From Verrucomicrobiota bacterium (GTDB lineage: Bacteria > Verrucomicrobiota > Verrucomicrobiia > Limisphaerales > J093), in the NCBI GenBank assembly GCA_022710935.1, contig JAKLFY010000059.1, forward strand, positions 1-40,020: DNA of 40,020 bases. The letters are read 5' to 3'. Each line of letters opens with the position of its first letter. Positions within the stretch are counted from its first letter, which is position 1. Positions 1 through 40,020 of this stretch are shown here, one piece after another. Both the position numbers and the translations under genes were made by a program. The notes under the pieces were generated by a model. The model made no database searches. It was not told the origin of the DNA and saw only the letters and a list, made by a program, of their open reading frames with translations.

Positions 1-38
1 CAAACGCTGGCTCGCGCTATGAAATGAGCCAGCGTTTG
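1..38. repeat. Perfect 13-bp inverted repeat at the window edge
   Basis: Bases 1-13 are the exact reverse complement of 26-38, with a 12-base loop. It lies inside the methyltransferase coding frame and starts exactly at the sequence end. This could be a chance hairpin, a fold-back artefact of amplification or assembly, or a real break point. Confidence 0.6.
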
Positions 39-683
39 CATCACGGCCTGAAGGATAAAGACCTCGTCGGCATCCCCTGGCGCGTAGCCTTCGCGCTGCA
101 AGATGACGGCTGGTATCTGCGCTCGGACATCATCTGGGCGAAGCCGAACCCCATGCCGGAATCGGTTACCGACCGCCCGACAAAATCGCACGAATACGTA
201 TTTCTGCTCGCGAAATCCGAGCGGTACTTTTTCGACGCCGACGCCGTGCGGGAACCGCTCGCGCCCGAGAGCACTGCGAGATATGCGTACGCGTTTGGTG
301 GTGCCAAGAGCACAGCATTGGTTGAACAAAATCGGCGCGGTATTGGGCAGCGTACGCGACCGGTTGGTGAGCGTGTCGCGACCGCCGGCCGAAATGTTCG
401 CACCGTCTGGACGATTGCCACCGAGCCGTATCCGGAAGCGCACTTCGCCACGTTCCCGACGGCGCTGCCGGAGCGGTGCATCCGCGCCGGATCGCGGATC
501 GGCGACACCGTGCTCGACCCGTTCGCAGGATCTGGCACCACGCTGATGGTGGCGCGGGGCCTTGGGCGCAACGCGGTCGGCATTGAGCTTAACCCGGAAT
601 ACTGCCGGCTGATCGAGAAGCGATGCGCTCTGCCGTGGGAGAAAACCAGTCATGACGACGAACAACAGATACCGCTGTTCTGA
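1..683 (+). CDS. DNA methyltransferase, beta class (N4-cytosine/N6-adenine), 5' end missing
   Basis: The reading frame is open to the first base of the window, so the start lies outside; the first internal ATG is at 24. The C-terminal part carries the SAM-binding motif I (VLDPFAGSGTT, near residue 164 counted from that ATG) after the target-recognition region. This order (catalytic motif first, motif I last) is that of the N6_N4_Mtase family. The segment KDLVGIPWRVAFAL followed by SDIIWAKPNPMPES is typical of phage and restriction-modification enzymes of this family. The catalytic DPPY/SPPY motif should lie upstream and is not present here. It would methylate phage DNA, probably to evade host restriction. 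It ends 12 bases before the helicase GTG at 696. No cognate restriction enzyme is seen. Because the circular join bypasses this stretch, the gene may belong to a variant genome rather than the main one. Confidence 0.85.
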   Translation, partial: NAGSRYEMSQRLHHGLKDKDLVGIPWRVAFALQDDGWYLRSDIIWAKPNPMPESVTDRPTKSHEYVFLLAKSERYFFDADAVREPLAPESTARYAYAFGGAKSTALVEQNRRGIGQRTRPVGERVATAGRNVRTVWTIATEPYPEAHFATFPTALPERCIRAGSRIGDTVLDPFAGSGTTLMVARGLGRNAVGIELNPEYCRLIEKRCALPWEKTSHDDEQQIPLF

Positions 684-693
684 GGGGGAGCGC

Positions 694-790
694 GTGTGGC
701 TAAGTACAATTTCTGCCCAGCGGTTGTCGATCCAACCAACTGGATTCACAAGTACGTGCAGTACGCCAAGGACTGCACCGACGCGCCGCA
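694..790 (+). repeat. Copy 1 of 97-bp exact direct repeat (circular overlap)
   Basis: These 97 bases are identical to 39924-40020, the last bases of the window. The match stops sharply on the left at 693/39923, where the two upstream sequences differ (methyltransferase here, Prim-Pol there). This is what a circular or circularly permuted genome of 39,230 bp looks like when the contig has an extra alternative 5' tail. Confidence 0.9.
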
Positions 791-1985
791 TGACTACCAC
801 GAAGCCTACGCGGTCATGCTGCTGGCGCTGCTGACCCAGGGGCTGCGCCTTGAAGTCTCCACCACCCCTGGTGGCATCCGCACGAACCTCTACATGCTGA
901 TCTACGGCAAGTCGAGCGTCATGCGGAAATCCACCGCGATGAAGCTCGCCAAGGACGTGCTGAACCGGGTGATCGGCGGCGTGATGCTCCCCGAGAACTT
1001 CACCCCCGGTGGGCTCGAGGAGGAGATGGCGAAGCGCAGCAGCCAGCCCGCGATCCTCTTCGTGGACGAGTTCGCAGGCATCATGGACAGGATGCACCAC
1101 CAATCCTACATGGCGGGCACCCGGTCGTTCCTCCTCACCGTGCACGGGCATGAGAACTGGCGCTACGTCAGGCGCGAGAAGAAGGGCAAGGAGGACTGCT
1201 GGGAGGTCAACGACCCCCACCTGTGCATCATCGGGAACCTGACCACTGCGTTCATGTCGCGGATGAAGATCGACGACGTGGAGGACGGATTCTTAGCACG
1301 ATTCGCCATCATCGCCCCCCAGGACAAACCCGAGCGCATGAGCCTGCGCGACCTCCAGCCCGCCGACCCCGGCAAGAGGATGGACATCGCAAACGAGTTG
1401 CAGGCCATCCACAAGCGGGCCAAATACGCCGCCGAGCGGTGCCCGGACGCATGGGTGGACGGCCGGGCGGTGAACGCGCTCGACCAGTTCCAAGCCGAAA
1501 CCGAGAACGCGCAGATGAAGGCCGACGACCCCACCACCATCATGCTCGAGCGGGTGAGTGAGATGAGCATGAAGCTCGCCATGATCATCGCCGCAGGCAG
1601 GCCCAACGGCTTCGGCAGCGACGGGCGGCTCGAGGTGCTGGACACCGACGCGGAGCAGGCGGTGAGCATGGCGCGGAAGTGGGCGTACTGGGCGACGGAG
1701 TTCATCCGGGGGGCGACGCCCGCCGAGGTCAACCGCCACATCGCGAAGGTCACCGTGTGGATGGCCCGCAACGGTGGGGAGCTGCCGAGGTGGAAGGTGG
1801 CGCGGGTGCTCGGGCTGCCGGCCTACAAGGTGGACGAGGTACAGAGCGCCATGATCGACCGCAACCTGCTGAGCGTGTCCGAGGTGTGCAAGAACGGCAG
1901 CAAGAAGCCGACCTTGATGTGGACGCTCCGGCCGGCGGACGAGCCGGAGGACACGCTGCCGGAAGTGAAGCTGTCGGAGACGTGA
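696..1985 (+). CDS. Replicative helicase-like ATPase (DUF3987-type primase partner)
   Basis: This 429-residue protein has a divergent Walker A, GKSSVMRKST (residues 71-80), and a Walker B, ILFVDEFAG (120-128), followed by a conserved ATPase core with an RF pair (FLARFAII, near 200) that may supply an arginine finger. The pattern is that of the DUF3987 / phage primase-helicase ATPases that work with Prim-Pol primases to unwind the fork. The start is the GTG at 696. In the circular genome this GTG overlaps the end of the Prim-Pol gene by 8 bases, implying translational coupling. In the linear window a methyltransferase gene precedes it instead. The C-terminal 80 residues look like a winged-helix or DNA-binding tail; that is inference. 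Confidence 0.75.
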   Translation: MAKYNFCPAVVDPTNWIHKYVQYAKDCTDAPHDYHEAYAVMLLALLTQGLRLEVSTTPGGIRTNLYMLIYGKSSVMRKSTAMKLAKDVLNRVIGGVMLPENFTPGGLEEEMAKRSSQPAILFVDEFAGIMDRMHHQSYMAGTRSFLLTVHGHENWRYVRREKKGKEDCWEVNDPHLCIIGNLTTAFMSRMKIDDVEDGFLARFAIIAPQDKPERMSLRDLQPADPGKRMDIANELQAIHKRAKYAAERCPDAWVDGRAVNALDQFQAETENAQMKADDPTTIMLERVSEMSMKLAMIIAAGRPNGFGSDGRLEVLDTDAEQAVSMARKWAYWATEFIRGATPAEVNRHIAKVTVWMARNGGELPRWKVARVLGLPAYKVDEVQSAMIDRNLLSVSEVCKNGSKKPTLMWTLRPADEPEDTLPEVKLSET

Positions 1986-1986
1986 G

Positions 1987-2160
1987 ATGGACATCGCCTC
2001 ACTCTGCCCGCTGTGTCACGGGACGCGCTGGGTGGTCACCACGAGTGACGACCCCTACGACGATGACCGACCGGAGGTGGAACGGTGCCCAGCGTGTCAA
2101 AAAGCCCCCACTCCCGTCGAGAGGAAGGAGGGTGAAGGACACGACGGGAGCGGGGTGTAA
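1987..2160 (+). CDS. Small zinc-ribbon protein
   Basis: A 57-codon ORF starts one base after the helicase stop codon. It holds two CxxC knuckles, CPLC (residues 7-10) and CPAC (34-37), spaced like a zinc ribbon, then a charged tail. It is the last gene of the plus-strand arm and converges on the minus-strand lysis genes. Its tail overlaps the stem of the terminator used by the opposite strand. Function unknown; similar small zinc proteins are abundant in the early arm. Confidence 0.6.
   Translation: MDIASLCPLCHGTRWVVTTSDDPYDDDRPEVERCPACQKAPTPVERKEGEGHDGSGV
2099..2155 (-). terminator. Intrinsic terminator of the late (minus-strand) arm
   Basis: An 8-bp perfect stem (2111-2118 with 2143-2150) is extended by four G-C pairs after one mismatch, with a 24-base loop. 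Read on the minus strand it is followed at once by CTTTTT (2099-2104). It lies about 20 bases after the last late gene. The loop is long, so strength is uncertain. Confidence 0.55.
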
Positions 2161-2173
2161 CAGGGGGTGAGGT

Positions 2174-2554
2174 CTACGGTGGAGCCACGGCGGAGCACTT
2201 CGGCAGCGCCGAGTTGTTTGCCGTCACCTTTGCGAGCCACGCAGCCTCCCGAGCGTCCATGATCTCGAGCCGCGCCTCGATCGCCTCTCCCAGCGTCAGC
2301 GCCCACGCCTTCAGCGTCTCCTCGTCCGCACCCACCGGGTAGGGCGGTCTCACCAGCGGCCCGACCGCTGGCAGCGGCGCGATGTCCACGATGCACGGCA
2401 CGGGCACGTTCACCTTCACGATCACCTGCTCCGGCTCCTGGCAGGGCGGGCACGTGGACCGGCAGCCCGCCGTGCAGAACACGATGATGAAGATGGCGAT
2501 GATGAGGACGCACAGCCCGATAGTGCGGAGCAGGTCGGCGGTCCGTGCAGTCAT
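2174..2554 (-). CDS. Outer-membrane spanin-like lipoprotein (Rz1-like)
   Basis: 126 residues. A hydrophobic N-terminal segment (about residues 9-27) ends in FCTAGC, a lipobox-like site with Cys31, followed by a proline- and cysteine-rich stretch (CRSTCPPCQEPEQ). This fits an o-spanin that joins the inner-membrane spanin to disrupt the outer membrane at lysis. The start ATG overlaps the stop of the upstream i-spanin-like gene (ATGA), and the pair lies in a lysis cassette. At 126 residues it is longer than lambda Rz1, and the middle and C-terminal part are unlike it. The role is inferred from context plus lipobox. Confidence 0.6.
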   Translation of the reverse strand: MTARTADLLRTIGLCVLIIAIFIIVFCTAGCRSTCPPCQEPEQVIVKVNVPVPCIVDIAPLPAVGPLVRPPYPVGADEETLKAWALTLGEAIEARLEIMDAREAAWLAKVTANNSALPKCSAVAPP

Positions 2555-2970
2555 GGCGCACCTCCGGCGAGTGAACGCAGCACCATCCCGTACGTCTGGC
2601 ACACGTCCAGACCAACCGCTTGCAGGCGCAGCGCGTCGTACTTCTCGGAGATCACCCGCAGAGCAGCCGCAGCGTGCGCCAGCTCCGCTTGCAGGCGGTC
2701 GATCTCGACCTGCCGCTGCTGCGCGAGCACCCCGTTGTCGGCCATGCCCTCGATCAGGGCGTTCTGCTCCTTGATCGCGAGCATCAGGGAGTCGATCCGC
2801 TGCTGCTTCTCGGTGACCTTCGTCTCCCACGCCTTGTTGAGCAGCTCCATCGCGGCGATCTGCTGCTGCTTCGCCTCGACGCGATTGGTCTGCACCCAGA
2901 GAGCGCCCGAGAGCGCGACGATCACGACCAGCGCCCCGATGCCAAGGTAGAGGGGCAGCCCGGTGAACAT
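2551..2970 (-). CDS. Inner-membrane spanin-like protein (Rz-like)
   Basis: 139 residues. One N-terminal membrane segment (about 5-25, LYLGIGALVVIVALSGALW) is followed by a long heptad-rich helix (about 28-118: VEAKQQQIAAMELL, KVTEKQQRIDSLML, RQVEIDRLQAELAHA). That is the classic i-spanin architecture. The ATG at 2970 overlaps the stop of the preceding membrane protein, and its stop overlaps the start of the lipoprotein gene. Without the neighbours it would only be called a membrane-anchored coiled coil. Confidence 0.65.
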   Translation of the reverse strand: MFTGLPLYLGIGALVVIVALSGALWVQTNRVEAKQQQIAAMELLNKAWETKVTEKQQRIDSLMLAIKEQNALIEGMADNGVLAQQRQVEIDRLQAELAHAAAALRVISEKYDALRLQAVGLDVCQTYGMVLRSLAGGAP

Positions 2971-3179
2971 CAGCCACCTCCCCGTTTGGTGGCGATCGAA
3001 TCGGCCGCGCCCTCGATCCCCTTCGCGGTGAGGAAGGCCAATCCGATCACCTTGTTGTAGTCCACCCACTGCGCCCAGGTCATGTCATGGAGGATGACGT
3101 AGCCTGCGGTGAAGAGGGCGGCGAGCAGAGCGAAGACGAACCCGCGACCGCCGACTGAGTTGATGAGTGTCCCGACCAT
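2970..3179 (-). CDS. Small membrane protein, holin candidate
   Basis: 69 residues with a strong hydrophobic segment (about 13-31, GFVFALLAALFTAGYVIL) and a second amphipathic, weaker one (about 44-60). A strong ribosome site (AAGGAGGTGATC) precedes the ATG. Placement between endolysin and spanin-like genes suggests a holin or holin-like role. No family is recognised. Confidence 0.55.
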   Translation of the reverse strand: MVGTLINSVGGRGFVFALLAALFTAGYVILHDMTWAQWVDYNKVIGLAFLTAKGIEGAADSIATKRGGG

Positions 3180-3195
3180 GATGCGATCACCTCCT

Positions 3196-3558
3196 TCAGT
3201 ACGTCCAGAGCCTCGGGAACGGCAGCTCGGAGTCGATGTCGAGGTGGACGAAGGAGCTTCCGATCCCGATGCGCTTGAACCCGACCTTGAACGCCGCGTC
3301 GAGCACCTTGAACCGCAGCTCGCCGTCCCGCGTGGAGATGTCCGCCGCGAGTCCGCGCAGGTGCGATGAGTGCGGCACGCCGCCGACCTCGGCGTTGTAC
3401 TTGACGCAGCGGCAGCCACTGTTGATGTACAAAGCCGCGCCGGAGATGTCACGGACGACCTGGAGCTTCTCGACGAACGTTAGGTCGATGGCGTCGTACC
3501 CGCAGCCGCAGCGGCAGGCGAACTCGGAGCGGTCGAAGTCCTTGGTCAGGTCACCCAT
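3196..3558 (-). CDS. Endolysin, peptidase M15A family
   Basis: 120 residues, the usual size of a bare M15A domain. Zinc ligands are visible: His66 and Asp73 in SSHLRGLAADI and His105 in FVHLDID. The N-terminal FACRCGCGYDAID is typical of phage M15A enzymes. It would cut peptide cross-links of peptidoglycan (D-Ala-D-Ala carboxypeptidase-like or L-Ala-D-Glu endopeptidase-like). There is no signal peptide, so it needs a holin to reach the wall. The start has an AAGGAGG site; the gene overlaps its upstream neighbour by 8 bases. Confidence 0.85.
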   Translation of the reverse strand: MGDLTKDFDRSEFACRCGCGYDAIDLTFVEKLQVVRDISGAALYINSGCRCVKYNAEVGGVPHSSHLRGLAADISTRDGELRFKVLDAAFKVGFKRIGIGSSFVHLDIDSELPFPRLWTY

Positions 3559-3883
3559 GATTCCCTCCTTGCTTGGCGATGATCGTGTCGATCAGCCAGT
3601 CGAGCCTCCCCCGGATGTAGCGGATGTCCTCCCGCAAACCGGCGTCCACCTGTGCGATGCTCGCCTTGGTGTCGCGGATGCAGAAGTTGTGACGGTTGTC
3701 GATGCGGGACAGCTCCCGCTGGACGTACTCATGCTCGGGCTTCATGGCTTCACCTACCGCTTCCTTCACGACGCGCAGCACCTTCGGCCAATAGTAAAGC
3801 CACTGCGCCGCGAGGATCGCCCCAGAGATGGTGACGACTCCGACGAGAATGGCGACCATGTCGCGGACCCAAGTTTCCATCAT
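3551..3883 (-). CDS. Membrane-anchored small protein, second holin/antiholin candidate
   Basis: 110 residues. It has an N-terminal membrane helix (about 9-33, MVAILVGVVTISGAILAAQW), then a charged helical tail (about 55-102) with likely coiled coil. ATG at 3883 or 3880; the latter overlaps the stop of the fibre gene. It sits directly before the endolysin, so it may regulate lysis. No family recognised. Confidence 0.5.
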   Translation of the reverse strand: MMETWVRDMVAILVGVVTISGAILAAQWLYYWPKVLRVVKEAVGEAMKPEHEYVQRELSRIDNRHNFCIRDTKASIAQVDAGLREDIRYIRGRLDWLIDTIIAKQGGNHG

Positions 3884-5229
3884 CGCAGTCTCTCAATCGC
3901 CCACCAGGAAGCCCGACGGTGGTGGGAACTCCCCTGCGCGTAAGCATTCTCACTCATGTTGTTCCACTCGCGGGCATAGAGGATGATCTCGTCGCCGCCT
4001 TGGAAGATATCGACATACTCGAAATGCACCCCGCAGTCATCCGCGCCCTCTTCCAAACGTGAGTCGGATCTGGATGCATCGACTGCCTCTCCGTTGATGT
4101 ATAGGCGGACGCCAACTTGGAATTCAGCGATTACGGCATCGCTCCTGAACATCACCATGCCAGTGATCTTGTAGCGCCCGTCCGCAGGGATGATGATGCT
4201 CTCGATCCCGCCACCGCCATAGTAGAAGAATCCGGCATCATCGTAGAGCGCGTCCGCCGCCCACACGATGGCCTCCTCTGTGTTGTGCGTCAGCTCCTGA
4301 TCGGCCGACAGCCACGTCCGCGCAGCCAACCCGGCCACGTTCCTTGACGACGTGGTCAACCCCCACGCCAGTCCGTCGTACACCACCTCGTAGGAGCCGC
4401 CGGCAACGATCTCCCCACCCTTCAGCGGCTGCCCCTCGTACAGCACCGACTGCGGGCCGATCTCGTTCACGTCAAGGATGGTGCCACCCGTGTTGGTGTA
4501 CGCCGCGGTGAAGCGCAGCGACTGACCGGGTGTGATCTGCACGATCTCCTCGTCGGTGGTCAGCTCGAGGCTGTTCGCCGTGCCGCCCACCGTGACGGGA
4601 GGCGTCGCGATGTAGAAGGTGTCGAGCAGAAACTGCCGCCAGCGGCGGGCGATCTCGGCAGGGAAGTGCGTCGCCCAATCCTGGTAGTAGGTGATGTACT
4701 GCTTTGAGGTGTCGGAGATCGGCCCGATCGCCTCGCCCATGACCAGCGGGGCCACCACCGCAGGGTTGTACCCCGTCACCACCACCTGACCGAGTGACGC
4801 CCAGACCGGCGTCTTCGCCACCACCGCGTCGAAGCCCGTGACGGTCACTACCCCCTGGGTGGCCTTCACCACCGTCGAGATCGTGTTCACCGCGTCGAAG
4901 CCCGTGACGGTGACCTGGCCGAGCGTCGCCGGCACGATGACGCCCACGATGTGCGGACTGACGTCGTACCCTGTGACGGTGACCATCCCAGTGTTGCACA
5001 GGACGTCGATCCTCGCCTGGTGGATCTCCGCCGGGTAGGCGGTGACAGCCACCATGCCGAGCGTCGCGGCGATCACCGGCGCGATGATGCTCGCTGCGAA
5101 GCCCGTAACGGTGACCGCTCCGCTCCCGGCGCTGACTAGCGTCCGCTTCCAGTCCTTCATGGCGAAGGCCGGGGTGACGGCCGTGACCGTCACCGTGCCG
5201 AGCATGGCGTTGACAGTCGTCGTCGGCAT
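3880..5229 (-). CDS. Tail fibre / receptor-binding protein with 22-residue repeats and C1q-like head
   Basis: 449 residues. The N-terminal third is seven repeats of about 22 residues, each with a TVTVTGF-like strand (residues about 7-165). A middle module (about 230-295) resembles that of the neighbouring fibre at 5723-6727. The C-terminal 150 residues form a beta-rich domain like a C1q/TNF jelly roll, ending in SWWAIERLR; the neighbour ends in SSWLAIERIK. The two genes therefore share C-terminal modules and are probably paralogous host-binding fibres. This one lacks the virion-attaching N-terminus seen in the other and may hook on through its repeats. Confidence 0.65.
   Translation of the reverse strand: MPTTTVNAMLGTVTVTAVTPAFAMKDWKRTLVSAGSGAVTVTGFAASIIAPVIAATLGMVAVTAYPAEIHQARIDVLCNTGMVTVTGYDVSPHIVGVIVPATLGQVTVTGFDAVNTISTVVKATQGVVTVTGFDAVVAKTPVWASLGQVVVTGYNPAVVAPLVMGEAIGPISDTSKQYITYYQDWATHFPAEIARRWRQFLLDTFYIATPPVTVGGTANSLELTTDEEIVQITPGQSLRFTAAYTNTGGTILDVNEIGPQSVLYEGQPLKGGEIVAGGSYEVVYDGLAWGLTTSSRNVAGLAARTWLSADQELTHNTEEAIVWAADALYDDAGFFYYGGGGIESIIIPADGRYKITGMVMFRSDAVIAEFQVGVRLYINGEAVDASRSDSRLEEGADDCGVHFEYVDIFQGGDEIILYAREWNNMSENAYAQGSSHHRRASWWAIERLR
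4735..5211 (-). repeat. Seven degenerate tandem units encoding TVTVTGF-type repeats
   Basis: Consecutive units start with LGTVTVTAV, SGAVTVTGF, LGMVAVTAY, TGMVTVTGY, LGQVTVTGF, QGVVTVTGF and LGQVVVTGY, spaced 21-27 codons. Two DNA stretches (around 4826 and 4892) share a nearly identical core, GCGTCGAAGCCCGTGACGGT, which suggests recent duplication. Confidence 0.75.
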
Positions 5230-5238
5230 CGAAGGCCC

Positions 5239-5712
5239 CTACACTGCGACCTTGAAGATGCCGTTCGCGTTCCAGCTCACGACCACATCGCCGTCGTTGT
5301 TGTTCACCGGCCCCGCCAGGTCCACGAACGCCAGCGCCGGGTCAGCAGGTGAAGTGATGGTGTCGTCGTACAGGATCGCCCAGTAGGCGCCCGTGAAACC
5401 GCTGGTGCCGCCGCTCGCCTGGCTCCAAGTCACGTCGCTGGCGTCGAACACGGCGTCGCCATCGGCCTCGTTGAAGCTCTGGCTCGCAAGCGTCGCGCCT
5501 CCGGCAACGTACCCGCTGCCGGTCACCTCGTTGGCGCTGAAGTCGCCCCACGCCGGGGTGGCGAGCGCGGCAGTCGGGGTGATCGTGCTGTCGATGATCC
5601 CGAGCTTGAACGTGTCCCCGCCGGTGTCGAAGTCCATCGCCTTCTGGGAAGTCAGCGTCCCGCCCAAGTACTTCGCCAGTTCTTCGAAGAGCACGAGATC
5701 ACCACGAGCCAT
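5239..5712 (-). CDS. Small structural protein between fibre genes
   Basis: 157 residues, start ATG at 5712 with an AGGAGG site; the ORF could extend further upstream but has no good ribosome site there. The N-terminus (ELAKYLGGTLTSQKAMDFD) is helical; the rest is beta-rich and acidic (FDTGGDTFKLGIIDSTITPT, then SGYVAGGATL). This pattern is common in small virion proteins of tailed phages. It lies between two fibre genes, so it is probably part of the virion. No confident family name. Confidence 0.6.
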   Translation of the reverse strand: MARGDLVLFEELAKYLGGTLTSQKAMDFDTGGDTFKLGIIDSTITPTAALATPAWGDFSANEVTGSGYVAGGATLASQSFNEADGDAVFDASDVTWSQASGGTSGFTGAYWAILYDDTITSPADPALAFVDLAGPVNNNDGDVVVSWNANGIFKVAV

Positions 5713-5722
5713 AGCACACCTC

Positions 5723-6727
5723 CTATTTGATGCGCTCGATCGCAAGCCAAGATGAATCGGACTCTGTCCCGTTGCCGTAGACATAGCGGGGACTGCCATA
5801 GACGTTGCTGTGTGTCACGACGATCGTCACGAGGTCATTTTGCGTGAGTTTCCCCTCCCAGACGAGGTTGACGTTCGGCTTGACGTAATATGGGCTCCCG
5901 GCGAAATGCGAGGTGACCAACGAAAACGGAGCCGCCACATACCATCGTGTGGCGTTGACGGCCATTGCAGCCTGCGCGAAACCCTCCCCAAGGTCAGTTC
6001 CAGCCGTCGCCCAGTATATGAACGCCGTGACGCGATACCTCCCGGTCACCGGGATGGTCAGAGCTGTGCTCGACGGAGAGGCATAGTTGGAATCATCGTA
6101 GAGTTCCGTGTTGAAGACAACCGGAGTGGGTGTGTCCGTCGCGATCTCCTGCGCCGAACTCATGCACACTTTCGCCCCACCGTACGATGCCCCACTCCCA
6201 CCCCCGGCCCCGATCAGGTGGAACTGCGTGCCGTCGTAGATCACGGTGTAGACGCGGTTGATGACGATCTCACCCCCAGCGCAGGCCGCACCGTTGTAGT
6301 AGACCGCCTTCGCCCCGAGGCTGTTCACGTTCAGAGTGGTCGCCCCACTGTTGCTACGGTTCGCCTTGAAGCTGAACGTCTGCCCGCCAGTGTACGCGGA
6401 GGGGGCCATCACGAGCGTCAGGGTGTAGGCGTTCAGGGAGCCGCCCGTGATGCCCGTCACGGGCCAGATCAACGACCCATTCTGCACCTGACCGGCCGTG
6501 GCGTACTGATCGTAAGCAGTGGCCGTCGCCACGCCAGTGTGCTTCCGGCTGCCCATCGGCAGGTTGGCGGTCGGCGTGTTCGTGCCGTCCTTCGTCAGGC
6601 AGGCGTTGATCCCCGACTCGAAGTTGTCATCCTCCTCGTCGAAGCGCGACGCCACGATGTCGTACCCACCAGCCTCGTCCTCCGTCCAGTCGTGGACGCG
6701 AGTGAAAATGCCGCCTGACCATCCCAT
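5723..6727 (-). CDS. Tail fibre protein with virion-attaching N-terminus and C1q-like C-terminus
   Basis: 334 residues. The N-terminal sequence, MGWSGGIFTRVHDWTEDE followed by SRFDEEDDNFESGINACL, is a familiar podovirus tail-fibre start. A beta-rich module (about 95-175, GGQTFSFKANRSNSGATTL through VYTVIYDGTQFHLIG) follows. The C-terminal 140 residues are C1q-like and end in SSWLAIERIK. A GGAGG site precedes the ATG. It likely binds the host receptor and shares its C-terminal modules with the gene at 3880-5229. Confidence 0.75.
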   Translation of the reverse strand: MGWSGGIFTRVHDWTEDEAGGYDIVASRFDEEDDNFESGINACLTKDGTNTPTANLPMGSRKHTGVATATAYDQYATAGQVQNGSLIWPVTGITGGSLNAYTLTLVMAPSAYTGGQTFSFKANRSNSGATTLNVNSLGAKAVYYNGAACAGGEIVINRVYTVIYDGTQFHLIGAGGGSGASYGGAKVCMSSAQEIATDTPTPVVFNTELYDDSNYASPSSTALTIPVTGRYRVTAFIYWATAGTDLGEGFAQAAMAVNATRWYVAAPFSLVTSHFAGSPYYVKPNVNLVWEGKLTQNDLVTIVVTHSNVYGSPRYVYGNGTESDSSWLAIERIK

Positions 6728-6731
6728 AGGG

Positions 6732-8672
6732 TTACCTCCCTGCGAGCAGGCCCATGCCGGGGATTTGACGAGGGCCGGGTTGTTCCATGCCGGATTTCAT
6801 GTTCTGAACAAGTTCGAGGAGAGCCTCCTGAACTTCTGGATCTTCATACGCAGCGATGCCGGACAGTGCTCCGATATGTGATGCCCACTTGTTCGGAGCT
6901 ATCTTCGCCCCTTCGACGACCCACTTCAGATACGTCTCGCTCGTGAGGAGACGACCGAAGGAGTTCATCCCCATCGGGTAAGCCCCGAGAGTGACAAGTG
7001 CGAGGAACGGGTTGCCCTTCGCGGCGATCACTCCAGCAGCTCCGGCCACGGGGCCGACCACCTCGCTCGCTACCATGAGCGGGTTGCGCTGCACACCGCC
7101 TGCGCCGTACTTCGCCTCGTTGCGGGCGATGTCCTTCAGGTTTGACATCCAGCGGTGCTTCTCGGAACCGGCACCGAAGACAAGGTCCATCATCTGGTCA
7201 TCCCATTGCTCGGCTTGCCTGAGAAAATGGTCGAAACCGAGGAACCGCTTGCCATCAGGCGTGACGAGGTTCTTTCTGATGAACCAGTCTTGGAATGCGC
7301 CCCACTCCTCGTCGGTCAGCGTCGACTTGATCTCTTGGAGTCTCGTTGGGTTTGGAGTCGAGCCGACGATGTACTTGTCGAGTTCAGCAGTCACCTCTTC
7401 TGGGGTGACCTTCTTGTTGATCTTCGCGTAAAAGTCATCGACCGTCTTGATACCTTCTCGGTAGTGATTGCGAGCAGCCCGCCATGCAGCGACGGCATCT
7501 GGTTGTACTGCCGGGTTGGTATCTAGCGCCTGTTCCATGTCGTCCGTGAGCCGAGCGAAGAACGTCTTCAGTTCTCCGCGCTCGGTGCCCATTGTCTTGC
7601 TGATCTGCCGACCGACGAACGACCGCAGGCGCTCGAGATCCTCGAAGAGGACAGGATTGCCGCCAGCGATGGCCCGCTGTACGCGCTGTGCGATCCCCGC
7701 CATCTTCGTTCCGCCAGCCGCCGACGCGATGTCCACGACGTGCTCGTACAGCGTGGAGTCGAGTTGATCCATCGCCCGGTTGAGCGTGACAGTGAGATCC
7801 GGCGGGCGCAGGCGACGGGCCTCGTTGAAGAGCCGCCGCGCCTCGGCCTCGAACGCAGCCTTCGCCCTGCGTGGCCCAGCACTGACTACCGCCCCGACCT
7901 CCTGCGCTGTCCTGCCCCCGAACGCCGTACCGGGCTTGGCCGTACGGCTGAGAATCGTTTGGAGCAGGTGCTCCTCCTGCTTCTGGAGGAAGTCATCCGT
8001 GACACCAGCGGAGTACAGGCTCTTCTGCGCGTAACCGAACGCACCTTGAAGCATCTTCGACTGCATGATCGACGATGCGCTCGGCGGATCAACCCCGGCC
8101 TCTCGGTAGAGTTTCAGAAGGTAGCGGGCCTCTTCCCTGGAGGCTCGACCAGGGCCACGCCCGAGGAGCCCGAGACCTCCGCGAAAGGCCTTAGAAGCCC
8201 CTAGGCCAGCGAGTTCGCCAGCCCCAGCCGCTCCGGCCAGCCCGGCCGCTCCGGCCAGCCCCATAGGCTCAGGAGGCACCCCCATAGCCCTCTGGAGCGG
8301 CTCTGAGATCAACTTCCGACCGATCGGAGCCCCAATAGCACGACCGGCCATCCCGAGAACGCCGGGGCCACCAACGGCAAGTCCTGGGGGAGTCGCCCCG
8401 GCAGCCGCCCCGAGCAGTCCAAGGCCAGCCGACGCGGCCATCTCACCGGGGATGTTGGTGATCAGACGGGCCGTCGACTCCTTGATCTTGACGGGGCCGG
8501 TCGCACCGCGCATCCCGACCGGGATGGAGACTCGCCGCGGCTCCTCGATGGCGCCAGTCTGCACGAGGATGTCCTGAATGAGGCGGTTCTTCTCCTTCGT
8601 CGGGAGATCGTTCGGGATCTCATAGATCTGCCCGTTCGGCGCCTCGAAGCGGAAGACATCCGGCTCTGGCAT
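6732..8672 (-). CDS. Internal virion / DNA-ejection protein candidate (646 aa)
   Basis: The N-terminus has a small domain seen in phage virion proteins (FRFEAPNGQIYEIPNDLP, residues 7-24, with helical KEKNRLIQDILVQTG). A long glycine- and alanine-rich hydrophobic stretch (about 78-175: AASAGLGLLGAAAGATPPG and similar) could insert into membrane. The remaining 450 residues are mostly helical and charged. The start overlaps the upstream stop (TGATG). Size, composition and place between nozzle and fibre genes suggest a protein ejected with the DNA; no named family is claimed. Confidence 0.55.
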   Translation of the reverse strand: MPEPDVFRFEAPNGQIYEIPNDLPTKEKNRLIQDILVQTGAIEEPRRVSIPVGMRGATGPVKIKESTARLITNIPGEMAASAGLGLLGAAAGATPPGLAVGGPGVLGMAGRAIGAPIGRKLISEPLQRAMGVPPEPMGLAGAAGLAGAAGAGELAGLGASKAFRGGLGLLGRGPGRASREEARYLLKLYREAGVDPPSASSIMQSKMLQGAFGYAQKSLYSAGVTDDFLQKQEEHLLQTILSRTAKPGTAFGGRTAQEVGAVVSAGPRRAKAAFEAEARRLFNEARRLRPPDLTVTLNRAMDQLDSTLYEHVVDIASAAGGTKMAGIAQRVQRAIAGGNPVLFEDLERLRSFVGRQISKTMGTERGELKTFFARLTDDMEQALDTNPAVQPDAVAAWRAARNHYREGIKTVDDFYAKINKKVTPEEVTAELDKYIVGSTPNPTRLQEIKSTLTDEEWGAFQDWFIRKNLVTPDGKRFLGFDHFLRQAEQWDDQMMDLVFGAGSEKHRWMSNLKDIARNEAKYGAGGVQRNPLMVASEVVGPVAGAAGVIAAKGNPFLALVTLGAYPMGMNSFGRLLTSETYLKWVVEGAKIAPNKWASHIGALSGIAAYEDPEVQEALLELVQNMKSGMEQPGPRQIPGMGLLAGR

Positions 8673-10066
8673 CAGTCGATCCTCACAAGGACGTTCACAC
8701 CATCCTCACGCTGCTGCCACTGGTAACCGGTAGGAGCCGCTGGCATCTCCTTCGGGCCAGCGAAGAAGTTCCCGCCATCCTTTGTGACGTAGAAGTTGTA
8801 AGCGTCCTGCGATGCTGAGTCGGCAGCAGCAAGGGCGCGTTCCCTACTCTCACCGCGCCTGAGCGCTGAGTAGAACGCATCGTGGTTGGCCTTGAGTGCA
8901 GCTTGGATCGCGAGGAGTTTCGCCCGGAATCGTGTCTTGCCCTCACCCATCTGCGGCATGGACTTCATCAGGCGTTCAGCTTCAGCCTCGCTCATCTGCG
9001 CCCCAGTGATCTCCTTGATGTAGCGATTCAGGTTCTCGAGCGTGTACGACTCAAACGTCGCGTAACCGGCAAGCTCCTTCTCCCCGGCCGCAGACAGTGA
9101 GAATCCAGCCCGCTCCCACTTATCCCGCAGCCAGTTCTGCCACTGCTTCGGGGCGTTGAGATACGACTCATCATAGGAGTTGAGGATTCTGTCGATTCGA
9201 AGGAGTCCCTTCTCTGCGTTGAGAAGCTCCGTCTCGACGGCGGTCTGCGTTGGCTTCGACATCTGACTGGAGGCAACGGATGGCACCCCACCGATCTGCA
9301 CTGTCGGCCGACCCTCTGCGTCATATCCCATTGAGATCCCCTGCTGATCCTTCTTGACGGTCAAGCCATGCGCTGCGGCGAAGTCCTCGGGGACGAGGGT
9401 GTACTTGCCGGGAGAAGTTTCAGCCGAGACGTACTTAGTTTTCGGAGGGGTCGTCGCTTTGGGGAGTCCTCGTGCAACCTCCTCGAACTGACCCGTCTCC
9501 GGGTTGGGCCGCATCACGACCTCGTTCTCCCTGAGTTTTAGCGTTCCAGTGGGGAGTTGCCGGTAGGAACCGTCAACCTTGTTGAAGATGATCGTGTCTG
9601 ACGCCCGTGCCCATTCGTCCTGTTTCTCACTTCCGAACATCCGCCCCAGCGCCATCTCCTGTACCTGCGGGATGCCGCTCGTCAGCATGGCGCGCAACGG
9701 CGCGGTGGTGGCGTTCTGGGCGGCTGCAGCCCCTGGGGTGCGAAGCTGCGCCTGCTGGCCTGGCGTGAACTGCGGGGGCGCGAACGGCAGCGCGTTCTGG
9801 ACCATCCCTCCAGTAAACAATTGGTTCCCAACAGGGCCTGTTGCAAGCGTCGGCTCCTGCATGTGCTCCGGTATCGGCATCGCCTGCCCGACGCCGGCCA
9901 GCAGAGGGGCAAGCTCGCTCACGGCCTTGCCGGTCGCTCCGGGCTTGACTGCTCCAGCGAGAAGCTCCGCAAGGCGCTCCCACTTCTTCCGCTCGCGGCG
10001 GCTGCCAAGGGCACTGCCGATCCCGGCACCAAACATCGTGAGGCCCTGCCCGATGGTAGGCATCAT
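8672..10066 (-). CDS. Internal virion protein candidate (464 aa)
   Basis: It starts with a glycine-rich hydrophobic segment (GQGLTMFGAGIGSALGS, residues 5-21) followed by a basic helix. The middle is Pro/Gln/Ala-rich and probably disordered; the C-terminal 200 residues are helical (TAVETELLNAEKGLLRIDRI and on). ATG at 10066 or 10063, overlapping the upstream stop. It belongs to the three-gene block of large internal proteins. Function inferred from position only. Confidence 0.5.
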   Translation of the reverse strand: MMPTIGQGLTMFGAGIGSALGSRRERKKWERLAELLAGAVKPGATGKAVSELAPLLAGVGQAMPIPEHMQEPTLATGPVGNQLFTGGMVQNALPFAPPQFTPGQQAQLRTPGAAAAQNATTAPLRAMLTSGIPQVQEMALGRMFGSEKQDEWARASDTIIFNKVDGSYRQLPTGTLKLRENEVVMRPNPETGQFEEVARGLPKATTPPKTKYVSAETSPGKYTLVPEDFAAAHGLTVKKDQQGISMGYDAEGRPTVQIGGVPSVASSQMSKPTQTAVETELLNAEKGLLRIDRILNSYDESYLNAPKQWQNWLRDKWERAGFSLSAAGEKELAGYATFESYTLENLNRYIKEITGAQMSEAEAERLMKSMPQMGEGKTRFRAKLLAIQAALKANHDAFYSALRRGESRERALAAADSASQDAYNFYVTKDGGNFFAGPKEMPAAPTGYQWQQREDGVNVLVRID

Positions 10067-11334
10067 CAGCCTCCGAACCAGCCGCCGAGTGCCGTTCCTG
10101 CACCACCGAAGAGTCCGCCAATGATGTCACCCCACAAAGCAGTGTTGGCGTTTCTCCCAGACTGGTTGATCCCGTACCCGCCCATCACATCGACCTGTCC
10201 GGGGCCGTAGAACCCACCAAGCCCGCCTGCGGAGGACGGCGTGCCGGCGAGTCCGAGGATGGACGCCAACTGGTTGAAGCTCGCCCCCGTCGTGCCCATC
10301 AGTTCGTTGTAGAGCTGCTGCCTGCCGCCCATCTGCTCGCCGAAGAGCTGGCCCCGTCCGCCGAGTGCCTGCTGGAAGAGTTGCTGGTTCAGGCCGCTCG
10401 TCGCGCCAAGCTGCGCGAGCCGCTCGGAGAGCGTCTGCTGACGGCCCTGCATCCCGAGGCCGGACTGCGCGAGGAGTTCTGACAACCCTTGCTGTCGGCC
10501 CTGGAGGTTCGTCCCGTACTGCGAGAGCCGCTCGCCGAGCGCCCCGCTGCGGATGCCAAGCGCGTTCGCGATGGCGTCGTTGACCTCCGCACGGCCCCCG
10601 ATGACGGCCTCCTGCGCCGCCCGGTTGTAGGCGTCGGAGCGCGAACCCTCGAAGCGCCCGAACTCCTCCGTGCGCTCCTCGGTCCCAACCGGCATCCCAC
10701 GGTTTGCGTACGTCTCGTTCAGCCGCTGCTCCTGCTCCGCGTAGACCGGGTCGAGCAGGCTGCGGCTGCGCTCGAACAGGGCTTGCTCGGTGCTGCCACG
10801 CAGTGCCTCGAGATCCCCACCACTCGGGAGCCCCGGCAACGAACTGAGGTCGAGGTTCGGGTCAGCGCCGTAGAGGGACTCCAGATCGAGGCTGTAGTCC
10901 ATCTGCGGGAGCGACCCGAGGTCGAGGTTCGGGTCCATCCCGTATTGACCGGCGTAGAGATCGGGGAGCCCCTGGCCGAACCCCGGCAGGCTCGAGATGA
11001 TGTTGCCGTACGGATCAGTCCCACCGCCTGCGGCTCCGCCACCGCCGCCAGCAGCCGCACCCTCCCCCCCAGGATTCTGGATGTTCGTCGGGGATGCACC
11101 GTACTGACCGAGCAGGTTCGCGAACGCACCCTGCCGGAGACCGAGTTGCTGGTTCATCAGTTGCAGCATCTCGGGCGACATCGTCTCCGTGACGACGTTG
11201 TTGTATGGGCCGCTGTACTCGACCGACCCGAAGGGCGTGTACTGGTTCAGGCGGTTGTACCGGGATGCCGCGCTGAACATCTCCTCCGGGGAGTAGGAGC
11301 GCCCGCCACCGCCGCCCTTACCGCCGCCGCCCAT
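10066..11334 (-). CDS. Glycine-rich virion protein with Gln-rich repeats (422 aa)
   Basis: The N-terminus is MGGGGKGGGGG. A Gly/Ala linker (about 92-107) and repeated acidic motifs with PNLDLGSLP / PNLDLSSLP follow. From about 265 to 345 there are repeats of the type LGERLSQYGTNLQGRQQGL and LSERLAQLG, probably helical and coiled. The C-terminus is hydrophobic and Gly-rich (GDIIGGLFGGAGTALGGWFGG), possibly membrane-active. This arrangement recurs in uncultured podoviruses next to nozzle genes; an ejection role is inferred. Confidence 0.55.
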   Translation of the reverse strand: MGGGGKGGGGGRSYSPEEMFSAASRYNRLNQYTPFGSVEYSGPYNNVVTETMSPEMLQLMNQQLGLRQGAFANLLGQYGASPTNIQNPGGEGAAAGGGGGAAGGGTDPYGNIISSLPGFGQGLPDLYAGQYGMDPNLDLGSLPQMDYSLDLESLYGADPNLDLSSLPGLPSGGDLEALRGSTEQALFERSRSLLDPVYAEQEQRLNETYANRGMPVGTEERTEEFGRFEGSRSDAYNRAAQEAVIGGRAEVNDAIANALGIRSGALGERLSQYGTNLQGRQQGLSELLAQSGLGMQGRQQTLSERLAQLGATSGLNQQLFQQALGGRGQLFGEQMGGRQQLYNELMGTTGASFNQLASILGLAGTPSSAGGLGGFYGPGQVDVMGGYGINQSGRNANTALWGDIIGGLFGGAGTALGGWFGG

Positions 11335-11337
11335 GGC

Positions 11338-11745
11338 TCACTTCCACATCGCGCGGGACGGCCCGCCGCCATACCCGATGGAAGGCTTGCCTCCACCACC
11401 CGCCGTGCCGATGCTGGGCTTGCCACCGGGCTTCTGGAAGCCACCAGCACCCACATTGTAAGGGCGCCCACCGTAACCCATTCCCATATTGCTCAGGCGT
11501 TCTGAGGCGAGCGGCCCACCTCCACCACCAGCGAGGACAGAAGCGAGGTCGCCTTGCGGCACGGTCGGGTTGTAGCTGCCGACACCGCCGTTGGAACTCA
11601 GCGTCGGCCCGCCGCCACTGTTCATCATCCACGGCGCACCGGACATTTGGTTTGTGAACTGTGGGTACTTACCTGCGAAGCTCGCCGGCCCCGGCATCCG
11701 GTTGCCGTAGCCCGCTCCCTTGCCGCTGCTCGTACCTGCGCCCAT
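11338..11745 (-). CDS. Small glycine-rich virion protein
   Basis: 135 residues, about one quarter glycine, with Pro, Ser and Asn; no folded domain is apparent. A GGAGGT site lies just before the ATG at 11745. The start lies inside the preceding GNAT-like gene, an overlap of 77 bases. The composition (KPSIGTAGGGGKPSIGYGGG near the end) resembles the glycine-rich head of its neighbour. Likely virion-associated. Confidence 0.55.
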   Translation of the reverse strand: MGAGTSSGKGAGYGNRMPGPASFAGKYPQFTNQMSGAPWMMNSGGGPTLSSNGGVGSYNPTVPQGDLASVLAGGGGGPLASERLSNMGMGYGGRPYNVGAGGFQKPGGKPSIGTAGGGGKPSIGYGGGPSRAMWK

Positions 11746-12175
11746 AGCGACCTCCGTCGAACTCTTCCTTCAGCAGACCGAAGACGAGGGCGTCGTGGTC
11801 GCCGAAGTGTTTCCTGATCCTGCCTTCTTCTTTGAAGCCCAGGGTCTGGATGAGTCTGACGGAGCGCGTGTTCGTCTCGTCGACGAATGCTGTCACCCTA
11901 CAGGCATCCAAGGGGCTGTTGAACGGCACTCTGAGAACGTCGTGCGCGAGCCTCGGCGTGATGATCGTCCCTGGCTCGATAGCTGTGCTGAACGAGATAT
12001 TCTTGCCGCTGTAGTCATGGAGGACGAAACCGGCGAGAATACCTTTCTCGTTGTCAACCAAACAGTAAGCGTAGGGCTCATGGAAGAGGTCTGTGCGCTC
12101 CCCGATGCGGTCAGCCACCCACTGGAGGACCGTGGCGACCCCCTGCGGGTTCTCAGGGAAATACAGACCCCTCAC
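11669..12175 (-). CDS. GNAT-like acetyltransferase
   Basis: About 168 residues from the GTG at 12175, which overlaps the nozzle stop (GTGA) and has a GGAGAG site. An ATG at 12202 is also possible. The fold signature is a beta strand ILAGFVLHDY and, towards the C-terminus, DETNTRSVRLIQTLGFKEEG, the classic last motif of GNAT enzymes (N-x-x-S followed by a helix and GF.EEG). The acetyl-CoA loop is not clear. GNAT-like genes are often found among podovirus tail genes; substrate unknown. Confidence 0.65.
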   Translation of the reverse strand: MRGLYFPENPQGVATVLQWVADRIGERTDLFHEPYAYCLVDNEKGILAGFVLHDYSGKNISFSTAIEPGTIITPRLAHDVLRVPFNSPLDACRVTAFVDETNTRSVRLIQTLGFKEEGRIRKHFGDHDALVFGLLKEEFDGGRYGRRYEQRQGSGLRQPDAGAGELRR

Positions 12176-13740
12176 AGCCGCTCTCCGATCTTGTATAGCC
12201 ACGTCATCCCGAGAAACTTCGCAGCCTGCTTGAGGTTCAGGTACTGCTTCATCCCCACCACAGTACCATATCCTTGGATCACCTCCCAGTCGGCCAGCGT
12301 CTTGTCAACCGCCGTCCACGGCGATCCCCACGGTGAGCCCCATGGCGTCCCCTCCGGCGCGACCGCGATCGGTGCCTGCTGGTCGCGGAAAGGCTTGTAG
12401 TCCACCTCGTAGACGTTCTTGATGTTGATCGGGCTATTGGTCTGGATGAGCTGCCGCGTCCCGACGAACGTCTTCCGCTGCGTCAGCCCGAGCGTCGTCC
12501 ACGCGGGCTGCATGATGGTCTGGATCGACGCGCCCGCGTCCGTCTTTGCGCTCGTCGTCATCTTGTAGACGCAGCCGTTCGCCGCCCCGAAGTACAACTC
12601 GTTGTTGTACACGCACCACGTGTGCGCGTTGATACCAGTGAACCTGCACCATGCGCCGGTCACGTAGTTGAAGACATGCTGCCGGTAGACGCCAGACCCC
12701 TGTGGGATGTTGAAGATGATCAGCCGACCCTCAGGCCACGCGATGGCCTCCCAGCCGACGTTGCTCCGATTGACGGCCAACTCCAACTGGAGCGCCCCGT
12801 TCGCCTTCGTCCGAGTCGTCTTCGCCTCCATCCCGGCGAGCACCTCGGACAGGTTCACATAGTCGAGGTCGGTGATCATGAAGAGATCTGGACCGAACTT
12901 CACCGCCGCCCGCTTGTCCAGCAGCGCCCCGATCCGATACACCCCGACGATCGCCCAGTCCCCACCCGTCGCCGGAGACGACCCCTGGTAGATGATCACC
13001 TCACCGCTCGACATGATGAACACGGCAAAGTCATCCGGGCCGCTCCCGCCGTCCCGCGTCCACGTCTGCATGGCGATCAGGTTGCCGCCGAACTGCCCGA
13101 CGCGGGAAAGGGGGAACTTGGTGAGAGCGCCGCCCATCGTGTTCAGCGCGGAGTACCACACATCTTGGGAGTTCTTCTCCCAGAACCACGTTCGGTTCTT
13201 GAAGACGTTGACGCCAATGAGGCTGTCCACATCGGTCGGGACCGGGTTGCCAGTCAACGTGAGCGGGAACTCACCACCGCCAGTGTTCGCCGAGTACCAA
13301 CTCGTCCCGTTGAACATGAACGGCGTGTCGTTCCCATTCAGCACGACGAGCTTCCCGTCGAACTGGGCATAGTTCCAGCGGGAGTCGCCTGACGTGATCG
13401 CGCTGATTGTTGACGGGGAGGCTGGGTTCGTGATGTCCGTGCAACTACTCCCATGGAACGCGAGGAACTTCTTCGTCGTGCCCTTCTCGTAGATCACGAG
13501 AGTCTTCACGTCGTCCGACCCGGCGATGTCGATGTACAGCTCGTACCCAGGGCGCGACTTCACCCACCCGAGGTCAGGAATCCAGTTGTCCAGCACCACA
13601 GCGTCGGTTGGCTCCATGTTGTCGATGGAGTCCCGCGTGTTCCACCCCCCGATGGGGGCGTCGATGTGCACCTCTTGCGCGAGGCGCTGCCGCATCCCGC
13701 GCATCTGGAAATCCTGCCCGGTCAGTCGCTGCGTTCTCAA
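12172..13740 (-). CDS. Tail nozzle protein (tail tubular protein B-like)
   Basis: 522 residues. The N-terminus (IDAPIGGWNTRDSIDNMEPT, then DAVVLDNWIPDLGWVKSRPG) is the hallmark of podovirus nozzle proteins. The rest is beta-propeller-like (WNYAQFDGKLVVLNGNDTPF and similar). It starts 4 bases inside the end of the adaptor gene. It would form the distal tail tube below the adaptor ring. Confidence 0.75.
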   Translation of the reverse strand: MRTQRLTGQDFQMRGMRQRLAQEVHIDAPIGGWNTRDSIDNMEPTDAVVLDNWIPDLGWVKSRPGYELYIDIAGSDDVKTLVIYEKGTTKKFLAFHGSSCTDITNPASPSTISAITSGDSRWNYAQFDGKLVVLNGNDTPFMFNGTSWYSANTGGGEFPLTLTGNPVPTDVDSLIGVNVFKNRTWFWEKNSQDVWYSALNTMGGALTKFPLSRVGQFGGNLIAMQTWTRDGGSGPDDFAVFIMSSGEVIIYQGSSPATGGDWAIVGVYRIGALLDKRAAVKFGPDLFMITDLDYVNLSEVLAGMEAKTTRTKANGALQLELAVNRSNVGWEAIAWPEGRLIIFNIPQGSGVYRQHVFNYVTGAWCRFTGINAHTWCVYNNELYFGAANGCVYKMTTSAKTDAGASIQTIMQPAWTTLGLTQRKTFVGTRQLIQTNSPINIKNVYEVDYKPFRDQQAPIAVAPEGTPWGSPWGSPWTAVDKTLADWEVIQGYGTVVGMKQYLNLKQAAKFLGMTWLYKIGERL

Positions 13741-14507
13741 CTGCCGAACCCTGTGTCAGGGATATTCAGGTCGAACATCGAGCCGCCCTGCAGCAGGCTC
13801 AACGTCTCCGCGCCGCCATCATGCGACCCCCGCTCGAGCACCAGCGCGTTGTACTCTTCGCGCTCGTCCGCATAGCTCATGCCGAGCATTCGCAGCAGGC
13901 GCCACAAGGCCGCTGCCTCGATCATGTCGTCGTCGATCACCGCGTAGTCGTCGTCCGACTTCCACTCCGCTCCCAGCGGCCATCCGAACACGCCCATGTT
14001 CATGATGTAGTTGGTGGTGATGTACTCGTAGGCGATCTCGATGGGTTCCTCGGCATCGTTCGGATACGTCGCGCTCGCGGTGTCCGGGTAGATTTGGAGG
14101 CGCGGCGGCTTGAACGGCCGCATGATCACCCGGTCCTGCCCGGTGACCCGGCAGACACGCCGCGTTCCGGTCAGACCGGAGAGCCCCGACTGATACATCT
14201 GCCACTTCTCTGGCCCGACCGGACCCACCAGCGTCTGCCCGTTCGTGCGGTCCCAGATCGTGTTGTTCACGAGGCGGTCGAAGTCCGGCGGCATGTCGTA
14301 ATACTCGGCGCCGGTCGTCTTGAACGTGTACTCGAGATGCAGCACGGCCCAGTCCACGTCCCGATAGGCGTCCTTCTGGCTGCCGTCCTTGATGGCCTGG
14401 AGGATGGTCTGCACGGTGCGCTCAGAGCTGCCGATGATGGTGGACGGGACGGGAAGCCCAGCCTTGATGGCGATTGCCTGGCCGATCTGGAGGAGGTTGC
14501 TGCTCAT
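13737..14507 (-). CDS. Head-tail adaptor / tail tubular protein A-like
   Basis: 256 residues. The N-terminus LLQIGQAIAIKAGLPVPSTI is characteristic of adaptor proteins, followed by an alpha-helical pattern and a central beta region (YYDMPPDFDRLVNNTIWDR, IYPDTASATYPNDAEEPIEI). It lies directly before the nozzle gene with a short overlap. It would bind the portal and form the adaptor ring. Confidence 0.7.
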   Translation of the reverse strand: MSSNLLQIGQAIAIKAGLPVPSTIIGSSERTVQTILQAIKDGSQKDAYRDVDWAVLHLEYTFKTTGAEYYDMPPDFDRLVNNTIWDRTNGQTLVGPVGPEKWQMYQSGLSGLTGTRRVCRVTGQDRVIMRPFKPPRLQIYPDTASATYPNDAEEPIEIAYEYITTNYIMNMGVFGWPLGAEWKSDDDYAVIDDDMIEAAALWRLLRMLGMSYADEREEYNALVLERGSHDGGAETLSLLQGGSMFDLNIPDTGFGS

Positions 14508-15082
14508 TTCCCCTTGCCTTCCAGCACCTCAAGCCTATTGTGCAACTTCTCAAGAGTGCTTTCAAGATCCTTGATCTGACTCTTCAGCTTCCGGTTCTCG
14601 GCCGACACCTTCTGGACGCTGATCTCGCCCCGCTGGTTCTGGACATAGACGCGGGCCTTGTTGCGGAGATCCGTCATCCCCATCCCCATCCCCTGGAGGT
14701 AGATGTCGGGGAGTTCCGCAAACTGCTCCACCGTGTGGATGTCGCTCGACTTCAGCGTCTTCACCTGTGCCGCCGTGGCTTGCGCCCACTCAGCGATTGG
14801 CGTTCCGTCGATGTCCTCGATGCCGCCCTTCCCGCCCTCAGAAAACCGCTTCCACTGGTCTGGCCAGCGGGCCTTGTCGTTGTCCTGCACCGGGCGGATC
14901 ACGCGCTCAAGGTTGTTCCCCGGCGCGATGATCTCGACGAACGGCACGTCCTTGTAGACCTTCTTCCCGCTCGCGTCCGACGCCTCGGAGTCGAGCATCG
15001 CCTCGTACCTGAAGATGGGGATGCAGGCATCTCGCTCCTGCTTCCCGCCGAAAGAGAATGAAGAATCATCGAACCCAGGCAT
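14504..15082 (-). CDS. Structural protein with C-terminal coiled coil
   Basis: 192 residues from the ATG at 15082 (AGGAGGG site); a longer ORF to 15130 would run through the terminator stem and is not favoured. The N-terminal part is mixed alpha/beta (DVPFVEIIAPGNNLERVIRP, then KARWPDQWKRFSEGG). Residues about 110-140 (TLKSSDIHTVEQFAEL) resemble a short helix-hairpin-helix. The end is a heptad-rich coiled coil (about 155-188). It follows the capsid and decoration genes in the late arm. Probable head or neck protein; name uncertain. Confidence 0.6.
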   Translation of the reverse strand: MPGFDDSSFSFGGKQERDACIPIFRYEAMLDSEASDASGKKVYKDVPFVEIIAPGNNLERVIRPVQDNDKARWPDQWKRFSEGGKGGIEDIDGTPIAEWAQATAAQVKTLKSSDIHTVEQFAELPDIYLQGMGMGMTDLRNKARVYVQNQRGEISVQKVSAENRKLKSQIKDLESTLEKLHNRLEVLEGKGK

Positions 15083-15098
15083 CGCACCCTCCTGTAAA

Positions 15099-15122
15099 GG
15101 GTGGGGGCCGAAGCCCCCACCC
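15099..15122 (-). terminator. Stem-loop with UUCG tetraloop after the capsid/decoration genes
   Basis: A perfect 10-bp GC-rich stem (15099-15108 with 15113-15122). On the minus strand the loop is TTCG closed by C-G, the very stable cUUCGg tetraloop. A short TTTACAGG follows rather than a long T-run. It probably gives partial termination or protects the 3' end of the abundant capsid message. Confidence 0.75.
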
Positions 15123-15133
15123 GATGTCACAGA

Positions 15134-15613
15134 TCAGCCTGCGCTCAGGCCGCAGACCGGGTAGTTGATCTCCACCTCCGTCGCTCCACCTGCGCCCGAC
15201 GCAGCCGCCGAGCACGCGCCGATGATCTCCGACTTACCGGCAGACGTTCCGCCGGCAGTCCCTGCCGTCGCAGAGGCGTACAGGCCGACGTTCTCGTTGA
15301 CACCGGCAGCGACCTTGCCGCTGGCCTTCCCACGGATCTGATACCAGCCGTAGGTGTCCGCCACCGTGGCTGCCATCGCGATCCCGACCGGGCCGATGTC
15401 GCCATCAGCGAGCAGACTCGTCGAGTGATCGTCGTAACTCATCAGCACCCAGCTTGTCGCCACGGTGCTCGCCACTCCGGTCATGAAGACGAACTCGCCG
15501 ACGTACCCGGTGGTCGTGTTCCTCGCGGTGCAACGCTGCCCGAGGTTGAACTCGAGAGAGGTGTAGACCTTGGTGATGTCAGGACCCAGCAGGTCGATGG
15601 TGTTCCACCCCAC
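15134..15613 (-). CDS. Capsid decoration-like protein, paralogue 2
   Basis: 159 residues with a GTG start preceded by GGGGGTG. It is clearly homologous along its whole length to the next gene (15625-16113): both start M(G/A)WN, share GYVGEFV or GYLGEFV, GVAST, YGWYQ, RGKASG, SEIIGA and VEINYPV. It is beta-rich and Ala/Gly-rich. Position right after the capsid gene, small size and duplication suggest a head decoration or cement protein. Confidence 0.65.
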   Translation of the reverse strand: MGWNTIDLLGPDITKVYTSLEFNLGQRCTARNTTTGYVGEFVFMTGVASTVATSWVLMSYDDHSTSLLADGDIGPVGIAMAATVADTYGWYQIRGKASGKVAAGVNENVGLYASATAGTAGGTSAGKSEIIGACSAAASGAGGATEVEINYPVCGLSAG

Positions 15614-15624
15614 TGGTCACCCCC

Positions 15625-16113
15625 TTAGCCGGCGCTCTTGCCAAGCACCGGATAGTTGATCTCCACCTCGGTGTTCGCTGCCGAGGAGCCGCTCGCCGCT
15701 GCGGCGCGGGCTCCGATGATCTCGCTCAGGCCGGAGCCGGTCGCCCCGGCCGTGCCAGCCGACGATGCCGCCTGCGCGTACAGGCCCGCGTTGTCCGCGA
15801 CGCTGGCCTTCAGGAGGCCGCTGGCCTTCCCGCGCACCTGGTACCAGCCGTAGGTGCTCGCGATCGTCGCGGCCATCGCGATGCCCGCCGGCCCGATCGC
15901 CCCGTCTTGGAGCAGCGTGGTGGAGCCGTCGTCGTAGTTGAGCAGCGCCCAGTTCCCCGCCGCCGTGCTCGCGACGCCCTTCATGTAGACGAACTCACCG
16001 AGGTAGCCGTTGCTCGTGTTGCGCCCGCTCACCTTGAGGCCGAGCGGGAACTGCGGAGTGGTGTCCACCGCGGTGAAGTTCACACCGATCACGTCTGTTG
16101 CGTTCCAAGCCAT
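15625..16113 (-). CDS. Capsid decoration-like protein, paralogue 1
   Basis: 162 residues, ATG at 16113 with a GAGGAGG site. It is a tandem duplicate of 15134-15613, with roughly half of positions the same by eye. It follows capsid exon 2 by about 10 bases. The Ala/Ser-rich segment before the conserved VEINYPVLGKSAG end differs most between copies. Likely decorates the capsid; the copies might occupy different positions or form hetero-oligomers (inference). Confidence 0.65.
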   Translation of the reverse strand: MAWNATDVIGVNFTAVDTTPQFPLGLKVSGRNTSNGYLGEFVYMKGVASTAAGNWALLNYDDGSTTLLQDGAIGPAGIAMAATIASTYGWYQVRGKASGLLKASVADNAGLYAQAASSAGTAGATGSGLSEIIGARAAAASGSSAANTEVEINYPVLGKSAG

Positions 16114-16123
16114 GTCAACCTCC

Positions 16124-16906
16124 TCACGCCTTCCACAGGATGCCCTGGAGGCTGGCGTTGGACATGGTCAGGTTGCCGGCGAACACGATCGGCACCACGA
16201 AGGCGTCCTGGTTCACAGCCCCGCGCCGCTCCAGCGGGACGAAGTTGCGGTCGGAGTGCGGACGGAAGTAGATGTAGTCCGTGTTCAGGAAGTACATCGA
16301 GTTGTCGTAGTGACCGCTGTCACCGTCGTAGATCACGCTCGCAGTGTTGTACGCGAGCGTCGAGAACCCGGCCTTCGCGTCGGTGTCGCTCGTGATCCGC
16401 TGGATCGCCTGGAGGCAGCCCCAGAAGACGGCGAACGCGCCGTCATCCGCCGTGATGAGGTCCGGCCTGTCGTTGCCTCGGCTGCACATCAGCCAGAGCT
16501 GGTTCATCTTCGGGAGCAGCGTCGAGGTCGACATCGTGCCGTCCTGGAGGGTCTGGTTCTGCCAGAACGTCCACACCGAACGGTCGATGCCGCCCACCGT
16601 GCCGCTGGTCGGGACCTTGGCGACCTGGGCCTGCAAGCCGGTGATCTGCTTGCTGCTCGTCCCGGTGCCGTCCGAGTAGATGCCGGTCGAGATGTTGTTC
16701 GCCATCGTCTTCATGGCGATCGAGATCCGCTTCTCCAGCAGGTTGATCACCGCCTCCTTGCCGGAGTTCTGCACGTCCACCTCGAGGCCGCTCGCCGTGA
16801 CCACCACCGCCGCCTGCTTCCAGGGGTACTCGGCGGCGGACATCACGTCGCTCGGGGAGATGTCCAGGGTCTCGTAGCCGGAGTAGTACTTGAAGGTTGC
16901 GTTCTC
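16124..16906 (-). CDS. Major capsid protein, exon 2 (residues 60-319)
   Basis: This is the C-terminal 260 residues of the major capsid protein, beginning ENATFKYYSGYETLDISPSD, the normal continuation of the N-terminal piece at 17802-17978. The fold is that of a phage capsid family common in podoviruses, with SAAEYPWKQAAVVVTASGLE and KEAVINLLEKRISIAMKTM. The reading frame stays open upstream through the intron as far as an ATG at 17776, but the sequence there does not resemble capsid. Removing the 895-nt group I intron joins EELEYA directly to ENATF in frame. The whole protein would be 319 residues, normal for the family, so the gene is interrupted, not broken. Confidence 0.85.
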   Translation of the reverse strand, partial: ENATFKYYSGYETLDISPSDVMSAAEYPWKQAAVVVTASGLEVDVQNSGKEAVINLLEKRISIAMKTMANNISTGIYSDGTGTSSKQITGLQAQVAKVPTSGTVGGIDRSVWTFWQNQTLQDGTMSTSTLLPKMNQLWLMCSRGNDRPDLITADDGAFAVFWGCLQAIQRITSDTDAKAGFSTLAYNTASVIYDGDSGHYDNSMYFLNTDYIYFRPHSDRNFVPLERRGAVNQDAFVVPIVFAGNLTMSNASLQGILWKA

Positions 16907-17801
16907 CGAAGTTGTTACAAACAAAGGACTTACGTCCATTGTCGGGTGGGTCTTTTCAGCCCACCTCTCCCCTTTCAGGTCTGCGTTATGGGGGAGTCCA
17001 GACTGTCGCATACGCTTGATTGCGTCCGTCACACTCAGTCGTTCACGCCGGTATGCCGCAGCAGTGACCTTGCGCCCTGTCGCCCACGCCTGGGCTTCCA
17101 AGTCGATCAGTGACGGTTTCAGTACGCCAAAGTTTGAGAACTGTAGTACAATGGAATCAAGGAGGTCTCCATGAGAAACCCGCCGCAGACTGCATCCTGC
17201 CTCGCCTGTGGTAAGAAGTTCACCTTCTACGCATCCACAACCAGCGGAAGATATTGCTCTCCAGCCTGCTACCAGGCTGACCGTTGGGGCAAGAGCCACA
17301 AGGTCACTGCCGTCTGCTCGATCTGTGGCAAATCCAGAGAGTATTACCAGTCGGAGGTTGACATCGGATGCGGAGTCACCTGTGGGAGCATCGAGTGCCG
17401 AAGCGCCACACTCCGTGATCAGGCGATATACACCTGCCAGTGGTGCGGGAGCAACTTCCAGTTTGCAGCGTCCAGACCAAGGCAGTTCTGCTCTCGTGCT
17501 TGCTACACAGAGGCGAGAAAGATCCGTGACGGATCGCATGGAAACAAGTCCGGTGCTTGGAGGGCATGGCAGCGCGATGAGTGGTTGGAAGACTCCTGCT
17601 GCCGCTGCGGAAGCACCGAGAACCTCGAGCTTGATCACATCATTCCTGTAGCCTGTAACGGCATGAGCGTCAGAAGCAATGCCCAGACACTGTGCCGCAA
17701 GTGCCACACTCGCAAGCGCGTTACGGAGGACCGTAAGATGCTTGCGAAGATTGGGAAGAAGGATCATTGATTCCATCTCAGTGTTCTCTAGCTTATGAAC
17801 T
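16907..17801 (-). ncRNA. Group I intron interrupting the major capsid gene
   Basis: It is 895 nt, read on the minus strand. The 5' exon ends in U (17802) and the intron ends in G (16907), as group I splicing requires. P1: exon AGUACGCU (17802-17809) pairs with guide GGCGUACU (17121-17128), with a U-G pair at the splice site. P3: 17110-17116 with 17026-17032. P4: 17099-17104 with 17066-17072 (one bulge). P5: 17082-17086 with 17091-17095. P7: GACUG (17036-17040) with CAGUC (17001-17005). P8: 17012-17015 with 17022-17025. J8/7 is AUGCGA. P9 hairpins: 16967-16972 with 16991-16996; 16945-16950 with 16960-16965; and GGAC-GUAA-GUCC (16926-16937). P10: GAGAAC of exon 2 with GUUCUC (17136-17141). The order of helices is canonical. 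P6 is not clear. The endonuclease gene lies in the P1 loop, antisense to the intron. Confidence 0.85.
17171..17770 (+). CDS. HNH homing endonuclease with three zinc-finger-like units, antisense in intron
   Basis: 199 residues on the plus strand, opposite to the capsid gene. Three cysteine units come first: C10-x2-C13 with C29-x3-C33; C49-x2-C52 with C67/C71 and C76; C89-x2-C92 with C107-x3-C111. An HNH domain follows: C143/C144-x-C146, ELDHIIP (His156 catalytic), Asn170, C175-x2-C178-H179. It would nick or cut intronless capsid genes near the insertion site to promote homing. A GGAGGT site lies just before the ATG, and TACAAT at 17147-17152 is a possible -10 box without a clear -35, so expression may be separate from the capsid message. 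The stop lies 31 bases from the 5' splice site. Confidence 0.9.
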   Translation: MRNPPQTASCLACGKKFTFYASTTSGRYCSPACYQADRWGKSHKVTAVCSICGKSREYYQSEVDIGCGVTCGSIECRSATLRDQAIYTCQWCGSNFQFAASRPRQFCSRACYTEARKIRDGSHGNKSGAWRAWQRDEWLEDSCCRCGSTENLELDHIIPVACNGMSVRSNAQTLCRKCHTRKRVTEDRKMLAKIGKKDH

Positions 17802-17978
17802 AGCGTACTCCAACTCTTCCACGATCGCCCGGCCTCCGGGGACGGCCCGGATCTTCCCCTTTGAGCGCAGGCGGGAGAGCAGCGCGTTGCTGTTGGACAC
17901 GTTGTCCGCGAGTTCCTTGTTCCGGTGCAGCAGAGTCGTTGTGACGATCTCTGTGTACGTCGTGTTCGGGGATGCCAT
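17802..17978 (-). CDS. Major capsid protein, exon 1 (residues 1-59)
   Basis: It encodes the typical capsid N-terminus: MASPNTTYTEIVTTTLLHRN, then KELADNVSNSNALLSRL and IVEELEYA. A GAGGTG site precedes the ATG at 17978, 10 bases after the scaffold stop. Without splicing the frame would add Ser-Ser and stop at 17793, giving a useless 61-residue fragment. With splicing residue 59 (Ala) is followed by Glu60 of exon 2. Confidence 0.85.
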
Positions 17979-17988
17979 CGTTCACCTC

Positions 17989-19005
17989 TCAGAGTGTTTT
18001 CGGTTGTTCGTGCGCCTTGTCCCAGGCTGCGGCCAAATCGTCGCGCAGCGTCTTCTCGGCCTTGGTCCGCTCCTCTGCCGCAGTGGATGACCCCCGCACC
18101 TTGGCGTTCACCGCACGACGCGCCTTCTTCGCAGACGCCTTCTCGGCCTCGATCCGCTTCTTCTCCTCGGCGGATCGGTCGCGGGCGAGAGCCCGCTGCC
18201 GGACGGTCGGGTCCGCGTAGACGGCCTGGTCGTACAGGCTCGCCAGGTCTGGGATGTTCTCCCCGCGTGCGACGTACCCTTCGGCGATCCGGGTCATGGC
18301 GGGCTCGACCTCTTCGAAGAACTCATGGTCCTTCTTGAAGTCCTCGATCTGCTTCTCGAACGCCATCACCCGCGCCTGAAGCGCCATCCGCTCGCGGTTC
18401 GCCATCTCCTGCCGAATCGAGCGCACCTCCGCAACTGCCGCACTCTCCTCCGGCCTGGGCTCCGCAGCCGTGCTCTTGCCCAGGTCGATCCCATAGGTGT
18501 CCGCGATGAACCGGATGGCTTCGTACGGCTTCTCCTGGAGCATCTTGTGCGCTCCAACGAGTCGGCGAATCGCATCGGCCTCGCTGACCCCAAAATACTG
18601 CATCTCCGGTCGGGCAGGCTCCAGTGCACGCCGAATCTCCGCCACCTCTTGGAGCTTCCGCGTGTAGTGGGCCTGAAACTTCTTGTCCTTGCTGATCAGG
18701 AACTCCTGCGCCTCCTTCGGCATCTTGCCGAAAGCGGCTTTGTCCTCGTTCGTCCAGTGCTCGAGTGGCTGTAGATCACCGGCCTCCCACGGTGTCTTCT
18801 CCTCCGTCTCAGGTTCCGGGGCCTCTTCTGGCTCCGGCTCAGGCTCAGAGGCTTCCGGGGGCTGTTCTGACGGCTCTGGAGGAGTCTCTTCGGCCTCTTC
18901 CTCTTTGAGTTCCTCCTCCTCGGCCTCCTTCTCTGCCGTGAGCTTGTCCCACTGCTCGGACATTGTGTCGCGCAACGTGTCGTGGATCGTCTTCTCCTCG
19001 CTCAT
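17989..19005 (-). CDS. Scaffolding protein
   Basis: 338 residues, highly charged. The N-terminal 75 residues are Glu/Pro-rich and probably disordered. The rest is nearly all helix (about 85-240, with ALQARVMAFEKQIEDFKKDH). The C-terminus is a basic helical tail (about 285-338: EKKRIEAEKASAKKARRAV) that would contact the capsid protein. Place between portal and capsid plus composition make this a standard call. GGAGGGCGAG site before the ATG. Confidence 0.75.
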   Translation of the reverse strand: MSEEKTIHDTLRDTMSEQWDKLTAEKEAEEEELKEEEAEETPPEPSEQPPEASEPEPEPEEAPEPETEEKTPWEAGDLQPLEHWTNEDKAAFGKMPKEAQEFLISKDKKFQAHYTRKLQEVAEIRRALEPARPEMQYFGVSEADAIRRLVGAHKMLQEKPYEAIRFIADTYGIDLGKSTAAEPRPEESAAVAEVRSIRQEMANRERMALQARVMAFEKQIEDFKKDHEFFEEVEPAMTRIAEGYVARGENIPDLASLYDQAVYADPTVRQRALARDRSAEEKKRIEAEKASAKKARRAVNAKVRGSSTAAEERTKAEKTLRDDLAAAWDKAHEQPKTL

Positions 19006-19008
19006 GGT

Positions 19009-19266
19009 CTACTCGCCCTCCTTTAGACGTTCCTTCAGCCACTTCGGCGCCTCGTTCCCCACCTCGATCATCCCGTGAGCCTTCAAAAGGTCACGGTGAT
19101 GTGACCTGGATGTGACCCACGAACCGTCGATTCCGACCGCCTGGTACGGCTGGATGTCGGGTATGATCATCGGCCCGTCCGTGGACGACAGCGCGTTCCT
19201 CGGGCGTAGTCGCTCACCCGTGATCTCGACCACTTTCCCGTCCCGAAACGCCCAAACGCGCCTCAT
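19009..19266 (-). CDS. Conserved small protein between portal and scaffold
   Basis: 85 residues. It has RRVWAFRDGKVVEI at the N-terminus, then PMIIPDIQPYQ, and RSHHRDLLKAHGMIEVGNEA, a pattern I associate with small proteins found between portal and scaffold genes in several podoviruses. Its ATG overlaps the portal stop (ATGA). No function is known to me; it may help portal or head assembly. Confidence 0.65.
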   Translation of the reverse strand: MRRVWAFRDGKVVEITGERLRPRNALSSTDGPMIIPDIQPYQAVGIDGSWVTSRSHHRDLLKAHGMIEVGNEAPKWLKERLKEGE

Positions 19267-21215
19267 TGCACCCTCTCATTGCCCCCGGAAGCGTTGATCC
19301 GCGCCGTGTCGCGGTTGATCAGAGCCTCGATATGCTTCTGCTCGATCTTTTTGGACTCGATCTGCCCCGTCTGCATGAGCTTCGCCTGCTCGAGCACCAA
19401 CTTCTGGGCCTCCAGCGCCTGCTCACCCTCAATCTTCATGCGCTCCAGCTCCAGTTTCTGCTGCTCGATCTGCATCTTCATCGCGTCAGCCGCTGCGTTC
19501 GGGTCCTGCTGCTGCTGCGGAGGCTGCGACCCCATCTGCTGCAGCCGCTCCTCCAGCTCCTCACCCACCCGGAAGCGCCGCGCCGCGAAGAGGATGATCT
19601 CCTTCGCGATGTCCGGCGTCATCATCCCGCCGGCAACCGCCTGCGTTGCCGCCGACATGAACCCGCTCAGACCTTGCAGGAACTCCGCGAGGTCAGCCTT
19701 CTCCCGGTCCTCGTCCCGCGCGATGGTGGAGTCAGTCTCCACCTCGATCCTGAAGCCCCGCATCAGGTCATCGCGCAGCAACTGCGACACCTGCTCCATC
19801 CCCTGCCCCTCGGCCAGCCCGCTCTGCACCCCGGTGATCATCATCAGCGTCTTCGCGTCGAAGTGCTCCGCGATCACCTCCGCCATGATCGCCAGCGTGT
19901 CGCGGGCGAACTTCTCCACGTTGCGCTGCTTCTCGCCCAGCCGCCCCGTCGCGTACCCGGCCCGCGCCTCAGCCGCACCCTTCGTTTCACGTGGAACAGC
20001 CACCCCGCGCAGGATGTCCACGATGCCGGTGACCTCGTAGATCATCTGCATCGTCTTCTCGCGCTGGATCGACAACCCCTCGATCACACCCGCGATGTTC
20101 TCCCACGGCAACCACGTGATCGCTCCGTTCACCCCCCCGGCCTGAATCAGCGAAGCGTAGTTCTCGCACGGGATCATCTCGTTCTCGACCCCGCGCACGA
20201 GCTTCGACACGGCGTCCTTCACGTTCGCGTCGTACAGACCCACCGCACGCAGCACGCTCGTCAGCTTGGTGATCCTGTCCGTGAGGACGTTCACCTCCGC
20301 CGCCTGCCGCTCGTACATCTTGTACTCGGGGATGGGCTCGAGCGATCCCGTCGTCTCGAGCATGTACAGCGGCTTGGGGCAGGGGAAGAACTGCTCAAGC
20401 TCCAGCGGGTCCTCAAGCGGCTCCTCGAGGAACTTGTCGTACCCCTCGGCCACCTTGTAGACCTTGCGCGTGCGCTTGTTCCAGAACTCCCACACCCGCG
20501 CACAGTCACGCCGCTCGTACTGGTCGCGGTACTCGTACGCATCGTCCCGCTCGATCTCGCTGACCAGCGGCACGTCGTCCGCGATCCGCGCCCCGAACTG
20601 CTCCTCGAGGTCGTGCCTCGTCAGGTCGTGCCCACGCGCCACCCACCACACGTCCTCCCAGCAGCGCCCGTCCGAGTGGAAGAAGTCCTTCCAGTACACG
20701 TGCTCGACGTACACCTGCTCGTACGCCTTGCGCTCCGCCATCACCGGCTCGCCCTCGTCGTCGATGCGCTCCGTGTACTCCTCGAACTCGGCGTCGTACA
20801 CCACCCACACCTGGCCGCGACCCGGCAGCAGGAAGTCACTCACCGCCCGCCGCATCGCCGGCGTGTACTCGTGCCCCTCGCACTCCATGAAGTAATCCAG
20901 CGCCCGCTCCATCACCTCCGCCGCCACTCTTGCCGGTGGGTCTGGCTCGAGGAAACGTCTCCTCACGATGGGCTTCGGCGTGTTCGAGTAGATGAAGGGG
21001 CGCTGGGTCTCTATGTTCGCCCACAGGATGTTGAACCTGTCACTCGCCGGGTTGACCCCGTCGCCCTCCCCACGATAGAGGCTGATCACCTTCTCCCCGC
21101 GATCCATCCACGACTCCATCCGTCGCTGCGCGGCGGACAACTCGTTCAGGATCACCTCGACATCGTCCCCTCCTGGAGCCTCTTCCTCGACCATCTCTTT
21201 CGTGGGCTCGGCCAT
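19263..21215 (-). CDS. Portal protein
   Basis: 650 residues from the ATG at 21215, which shares bases with the stop of the micro-ORF before it (TGATG); a GTG one codon upstream is possible. Features include RFNILWANIETQRPFIYSNTPKP (a portal hallmark, about 60-82), an acidic wing region, and a long helical C-terminus rich in Gln (about 560-640) like the barrel of P22-type portals. It forms the dodecameric DNA gate and binds the terminase and adaptor. Confidence 0.85.
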   Translation of the reverse strand: MAEPTKEMVEEEAPGGDDVEVILNELSAAQRRMESWMDRGEKVISLYRGEGDGVNPASDRFNILWANIETQRPFIYSNTPKPIVRRRFLEPDPPARVAAEVMERALDYFMECEGHEYTPAMRRAVSDFLLPGRGQVWVVYDAEFEEYTERIDDEGEPVMAERKAYEQVYVEHVYWKDFFHSDGRCWEDVWWVARGHDLTRHDLEEQFGARIADDVPLVSEIERDDAYEYRDQYERRDCARVWEFWNKRTRKVYKVAEGYDKFLEEPLEDPLELEQFFPCPKPLYMLETTGSLEPIPEYKMYERQAAEVNVLTDRITKLTSVLRAVGLYDANVKDAVSKLVRGVENEMIPCENYASLIQAGGVNGAITWLPWENIAGVIEGLSIQREKTMQMIYEVTGIVDILRGVAVPRETKGAAEARAGYATGRLGEKQRNVEKFARDTLAIMAEVIAEHFDAKTLMMITGVQSGLAEGQGMEQVSQLLRDDLMRGFRIEVETDSTIARDEDREKADLAEFLQGLSGFMSAATQAVAGGMMTPDIAKEIILFAARRFRVGEELEERLQQMGSQPPQQQQDPNAAADAMKMQIEQQKLELERMKIEGEQALEAQKLVLEQAKLMQTGQIESKKIEQKHIEALINRDTARINASGGNERVQ

Positions 21216-21265
21216 CACTTCCTCCGTCCGCCGCGCTTCTTCTTCTTACCGCCGCCACATGGCAT
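21215..21265 (-). CDS. 16-codon basic micro-ORF coupled to the portal gene
   Basis: ATG at 21265 preceded by a strong GGAGGTGAG site. It encodes 16 residues, MPCGGG, four Lys, then RGGRRK, and the stop overlaps the portal ATG as TGATG. It fills the only gap between the beta-helix gene and portal. Either it is translated to couple ribosomes to the portal, or the basic peptide has its own role, for example binding DNA or head proteins. Confidence 0.5.
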   Translation of the reverse strand: MPCGGGKKKKRGGRRK

Positions 21266-21268
21266 GAC

Positions 21269-23521
21269 TCACCTCCATCCATGATGCCGACTGAGCATGT
21301 GTAACCATCGCGAATGCCGCGCAAGTTCTCCCTGTGCGCTCACATATGCGCCGAGGTCCCACAATCTGCTCTGATTCACGGTCCTGACGCCATCGGGCCA
21401 GCTACTAGCCTTGTGCAGTCCGGCCCTGTAGTCATCTCCGAGATCCACGCCAGCACCGAGGCAGGGGGAGATCTTCTGCAACCAGAACTTGCCGTTTGCT
21501 GGATCTTCAAGCAGCGGGTCAGTGTCAAGTGAGTGTTCGTCCTGCCCGAAGGTCGCGAAGTGCGTTGCAAGCGTGTAACTCGGGTATGTGCCTGAGCCAC
21601 GCTGGATGATGTTTCCGCCGCTCACGTCGTAGCAGTTGTAGTCACACTCGAACCCGGTGAAGCTCGAACTCTGAATCCAGATCGGCACTTGGTCAGTGTT
21701 GAGAAGGATGTTGTTCTTGATTTTTAGTCCTTGCGCGGTCGCGATGGTCGCCCCGCCATCCACCCGGATCGCGTTATTCGCGAAGCCACCCCCATCGAGG
21801 ACGTTGCCATAGATCAGGGTGCCACTACTGGCCGTGGCGCCAGAATCACCGATCAGGATGAGGAAATCGCTGGTGTTCGAGGTCCGCGTCTTGTAGATCA
21901 CGTTCGAGTAGATTTCGTTGTTCTGGCTGTCGTTCCAGATCATGATCTCGGCGGCGTAGGCGTCGTCATCCCTGACGTTGTCGTAGATCAGGTTGTGATG
22001 GACCGTGTTGCTCGCGGCCCCGATTTCAAGGAGAATGCCGTCCCAATTGTTGTCGTAGAACTTGTTCTCGTAGATGTCGTTGCCATCGGTCCCGACATCG
22101 AGATCAATCCCTTGGAGATCGTTCGAGTACGAGTAGTTGTTCCTGACGACGGAGTTATCGCACCACTGGAGCTTGATGCCGTAACCGTCGAACTCGTTGC
22201 CCTCATTCCATGTCAACACCCTGCTGTGATGAGACGTACAGCGCGATACCGTGTGCCCGGTGGCCCGATTATCTTCGGCGGCACCGCTGAACTGAATGTT
22301 ATGCGAACCGTTGTAGCTTGCGGTGCAACTGTCGATCGTACAGGAGGTGCATCCTGAGGCAAAAGCGATGCCGTTCGCATTGTTCCAGTGCGCCTCGCAG
22401 TTCTGCACGACCGAGCCGGTCGACAGGTACGCCGTGAACCCCCCCTGATAGTCCCCGCCCCATCCGTGCCGGAACTCCAGACCGTCTACGACAATGTAGT
22501 CCTTGTCGTAGACATAGAAGCAGGCGTGCTGACTCGCCTCGATCACAGCACCGGACGTATCCGGGTCACCGCTGTTGTCACGAACGTAGATCGTGTCGAA
22601 CCCGAGCGAGTCGTTATCGCCGTAGCCCCACTCGTGATCCGCCAGCGCACCCAGCGTACCGCCGGTCAGACTGACATCATCGAGAAACACAAGCCCAACG
22701 CCGGGATCAACAAGACTCGGATTCGATGGGACCAGTTCACCGTAGTTGACCCACGTCGTCTCAGAGCTTCCGGCCTCGACCTGAAACCCGTCAAGCCATG
22801 TGACGGTGTTGGTCTGCGCCTCAAAATGGATCTTGACGCCAGTGTCACCAACCCCAGTCGTGAAGTGAAGATGCACTCTAGTCCATGCACCGCCGGTCGG
22901 GTGCCCAGCCGAGACAGCCGCTATCTCGTTGTTATCCTGGTCGTACACGTAAACGTAGTCATTCGCAAGGGTGTCGGTTGGGCGCACGTAGAAGCTGACG
23001 GTGTAAGCCGTCGAGGCTTGCACGATCGTCTTAGCGTCTGATCGCACCGCCCACCACTGATCGTTAGGAGTCACCTTGAGGCTGTGTGAACCCTCCCAAA
23101 ACTGATCGGTCCCCCACGAGATAGCGCAACTCGCCTGCGCATTCCAGTCGTCGACGCTGGTTTCCACGTCTGCGTTGGTCCACAGGTTTTTTTCTGCGCC
23201 GAGAGCGCAGTAGTATTCGTTGGTCCCTGACGCTGATGCCAACCAATCATACGTGCCATCTGTCAGATCCAACGATCCCTTCAACACAGGAGACCCACTG
23301 CCGGGATAGGTGATCGGGTTGCCGACACTACCGCCAGATGGCACCGTAAGCCTAGTGCCACGATACACACCACCAGCATCCGAGACGATGATGGTGTCTC
23401 CAGCGGCGAACGTCTCCGCGTTGTGAACCGTGACGTTCATGCTCGTCTCGGGCGCGGAGTCGCTCGTCGCCGCTTCCTTGTTGGCCGCCGTGCCGTCAGC
23501 GCGAATGTAATATGTGCTCAC
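21269..23521 (-). CDS. Right-handed beta-helix protein with carbohydrate-binding-like domain
   Basis: 750 residues, GTG start overlapping the upstream stop. Residues about 1-100 resemble the start of secreted beta-helix enzymes (YYIRADGTAANKEAATSDSA). Residues about 110-255 form a jelly-roll carbohydrate-binding-like module (ending WLDGFQVEAGSSETTWVNYG). From about 330 to 640 there are parallel beta-helix rungs (NGIAFASGCTSCTIDSCTAS, NNYSYSNDLQGIDLD, and NxI/NxV turns). It may bind or cut host polysaccharide like a tailspike. Unusually it lies between terminase and portal, not with the fibres. No signal peptide. Catalytic residues cannot be assigned. Confidence 0.7.
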   Translation of the reverse strand: MSTYYIRADGTAANKEAATSDSAPETSMNVTVHNAETFAAGDTIIVSDAGGVYRGTRLTVPSGGSVGNPITYPGSGSPVLKGSLDLTDGTYDWLASASGTNEYYCALGAEKNLWTNADVETSVDDWNAQASCAISWGTDQFWEGSHSLKVTPNDQWWAVRSDAKTIVQASTAYTVSFYVRPTDTLANDYVYVYDQDNNEIAAVSAGHPTGGAWTRVHLHFTTGVGDTGVKIHFEAQTNTVTWLDGFQVEAGSSETTWVNYGELVPSNPSLVDPGVGLVFLDDVSLTGGTLGALADHEWGYGDNDSLGFDTIYVRDNSGDPDTSGAVIEASQHACFYVYDKDYIVVDGLEFRHGWGGDYQGGFTAYLSTGSVVQNCEAHWNNANGIAFASGCTSCTIDSCTASYNGSHNIQFSGAAEDNRATGHTVSRCTSHHSRVLTWNEGNEFDGYGIKLQWCDNSVVRNNYSYSNDLQGIDLDVGTDGNDIYENKFYDNNWDGILLEIGAASNTVHHNLIYDNVRDDDAYAAEIMIWNDSQNNEIYSNVIYKTRTSNTSDFLILIGDSGATASSGTLIYGNVLDGGGFANNAIRVDGGATIATAQGLKIKNNILLNTDQVPIWIQSSSFTGFECDYNCYDVSGGNIIQRGSGTYPSYTLATHFATFGQDEHSLDTDPLLEDPANGKFWLQKISPCLGAGVDLGDDYRAGLHKASSWPDGVRTVNQSRLWDLGAYVSAQGELARHSRWLHMLSRHHGWR

Positions 23522-23748
23522 TCGGCACCGCCCTCGAGCTTCCGCAGCCGCTCATCAAGGCCATCGAACCGCGCCCGGATCTCCTGACGGATCGTCGCGA
23601 CCTGACGACGGAACGGCTCCTCATTCTCCGCGTAGGCCCGCGTCGCCGTCTCTGCCGAGCGGATGATCTCAGCCATCGCATCCGTGAATCCGCTCACGAC
23701 GCTCTCAAGGGCCGTCAGGCGCTTGTCAAGAGCTTGGGTCGAGGCCAT
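23518..23748 (-). CDS. Small coiled-coil protein
   Basis: 76 residues, almost entirely helical with heptads (LDKRLTALESVVSGF; RQVATIRQEIRARFDGLDER). Start and stop overlap the neighbours (TGATG upstream, TCA shared with the next GTG). It may trimerise or help assembly of the beta-helix protein encoded next; that is inference. Confidence 0.55.
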   Translation of the reverse strand: MASTQALDKRLTALESVVSGFTDAMAEIIRSAETATRAYAENEEPFRRQVATIRQEIRARFDGLDERLRKLEGGAE

Positions 23749-24068
23749 CAGAATGCCCGCCAGATCGGGTAGATAGTTCTATCAGACGCCTCACCGGAAC
23801 CCGTACCGATCTTCAGGTAGTTCACCCCGGCGAACCACATTGGGTCGAGCATGGCGATCGTCGAGGACGTGATGGTGACCTCTAGTAACACGCTGTCCCA
23901 CCAGATGGGGTAGAAGTTCGTCCCGTCCCTTGAGCCCTGGAAGTTGATGCTCGTACTCGTCATGGTCGGGATGACCAGCCCACAGAGGTCCTTTTCCCTC
24001 TTATCGACGGCATCCGACAGGTTGTCATCCTCGCTCTGGTCGATGAAGAAGTACAGATCTGATGCCAT
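23748..24068 (-). CDS. Small virion-associated protein
   Basis: 106 residues, beta-rich (GLVIPTMTSTSINFQGSRDG, LLEVTITSSTIAMLDPMWFA, and the end TIYPIWRAF). The pattern SINFQGSxDGxNFYPI is frequent in small phage virion proteins. GGAGGACG site before the ATG. It lies between terminase and the beta-helix gene. Probably a head or fibre-associated protein. Confidence 0.55.
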   Translation of the reverse strand: MASDLYFFIDQSEDDNLSDAVDKREKDLCGLVIPTMTSTSINFQGSRDGTNFYPIWWDSVLLEVTITSSTIAMLDPMWFAGVNYLKIGTGSGEASDRTIYPIWRAF

Positions 24069-24087
24069 CTTCGTCCTCCGATTTTGA

Positions 24088-25482
24088 TTATATGCCCTTC
24101 CACTGTGTCTGTTCCGCGCTCCGACGCTCCCGAACGATGCCGTCGTTCCGCTCTAGCGCCTGCTCGAACGTCTCCTCGATGTTCCACACGATCGGCTCCG
24201 GCACCTTCACGCGACCACGTGGGACAGTGAGGCACCCATAGCGGAAGGCCGATGCGGGATGCTCTGTCCAGTCGTGCACCGGCTTCGCGCTCCACAGCCT
24301 GTTGTGCGTGTCCCACTCCTTCCGGTAGTGTCGGAGGCCCTTGACCCCGTCCGCACACTTCACCTTGTCGAAGCGGCTGCGCGGGATCACCAGCCGCGCC
24401 GCCTGCACACCCTCCTCCACGCTCAGCCGAGGCACCACGCGGAAGAAGACGCCCAAGTCGGCAGCCGTCTGCCACCGGCTCACGCCTGTCCCCAACTCGC
24501 GGACGCGAATGTCGTGCGGCGCCCAGTGCTCCTTGTACACGTAGGGCTTCGTCTGCAGCACCTTCACGTAGTGCTCGAGCCCCTCGCCACTCGAAGCGTA
24601 GTAGTCGATCCAGTGCACGTACCCGTCCACCACCTGGTAGAACCATATCGCCGTCGCGTCCCGCATCCCAAGGTCCCACGCCGTGTGCACCGGGTACTCT
24701 CTCCTCCAGACGAGGTCGCCAATGCGACCTTCTCTCTCCGCCTCGTCCAGCTCCTTGCCCCAGTACGCCCCCGTCAGCGGCGCCGAGAAATCACAGTAGT
24801 ACTCCTGCCGGATCAGCTCGTCCGGCATACCTGATCGCCGATCTTCGGCGATCAGGTCCTCCGTCACCACGGGCGTCCCATCCGCCCGCTTTGTATCATT
24901 CACAGTCAGAGTTTCCGAGAACCAGCTCTCGGACTCTCTGGCCTGCGCCATAACGTCGTAGAAGTGGTTATATCCACGAGGCGTGGATATAAATGCCGCC
25001 ACCCCGTCGTTCTCGTTCAAGATCGGCCTGATGTAGTCCCAACACTGCGGATCAGCCAACGCGTATTCGCTGAAGATCACCAGAGCCGGGTTCGCCCCCA
25101 TCAGCTTGTCCGGCTGATCACTCCCCACACACTGGTAGATGCTCCCCCCATGCTCCTTCTTGAACTGCAACAACATCTGATCGTCCCGCCGCCGCTCGAT
25201 CAGATCCGGGTGGAAGTAGTCCAGAAAACCGTGCCCCTCACTCGTCATCCCGTTCCACACCACCCGCCGCGCCTGATTGAACTGCGGAAGCAGGTGCCAT
25301 ACCAAGCAGCTCCTCTCCAGCATGAAAATCTGCGCGATGTTCAACATCAACAGGTCCTTACCAGCCCGCCGATGCCAACACAGCGCCGCCCGCTTCACCC
25401 CATCCTTCAAAAGAGCATCCCAGCACCGCCGCTGATACCCACGCGGCTTGAACCCAAGATGCGGTACGACTACCTCACCCAT
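24088..25482 (-). CDS. terL: Terminase large subunit
   Basis: 464 residues from the ATG at 25482 (a TTG lies one codon upstream). Motor: Walker A HRRAGKD (about 37-43), Walker B LVIFSE (about 134-139), and STPRG (about 166-170). Nuclease: AWDLGMRDATA with the first catalytic Asp (about residue 267) and a later SAFRYG segment. It packages DNA through the portal and cuts it. The start overlaps the end of the small subunit gene by 8 bases. Confidence 0.9.
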   Translation of the reverse strand: MGEVVVPHLGFKPRGYQRRCWDALLKDGVKRAALCWHRRAGKDLLMLNIAQIFMLERSCLVWHLLPQFNQARRVVWNGMTSEGHGFLDYFHPDLIERRRDDQMLLQFKKEHGGSIYQCVGSDQPDKLMGANPALVIFSEYALADPQCWDYIRPILNENDGVAAFISTPRGYNHFYDVMAQARESESWFSETLTVNDTKRADGTPVVTEDLIAEDRRSGMPDELIRQEYYCDFSAPLTGAYWGKELDEAEREGRIGDLVWRREYPVHTAWDLGMRDATAIWFYQVVDGYVHWIDYYASSGEGLEHYVKVLQTKPYVYKEHWAPHDIRVRELGTGVSRWQTAADLGVFFRVVPRLSVEEGVQAARLVIPRSRFDKVKCADGVKGLRHYRKEWDTHNRLWSAKPVHDWTEHPASAFRYGCLTVPRGRVKVPEPIVWNIEETFEQALERNDGIVRERRSAEQTQWKGI

Positions 25483-25909
25483 CAAAGTCCTTGTTGATCA
25501 CCACGTTCACCTGAGTCTGCGTGCCGCCGTCCACCCTCGTGCCGCCGATTCGACCATCAAGAATGATCTCTTCGGCAGCACGAGCGTACGCCAACTCCCC
25601 CTCGTCCAGCGCCCTCTTGTGCACCGCGCTCTGGATGGATTCTAAAGCACACCCCCTCGCAAACAGGTAGTCACTGTAGAACCCGCTGAACGCCGGATGC
25701 CCAGCCGCTCCCCACCTCTTCACCTGGTTCCACTCCGCTACCGTCAACCCACTCTTCAAAGCGGCTGCAGCCTCGCTGCCGCCGTCCCGCAGGCACTGCA
25801 CCCCCCACTCTAGTTCACACGGGGCCTCCTCCAGCACCACCAAGTGCTGAAGCCGAGGGCTCAACTTGTCATCAGGTTGTGCAACTACCAAGGGGGCACG
25901 TCGTGCCAT
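25475..25909 (-). CDS. terS: Terminase small subunit
   Basis: 144 residues, directly before terL. A helical core (LESIQSAVHKRALDEGELAY, then ARAAEEIILDG) and a C-terminal beta tail (TQVNVVINKDF) are typical of small terminases. The N-terminal region with LKSGLTVAEWNQVKRWG resembles a helix-turn-helix. No Shine-Dalgarno is seen before the ATG at 25909; see the promoter entry. Confidence 0.75.
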   Translation of the reverse strand: MARRAPLVVAQPDDKLSPRLQHLVVLEEAPCELEWGVQCLRDGGSEAAAALKSGLTVAEWNQVKRWGAAGHPAFSGFYSDYLFARGCALESIQSAVHKRALDEGELAYARAAEEIILDGRIGGTRVDGGTQTQVNVVINKDFDG

Positions 25910-25915
25910 GTAGGA

Positions 25916-25944
25916 ATCATGGGGCGTTGAGACAGGGAAGTCAA
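25916..25944 (-). promoter_or_regulatory. Candidate late promoter, possibly giving a leaderless message
   Basis: On the minus strand TTGACT (25944-25939), a 17-base spacer and CATGAT (25921-25916). Transcription would start about 7 bases later, at or next to the terS ATG (25909). This would explain the missing Shine-Dalgarno. A GTCTCA motif lies in the spacer (25933-25928). Confidence 0.4.
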
Positions 25945-26265
25945 GGGGCAGTAGGCAAATCTAGGGGAGGTAAAAGAGCAACGCAGGGGGTCTGTTGAAA
26001 TCCATCCAAGCCCTTGCTCGCTTGCGGGCGCGAGGCGGGGGGGCGTTCGGTTGGGCGGTCGTGCTGCGAGGTCGGCTCGAGGCGAGGCGGGGGTGCGCTC
26101 GAGCTGCGCTGCCGTGCCGCAGCTCGGCCGCAGTGCGGCCTAGCGTGGCACAGGATCGCGGCTGTGCAGTGCGGCAGGGTGAGGGTATAGGGTACTGGCA
26201 GGTACCAGCGTAGGGCCTTGGAGCATTGCCGCAGTGCAGCGTAGCGCTATGCCGCAGTGTGTCTC

Positions 26266-26282
26266 AGATATTGCTGATATCT
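26266..26282. promoter_or_regulatory. AGATAT inverted repeat, operator candidate 1
   Basis: AGATAT, 5-base spacer, ATATCT; immediately preceded by an overlapping GTCTCA (26261-26266). Confidence 0.45.
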
Positions 26283-26646
26283 CTGGGCCCGTAGAGCTAC
26301 CAGTGTGTCATGTCAAGTAAGCTTACCTGAGAAAAGTGAGCTGCATGTAGCTAATATATAGTTATGAATATATATCGATATAATCTGAAAGAGAATTCCC
26401 ACGTCTCATTCCGAGTACACTTACGCCTCAATTACCCTACCGAGCATAGTAGAGTCTGTGATTTATGCAATATCGCGAGAAATGCCGAATTCGTACTATC
26501 ACCATTGACTAATCTCAGCGTGTCTCAATAGAGATATTGCAGACTGCGCCTGAGCTGAGAATCATACTCAAAGAGCCCCCCCATTTCATTCTCGTCTCCG
26601 TAGTTGACGTTCATTCTCATTGTTGCGCTGTGACACCGTCCGTCCG

Positions 26647-26664
26647 AGATATTCTGAAATATCT
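26647..26664. promoter_or_regulatory. AGATATT inverted repeat, operator candidate 2
   Basis: AGATATT, 4-base spacer CTGA, AATATCT: a perfect 7-bp inverted repeat. A half site, GAGATATTG, lies near 26531. It is about 85 bases upstream of the early promoter -35. Confidence 0.45.
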
Positions 26665-26717
26665 GACACGATCTCATTACGTCTCACCGCCCCAGTCGCC
26701 CCACTCTGGTAGCTATC

Positions 26718-26739
26718 CCGAGAAATTCCGAGAAATTCC
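26718..26739. repeat. Two tandem 10-bp repeats upstream of early promoter
   Basis: CCGAGAAATT twice in a row, then CC: one helical turn apart and ending about 10 bases before the -35. A related CGAGAAATGCCG lies near 26476. Possible activator or regulator site. Confidence 0.5.
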
Positions 26740-26749
26740 CTGCCGCCCC

Positions 26750-26777
26750 TTGAAAACGGTATTTTTGGGATTATATT
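26750..26777 (+). promoter_or_regulatory. Early sigma-70-type promoter
   Basis: TTGAAA (26750-26755), 16-base spacer, TATATT (26772-26777); the first early gene starts at 26805 with GGAGGTG upstream. Both hexamers are close to consensus. Confidence 0.7.
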
Positions 26778-26804
26778 AGATGGTATGAAAACGGAGGTGC
26801 CGGG

Positions 26805-27005
26805 ATGAAACGTCTACAGTGGTACATGATGCGGTCGAATGGTGAGCGTGTTCCTGTTAATCGCGAGGCGGTGATATTGAACCTTGGCGGATCTGCGGCA
26901 GCCCGTCTTGATGTGGCGATGGCTGAGTCAGTTCAAAGGAGCAACCCCACCGCGGCCCGTCCCATTGTTTGCCGTGGCGTGAGATATGAGGTGGTCCATG
27001 CATAA
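26805..27005 (+). CDS. Small early protein, unknown
   Basis: 66 residues, first gene after the early promoter, with GGAGGTG before the ATG. Basic and mixed alpha/beta by eye; the end VCRGVRYEVVHA is strand-like. No family recognised. First early genes in phages often counter host functions, but nothing here shows that. Confidence 0.55.
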   Translation: MKRLQWYMMRSNGERVPVNREAVILNLGGSAAARLDVAMAESVQRSNPTAARPIVCRGVRYEVVHA

Positions 27006-27024
27006 CCGAAATGGAGGCACTGCG

Positions 27025-27249
27025 ATGAGTGACTATCTGACCTGGTACACGCGGCATCGAATGGATGCACAGGAAATGGAGCTGGACGTTCTCCGCGCCA
27101 AGGTCGACCGCATGTCGCGGGAGAACGTCGATGGCGAGCGGGCGAAATTCGAAGCTTACGATGACGTCCTGAGCGAACGCGAGCGGGACATGGCCATTCC
27201 AGACGAGTGCGCCGATTGGTATCCCGACTGGACGACTGACTATGCGTAA
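27025..27249 (+). CDS. Small early coiled-coil protein
   Basis: 74 residues from the ATG at 27025, chosen for its GGAGG at 7-base spacing; the ORF extends to 26986. Helical heptads (MELDVLRAKVDRMSREN) and an acidic, Trp-rich end (DECADWYPDWTTDY). Unknown function. Confidence 0.55.
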   Translation: MSDYLTWYTRHRMDAQEMELDVLRAKVDRMSRENVDGERAKFEAYDDVLSERERDMAIPDECADWYPDWTTDYA

Positions 27250-27334
27250 CCGCGCTGCCGTGGTGCTGGCCGGAGCATGTCTCGTCATGCTCGCTTATGG
27301 ATTCCTGTACGTGCTGTTCTCGATCGGAGGATGA
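27242..27334 (+). CDS. 30-residue membrane peptide
   Basis: ATG at 27242 lies within the end of the preceding gene. After MRNR it is a single membrane helix (AAVVLAGACLVMLAYGFLYV) and ends at a TGA next to the following GGAGGATG. Small early membrane peptides are common in phages; role unknown. Confidence 0.45.
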   Translation: MRNRAAVVLAGACLVMLAYGFLYVLFSIGG

Positions 27335-27335
27335 C

Positions 27336-27392
27336 ATGCCCAACGCTAGCACGTGGTCACTACCACGGGGAGGCGACTATGACATGGTATGA
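27336..27392 (+). CDS. 18-residue micro-ORF, doubtful
   Basis: ATG at 27336 with GGAGGATGAC upstream; overlaps the next gene's start. It may only serve to deliver ribosomes to 27379. Confidence 0.2.
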   Translation: MPNASTWSLPRGGDYDMV

Positions 27393-28110
27393 GGCGATTC
27401 GCGAAAACACTGGGGAGCATTTCTTGGATAGTGGCGGCACCTATGGTCGCCACTGGCAGCATCCGCCCGTGGCAGAGGATGCGCCGGCGGTGGTGTGGAA
27501 TCCGCGGTACTGGGACAGCGGCGCCACGATTGAAACGGCGCATTTTCTCGACGCCACGATGGAAATTGACGAGGCGATGCAAGACCTGTTCGAGCACTGG
27601 GCGGGTCGCGACGAGAACCGCGAGCTGTCGTGGTTCGAGGCCGGGATGCAGTTCTGCGAGGATGTGCTGCGACTCAAGGAACTGGCACGAGACAATGTCT
27701 ACAATGGCGAGAATGACCTGTCACAGGTCTACCTCTGGGCGGTCTACGGTCACGACACCGGCGAGGATTGGGTCTATCGGTCCGACGTGACGGTGATAAT
27801 TCACGTACACACTGGCTGCGATGTGCGCGGAGGATACGGGCGGCCGATATTTTGCCGGTCGAAAGGCGAGTATGCGGTCCCGGTCGACCTGTGCGCGGAA
27901 TGGTACGTGGTCGACAGCCATGAGGACGTGTCGGAGAACATCACCGAGCGCTGGCAGTGCGGTTACAGCTCATACCCTTTCGGACAGGTGCGGGATGCGA
28001 TCGAGCGGGTATTCCCGTGGACCCATCGCGCCTCCGATCAGAGCATGATCGTGAAACTCAAAGGTGGCCCGGTCTGCCGCATCGCGCCGGCTTTCCGTGA
28101 CTGTCAGTAG
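27379..28110 (+). CDS. Unknown early protein (243 aa)
   Basis: Start ATG 27379 with GGGAGG upstream; longer starts in the same frame lack a site. Rich in Trp, Asp and Glu; helical N-terminal half (AMQDLFEHWAGRDENRELSW), then beta-rich (DVTVIIHVHTGCDVRGGYG) and ending in a basic strand region. It looks like a folded soluble protein of the kind found in many phages without known role. Next to it downstream is a large RNA hairpin. Confidence 0.6.
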   Translation: MTWYEAIRENTGEHFLDSGGTYGRHWQHPPVAEDAPAVVWNPRYWDSGATIETAHFLDATMEIDEAMQDLFEHWAGRDENRELSWFEAGMQFCEDVLRLKELARDNVYNGENDLSQVYLWAVYGHDTGEDWVYRSDVTVIIHVHTGCDVRGGYGRPIFCRSKGEYAVPVDLCAEWYVVDSHEDVSENITERWQCGYSSYPFGQVRDAIERVFPWTHRASDQSMIVKLKGGPVCRIAPAFRDCQ

Positions 28111-28111
28111 C

Positions 28112-28154
28112 GCCCACATTCAGCCGCGCCCGAGTGCGCGGCTGTGCTGTGGGC
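28112..28154 (+). other. Long hairpin after the 27379 gene
   Basis: Two nested perfect stems: 28121-28129 with 28136-28144 (9 bp) and 28112-28118 with 28148-28154 (7 bp), separated by a 2x3 internal loop. There is no T-run, so it may be an RNA processing or stabilising element, or a partial terminator. Confidence 0.65.
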
Positions 28155-28184
28155 ACTGGGAGTGCTCGCGGGGAGGATAGGACA

Positions 28185-28412
28185 ATGACGCGACGAGCGC
28201 AGGCGGCGAAGCGATACCCTCGGGTGGCTTTGGACAATGAGTGGCTGATCGGGCAGGTGGCGCGACGGATCGCGGACCACGAGCCCGACGCCAGTATCAA
28301 CAAGATTGCGCGGTGGACAGCGGACGAGCTGTCATTCAACCCGCAGCTCGCACAGCCTCATGGATGGCTGTACCGCATGGTACGCGGAATCGTCCGCGCC
28401 TATGACGAATGA
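28185..28412 (+). CDS. Small basic protein, unknown
   Basis: 75 residues, ATG 28185 with GGGGAGGA upstream. Helical, basic start, then EWLIGQVARRIADHEPDASI and FNPQLAQPHGWLYRMVRGIV. Possibly DNA-binding (helix-turn-helix-like pattern NKIARWTADELSFNP), but no family is recognised. Confidence 0.5.
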   Translation: MTRRAQAAKRYPRVALDNEWLIGQVARRIADHEPDASINKIARWTADELSFNPQLAQPHGWLYRMVRGIVRAYDE

Positions 28413-28612
28413 CCCACCGCGCCCCCAGCCTGCCGGCGCCGTTGCCCACCACATTCCGGCCGGACATGAGCGCCGGCCGGCCCGCCACGCGAGCCCACCT
28501 GCAACAGTGGCATCGGTCGGCCGCAACAGTAGGAACGGTCGGCCGGTGCCATCCCGCCCTATCTGGTAACAGTGCGAACGGTCGACGGAGGTGCAACAGT
28601 GAGAACGGTTGA
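28409..28612 (+). CDS. Doubtful ORF over the repeat region
   Basis: 67 codons from an ATG overlapping the previous stop (ATGA). The composition is Pro/Ala/Arg-rich and it reads through the direct repeats, and the next gene starts inside it. It could be coupling translation only. Confidence 0.25.
   Translation: MTHRAPSLPAPLPTTFRPDMSAGRPATRAHLQQWHRSAATVGTVGRCHPALSGNSANGRRRCNSENG
28456..28480. repeat. GC hairpin beside the direct repeats
   Basis: CCGGCCGG at 28456-28463 and again at 28473-28480 (self-complementary), 9-base loop, giving an 8-bp all-GC stem. Confidence 0.6.
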
Positions 28613-28614
28613 AA
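28501..28614 (+). repeat. Four 22-bp direct repeats (iteron-like)
   Basis: Units at 28501-28522, 28523-28544, 28566-28587 and 28593-28614. All share (G)(C/T)AACAGT at the start and CGGT at positions 14-17. The first two are exactly adjacent. The fourth contains the GTG start of the next gene. AACAGTG occurs again at about 29098, 29139 and 29189. A binding site array for a replication or regulatory protein is likely. Confidence 0.7.
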
Positions 28615-28832
28615 CTGAGCCAACGATCACAGTTGAGGACAACCGCAACATCCGTGCTCGAGCCGTGGCATGGACTTGGCTTGCCAACAAGTGCAACGGT
28701 CAGGATAACGTCGGACTGTGTCCTATCTGCGGCGGGCGCATTCAGGTGCTCGGCAACCGCATAACTGATAACGGGCGCATCATCGGCTCGTGCGGTGACG
28801 CTTTCACGATCAGGCAGTGGGAAGCTGACTGA
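28599..28832 (+). CDS. Small zinc-finger protein
   Basis: 77 residues from a GTG with GGAGGT six bases upstream. CPIC (about residues 47-50) plus a later Cys (GSCGD) suggests a zinc site. The ORF can be read from 28572, but the GTG is better placed. Ends tail to tail with the nuclease gene (23-base overlap). Confidence 0.5.
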   Translation: MRTVETEPTITVEDNRNIRARAVAWTWLANKCNGQDNVGLCPICGGRIQVLGNRITDNGRIIGSCGDAFTIRQWEAD

Positions 28833-29094
28833 CCGCCCGCTCCACGTCGGCCCATGAGGTAGCGACTATGGCGGTCGCGCCGGCTTGCGCCCACGCCTCA
28901 AGCTCGGCCGCTTGCAGGGCGGTCACGCGGCCCCCTGGCCGCTTGACTTCGATGGCGAGGAGGTGGCCTTGGTAGCAGCAGAAAATGTCAGGGAGGCCCG
29001 CAGAGTACGGTCCACCGTGGAGTTTTCGAGCGTAGCAGTCGGGGAGGGCCTTGAGGTGGCGCAGGATGGTGCGGACGATGGCCGCTTCGGTCAC
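28810..29094 (-). CDS. VRR-NUC domain nuclease
   Basis: About 94 residues from a GTG at 29094; the frame extends to a TTG at 29217, but that would overlap the next gene. PD-(D/E)xK core: GLPDIFCCYQ with the catalytic Asp, then LAIEVKRPGG (Glu and Lys), and QAAELEAWAQAGA. The HGGPYSAG segment before it is typical. Stand-alone VRR-NUC proteins are common in phages next to helicases and may act on branched DNA. It is the only minus-strand gene in the early arm. No Shine-Dalgarno is clear for the GTG. Confidence 0.8.
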   Translation of the reverse strand: MTEAAIVRTILRHLKALPDCYARKLHGGPYSAGLPDIFCCYQGHLLAIEVKRPGGRVTALQAAELEAWAQAGATAIVATSWADVERAVSQLPTA

Positions 29095-29154
29095 GGGAAC
29101 AGTGTAACAGAGGTGGCGGTCAGATTCTTGGATGACCAACAGTGAATATGGTTG

Positions 29155-29183
29155 TTGCAGACAGTCATCACGGATGCTAGATT
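29155..29183 (+). promoter_or_regulatory. Candidate second early promoter
   Basis: TTGCAG (29155-29160), 17-base spacer, TAGATT (29178-29183), upstream of the gene at 29205 in the divergent gap with the nuclease gene. AACAGTG motifs flank it. Confidence 0.4.
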
Positions 29184-29204
29184 GAACAACAGTGGGGAGG
29201 GTCA

Positions 29205-29825
29205 ATGGCACGCTCAAGAGAGTGGATCAAACTCGTAGCTGCAGACGGTACGACCAAGGGTGGTACAACTTGGGCGGTGGGCAGGCGTGTGCGGGCGACC
29301 GGCAAGCGGGGCCAGGGGCTCTGCACCTCTGAGTACCTGCACGTGTACGCAAGCGAGGCGGTGGCGGCACTGATGGCGCCGGGGCACGGCGTTGGCGGCT
29401 ACACGAGGGCGTTCGTGGTGCGCGGCGTGAGCCACGCAACGGATGGCACCAAACACGGTCTGCGCTTGTGCGTGGTGCTTCGCGAGATCGAGCGGCCTAC
29501 GCTCACCATCGACCAGTGTGTAGCTATCGCCATCGTCTGCGCGGCGCAGAGCTGCACAGACGCCACGTGGCGGGCATGGGCGCGGGCGTGGCTCGATAAG
29601 TCGGGCCGGTCGGCGGCGGCGGCGTGGGCGGCGGACGCGGCGGCGTGGGCGGCGCGGGCGGCGGCGCGGGCGGCGGCGTGGGCGGCGGAGGCGGCGGCGT
29701 GGGCGGCGGCGCGGGCGGCGGAGGCGGCGGCGGACGCGGCGGCGGACGCGGCGGCGATTGACCTACCGGCCATCTGTGCCCGCGTGCTGGAGACTCCTGA
29801 GTGCGAGTGGGGGTCACTGCTATGA
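29205..29825 (+). CDS. Protein with C-terminal Ala/Trp repeat helix
   Basis: 206 residues; GGGAGGG before the ATG. The first 110 residues form a compact domain (beta pattern with SEYLHVYASEAVAALM and LRLCVVLREI). Residues about 135-190 are a low-complexity stretch of AAWAA, AARAA, AAEAA and AADAA. Such repeats occur at the C-terminus of many phage and bacterial proteins with a similar N-terminal domain; the function is unknown to me. Confidence 0.6.
   Translation: MARSREWIKLVAADGTTKGGTTWAVGRRVRATGKRGQGLCTSEYLHVYASEAVAALMAPGHGVGGYTRAFVVRGVSHATDGTKHGLRLCVVLREIERPTLTIDQCVAIAIVCAAQSCTDATWRAWARAWLDKSGRSAAAAWAADAAAWAARAAARAAAWAAEAAAWAAARAAEAAADAAADAAAIDLPAICARVLETPECEWGSLL
29610..29757 (+). repeat. 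GCG-rich trinucleotide-like repeat array
   Basis: Tandem GCGGCG units broken by TGG, GAC, CGG and GAG codons, encoding the AAWAA-type helix. Array length may vary between strains and may be collapsed in assembly. Confidence 0.7.
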
Positions 29826-30061
29826 ACAGCTACGATCCATGCAAGCAACACATCAACGGGCACACGCCGCAGTGCCTGATCTGCGAGATCGAGGTGTTGC
29901 GCGGCGAGGTGCGCCGCCTGCGGGATGCCGTGATCTTCACGGCTGGCTTGCGGGAACCAGACGAGTTTGTCAACAAGTTGATCGGTCAACATGCTTTGAC
30001 CAAGGAACGAGAGGACGAGTTCTGGCATGTACTCGGTCTCGGCAACAACAAGGAGGGCTGA
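29822..30061 (+). CDS. Small protein with Cys/His cluster
   Basis: 79 residues, ATG overlapping the previous stop (ATGA). CKQH (about 7-10), H, then CLIC (about 19-22) could bind zinc, followed by a helix (EVLRGEVRRLRDAV). This layout (Cys/His followed by a coiled helix) is common in small phage proteins. Confidence 0.5.
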   Translation: MNSYDPCKQHINGHTPQCLICEIEVLRGEVRRLRDAVIFTAGLREPDEFVNKLIGQHALTKEREDEFWHVLGLGNNKEG

Positions 30062-30062
30062 C

Positions 30063-30353
30063 ATGGAAGCGAGGGTGTTCTTCACAGGCGTGAACGCGCT
30101 CAAGGATCTCAAGGCGATGTACCGGCACTGGGACGCGGTCGGCATGACGCTGACCAAGCTCGAGGCGCAGGGTGAGTTCTCGCTCGGCCTGCACGGGCGC
30201 TTCACTCTCCCAGAGTGGACCGAGGTGGAGGACTTCGGGCGCACCCGTCTGAAGGTCAGCGGCATGGCCGGTTTGCCGATCCACTGCGTGGACGCCTCGA
30301 CGCTGCGGGCGACCGTGGCGTACCCGGAGGTGGACGGTGGCAACCCGGACTGA
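30063..30353 (+). CDS. Unknown early protein (96 aa)
   Basis: AGGAGGG before the ATG at 30063. Mixed alpha/beta; starts MEARVFFTGVNALKDLK. No motif recognised. Overlaps the next GTG. Confidence 0.5.
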   Translation: MEARVFFTGVNALKDLKAMYRHWDAVGMTLTKLEAQGEFSLGLHGRFTLPEWTEVEDFGRTRLKVSGMAGLPIHCVDASTLRATVAYPEVDGGNPD

Positions 30354-30672
30354 GGTCGAGACGCTGCAGGCGAAGCTCAGCCGGTACCGTGAGGCGCTGG
30401 ACGTGGCAACAGAGGAAGTAGTCAGGCTCCAGGGGGAGAACATGGAGCTACAGGCCACGATCTGGCACATGCAAGCCAAGATGCACCGCCGTTGGAACGG
30501 GCAGCGTGGCAAGTTTCAGTGCCCGATCTGCCGGCGCTGGGTGCGCCTGCTGGAGGCCGAGCTGGCGATGAACGACGAGATCCTGTACGTGGTGGGGCAG
30601 TGCAAACAGCACGGCCGGGTGACGCCCACCGGGCGGTGGACGGTCGAGGACATCAAGGCGGCGCTGCCGTGA
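30337..30672 (+). CDS. Coiled-coil zinc-ribbon protein
   Basis: 111 residues; GTG with GGAGGTG upstream. An N-terminal coiled coil (LQAKLSRYREALDVATEEV) is followed by CPIC (about 62-65) and CKQH (about 89-92). Confidence 0.55.
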   Translation: MATRTEVETLQAKLSRYREALDVATEEVVRLQGENMELQATIWHMQAKMHRRWNGQRGKFQCPICRRWVRLLEAELAMNDEILYVVGQCKQHGRVTPTGRWTVEDIKAALP

Positions 30673-30767
30673 GCACCTTCATGACGTGGCTGTTCTTCGC
30701 CTTCGCCGGGGTGCTCGTGGTGGGCGGCGCGTACGCGCTCAGATCTCTTCTGAAGCGGCTAGACTAG
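30669..30767 (+). CDS. 32-residue membrane peptide
   Basis: GTG overlaps the previous stop (GTGA). One membrane helix (TWLFFAFAGVLVVGGAYAL) and a basic end (RSLLKRLD). No known role. Confidence 0.5.
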   Translation: MSTFMTWLFFAFAGVLVVGGAYALRSLLKRLD

Positions 30768-30786
30768 GGTGCGGAGGTGCCGGAAC

Positions 30787-31794
30787 ATGACCATGAGCCC
30801 TGGATATGATCCGAACGACGCTGCCGCAGCCCCTGCGGCGGCGGATGGTGACCAGTTGATGGTGGACGACGGCCCGATGGTGGAGGCCGACAACGCGAAG
30901 GACAGCTACTACTACGGGCTGGTGCAGAACGACATGATCACCCTGCTCAAGCCCCTGCTGGCGCGGCGGGGCTACCACGTGCGGTGGGGTGACGGCAGGC
31001 TCGAGGCGGAGTACGTGCAGGCACCGGAGACGCCGTGGCACTACGTCAAGCTCGCGAAGGGGCTGGACTGCTACCTGTGGCACTCGGTGTTCCACCAGAT
31101 CATCGGGCGGGCGACGGGGAAGGGGTCGTACGTGCCGACGAAGTGTCTCTCGTGCTTCAAGGTGGTGGTGAGGCCGAAAACGGTGGCGGGGCTGTTCAGC
31201 CTCATGAAGATCCAGCACGACTTCCCCTTCCCCTGCAAGTGCGGCATCGAGCTGCGGACGTACACGTCCGGGGCGTACGGCGGCTACCACTACGCGCAGG
31301 GGCTGGACGAGGGGCTGTGGATGTACGAGTACGTGCGGAAGGCCGTGGACGCCGCCGAGGATCTCGGCCCGGAGACGAGCGTGATCCTCAAGCGGGGCTG
31401 CACCGAGTACGAGAGGGCAGCAGGTCCGAGCGAGAACTGGACGAGCACGGCTGAGCAGCAGGTGCTCGAGCGGCGCGTGGAGCAGACCATCGCCCACGTG
31501 CCGAACATCCAGCCCATGCCGGCGCACATGGTGGCGCACGTGCATCGCAAGTGGATCGAGCACGCCGCGCAGATCGGCGACGAGACGTACAAGAAGTTCA
31601 CCGGCGGGTTGCCGTTGAGCCGCCCGGTGACGACGTACCACCACCTGGCCGACCCGTCGAACCTGCCGAAGCAACTCGAGGATGGGCGGTGGTCGTACAA
31701 GGGGGAGATGTACACGGCCGAAACCCTGCCGGACGAGGCGAAGCGCAACGCGAAGCTGCGGCAGACCGGGGCGGAGTGGCCCCACCAGAGGTGA
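30787..31794 (+). CDS. Unknown early protein with Cys cluster (335 aa)
   Basis: Start at ATG 30787 behind GGAGGTG. After a disordered acidic start, the body has CLSC (about 119-122) and CKC (about 147-149), spaced like a zinc site, and aromatic-rich segments (GAYGGYHYAQGLDEGLWMYE). The C-terminal third is helical and basic. It is the second largest early protein and looks well folded; I recognise no family. It might be a nucleic-acid-binding early protein. Confidence 0.6.
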   Translation: MTMSPGYDPNDAAAAPAAADGDQLMVDDGPMVEADNAKDSYYYGLVQNDMITLLKPLLARRGYHVRWGDGRLEAEYVQAPETPWHYVKLAKGLDCYLWHSVFHQIIGRATGKGSYVPTKCLSCFKVVVRPKTVAGLFSLMKIQHDFPFPCKCGIELRTYTSGAYGGYHYAQGLDEGLWMYEYVRKAVDAAEDLGPETSVILKRGCTEYERAAGPSENWTSTAEQQVLERRVEQTIAHVPNIQPMPAHMVAHVHRKWIEHAAQIGDETYKKFTGGLPLSRPVTTYHHLADPSNLPKQLEDGRWSYKGEMYTAETLPDEAKRNAKLRQTGAEWPHQR

Positions 31795-31797
31795 CGC

Positions 31798-32025
31798 ATG
31801 AGCCTCGGCTACGACCCTGCGACGATCCTGGGGTTCGCGGTGGAGTGGTTCGAGCGGCACGATGACAGCCGACCGCGCTGCACGTGCTCGACCAACCAGT
31901 GGGTGACGGAGACGCTGTCAACGAGCGTCCACAAGCCGGAGTGCCCGGTGTACGGCTTCGTGAAGAAGGGGTGGGAGTGGGGGGTGGACCGCTACATGGA
32001 GATGCAGAGCGATGGACACCCCTGA
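31798..32025 (+). CDS. Small Cys-containing protein
   Basis: 75 residues with GAGGTGACGC before the ATG. CTC (about 28-30), HKPEC and a Trp-rich end (KKGWEWGVDRYMEMQ). Unknown. Confidence 0.5.
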   Translation: MSLGYDPATILGFAVEWFERHDDSRPRCTCSTNQWVTETLSTSVHKPECPVYGFVKKGWEWGVDRYMEMQSDGHP

Positions 32026-32350
32026 CGCTTCCGTGCTGCTGTCCATGCTGCTCTTCGAGCCGGGGATGGTGACGCGGTTCCCGCTGCCGACGCATCCACA
32101 GCCTTCATACAACATGATGTGCTCATGTGGGCAAACACCGATACTCTCCGAGGTGCCCACGCAGACCAATCTCCGCACCGTGCGCTGCATCCACCGCCTG
32201 TACACCAGCGAGGAGTTCCAAGGGCACGTGTGGATCGGGCGGTGTGAGAAGTGCAGCCGGGTGTTCTACGCGGCGCGGCGAGACGCTGGGGTGCTCGCCA
32301 AGAAGCCGCTGAACGTGAAGCGGCACAAGGTCACCGTAGGGAAGCGGTAG
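32012..32350 (+). CDS. Zinc-ribbon protein
   Basis: 112 residues, start within the end of the previous gene. CSC (about 37-39) and CEKC (about 78-81), plus C and H at about 59-61, could form a ribbon. Basic end (KKPLNVKRHKVTVGKR), which suggests nucleic-acid binding. Confidence 0.55.
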   Translation: MDTPDASVLLSMLLFEPGMVTRFPLPTHPQPSYNMMCSCGQTPILSEVPTQTNLRTVRCIHRLYTSEEFQGHVWIGRCEKCSRVFYAARRDAGVLAKKPLNVKRHKVTVGKR

Positions 32351-32351
32351 G

Positions 32352-32555
32352 ATGGCCGAAAACGCCCTCTCCGCGGGCCTGTGCTGGCTCGGAGTCAGGA
32401 TGGTAGTCCTCCTGGTAGGGCACTACGTCCAATTCAACCTGGGGCCGTATAACCACGTCGCCGCACCCAAGCGCCGGCAGGTCGTGCCGCTCGGCTGCGG
32501 CTGCATGACATGGATGGATGAAGGGGGGCCGGAAGGATGCGACCTGTCAACCTAA
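32352..32555 (+). CDS. Small hypothetical protein
   Basis: 67 codons, one base after the previous stop. A hydrophobic stretch (GLCWLGVRMVVLLVG) may be membrane-bound, followed by a basic part and a Cys-Gly-Cys. Modest support; overlaps the next start. Confidence 0.4.
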   Translation: MAENALSAGLCWLGVRMVVLLVGHYVQFNLGPYNHVAAPKRRQVVPLGCGCMTWMDEGGPEGCDLST

Positions 32556-33700
32556 CCAACGGGATTTGTCACTGGTTCTCAATTACCTGCCTGGCCCTCT
32601 TCATCCCCCTTGCGGTGTGGGCCGGCTGCCTCGAAGACGAGGGGCTGATGCGGTCGTCGATCAACTGCCTCGGGATGCCCACCATCGACAAGTTCTTCGA
32701 CCCGATGGTGTTCACCTGGAAGGGCAAGACGTACCTCACGGTCAACGACGGGAATGAGCTGGAGGTATGGGATGCGACGGACCCGGAGCATCCCGTAGCT
32801 CGGGGGCAGAGCAACTTCAACGTCGACAACATGGGGGACTCAGACTACGACCTGCTGAATCAGTCCATCTGCGACGACTGCCGCTACGGGGTGGGGGTGT
32901 GGAAGCTCGGGCAGGTAGTGTTTGACCTTGGTACTGGCGCAGCGCCGACCTGGGGCGTGAGGAAGTTCTACGGCACCAGTTCCGATCCACGGGGAGCCTT
33001 CACATACAGCGCCGGGGCGGCGCAGTATCTGATCGCCAAGCACCTGCCGGGTGACCTCGGGGGCGAGGGGACGGTGTATCGAATTGGGACACCGTCAGAT
33101 TTGACCGCGCTCCAGAAGATCGACGTGCCAGGTGTCAGCAAGATCTCCAACGGGATCAGGCTCGGCAACTACCTCTACCTCGGCATGACCGACAACCGCC
33201 TGTACCTGTTCCGACTCGAGGGCGAGACGCTGGTGTACGCCGGCACCCTGAGTGGGCGCGGGTTCATGCTGCGCGGCAAGAGCGTAGCGGTGAGCGACGG
33301 GCGCATGGTCACGGCGTTCCTTGATGGGGCGAAACTGTGGGACGTGAGCAGCCCTGCCACGCCGGCGTTGCTCTGGAGCCTGCCGGGAGACTACCGCTAC
33401 GCGGCGCTGTCCGAGGACTTCCTGTGGCTGACCGACGCTGGCGACCGCGTCAGCACCTATCACCTCCGCAACCCGCGCAGCCCGACGCTGATGGACGAGG
33501 AGTTCTGGGATGGGGACAACCCATGGAACATTCACAGCGAGTGCGACTGGGAGACGGGATCGACGTTCGCTGGTGATCAGTTGTTCATGGCGCGGTACGC
33601 CGTGGTGCAGCAGATCGGTTTCGAGCACTGTCCGCCGCCGGAACCGATCTTCGCGGACGGATTCGAGAGTGGGACGACTGGGGGATGGAGTGAGCCATGA
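32537..33700 (+). CDS. Secreted beta-propeller protein (LVIVD-like) with DGFESG-type C-terminus
   Basis: 387 residues. The N-terminus has a signal segment (about 13-30) ending AVWAGC, giving either a signal peptidase I site or a lipobox-like Cys31. The body has repeated blades of the LVIVD/YVTN type (KTYLTVNDGNELEVWDATD, GKLWDVSS-like, RVSTYHLRNPRSP). The end FADGFESGTTGGWS is a motif I know from secreted proteins of Gram-negative bacteria such as Xanthomonadales. This is a bacterial-type surface protein in a phage early arm, so probable recent acquisition. It might block superinfection or change the host surface; inference. Confidence 0.7.
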   Translation: MRPVNLTNGICHWFSITCLALFIPLAVWAGCLEDEGLMRSSINCLGMPTIDKFFDPMVFTWKGKTYLTVNDGNELEVWDATDPEHPVARGQSNFNVDNMGDSDYDLLNQSICDDCRYGVGVWKLGQVVFDLGTGAAPTWGVRKFYGTSSDPRGAFTYSAGAAQYLIAKHLPGDLGGEGTVYRIGTPSDLTALQKIDVPGVSKISNGIRLGNYLYLGMTDNRLYLFRLEGETLVYAGTLSGRGFMLRGKSVAVSDGRMVTAFLDGAKLWDVSSPATPALLWSLPGDYRYAALSEDFLWLTDAGDRVSTYHLRNPRSPTLMDEEFWDGDNPWNIHSECDWETGSTFAGDQLFMARYAVVQQIGFEHCPPPEPIFADGFESGTTGGWSEP

Positions 33701-33879
33701 GAAACGAAGGCTGGACGTGGGGAGACTTGGCCGGGGAGTTGATCGCTCGCGGCATCGACCCGGATAGCGTGGACATCAACGGGGTGCTCGACGCTCCGCT
33801 GCCTGAGATCGCCGCAAGGTGCATCGAGCGCGGAGTGGACTACGAGCCACCGCAACCGGAGGCCCACGATGCCGGATGA
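33697..33879 (+). CDS. Small acidic protein
   Basis: 60 residues, ATG overlaps the stop of the propeller gene. Helical: DLAGELIARGIDPDSVDING, then LPEIAARCIERG. Its end overlaps the repeated translation-start cassette. Unknown function. Confidence 0.5.
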   Translation: MRNEGWTWGDLAGELIARGIDPDSVDINGVLDAPLPEIAARCIERGVDYEPPQPEAHDAG

Positions 33880-33881
33880 CA
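33858..33881 (+). repeat. 24-bp translation-start cassette, copy 1
   Basis: Identical to 35045-35068. It contains GGAGG, a short spacer, ATG and the codons for PDD. Here it starts a 9-codon ORF (33869-33898) whose stop overlaps the ATG of the next gene at 33895. In copy 2 it starts the 81-residue gene at 35056. Confidence 0.85.
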
Positions 33882-33898
33882 GGGAGACAACACGATGA
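33869..33898 (+). pseudogene. 9-codon remnant or leader ORF
   Basis: MPDDRETTR then TGA; the same first residues and ribosome site as the gene at 35056. Either a remnant of a duplicated gene or a leader that couples translation to 33895. Confidence 0.45.
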
Positions 33899-34521
33899 GC
33901 AACTATACAGCATGGGTCGTTCAATATCTACACCTCCCCGCGCCCACGGGGGGACCAGTAGTCCGCGAGAACTGGGAAACGCTGTGGTGGACCGCAGCGG
34001 GAGATGCCCGCGATGCCATCGACACATACGATAGGCTCCGCGCAGTTGGCAAGGGGTCGTATCAGTTCGCCAGGGACGCCGGCTTCGTGCGGCTTGCCAA
34101 GATTGAGTTGACCGGTCCGGGCCGCGGCACCGTTGCAGCAATGGGCGTGCCTCAAGTCGATGGACAGATATGCTGCCTCAACTGCGGCACCCACTCGCCG
34201 CTGTCTCTATTTCCACACCGGGATGGCCTGGGGCAGGTCGGTGGCGTTCTCATCCTCTGTGATCGTTGCCGGGGGCGTTTCGCCGGGCAGCATTTGGCAA
34301 TATCGGTGACAGAGCCGATGCCCGACTGTCCGCCGGAGAAAGCGGGCCCCCCAATTGAGGAGCCCAAGGATGAGTCGGGTGTTATCCATGCGGCCCTGAA
34401 TCTCTGGAAAGTTTACTGCGAGTCGGGAACCATCCCCGATGCGTATCTTGTGCTAAACCCTGCAATCATCAAGTTGCGCGCCGCCCTCGTTGCCGCCGGG
34501 GCCATAGCCGATGACCCCTAA
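33895..34521 (+). CDS. Zinc-ribbon protein (208 aa)
   Basis: CCLNC (about 82-86) and CDRC (about 112-115) form a zinc ribbon in the middle. N-terminal domain beta/alpha (WETLWWTAAGDARDAIDTYD). C-terminal helical (ALNLWKVYCESGTIPDAYLV). Unknown role. Confidence 0.6.
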   Translation: MSNYTAWVVQYLHLPAPTGGPVVRENWETLWWTAAGDARDAIDTYDRLRAVGKGSYQFARDAGFVRLAKIELTGPGRGTVAAMGVPQVDGQICCLNCGTHSPLSLFPHRDGLGQVGGVLILCDRCRGRFAGQHLAISVTEPMPDCPPEKAGPPIEEPKDESGVIHAALNLWKVYCESGTIPDAYLVLNPAIIKLRAALVAAGAIADDP

Positions 34522-34813
34522 TAACGTCGCCCGGCTATCCGAGTATCGGCCCCACCTGTCTGGAGAGGCGTTTTGCCATGCCTGCAAGCACAGATGGGCG
34601 GCCGTTGTCCCTGTGGGGACTTTCATCTTTGAGTGCCAATCGTGTCACCGGATGTTCGGTACTCTCTATGGCTACGTCGCGCTAGCAGACGGTGTCACAA
34701 GGTGGGTCTGCGCGACGTGTGGGTGTGATCTGTGGTCGGCGATGTTGGCCGCTGACGGGTCGCGGTGGCTGGTCTGCTGTGGCTGCGGTGCTGAGAGCGC
34801 GTGGGAGGGATAG
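34511..34813 (+). CDS. Double zinc-ribbon protein
   Basis: 100 residues with CHAC (about 22-25), CQSC (about 42-45), CATC (about 67-70) and CCGC (about 89-92): two ribbons. The HACKHRWAAVVPVGT pattern (cysteine pair, then HRW and a beta strand) is common in small phage zinc proteins. Start overlaps the previous stop region. Confidence 0.65.
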   Translation: MTPNNVARLSEYRPHLSGEAFCHACKHRWAAVVPVGTFIFECQSCHRMFGTLYGYVALADGVTRWVCATCGCDLWSAMLAADGSRWLVCCGCGAESAWEG

Positions 34814-35074
34814 ATGAGCAATGATCAGAATGACAAAGCAATCCAGCCGTCCGACCTCTACGACGCGTGGCTTGCTGGGGCAAGAGAGGGATGGTGGCGT
34901 AGGCGCGTGCCGTATTCTCCCCCTCCGAAGCTCTTGGAAAAGGGTGCCGAGACATACGTCAAGTTGATGCTGCTGAATCGTGGTCTCCTCTACTCGTTTG
35001 ATCCTGAAGTGGAACGGGTGTGTAGAGAGCAACGCCCAAGCGGGGGAGGCCCACGATGCCGGATGACATCCTGA
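34814..35074 (+). CDS. Small hypothetical protein
   Basis: 86 residues, starting right after the previous stop (TAGATG). Helical with basic/aromatic patch (AREGWWRRRVPYSPPPK). Ends inside copy 2 of the start cassette. Confidence 0.5.
   Translation: MSNDQNDKAIQPSDLYDAWLAGAREGWWRRRVPYSPPPKLLEKGAETYVKLMLLNRGLLYSFDPEVERVCREQRPSGGGPRCRMTS
35045..35068 (+). repeat. 24-bp translation-start cassette, copy 2
   Basis: Exact match to 33858-33881. Carries the ribosome site and first codons of the gene at 35056. Confidence 0.85.
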
Positions 35075-35301
35075 AGTGGCTGCGATTCTGGAGCGATGAC
35101 ATTGGGGCTTTGATCCCGTCGGCACAGGTGGCAACCGTGAAGGAAGCCGCCGACGAGATCGAGCGCCTTCGTTCCGTGCTGGAGGCGGCGCGGGGGAGGT
35201 GCCATTATCTGATCGAACAGAACACAACGGACGACTTCGCCGGAGCGCTACTCGGCGCTGGTGTGAATAGCATTCTCCGCGCTCTGGACGGTGAGCCATG
35301 A
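35056..35301 (+). CDS. Small helical protein
   Basis: 81 residues; GGAGG site from the repeated cassette. Helix AADEIERLRSVLEAARGRC resembles short coiled coils of phage early proteins. The stop overlaps the next start. Confidence 0.55.
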   Translation: MPDDILKWLRFWSDDIGALIPSAQVATVKEAADEIERLRSVLEAARGRCHYLIEQNTTDDFAGALLGAGVNSILRALDGEP

Positions 35302-35552
35302 GTCCGTACTGTTGCCCAGTTTGCAGAGGTACGGGATCGGTTTCCATACCACCCGGTGTCCCTGGGGATCTGGATAGTTTCTTGTCTGGATCTTCGGGTC
35401 CCTGGGAGTGCCGAGCCTGTCACGGAACTGGAATTCTGTGGGACCCGCCTATCCAGAATCCCATCCAGAAAAGTCTGGATAGAGGTGTGGATAACCAGTC
35501 AGTGGACACTGAGCCATGCCCGACGTGCGGCGGGAGCGGGAGGAAGGGATGA
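35298..35552 (+). CDS. DnaJ-type zinc-finger protein
   Basis: 84 residues with three CxxCxGxG motifs: CPVCRGTG (about 6-13), CRACHGTG (38-45), CPTCGGSG (about 74-81). DnaJ central domains have four. Its coding DNA also holds the iteron cluster and a DnaA box. Short, so perhaps a zinc-binding accessory factor for replication. Confidence 0.65.
   Translation: MSPYCCPVCRGTGSVSIPPGVPGDLDSFLSGSSGPWECRACHGTGILWDPPIQNPIQKSLDRGVDNQSVDTEPCPTCGGSGRKG
35369..35494. repeat. TCTGGAT iteron cluster with consensus DnaA box; origin candidate
   Basis: TCTGGAT or its complement occurs five times: 35369, 35385, 35451 (minus), 35463 (minus), 35474. Two of them form a 9-bp inverted repeat (35449-35457 with 35474-35482). 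TGTGGATAA at 35486-35494 is the exact complement of the DnaA box TTATCCACA. Located inside the DnaJ-like gene and just before the helicase operon. Confidence 0.6.
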
Positions 35553-37216
35553 GACTCTCCTTCCTTCCTGACCGCCTATGCCTGATCGGGGCTGACGCGG
35601 TGCACTCGGCCCGCTTCGGCGCCATCCCCGGCGCACGGTGGAACAAGAGCCAGTTGTGCTGGGAGTACCCCCGCTCACCATTCGCGGCGCAGTCCATCGT
35701 CACCACTGCCAAGCGCAAGGGCATTCAGATGCACGTGGACACCGAGATCGGCGACCTGCTGAAACAGTTCACCGCCATCATGGACGCCAAGAAATGGAAG
35801 GGCGACGGGGAGTGGATCACGCGCTTCCCACCAGGGTACTGGCACACGCGGACCAGACCCTGGGCGCACCAGTGGCGGGCATCGCAGTTCATCAAGGACA
35901 TGACCGCCGCCTACCTCGCCCTCGACATGGGCACCGGGAAGACGCTGGTCGCGATCAACGAGGTGCTCCGCACCAAGGCGCAGTCCACCCTGATCATCTG
36001 TCCGAAGTCAGTGCTCGACGTGTGGGCCAATGAGTTTGCCATCCACGTCCCCGAGGACGCCATGCCCGACGTGCGTATTCTCACCGAGCCCACCTCCAAG
36101 GACAAGGCTGTGGAGGCACAGTGGCACGCGACGATGGCGCAGGCCAGGGAGAAGGCGCTGGTGCTGCTGGTGAACTACGAGTCCGCATGGCGCGGCGACC
36201 TCGGGGCGTGGCTGCTCAAGCGGCGGTGGGACATGGTGATCCTCGACGAGGCGCACAAGTGCAAGGGTAACAGCACCCAGGTGAGTCGCTGGGCGGCGCG
36301 GCTGCACCACTCAGCCGCCCGCCGGCTGTGCCTCTCCGGCACGCCCATCCCAAACAACCAGCTCGACGTGTTCGGGCAGTTCCGGTTCCTCGACCCGGCG
36401 CTCTTCGGCGCCAACTTCACCAAGTTCAAGGCTAAGTATTGCCGCATGGGCGGCTATGGGCAGTACGAGATTGTGGAGTGGCTGCACCAGGACGAGTTCA
36501 AGCTCCGCATGGATGCAATCACTTTCCGCGTGGACAAGTCTGTGCTAGATTTGCCAAGTACCATGAGCATCGACCGCTACTGCACGCTCGAGCCGGACAC
36601 TGAAGCCGCTCGGGTGTACAAGAGCGTGAAGAACGAGTTCGTAGCAGACGTACAGAGCGGCATCGTGACCGCCGCCAACGCGCTCACCAGACTCCTCAGA
36701 CTCCAGCAGATCACGAGCGGTTTCGTCGGCACCGAGGGCCACGGGGAGCAGTGGCTCGGTGACCACAAGCTGGAGCTGCTGCAGGAGGTGCTCGAGGGCA
36801 TCGACCCGAGCGAGACGGTGGTGGTGTTCTGCCGCTTCCGGGCCGACCTCGGGGTGGTGAAGTTCCTCGCGGAGAAGCTCGACCGGAAGTGGGGCGAGCT
36901 GTCCGGCACTCAGAACGACCTCGTGGCCGGTCAAGTGCCGGAGGACATCAAGGTCCTCGGCGTGCAGATCCAGGCGGGCGGGCTCGGGGTGAACCTCGTG
37001 CGGGCGCGATTCTGCGTGTTCTACAGCGTCGGGTTCTCGCTCGCCGACTACGAGCAGGCGAAGGCGCGGGTGCACCGGGGCGGGCAGACGAGGAACGTGA
37101 CGTACATCCACCTCATCGCCAAGCACACGGTCGATCAGCAGGTGTACAAGGCGCTGGCGGGGAAGAAGGAAGTGGTGGACGAGATCATGGAAGCAGTCAA
37201 GAGAGGTGACGTATGA
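35549..37216 (+). CDS. SNF2-family DNA helicase/ATPase
   Basis: 555 residues; ATG overlaps the previous stop, GGGAGG upstream. PWAHQWRA (104-111), motif I DMGTGKT (126-132), DEAH (233-236), SGTP (263-266), motifs V and VI QAGGLGVNLV and ARVHRGGQTRNV (about 485-525). N-terminal 80 residues may be a small DNA-binding domain of the HARP-like kind (RLSFLPDRLCLIGAD, ARWNKSQLCWEYP). Such enzymes remodel forks or displace proteins. First gene of a tight run to the end of the window. Confidence 0.85.
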   Translation: MRLSFLPDRLCLIGADAVHSARFGAIPGARWNKSQLCWEYPRSPFAAQSIVTTAKRKGIQMHVDTEIGDLLKQFTAIMDAKKWKGDGEWITRFPPGYWHTRTRPWAHQWRASQFIKDMTAAYLALDMGTGKTLVAINEVLRTKAQSTLIICPKSVLDVWANEFAIHVPEDAMPDVRILTEPTSKDKAVEAQWHATMAQAREKALVLLVNYESAWRGDLGAWLLKRRWDMVILDEAHKCKGNSTQVSRWAARLHHSAARRLCLSGTPIPNNQLDVFGQFRFLDPALFGANFTKFKAKYCRMGGYGQYEIVEWLHQDEFKLRMDAITFRVDKSVLDLPSTMSIDRYCTLEPDTEAARVYKSVKNEFVADVQSGIVTAANALTRLLRLQQITSGFVGTEGHGEQWLGDHKLELLQEVLEGIDPSETVVVFCRFRADLGVVKFLAEKLDRKWGELSGTQNDLVAGQVPEDIKVLGVQIQAGGLGVNLVRARFCVFYSVGFSLADYEQAKARVHRGGQTRNVTYIHLIAKHTVDQQVYKALAGKKEVVDEIMEAVKRGDV

Positions 37217-37467
37217 CTTGGGACGAATGGGTGGAGGCCAACCCGCTGAAGCGGTGGATGGTGGAGCACGGGGTGACGCAGACGCAGGTCGCCAGTCACT
37301 TCGGCCGCTCCCCGTTCACCGTCTACACATGGCTGCGCGGCATTCGGCCGGACTACCACAACTCCCAGTGGTTCTGGGACGGGCTGCGCGACCTCACCAA
37401 TGACCCGGACATCGAGGACGCATGGCGGGAGTGGGAGAAGATCAAGCCCCGGATCGGAGGCGTGTGA
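37213..37467 (+). CDS. XRE-type helix-turn-helix protein
   Basis: 84 residues. The HTH is about 18-46 (GVTQTQVASHFGRSPFTVYTW, in two overlapping parts). Overlaps both neighbours. Might regulate early or replication genes; no operator assigned, although the inverted repeats at 26266 and 26647 are candidates. Confidence 0.65.
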   Translation: MTWDEWVEANPLKRWMVEHGVTQTQVASHFGRSPFTVYTWLRGIRPDYHNSQWFWDGLRDLTNDPDIEDAWREWEKIKPRIGGV

Positions 37468-37865
37468 TGACCCCCGACGAGATGCTGAAGACGTTCGTCG
37501 CGCTCGAGAAGGACCGCCGCATGGCCGAGGATGCGCTGGAGGGCATCAAGCAGCAGCTCGCCGCTTTGCAGGAGCCGCTACAGGAGCACTTCATGGCGCA
37601 GGGCATCCAGCGGATTGCCCTCGACGGCCTGACGGTGTACCTCGAGACCAAGCCGAAGGTGCGGCCGAAGGACGGGAAGGACAAGGTGATCGAGGCGCTG
37701 CGGTCCACCGGGCACGACGAGTTGGTGAAGGTGGACTACCACTGGACGCAGCTCAACGCGCTGGTGAAGGGCTACATGAGCGACGGCACCGACCTGCCCC
37801 CGGCGCTCGCCGAGGCCGTCGAGGTGGTGGACGAGTACGCAATCAGGACGAGGAGGTCATCGTGA
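37467..37865 (+). CDS. Replication-module protein, unknown (132 aa)
   Basis: ATG 37467 after the previous stop. Coiled coil start (FVALEKDRRMAEDALEGIKQ), then a beta/alpha domain (IQRIALDGLTVYLETKPKV; GYMSDGTDLPPALAEAVEVV). This kind of protein occurs next to SSB and helicase genes in other phages. Function unknown. Confidence 0.55.
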   Translation: MTPDEMLKTFVALEKDRRMAEDALEGIKQQLAALQEPLQEHFMAQGIQRIALDGLTVYLETKPKVRPKDGKDKVIEALRSTGHDELVKVDYHWTQLNALVKGYMSDGTDLPPALAEAVEVVDEYAIRTRRSS

Positions 37866-38074
37866 ACAGGATTCTGTTGACCGTGCGGCTGTGTCAGGAC
37901 GACGAGAGCCGTCCGCTTCACAACGACAAGGCGTGGGACCGGCAGTTCTGGGTGGCGACGAAGACGGACCTCGCGTGGGCGTTCGACACCATCGAGATCG
38001 AGGCCCACAAGCTGTTCGAGTTCGCCGACGAGGGCGTGGCCGAGACGTTCGACAAGGAGGGTGACCATGAGTGA
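37862..38074 (+). CDS. Small protein in replication operon
   Basis: 70 residues from a GTG overlapping the previous stop (GTGA). Alpha/beta with FWVATKTDLAWAFDTIEIEA. The end overlaps the next start. Unknown. Confidence 0.5.
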   Translation: MNRILLTVRLCQDDESRPLHNDKAWDRQFWVATKTDLAWAFDTIEIEAHKLFEFADEGVAETFDKEGDHE

Positions 38075-38816
38075 GAAAAGCAAGATGACGGTGTACCTCG
38101 ACGAGGAGAAGCCGAGCTTCCTCGTCCTCACCAACGGCATCGAGGCCACGAAGGCCATCGTGCGGACCAACCTCGGTGGCGAGCCGATCCGGGTGACCGA
38201 CCTCGACCGCGCCGTCAACCCGGCGGGAAAGAGCACCAAGTGGGAGATCCCCGGCCTCGGAGACGAGGCGGAGCAGGCGAGCGAGATCACCGGCGTGGTG
38301 CTCTGCCAGCAGCCCTACCGCATCTACTGGAAGGTGGAGTTCAAGGGCGGCGGCTCGCCACCCGACTGCATCAGCATCGACACCATCCACGGGCAGGGCT
38401 CGCCCGGTGGTGAGTGCGCGAAGTGCCCATTCAACGAGTGGGGCTCCGGCAAGACGCCGAACAGCAAGGCGTGCTCCTTCCGGCGGCGCGTGTTCATTCT
38501 GCGGCCCGAGGAGATGCTCCCGATGCAGCTCACCCTGTCGCCCATCAACGCCGGGGCGCTCAAGACCTACGGCTTGCGCCTGATGAACAAGCGTCAGCTC
38601 CAACTCCACCACGTGACCACCCGCGTGAGCCTCCAGACCGCGACGAGCAAGAACGGCTTCGAGTACGCCAAGGCGGTGTTCGCTCTCGTCGACGTGCTGC
38701 CGAGGGATGTGGCCGAGGCGATGGACAACTACAAGCACTTCCTCGAGCCGCAGCTTCTCGGTATGCAGATCCTCGACGAGCCGGCGCAGCAGCCGGAGGA
38801 AGACGTGCCGTTCTGA
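38067..38816 (+). CDS. Single-strand DNA-binding-like protein with acidic tip
   Basis: 249 residues, ATG 38067 behind GGAGGGTG. It ends EEDVPF, very like the DDDIPF tip that bacterial SSB uses to recruit partners. A cysteine cluster (C101, C117, C120, C136) may hold zinc. The body is beta-rich (GVVLCQQPYRIYWKVEFKG; QLQLHHVTTRVSLQTAT). Next to helicase and primase genes. Fold not proved, so SSB-like is an inference from tip and context. Confidence 0.6.
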   Translation: MSEKSKMTVYLDEEKPSFLVLTNGIEATKAIVRTNLGGEPIRVTDLDRAVNPAGKSTKWEIPGLGDEAEQASEITGVVLCQQPYRIYWKVEFKGGGSPPDCISIDTIHGQGSPGGECAKCPFNEWGSGKTPNSKACSFRRRVFILRPEEMLPMQLTLSPINAGALKTYGLRLMNKRQLQLHHVTTRVSLQTATSKNGFEYAKAVFALVDVLPRDVAEAMDNYKHFLEPQLLGMQILDEPAQQPEEDVPF

Positions 38817-39055
38817 TGTTCAAGACGACGAAGCGCCTCGACAAGGCTGAAGAGAGAATTGAGGATCTTTACAAGCAGTTGTATGACCTCCAGCAGGAGG
38901 TGAAGCTGCGCTCCGCCGGTGAAGGCCAGAACTCACTCTACTTCATGTTCTGGAACAGGAAGCGGCCAATCGGCAAGGTTGTCGATGCCCTGCTTGACTA
39001 CTTGAAACTTGACATCGACATCGCGGCCGAGAAGATGACAGTGAGGAAGAGATGA
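38816..39055 (+). CDS. Small coiled-coil protein
   Basis: 79 residues; ATG shares a base with the previous stop (TGATG). N-terminal coiled coil (DKAEERIEDLYKQLYDLQQE), C-terminal KVVDALLDYLKLDIDIAAEK. Unknown. Confidence 0.5.
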   Translation: MFKTTKRLDKAEERIEDLYKQLYDLQQEVKLRSAGEGQNSLYFMFWNRKRPIGKVVDALLDYLKLDIDIAAEKMTVRKR

Positions 39056-39933
39056 TCCCGCTGACGTGGGTCAAGCGGTATCAGGAGCTGGGCTTCGTTG
39101 TCCACCCGTGCTGCCCGCCGACGCACCGCTGCCAGTCTCCGGGGAAGATCCCCTACGACCCCTACGAGCGGCGGCACATGGAGGGCTGGCAGAATCACCC
39201 CCAGTTCACGCTTGAGAAGTGGGCGGAGTGGCTCGACCTTGAGCCGGAGATCAACATCGGGTTCCTGACGGGGAGCCCGAGCAAGATTGTCGCGGTCGAC
39301 ATCGACAACGCGGCAGGAGAGGAGATGTTCCGTGGCCTCGTCAGCGAAGAAGACAGACGAACGTGGCAGTTCCGAACCGGTAAGGGAAGTCGTTTTCTCT
39401 ACCGGGTGGACGAGGGAGGAGTGCGATCCGCTCGACTTACCAGTGGAGATGCTGCTATCGAGGCGCTCGGGGACGGACGGCAAAGTGTGCTACCGCCTAG
39501 CATTCATCCCTCCGGTACACAATATGCTTGGATTGAGCCTCTTACTCCAAGGCATTGCGAAGTTCATGGCGCTCCAGCAGTCCTTATGCTTCCGCAAGCA
39601 GACATCACCTCCGAGCGCCCCGACTGGGAAGCCGCCGCGCAAGCCCCGACGCACGAAGGCTCCCGCAACGAAACGCTCACCCGCCTCGCGGGGCACCTCC
39701 TCGCGCCGGCCAGCGTCCCGCCGGACGAAGTCTTCATCTGGCTGAAGCTCTACAGCGCGGCGCACTGCAAGCCGCCGCTGTCGGACCCCGAGATCAAGAT
39801 GATCGTGCGCTCCATCCAGAACCGCCAGGAGCGGGCCGATGTCCAGGCGGAGCTGGAGACCCGCCGCCTGATGAAGGAACACAACCTCAAATGGACCGAT
39901 GCCGAGATGATGCGGAGGGGGATGTGTGGCTAA
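39052..39933 (+). CDS. Bifunctional primase-polymerase (Prim-Pol, archaeo-eukaryotic primase type)
   Basis: 293 residues. NIGFLTG (68-74) and VDID (82-85, metal-binding Asp pair), GKGSRFLYRV (about 110-119) and SVLPPSIHPSGTQYAWI (about 144-160) are Prim-Pol motifs. The C-terminal helical part with RNETLTRLAGHLL is a PriCT-like domain. The stop at 39931 overlaps the helicase GTG at 39926, which is the same base as 696 in the circular form. Together they make a split primase-helicase. Confidence 0.85.
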   Translation: MIPLTWVKRYQELGFVVHPCCPPTHRCQSPGKIPYDPYERRHMEGWQNHPQFTLEKWAEWLDLEPEINIGFLTGSPSKIVAVDIDNAAGEEMFRGLVSEEDRRTWQFRTGKGSRFLYRVDEGGVRSARLTSGDAAIEALGDGRQSVLPPSIHPSGTQYAWIEPLTPRHCEVHGAPAVLMLPQADITSERPDWEAAAQAPTHEGSRNETLTRLAGHLLAPASVPPDEVFIWLKLYSAAHCKPPLSDPEIKMIVRSIQNRQERADVQAELETRRLMKEHNLKWTDAEMMRRGMCG

Positions 39934-40020
39934 GTACAATTTCTGCCCAGCGGTTGTCGATCCAACCAACTGGATTCACAAGTACGTGCAGTACGCCAAG
40001 GACTGCACCGACGCGCCGCA
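39924..40020 (+). repeat. Copy 2 of 97-bp exact repeat (circular overlap)
   Basis: Identical to 694-790 and runs to the last base; it holds the start of the helicase gene. It closes the genome at 39,230 bp. Confidence 0.9.

Follow-up and report, generated by a model that had tools for sequence, protein, structure and literature searches.

The major head protein gene (PHROG 9953) of the phage in the window, by which we mean the whole 40,020-nucleotide stretch of DNA analysed here, lies on the minus strand and is split in two by an 895-nt insert at 16907-17801. This insert is very probably a mobile group I intron, predicted to splice and to home, which carries in the loop of its P1 helix an HNH endonuclease gene antisense to the capsid gene. 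An initial annotation of the window had already assigned it to group I; as judged from sequence, good support for this comes from an independently built covariance model, from covariation, from a U.G pair in the splice-site helix and a terminal omega-G, and from homologues with an empty site.

The interrupted capsid gene

Exon 1 (17802-17978, minus strand) encodes residues 1-59 and ends in ...AGTACGCT, while exon 2 (16124-16906, minus strand) encodes residues 60-319 and the stop codon and matches PHROG 9953. Joined in frame, the two exons give a protein of 319 amino acids. The closest homologue with an empty site, L001 (89% amino acid identity), aligns with residues 1-319 gap-free, and its DNA follows that of the window base by base with the 895-nt insert as the sole absence, which bears out the division of the capsid into residues 1-59 and 60-319 made in the initial annotation. 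Empty alleles occur in 80 relatives among viral contigs, which have the same capsid and lack the insert. The initial annotation had also proposed a comparison with uninterrupted homologues as a check on the join; in these the position of the insert reads ELEYAEN, and across the close group of intron-free homologues the motif E-x-E-Y-x-E/Q-N spans the join. Protein data alone permit the border to slide by one base, and the rule that the exon ends in U and the intron in G fixes its position, with the intron (16907-17801, minus strand) ending in ...ACUUCG, the last base being the omega-G. The G+C content of the insert (0.554) is lower than that of the exons (0.62-0.64). A search of the assembly for a second capsid copy found none, and the capsid exons are without decay.

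Structure and covariation of the ribozyme core

The ribozyme core, P3 to P8, was delimited by covariation and covariance models at 16999-17118, and all its elements lie on the minus strand. In P3, CCGUCAC (17110-17116) pairs with GUGACGG (17026-17032) and seven of seven pairs covary. The covariation alignments place P4 at 17099-17102 with 17076-17079 and P5 at 17092-17095 with 17082-17085 (together 17076-17102), and P6, with an additional P6a, at 17072-17075 with 17045-17048 (17045-17075). They also place P7, in which GACUG (17036-17040) pairs with CAGUC (17001-17005) and a G-C pair stands where most relatives have A-U, a compensatory change; all four pairs of the P8 hairpin ACGC...GCGU (17012-17025) covary. 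The P9 domain (16907-16998), with P9 itself (CUCCCC/GGGGAG), two more hairpins and GUAACA near the 3' splice site, comes from a single-sequence fold, and its layout is similar in relatives as judged by eye.

Paired cells amount to 97.9% in an alignment of 29 sequences and 98.5% in one of 39, which support P3, P4, P5, P6, P7 and P8. In the smaller alignment the retrieval motif itself fixes much of P4-P6; the larger one adds copies found by the model and is the better test, and in it P5 and P6 also covary, two-sided changes occur in 18 of the 30 pairs and none of 500 shuffles reaches the observed covariation score (none did so with the 29-sequence alignment either). In slid controls the pairing collapses. 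Moreover, covariance model R2, from whose building the window was left out, recovers the window at 99.8 bits (E = 2.7e-21).

A match to the Rfam group I model RF00028 on the minus strand, which the initial annotation had named as a check, did not appear: at neither gathering nor permissive thresholds did a search of the window against Rfam return a group I match. Two members of the intron family, L239 and L216, match RF00028 below threshold, so that the miss in the window reflects divergence of the subfamily, and the gathering cut-off is a criterion of detection and not of structure. Further, L239 aligns with RF00028 end to end (39.2 bits, E = 7e-7, against a gathering score of 50), and this full-length alignment ties the intron family to known group I introns.

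The splice-site helix and the antisense endonuclease gene

An unbiased search of the 900 nt upstream of P3, taking in all exon-guide candidates that end in U.G, ranked highest an 8-bp helix between the exon sequence AGUACGCU (17802-17809, minus strand), whose last U forms the U.G pair, and the internal guide sequence GGCGUACU (17121-17128, minus strand). The U of this top candidate is the last exon base by protein comparison, so that the U.G pair falls exactly at the exon border, in agreement with the earlier claim of an in-frame join between a 5' exon with U as its last base and an intron with G as its last base. P1 is thus present as claimed, but its position differs, since its 3' strand lies 673 nt from the 5' splice site, past an HNH gene that is absent from the initial annotation. 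With 673 nt the P1 loop is far longer than in relatives whose P1 is clear, most of which have loops of about 8-21 nt. Of the other helices that had been traced, P3, P4, P5, P7 and P8 hold by covariation, whereas a P10 contiguous with P1 would have three weak pairs at most. The hexamer GUUCUC, 7 nt upstream of the guide, is fully complementary to GAGAAC, the hexamer with which exon 2 opens. GAGAAC occurs twice on the minus strand, at 17783-17788 near the 5' end of the intron and at 16901-16906 at the start of exon 2, and both copies can pair with GUUCUC at 17136-17141, so that the loop stem could not coexist with a displaced P10.

The HNH gene (17171-17770, plus strand, 199 amino acids) fills two thirds of the insert. 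Its product has an intact HNH domain (D-H, N, H) and CxxC zinc ribbons with their zinc ligands, and matches PF01844 (35.5 bits against a cut-off of 21.4; 1.1e-8), PF14279 (2.7e-7) and PHROG 1271 (8e-20). A Shine-Dalgarno-like AAGGAGG (17159-17165, plus strand), read from the sequence, stands 5 nt before the ATG. The endonuclease loop is closed on the minus strand by a 10-bp inverted repeat, with its 5' arm AUGGAAUCAA at 17767-17776 and its 3' arm UUGAUUCCAU at 17151-17160, and by a 6-bp stem of GAGAAC (17783-17788) with GUUCUC (17136-17141). The phage encodes its replication genes (helicase, primase) on the plus strand and its structural genes on the minus strand, and the HNH gene therefore shares the strand of the former. 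No sigma-70-like plus-strand promoter was found near the HNH gene, and the sigma-70 consensus may not fit the host of this phage. A strict peptide search of viral and genome collections returned no close relatives of the HNH protein, so that its distribution gives no demonstration of homing at this site.

Alternative explanations

Three other readings of the insert were weighed against a mobile intron. Out-of-frame homing insertions such as the ShiLan element, proposed to be translated through without RNA splicing (PMC11855218), look alike, and the frame of exon 2 is indeed open through nearly the whole insert (16124-17776, minus strand). However, this open frame has no protein-family match before exon 2 and is a coding shadow cast by the HNH gene on the opposite strand, 895 nt is not a multiple of three, the unspliced exon-1 frame meets a TAA at 17793-17795 after 61 residues, and the RNA core covaries. 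Translation through the insert, or an intein, is extremely improbable, both being rejected on the frame.

It could also be argued that a free-standing HNH gene broke the capsid gene and that, with no splicing, the phage is defective, given that the intact antisense gene accounts for most of the insert and exon 1 runs to a stop at 17793. We regard this as very improbable, as what is left of the insert forms a group I core that covaries and has its P1 correctly placed at the exon border, many relatives have the core but no endonuclease gene in it, and the capsid exons are undecayed. A slightly greater, though still small, likelihood attaches to a degenerate, poorly splicing intron that leaves the capsid partly expressed, whether as a regulatory or a decaying state: P10 is weak and sequence gives no measure of splicing efficiency, but the core helices are all intact and the score of the window lies within the range of its intron family.

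A family of introns in phage capsid genes

A DNA search matched the stretch 683-808 of the insert to other phages at 69-75% identity, including Caudoviricetes sp. MW202674 (L082), where the match lies between two coat-protein fragments, and Roseobacter phage CRP-118 (L083), where it lies between two fragments of ribonucleotide reductase. A first motif derived from the matched stretch retrieved 75 viral contigs, and the same 75 loci when relaxed, and a second, different motif retrieved at least 120. More than 190 other phage loci share the core of P3, P4-P6, P7 and P8, which shows strong compensatory covariation. The 196 sampled loci include 155 (79%) in major-capsid genes, which belong to several PHROG families, as assigned by tblastn from classified representatives and with the L089-seeded group placed among the capsid loci for its resemblance to members of PHROG 1357; the other 41 comprise 14 ribonucleotide reductase, 5 portal, 1 terminase and 1 tape-measure loci and 20 that are unassigned or weakly assigned. 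Counted as distinct cores, 145 of 185 are in capsid genes, and 42 loci hold two or three cores. The initial annotation had suggested that the capsid location is exceptional; it is the usual home of this family and has precedents in phages Tuc2009 and LittleE (PMC3706429).

Searches of plasmids for the core, and of bacterial and archaeal genome contigs for the exact core motif, gave no match, and among 97 genomes at and around that of the window the core was found in the window alone. The family consensus matches just 4 of 50,697 deposited phage records, against the at least 120 environmental viral contigs of the motif scan, and Rfam misses most family members tested. Three loci (L097, L101 and L153) have three family cores each, in or adjoining one capsid-type gene. 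In L157, near a scaffold-protein gene, a tRNA-Thr (CGT) gene (157-227, minus strand) lies within the P6 loop of a family core (95-287).

Orientation of the endonuclease genes

Endonuclease genes that lie demonstrably between two capsid exons enclosing a family core are antisense at 16 loci and sense at 3, with L177 having both. Among the 16 antisense genes, those of the window and L094 encode HNH proteins and the others LAGLIDADG proteins by motif, and one pair alone exceeds 60% identity. The four reductase-intron loci with endonucleases (L081, L111, L151 and L182), in which the downstream exon is unconfirmed, all carry them in sense; the difference from the capsid introns (Fisher's exact p = 0.004, a value that ignores relatedness and locus sampling) is a lead and not proof. 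The L081 sequence (1-2125) is an anaerobic ribonucleotide reductase gene that holds both a family intron and what appears to be an intein, and its sense HNH gene follows the core. L267 (1484-2563) and L277 (1318-2403) depart from the antisense trend: between their capsid exons lie LAGLIDADG frames in sense orientation, which extend into the ribozyme core.

By sequence comparison, L094 is the nearest parallel to the element of the window: a homologous capsid gene of the same family has its intron a few codons downstream, and the P1 loop of that intron likewise holds an HNH gene in antisense, whose product is 34% identical to that of the window over 188 amino acids. In the L094 intron (5106-6110, reverse-complement coordinates) a C.A pair apparently replaces U.G at the 5' splice site (exon ...CACGAC, guide AUCGUG), since no other cut both leaves an intron that ends in G and yields a protein of the homologous length.

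Taken together, there is perhaps an even chance that these loci represent a phage subfamily, mostly below Rfam detection, that has become a specialist of major-capsid genes across several PHROG families, at some loci in two or three copies. In such very highly expressed genes its homing genes would repeatedly have come to lie antisense (in three loops and from two nuclease families), maybe through convergent selection for a ribozyme free of translation and for homing that is independent of late expression.

Comparison with known systems

Introns in phage capsid genes were known before. Pope et al. (2013; PMC3706429) used RT-PCR and N-terminal sequencing to prove in vivo splicing of the intron in the major capsid gene 13 of mycobacteriophage LittleE (JF937101), and the same paper cites an intron in a capsid subunit gene of lactococcal phage Tuc2009. 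LittleE resembles the window in that a group I intron interrupts its major capsid gene, with an exon ending in U, an intron ending in G and an endonuclease gene (gene 14) on the opposite strand, and is thus already a case of a capsid intron with an antisense endonuclease; it differs in the capsid gene and site and in its endonuclease, described as LAGLIDADG-related (PMC3706429). The stretch with the LittleE intron scores weakly, at 18-19 bits, with family models R1 and R2 and 30.7 bits with RF00028, and a search of the whole record with R1 gave no match.

CRP-118 and MW202674 have unannotated inserts with the same core family as the window, and differ from it in the genes that they occupy (ribonucleotide reductase in CRP-118, a P22-type coat gene in MW202674) and in having introns without an endonuclease. 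Antisense endonuclease genes within group I introns are established for nuclear rDNA (PMC9548176). Introns such as Dsq.L2066 (PMC9548176) are self-splicing group I introns that, like the one predicted here, bear a homing gene in antisense and lie at a locus transcribed at very high levels; unlike that of the window, they are eukaryotic group IE introns with a His-Cys gene in P9.2 instead of the P1 loop, for which separate transcription by pol II is proposed. Group I introns by the thousand have been found in Jug phages with subtype models (PMC12363816). No description of a capsid-directed intron family or of a general antisense trend in phages was found in the open-access literature, outside which most subscription papers lie, and what looks new here is an intron family invisible to Rfam with biases towards capsid genes and antisense cargo.

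Proposed mechanism and implications

From these features we infer a cycle in which the late minus-strand capsid transcript would fold its intron into the ribozyme core, with guanosine bound at P7. A first cut after U17802, in the U.G pair of P1, and a second after omega-G16907 would allow the exons to be ligated and the 319-residue major head protein to be restored. The 10-bp and 6-bp stems closing the P1 loop would hold the cargo outside the core. The HNH protein, made from plus-strand RNA with its own ribosome-binding site, would cut intron-less capsid genes at ELEYA/EN, and the intron would then be copied by homing. The antisense placement probably excludes the ribosomes of the capsid mRNA from the ribozyme, and probably uncouples expression of the endonuclease from the very high late expression of the capsid.

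These findings suggest that annotation greatly underestimates how often phage virion genes are spliced, given the few deposited records set against the many environmental contigs and the failure of Rfam to detect most members tested. Automatic annotation would label such intron-split capsid genes as truncated. Finally, the antisense placement opens to test the old question of how an intron-borne endonuclease can be expressed without disturbing the folding of the ribozyme, and it has a eukaryotic parallel in the introns of nuclear rDNA, another very highly transcribed gene.
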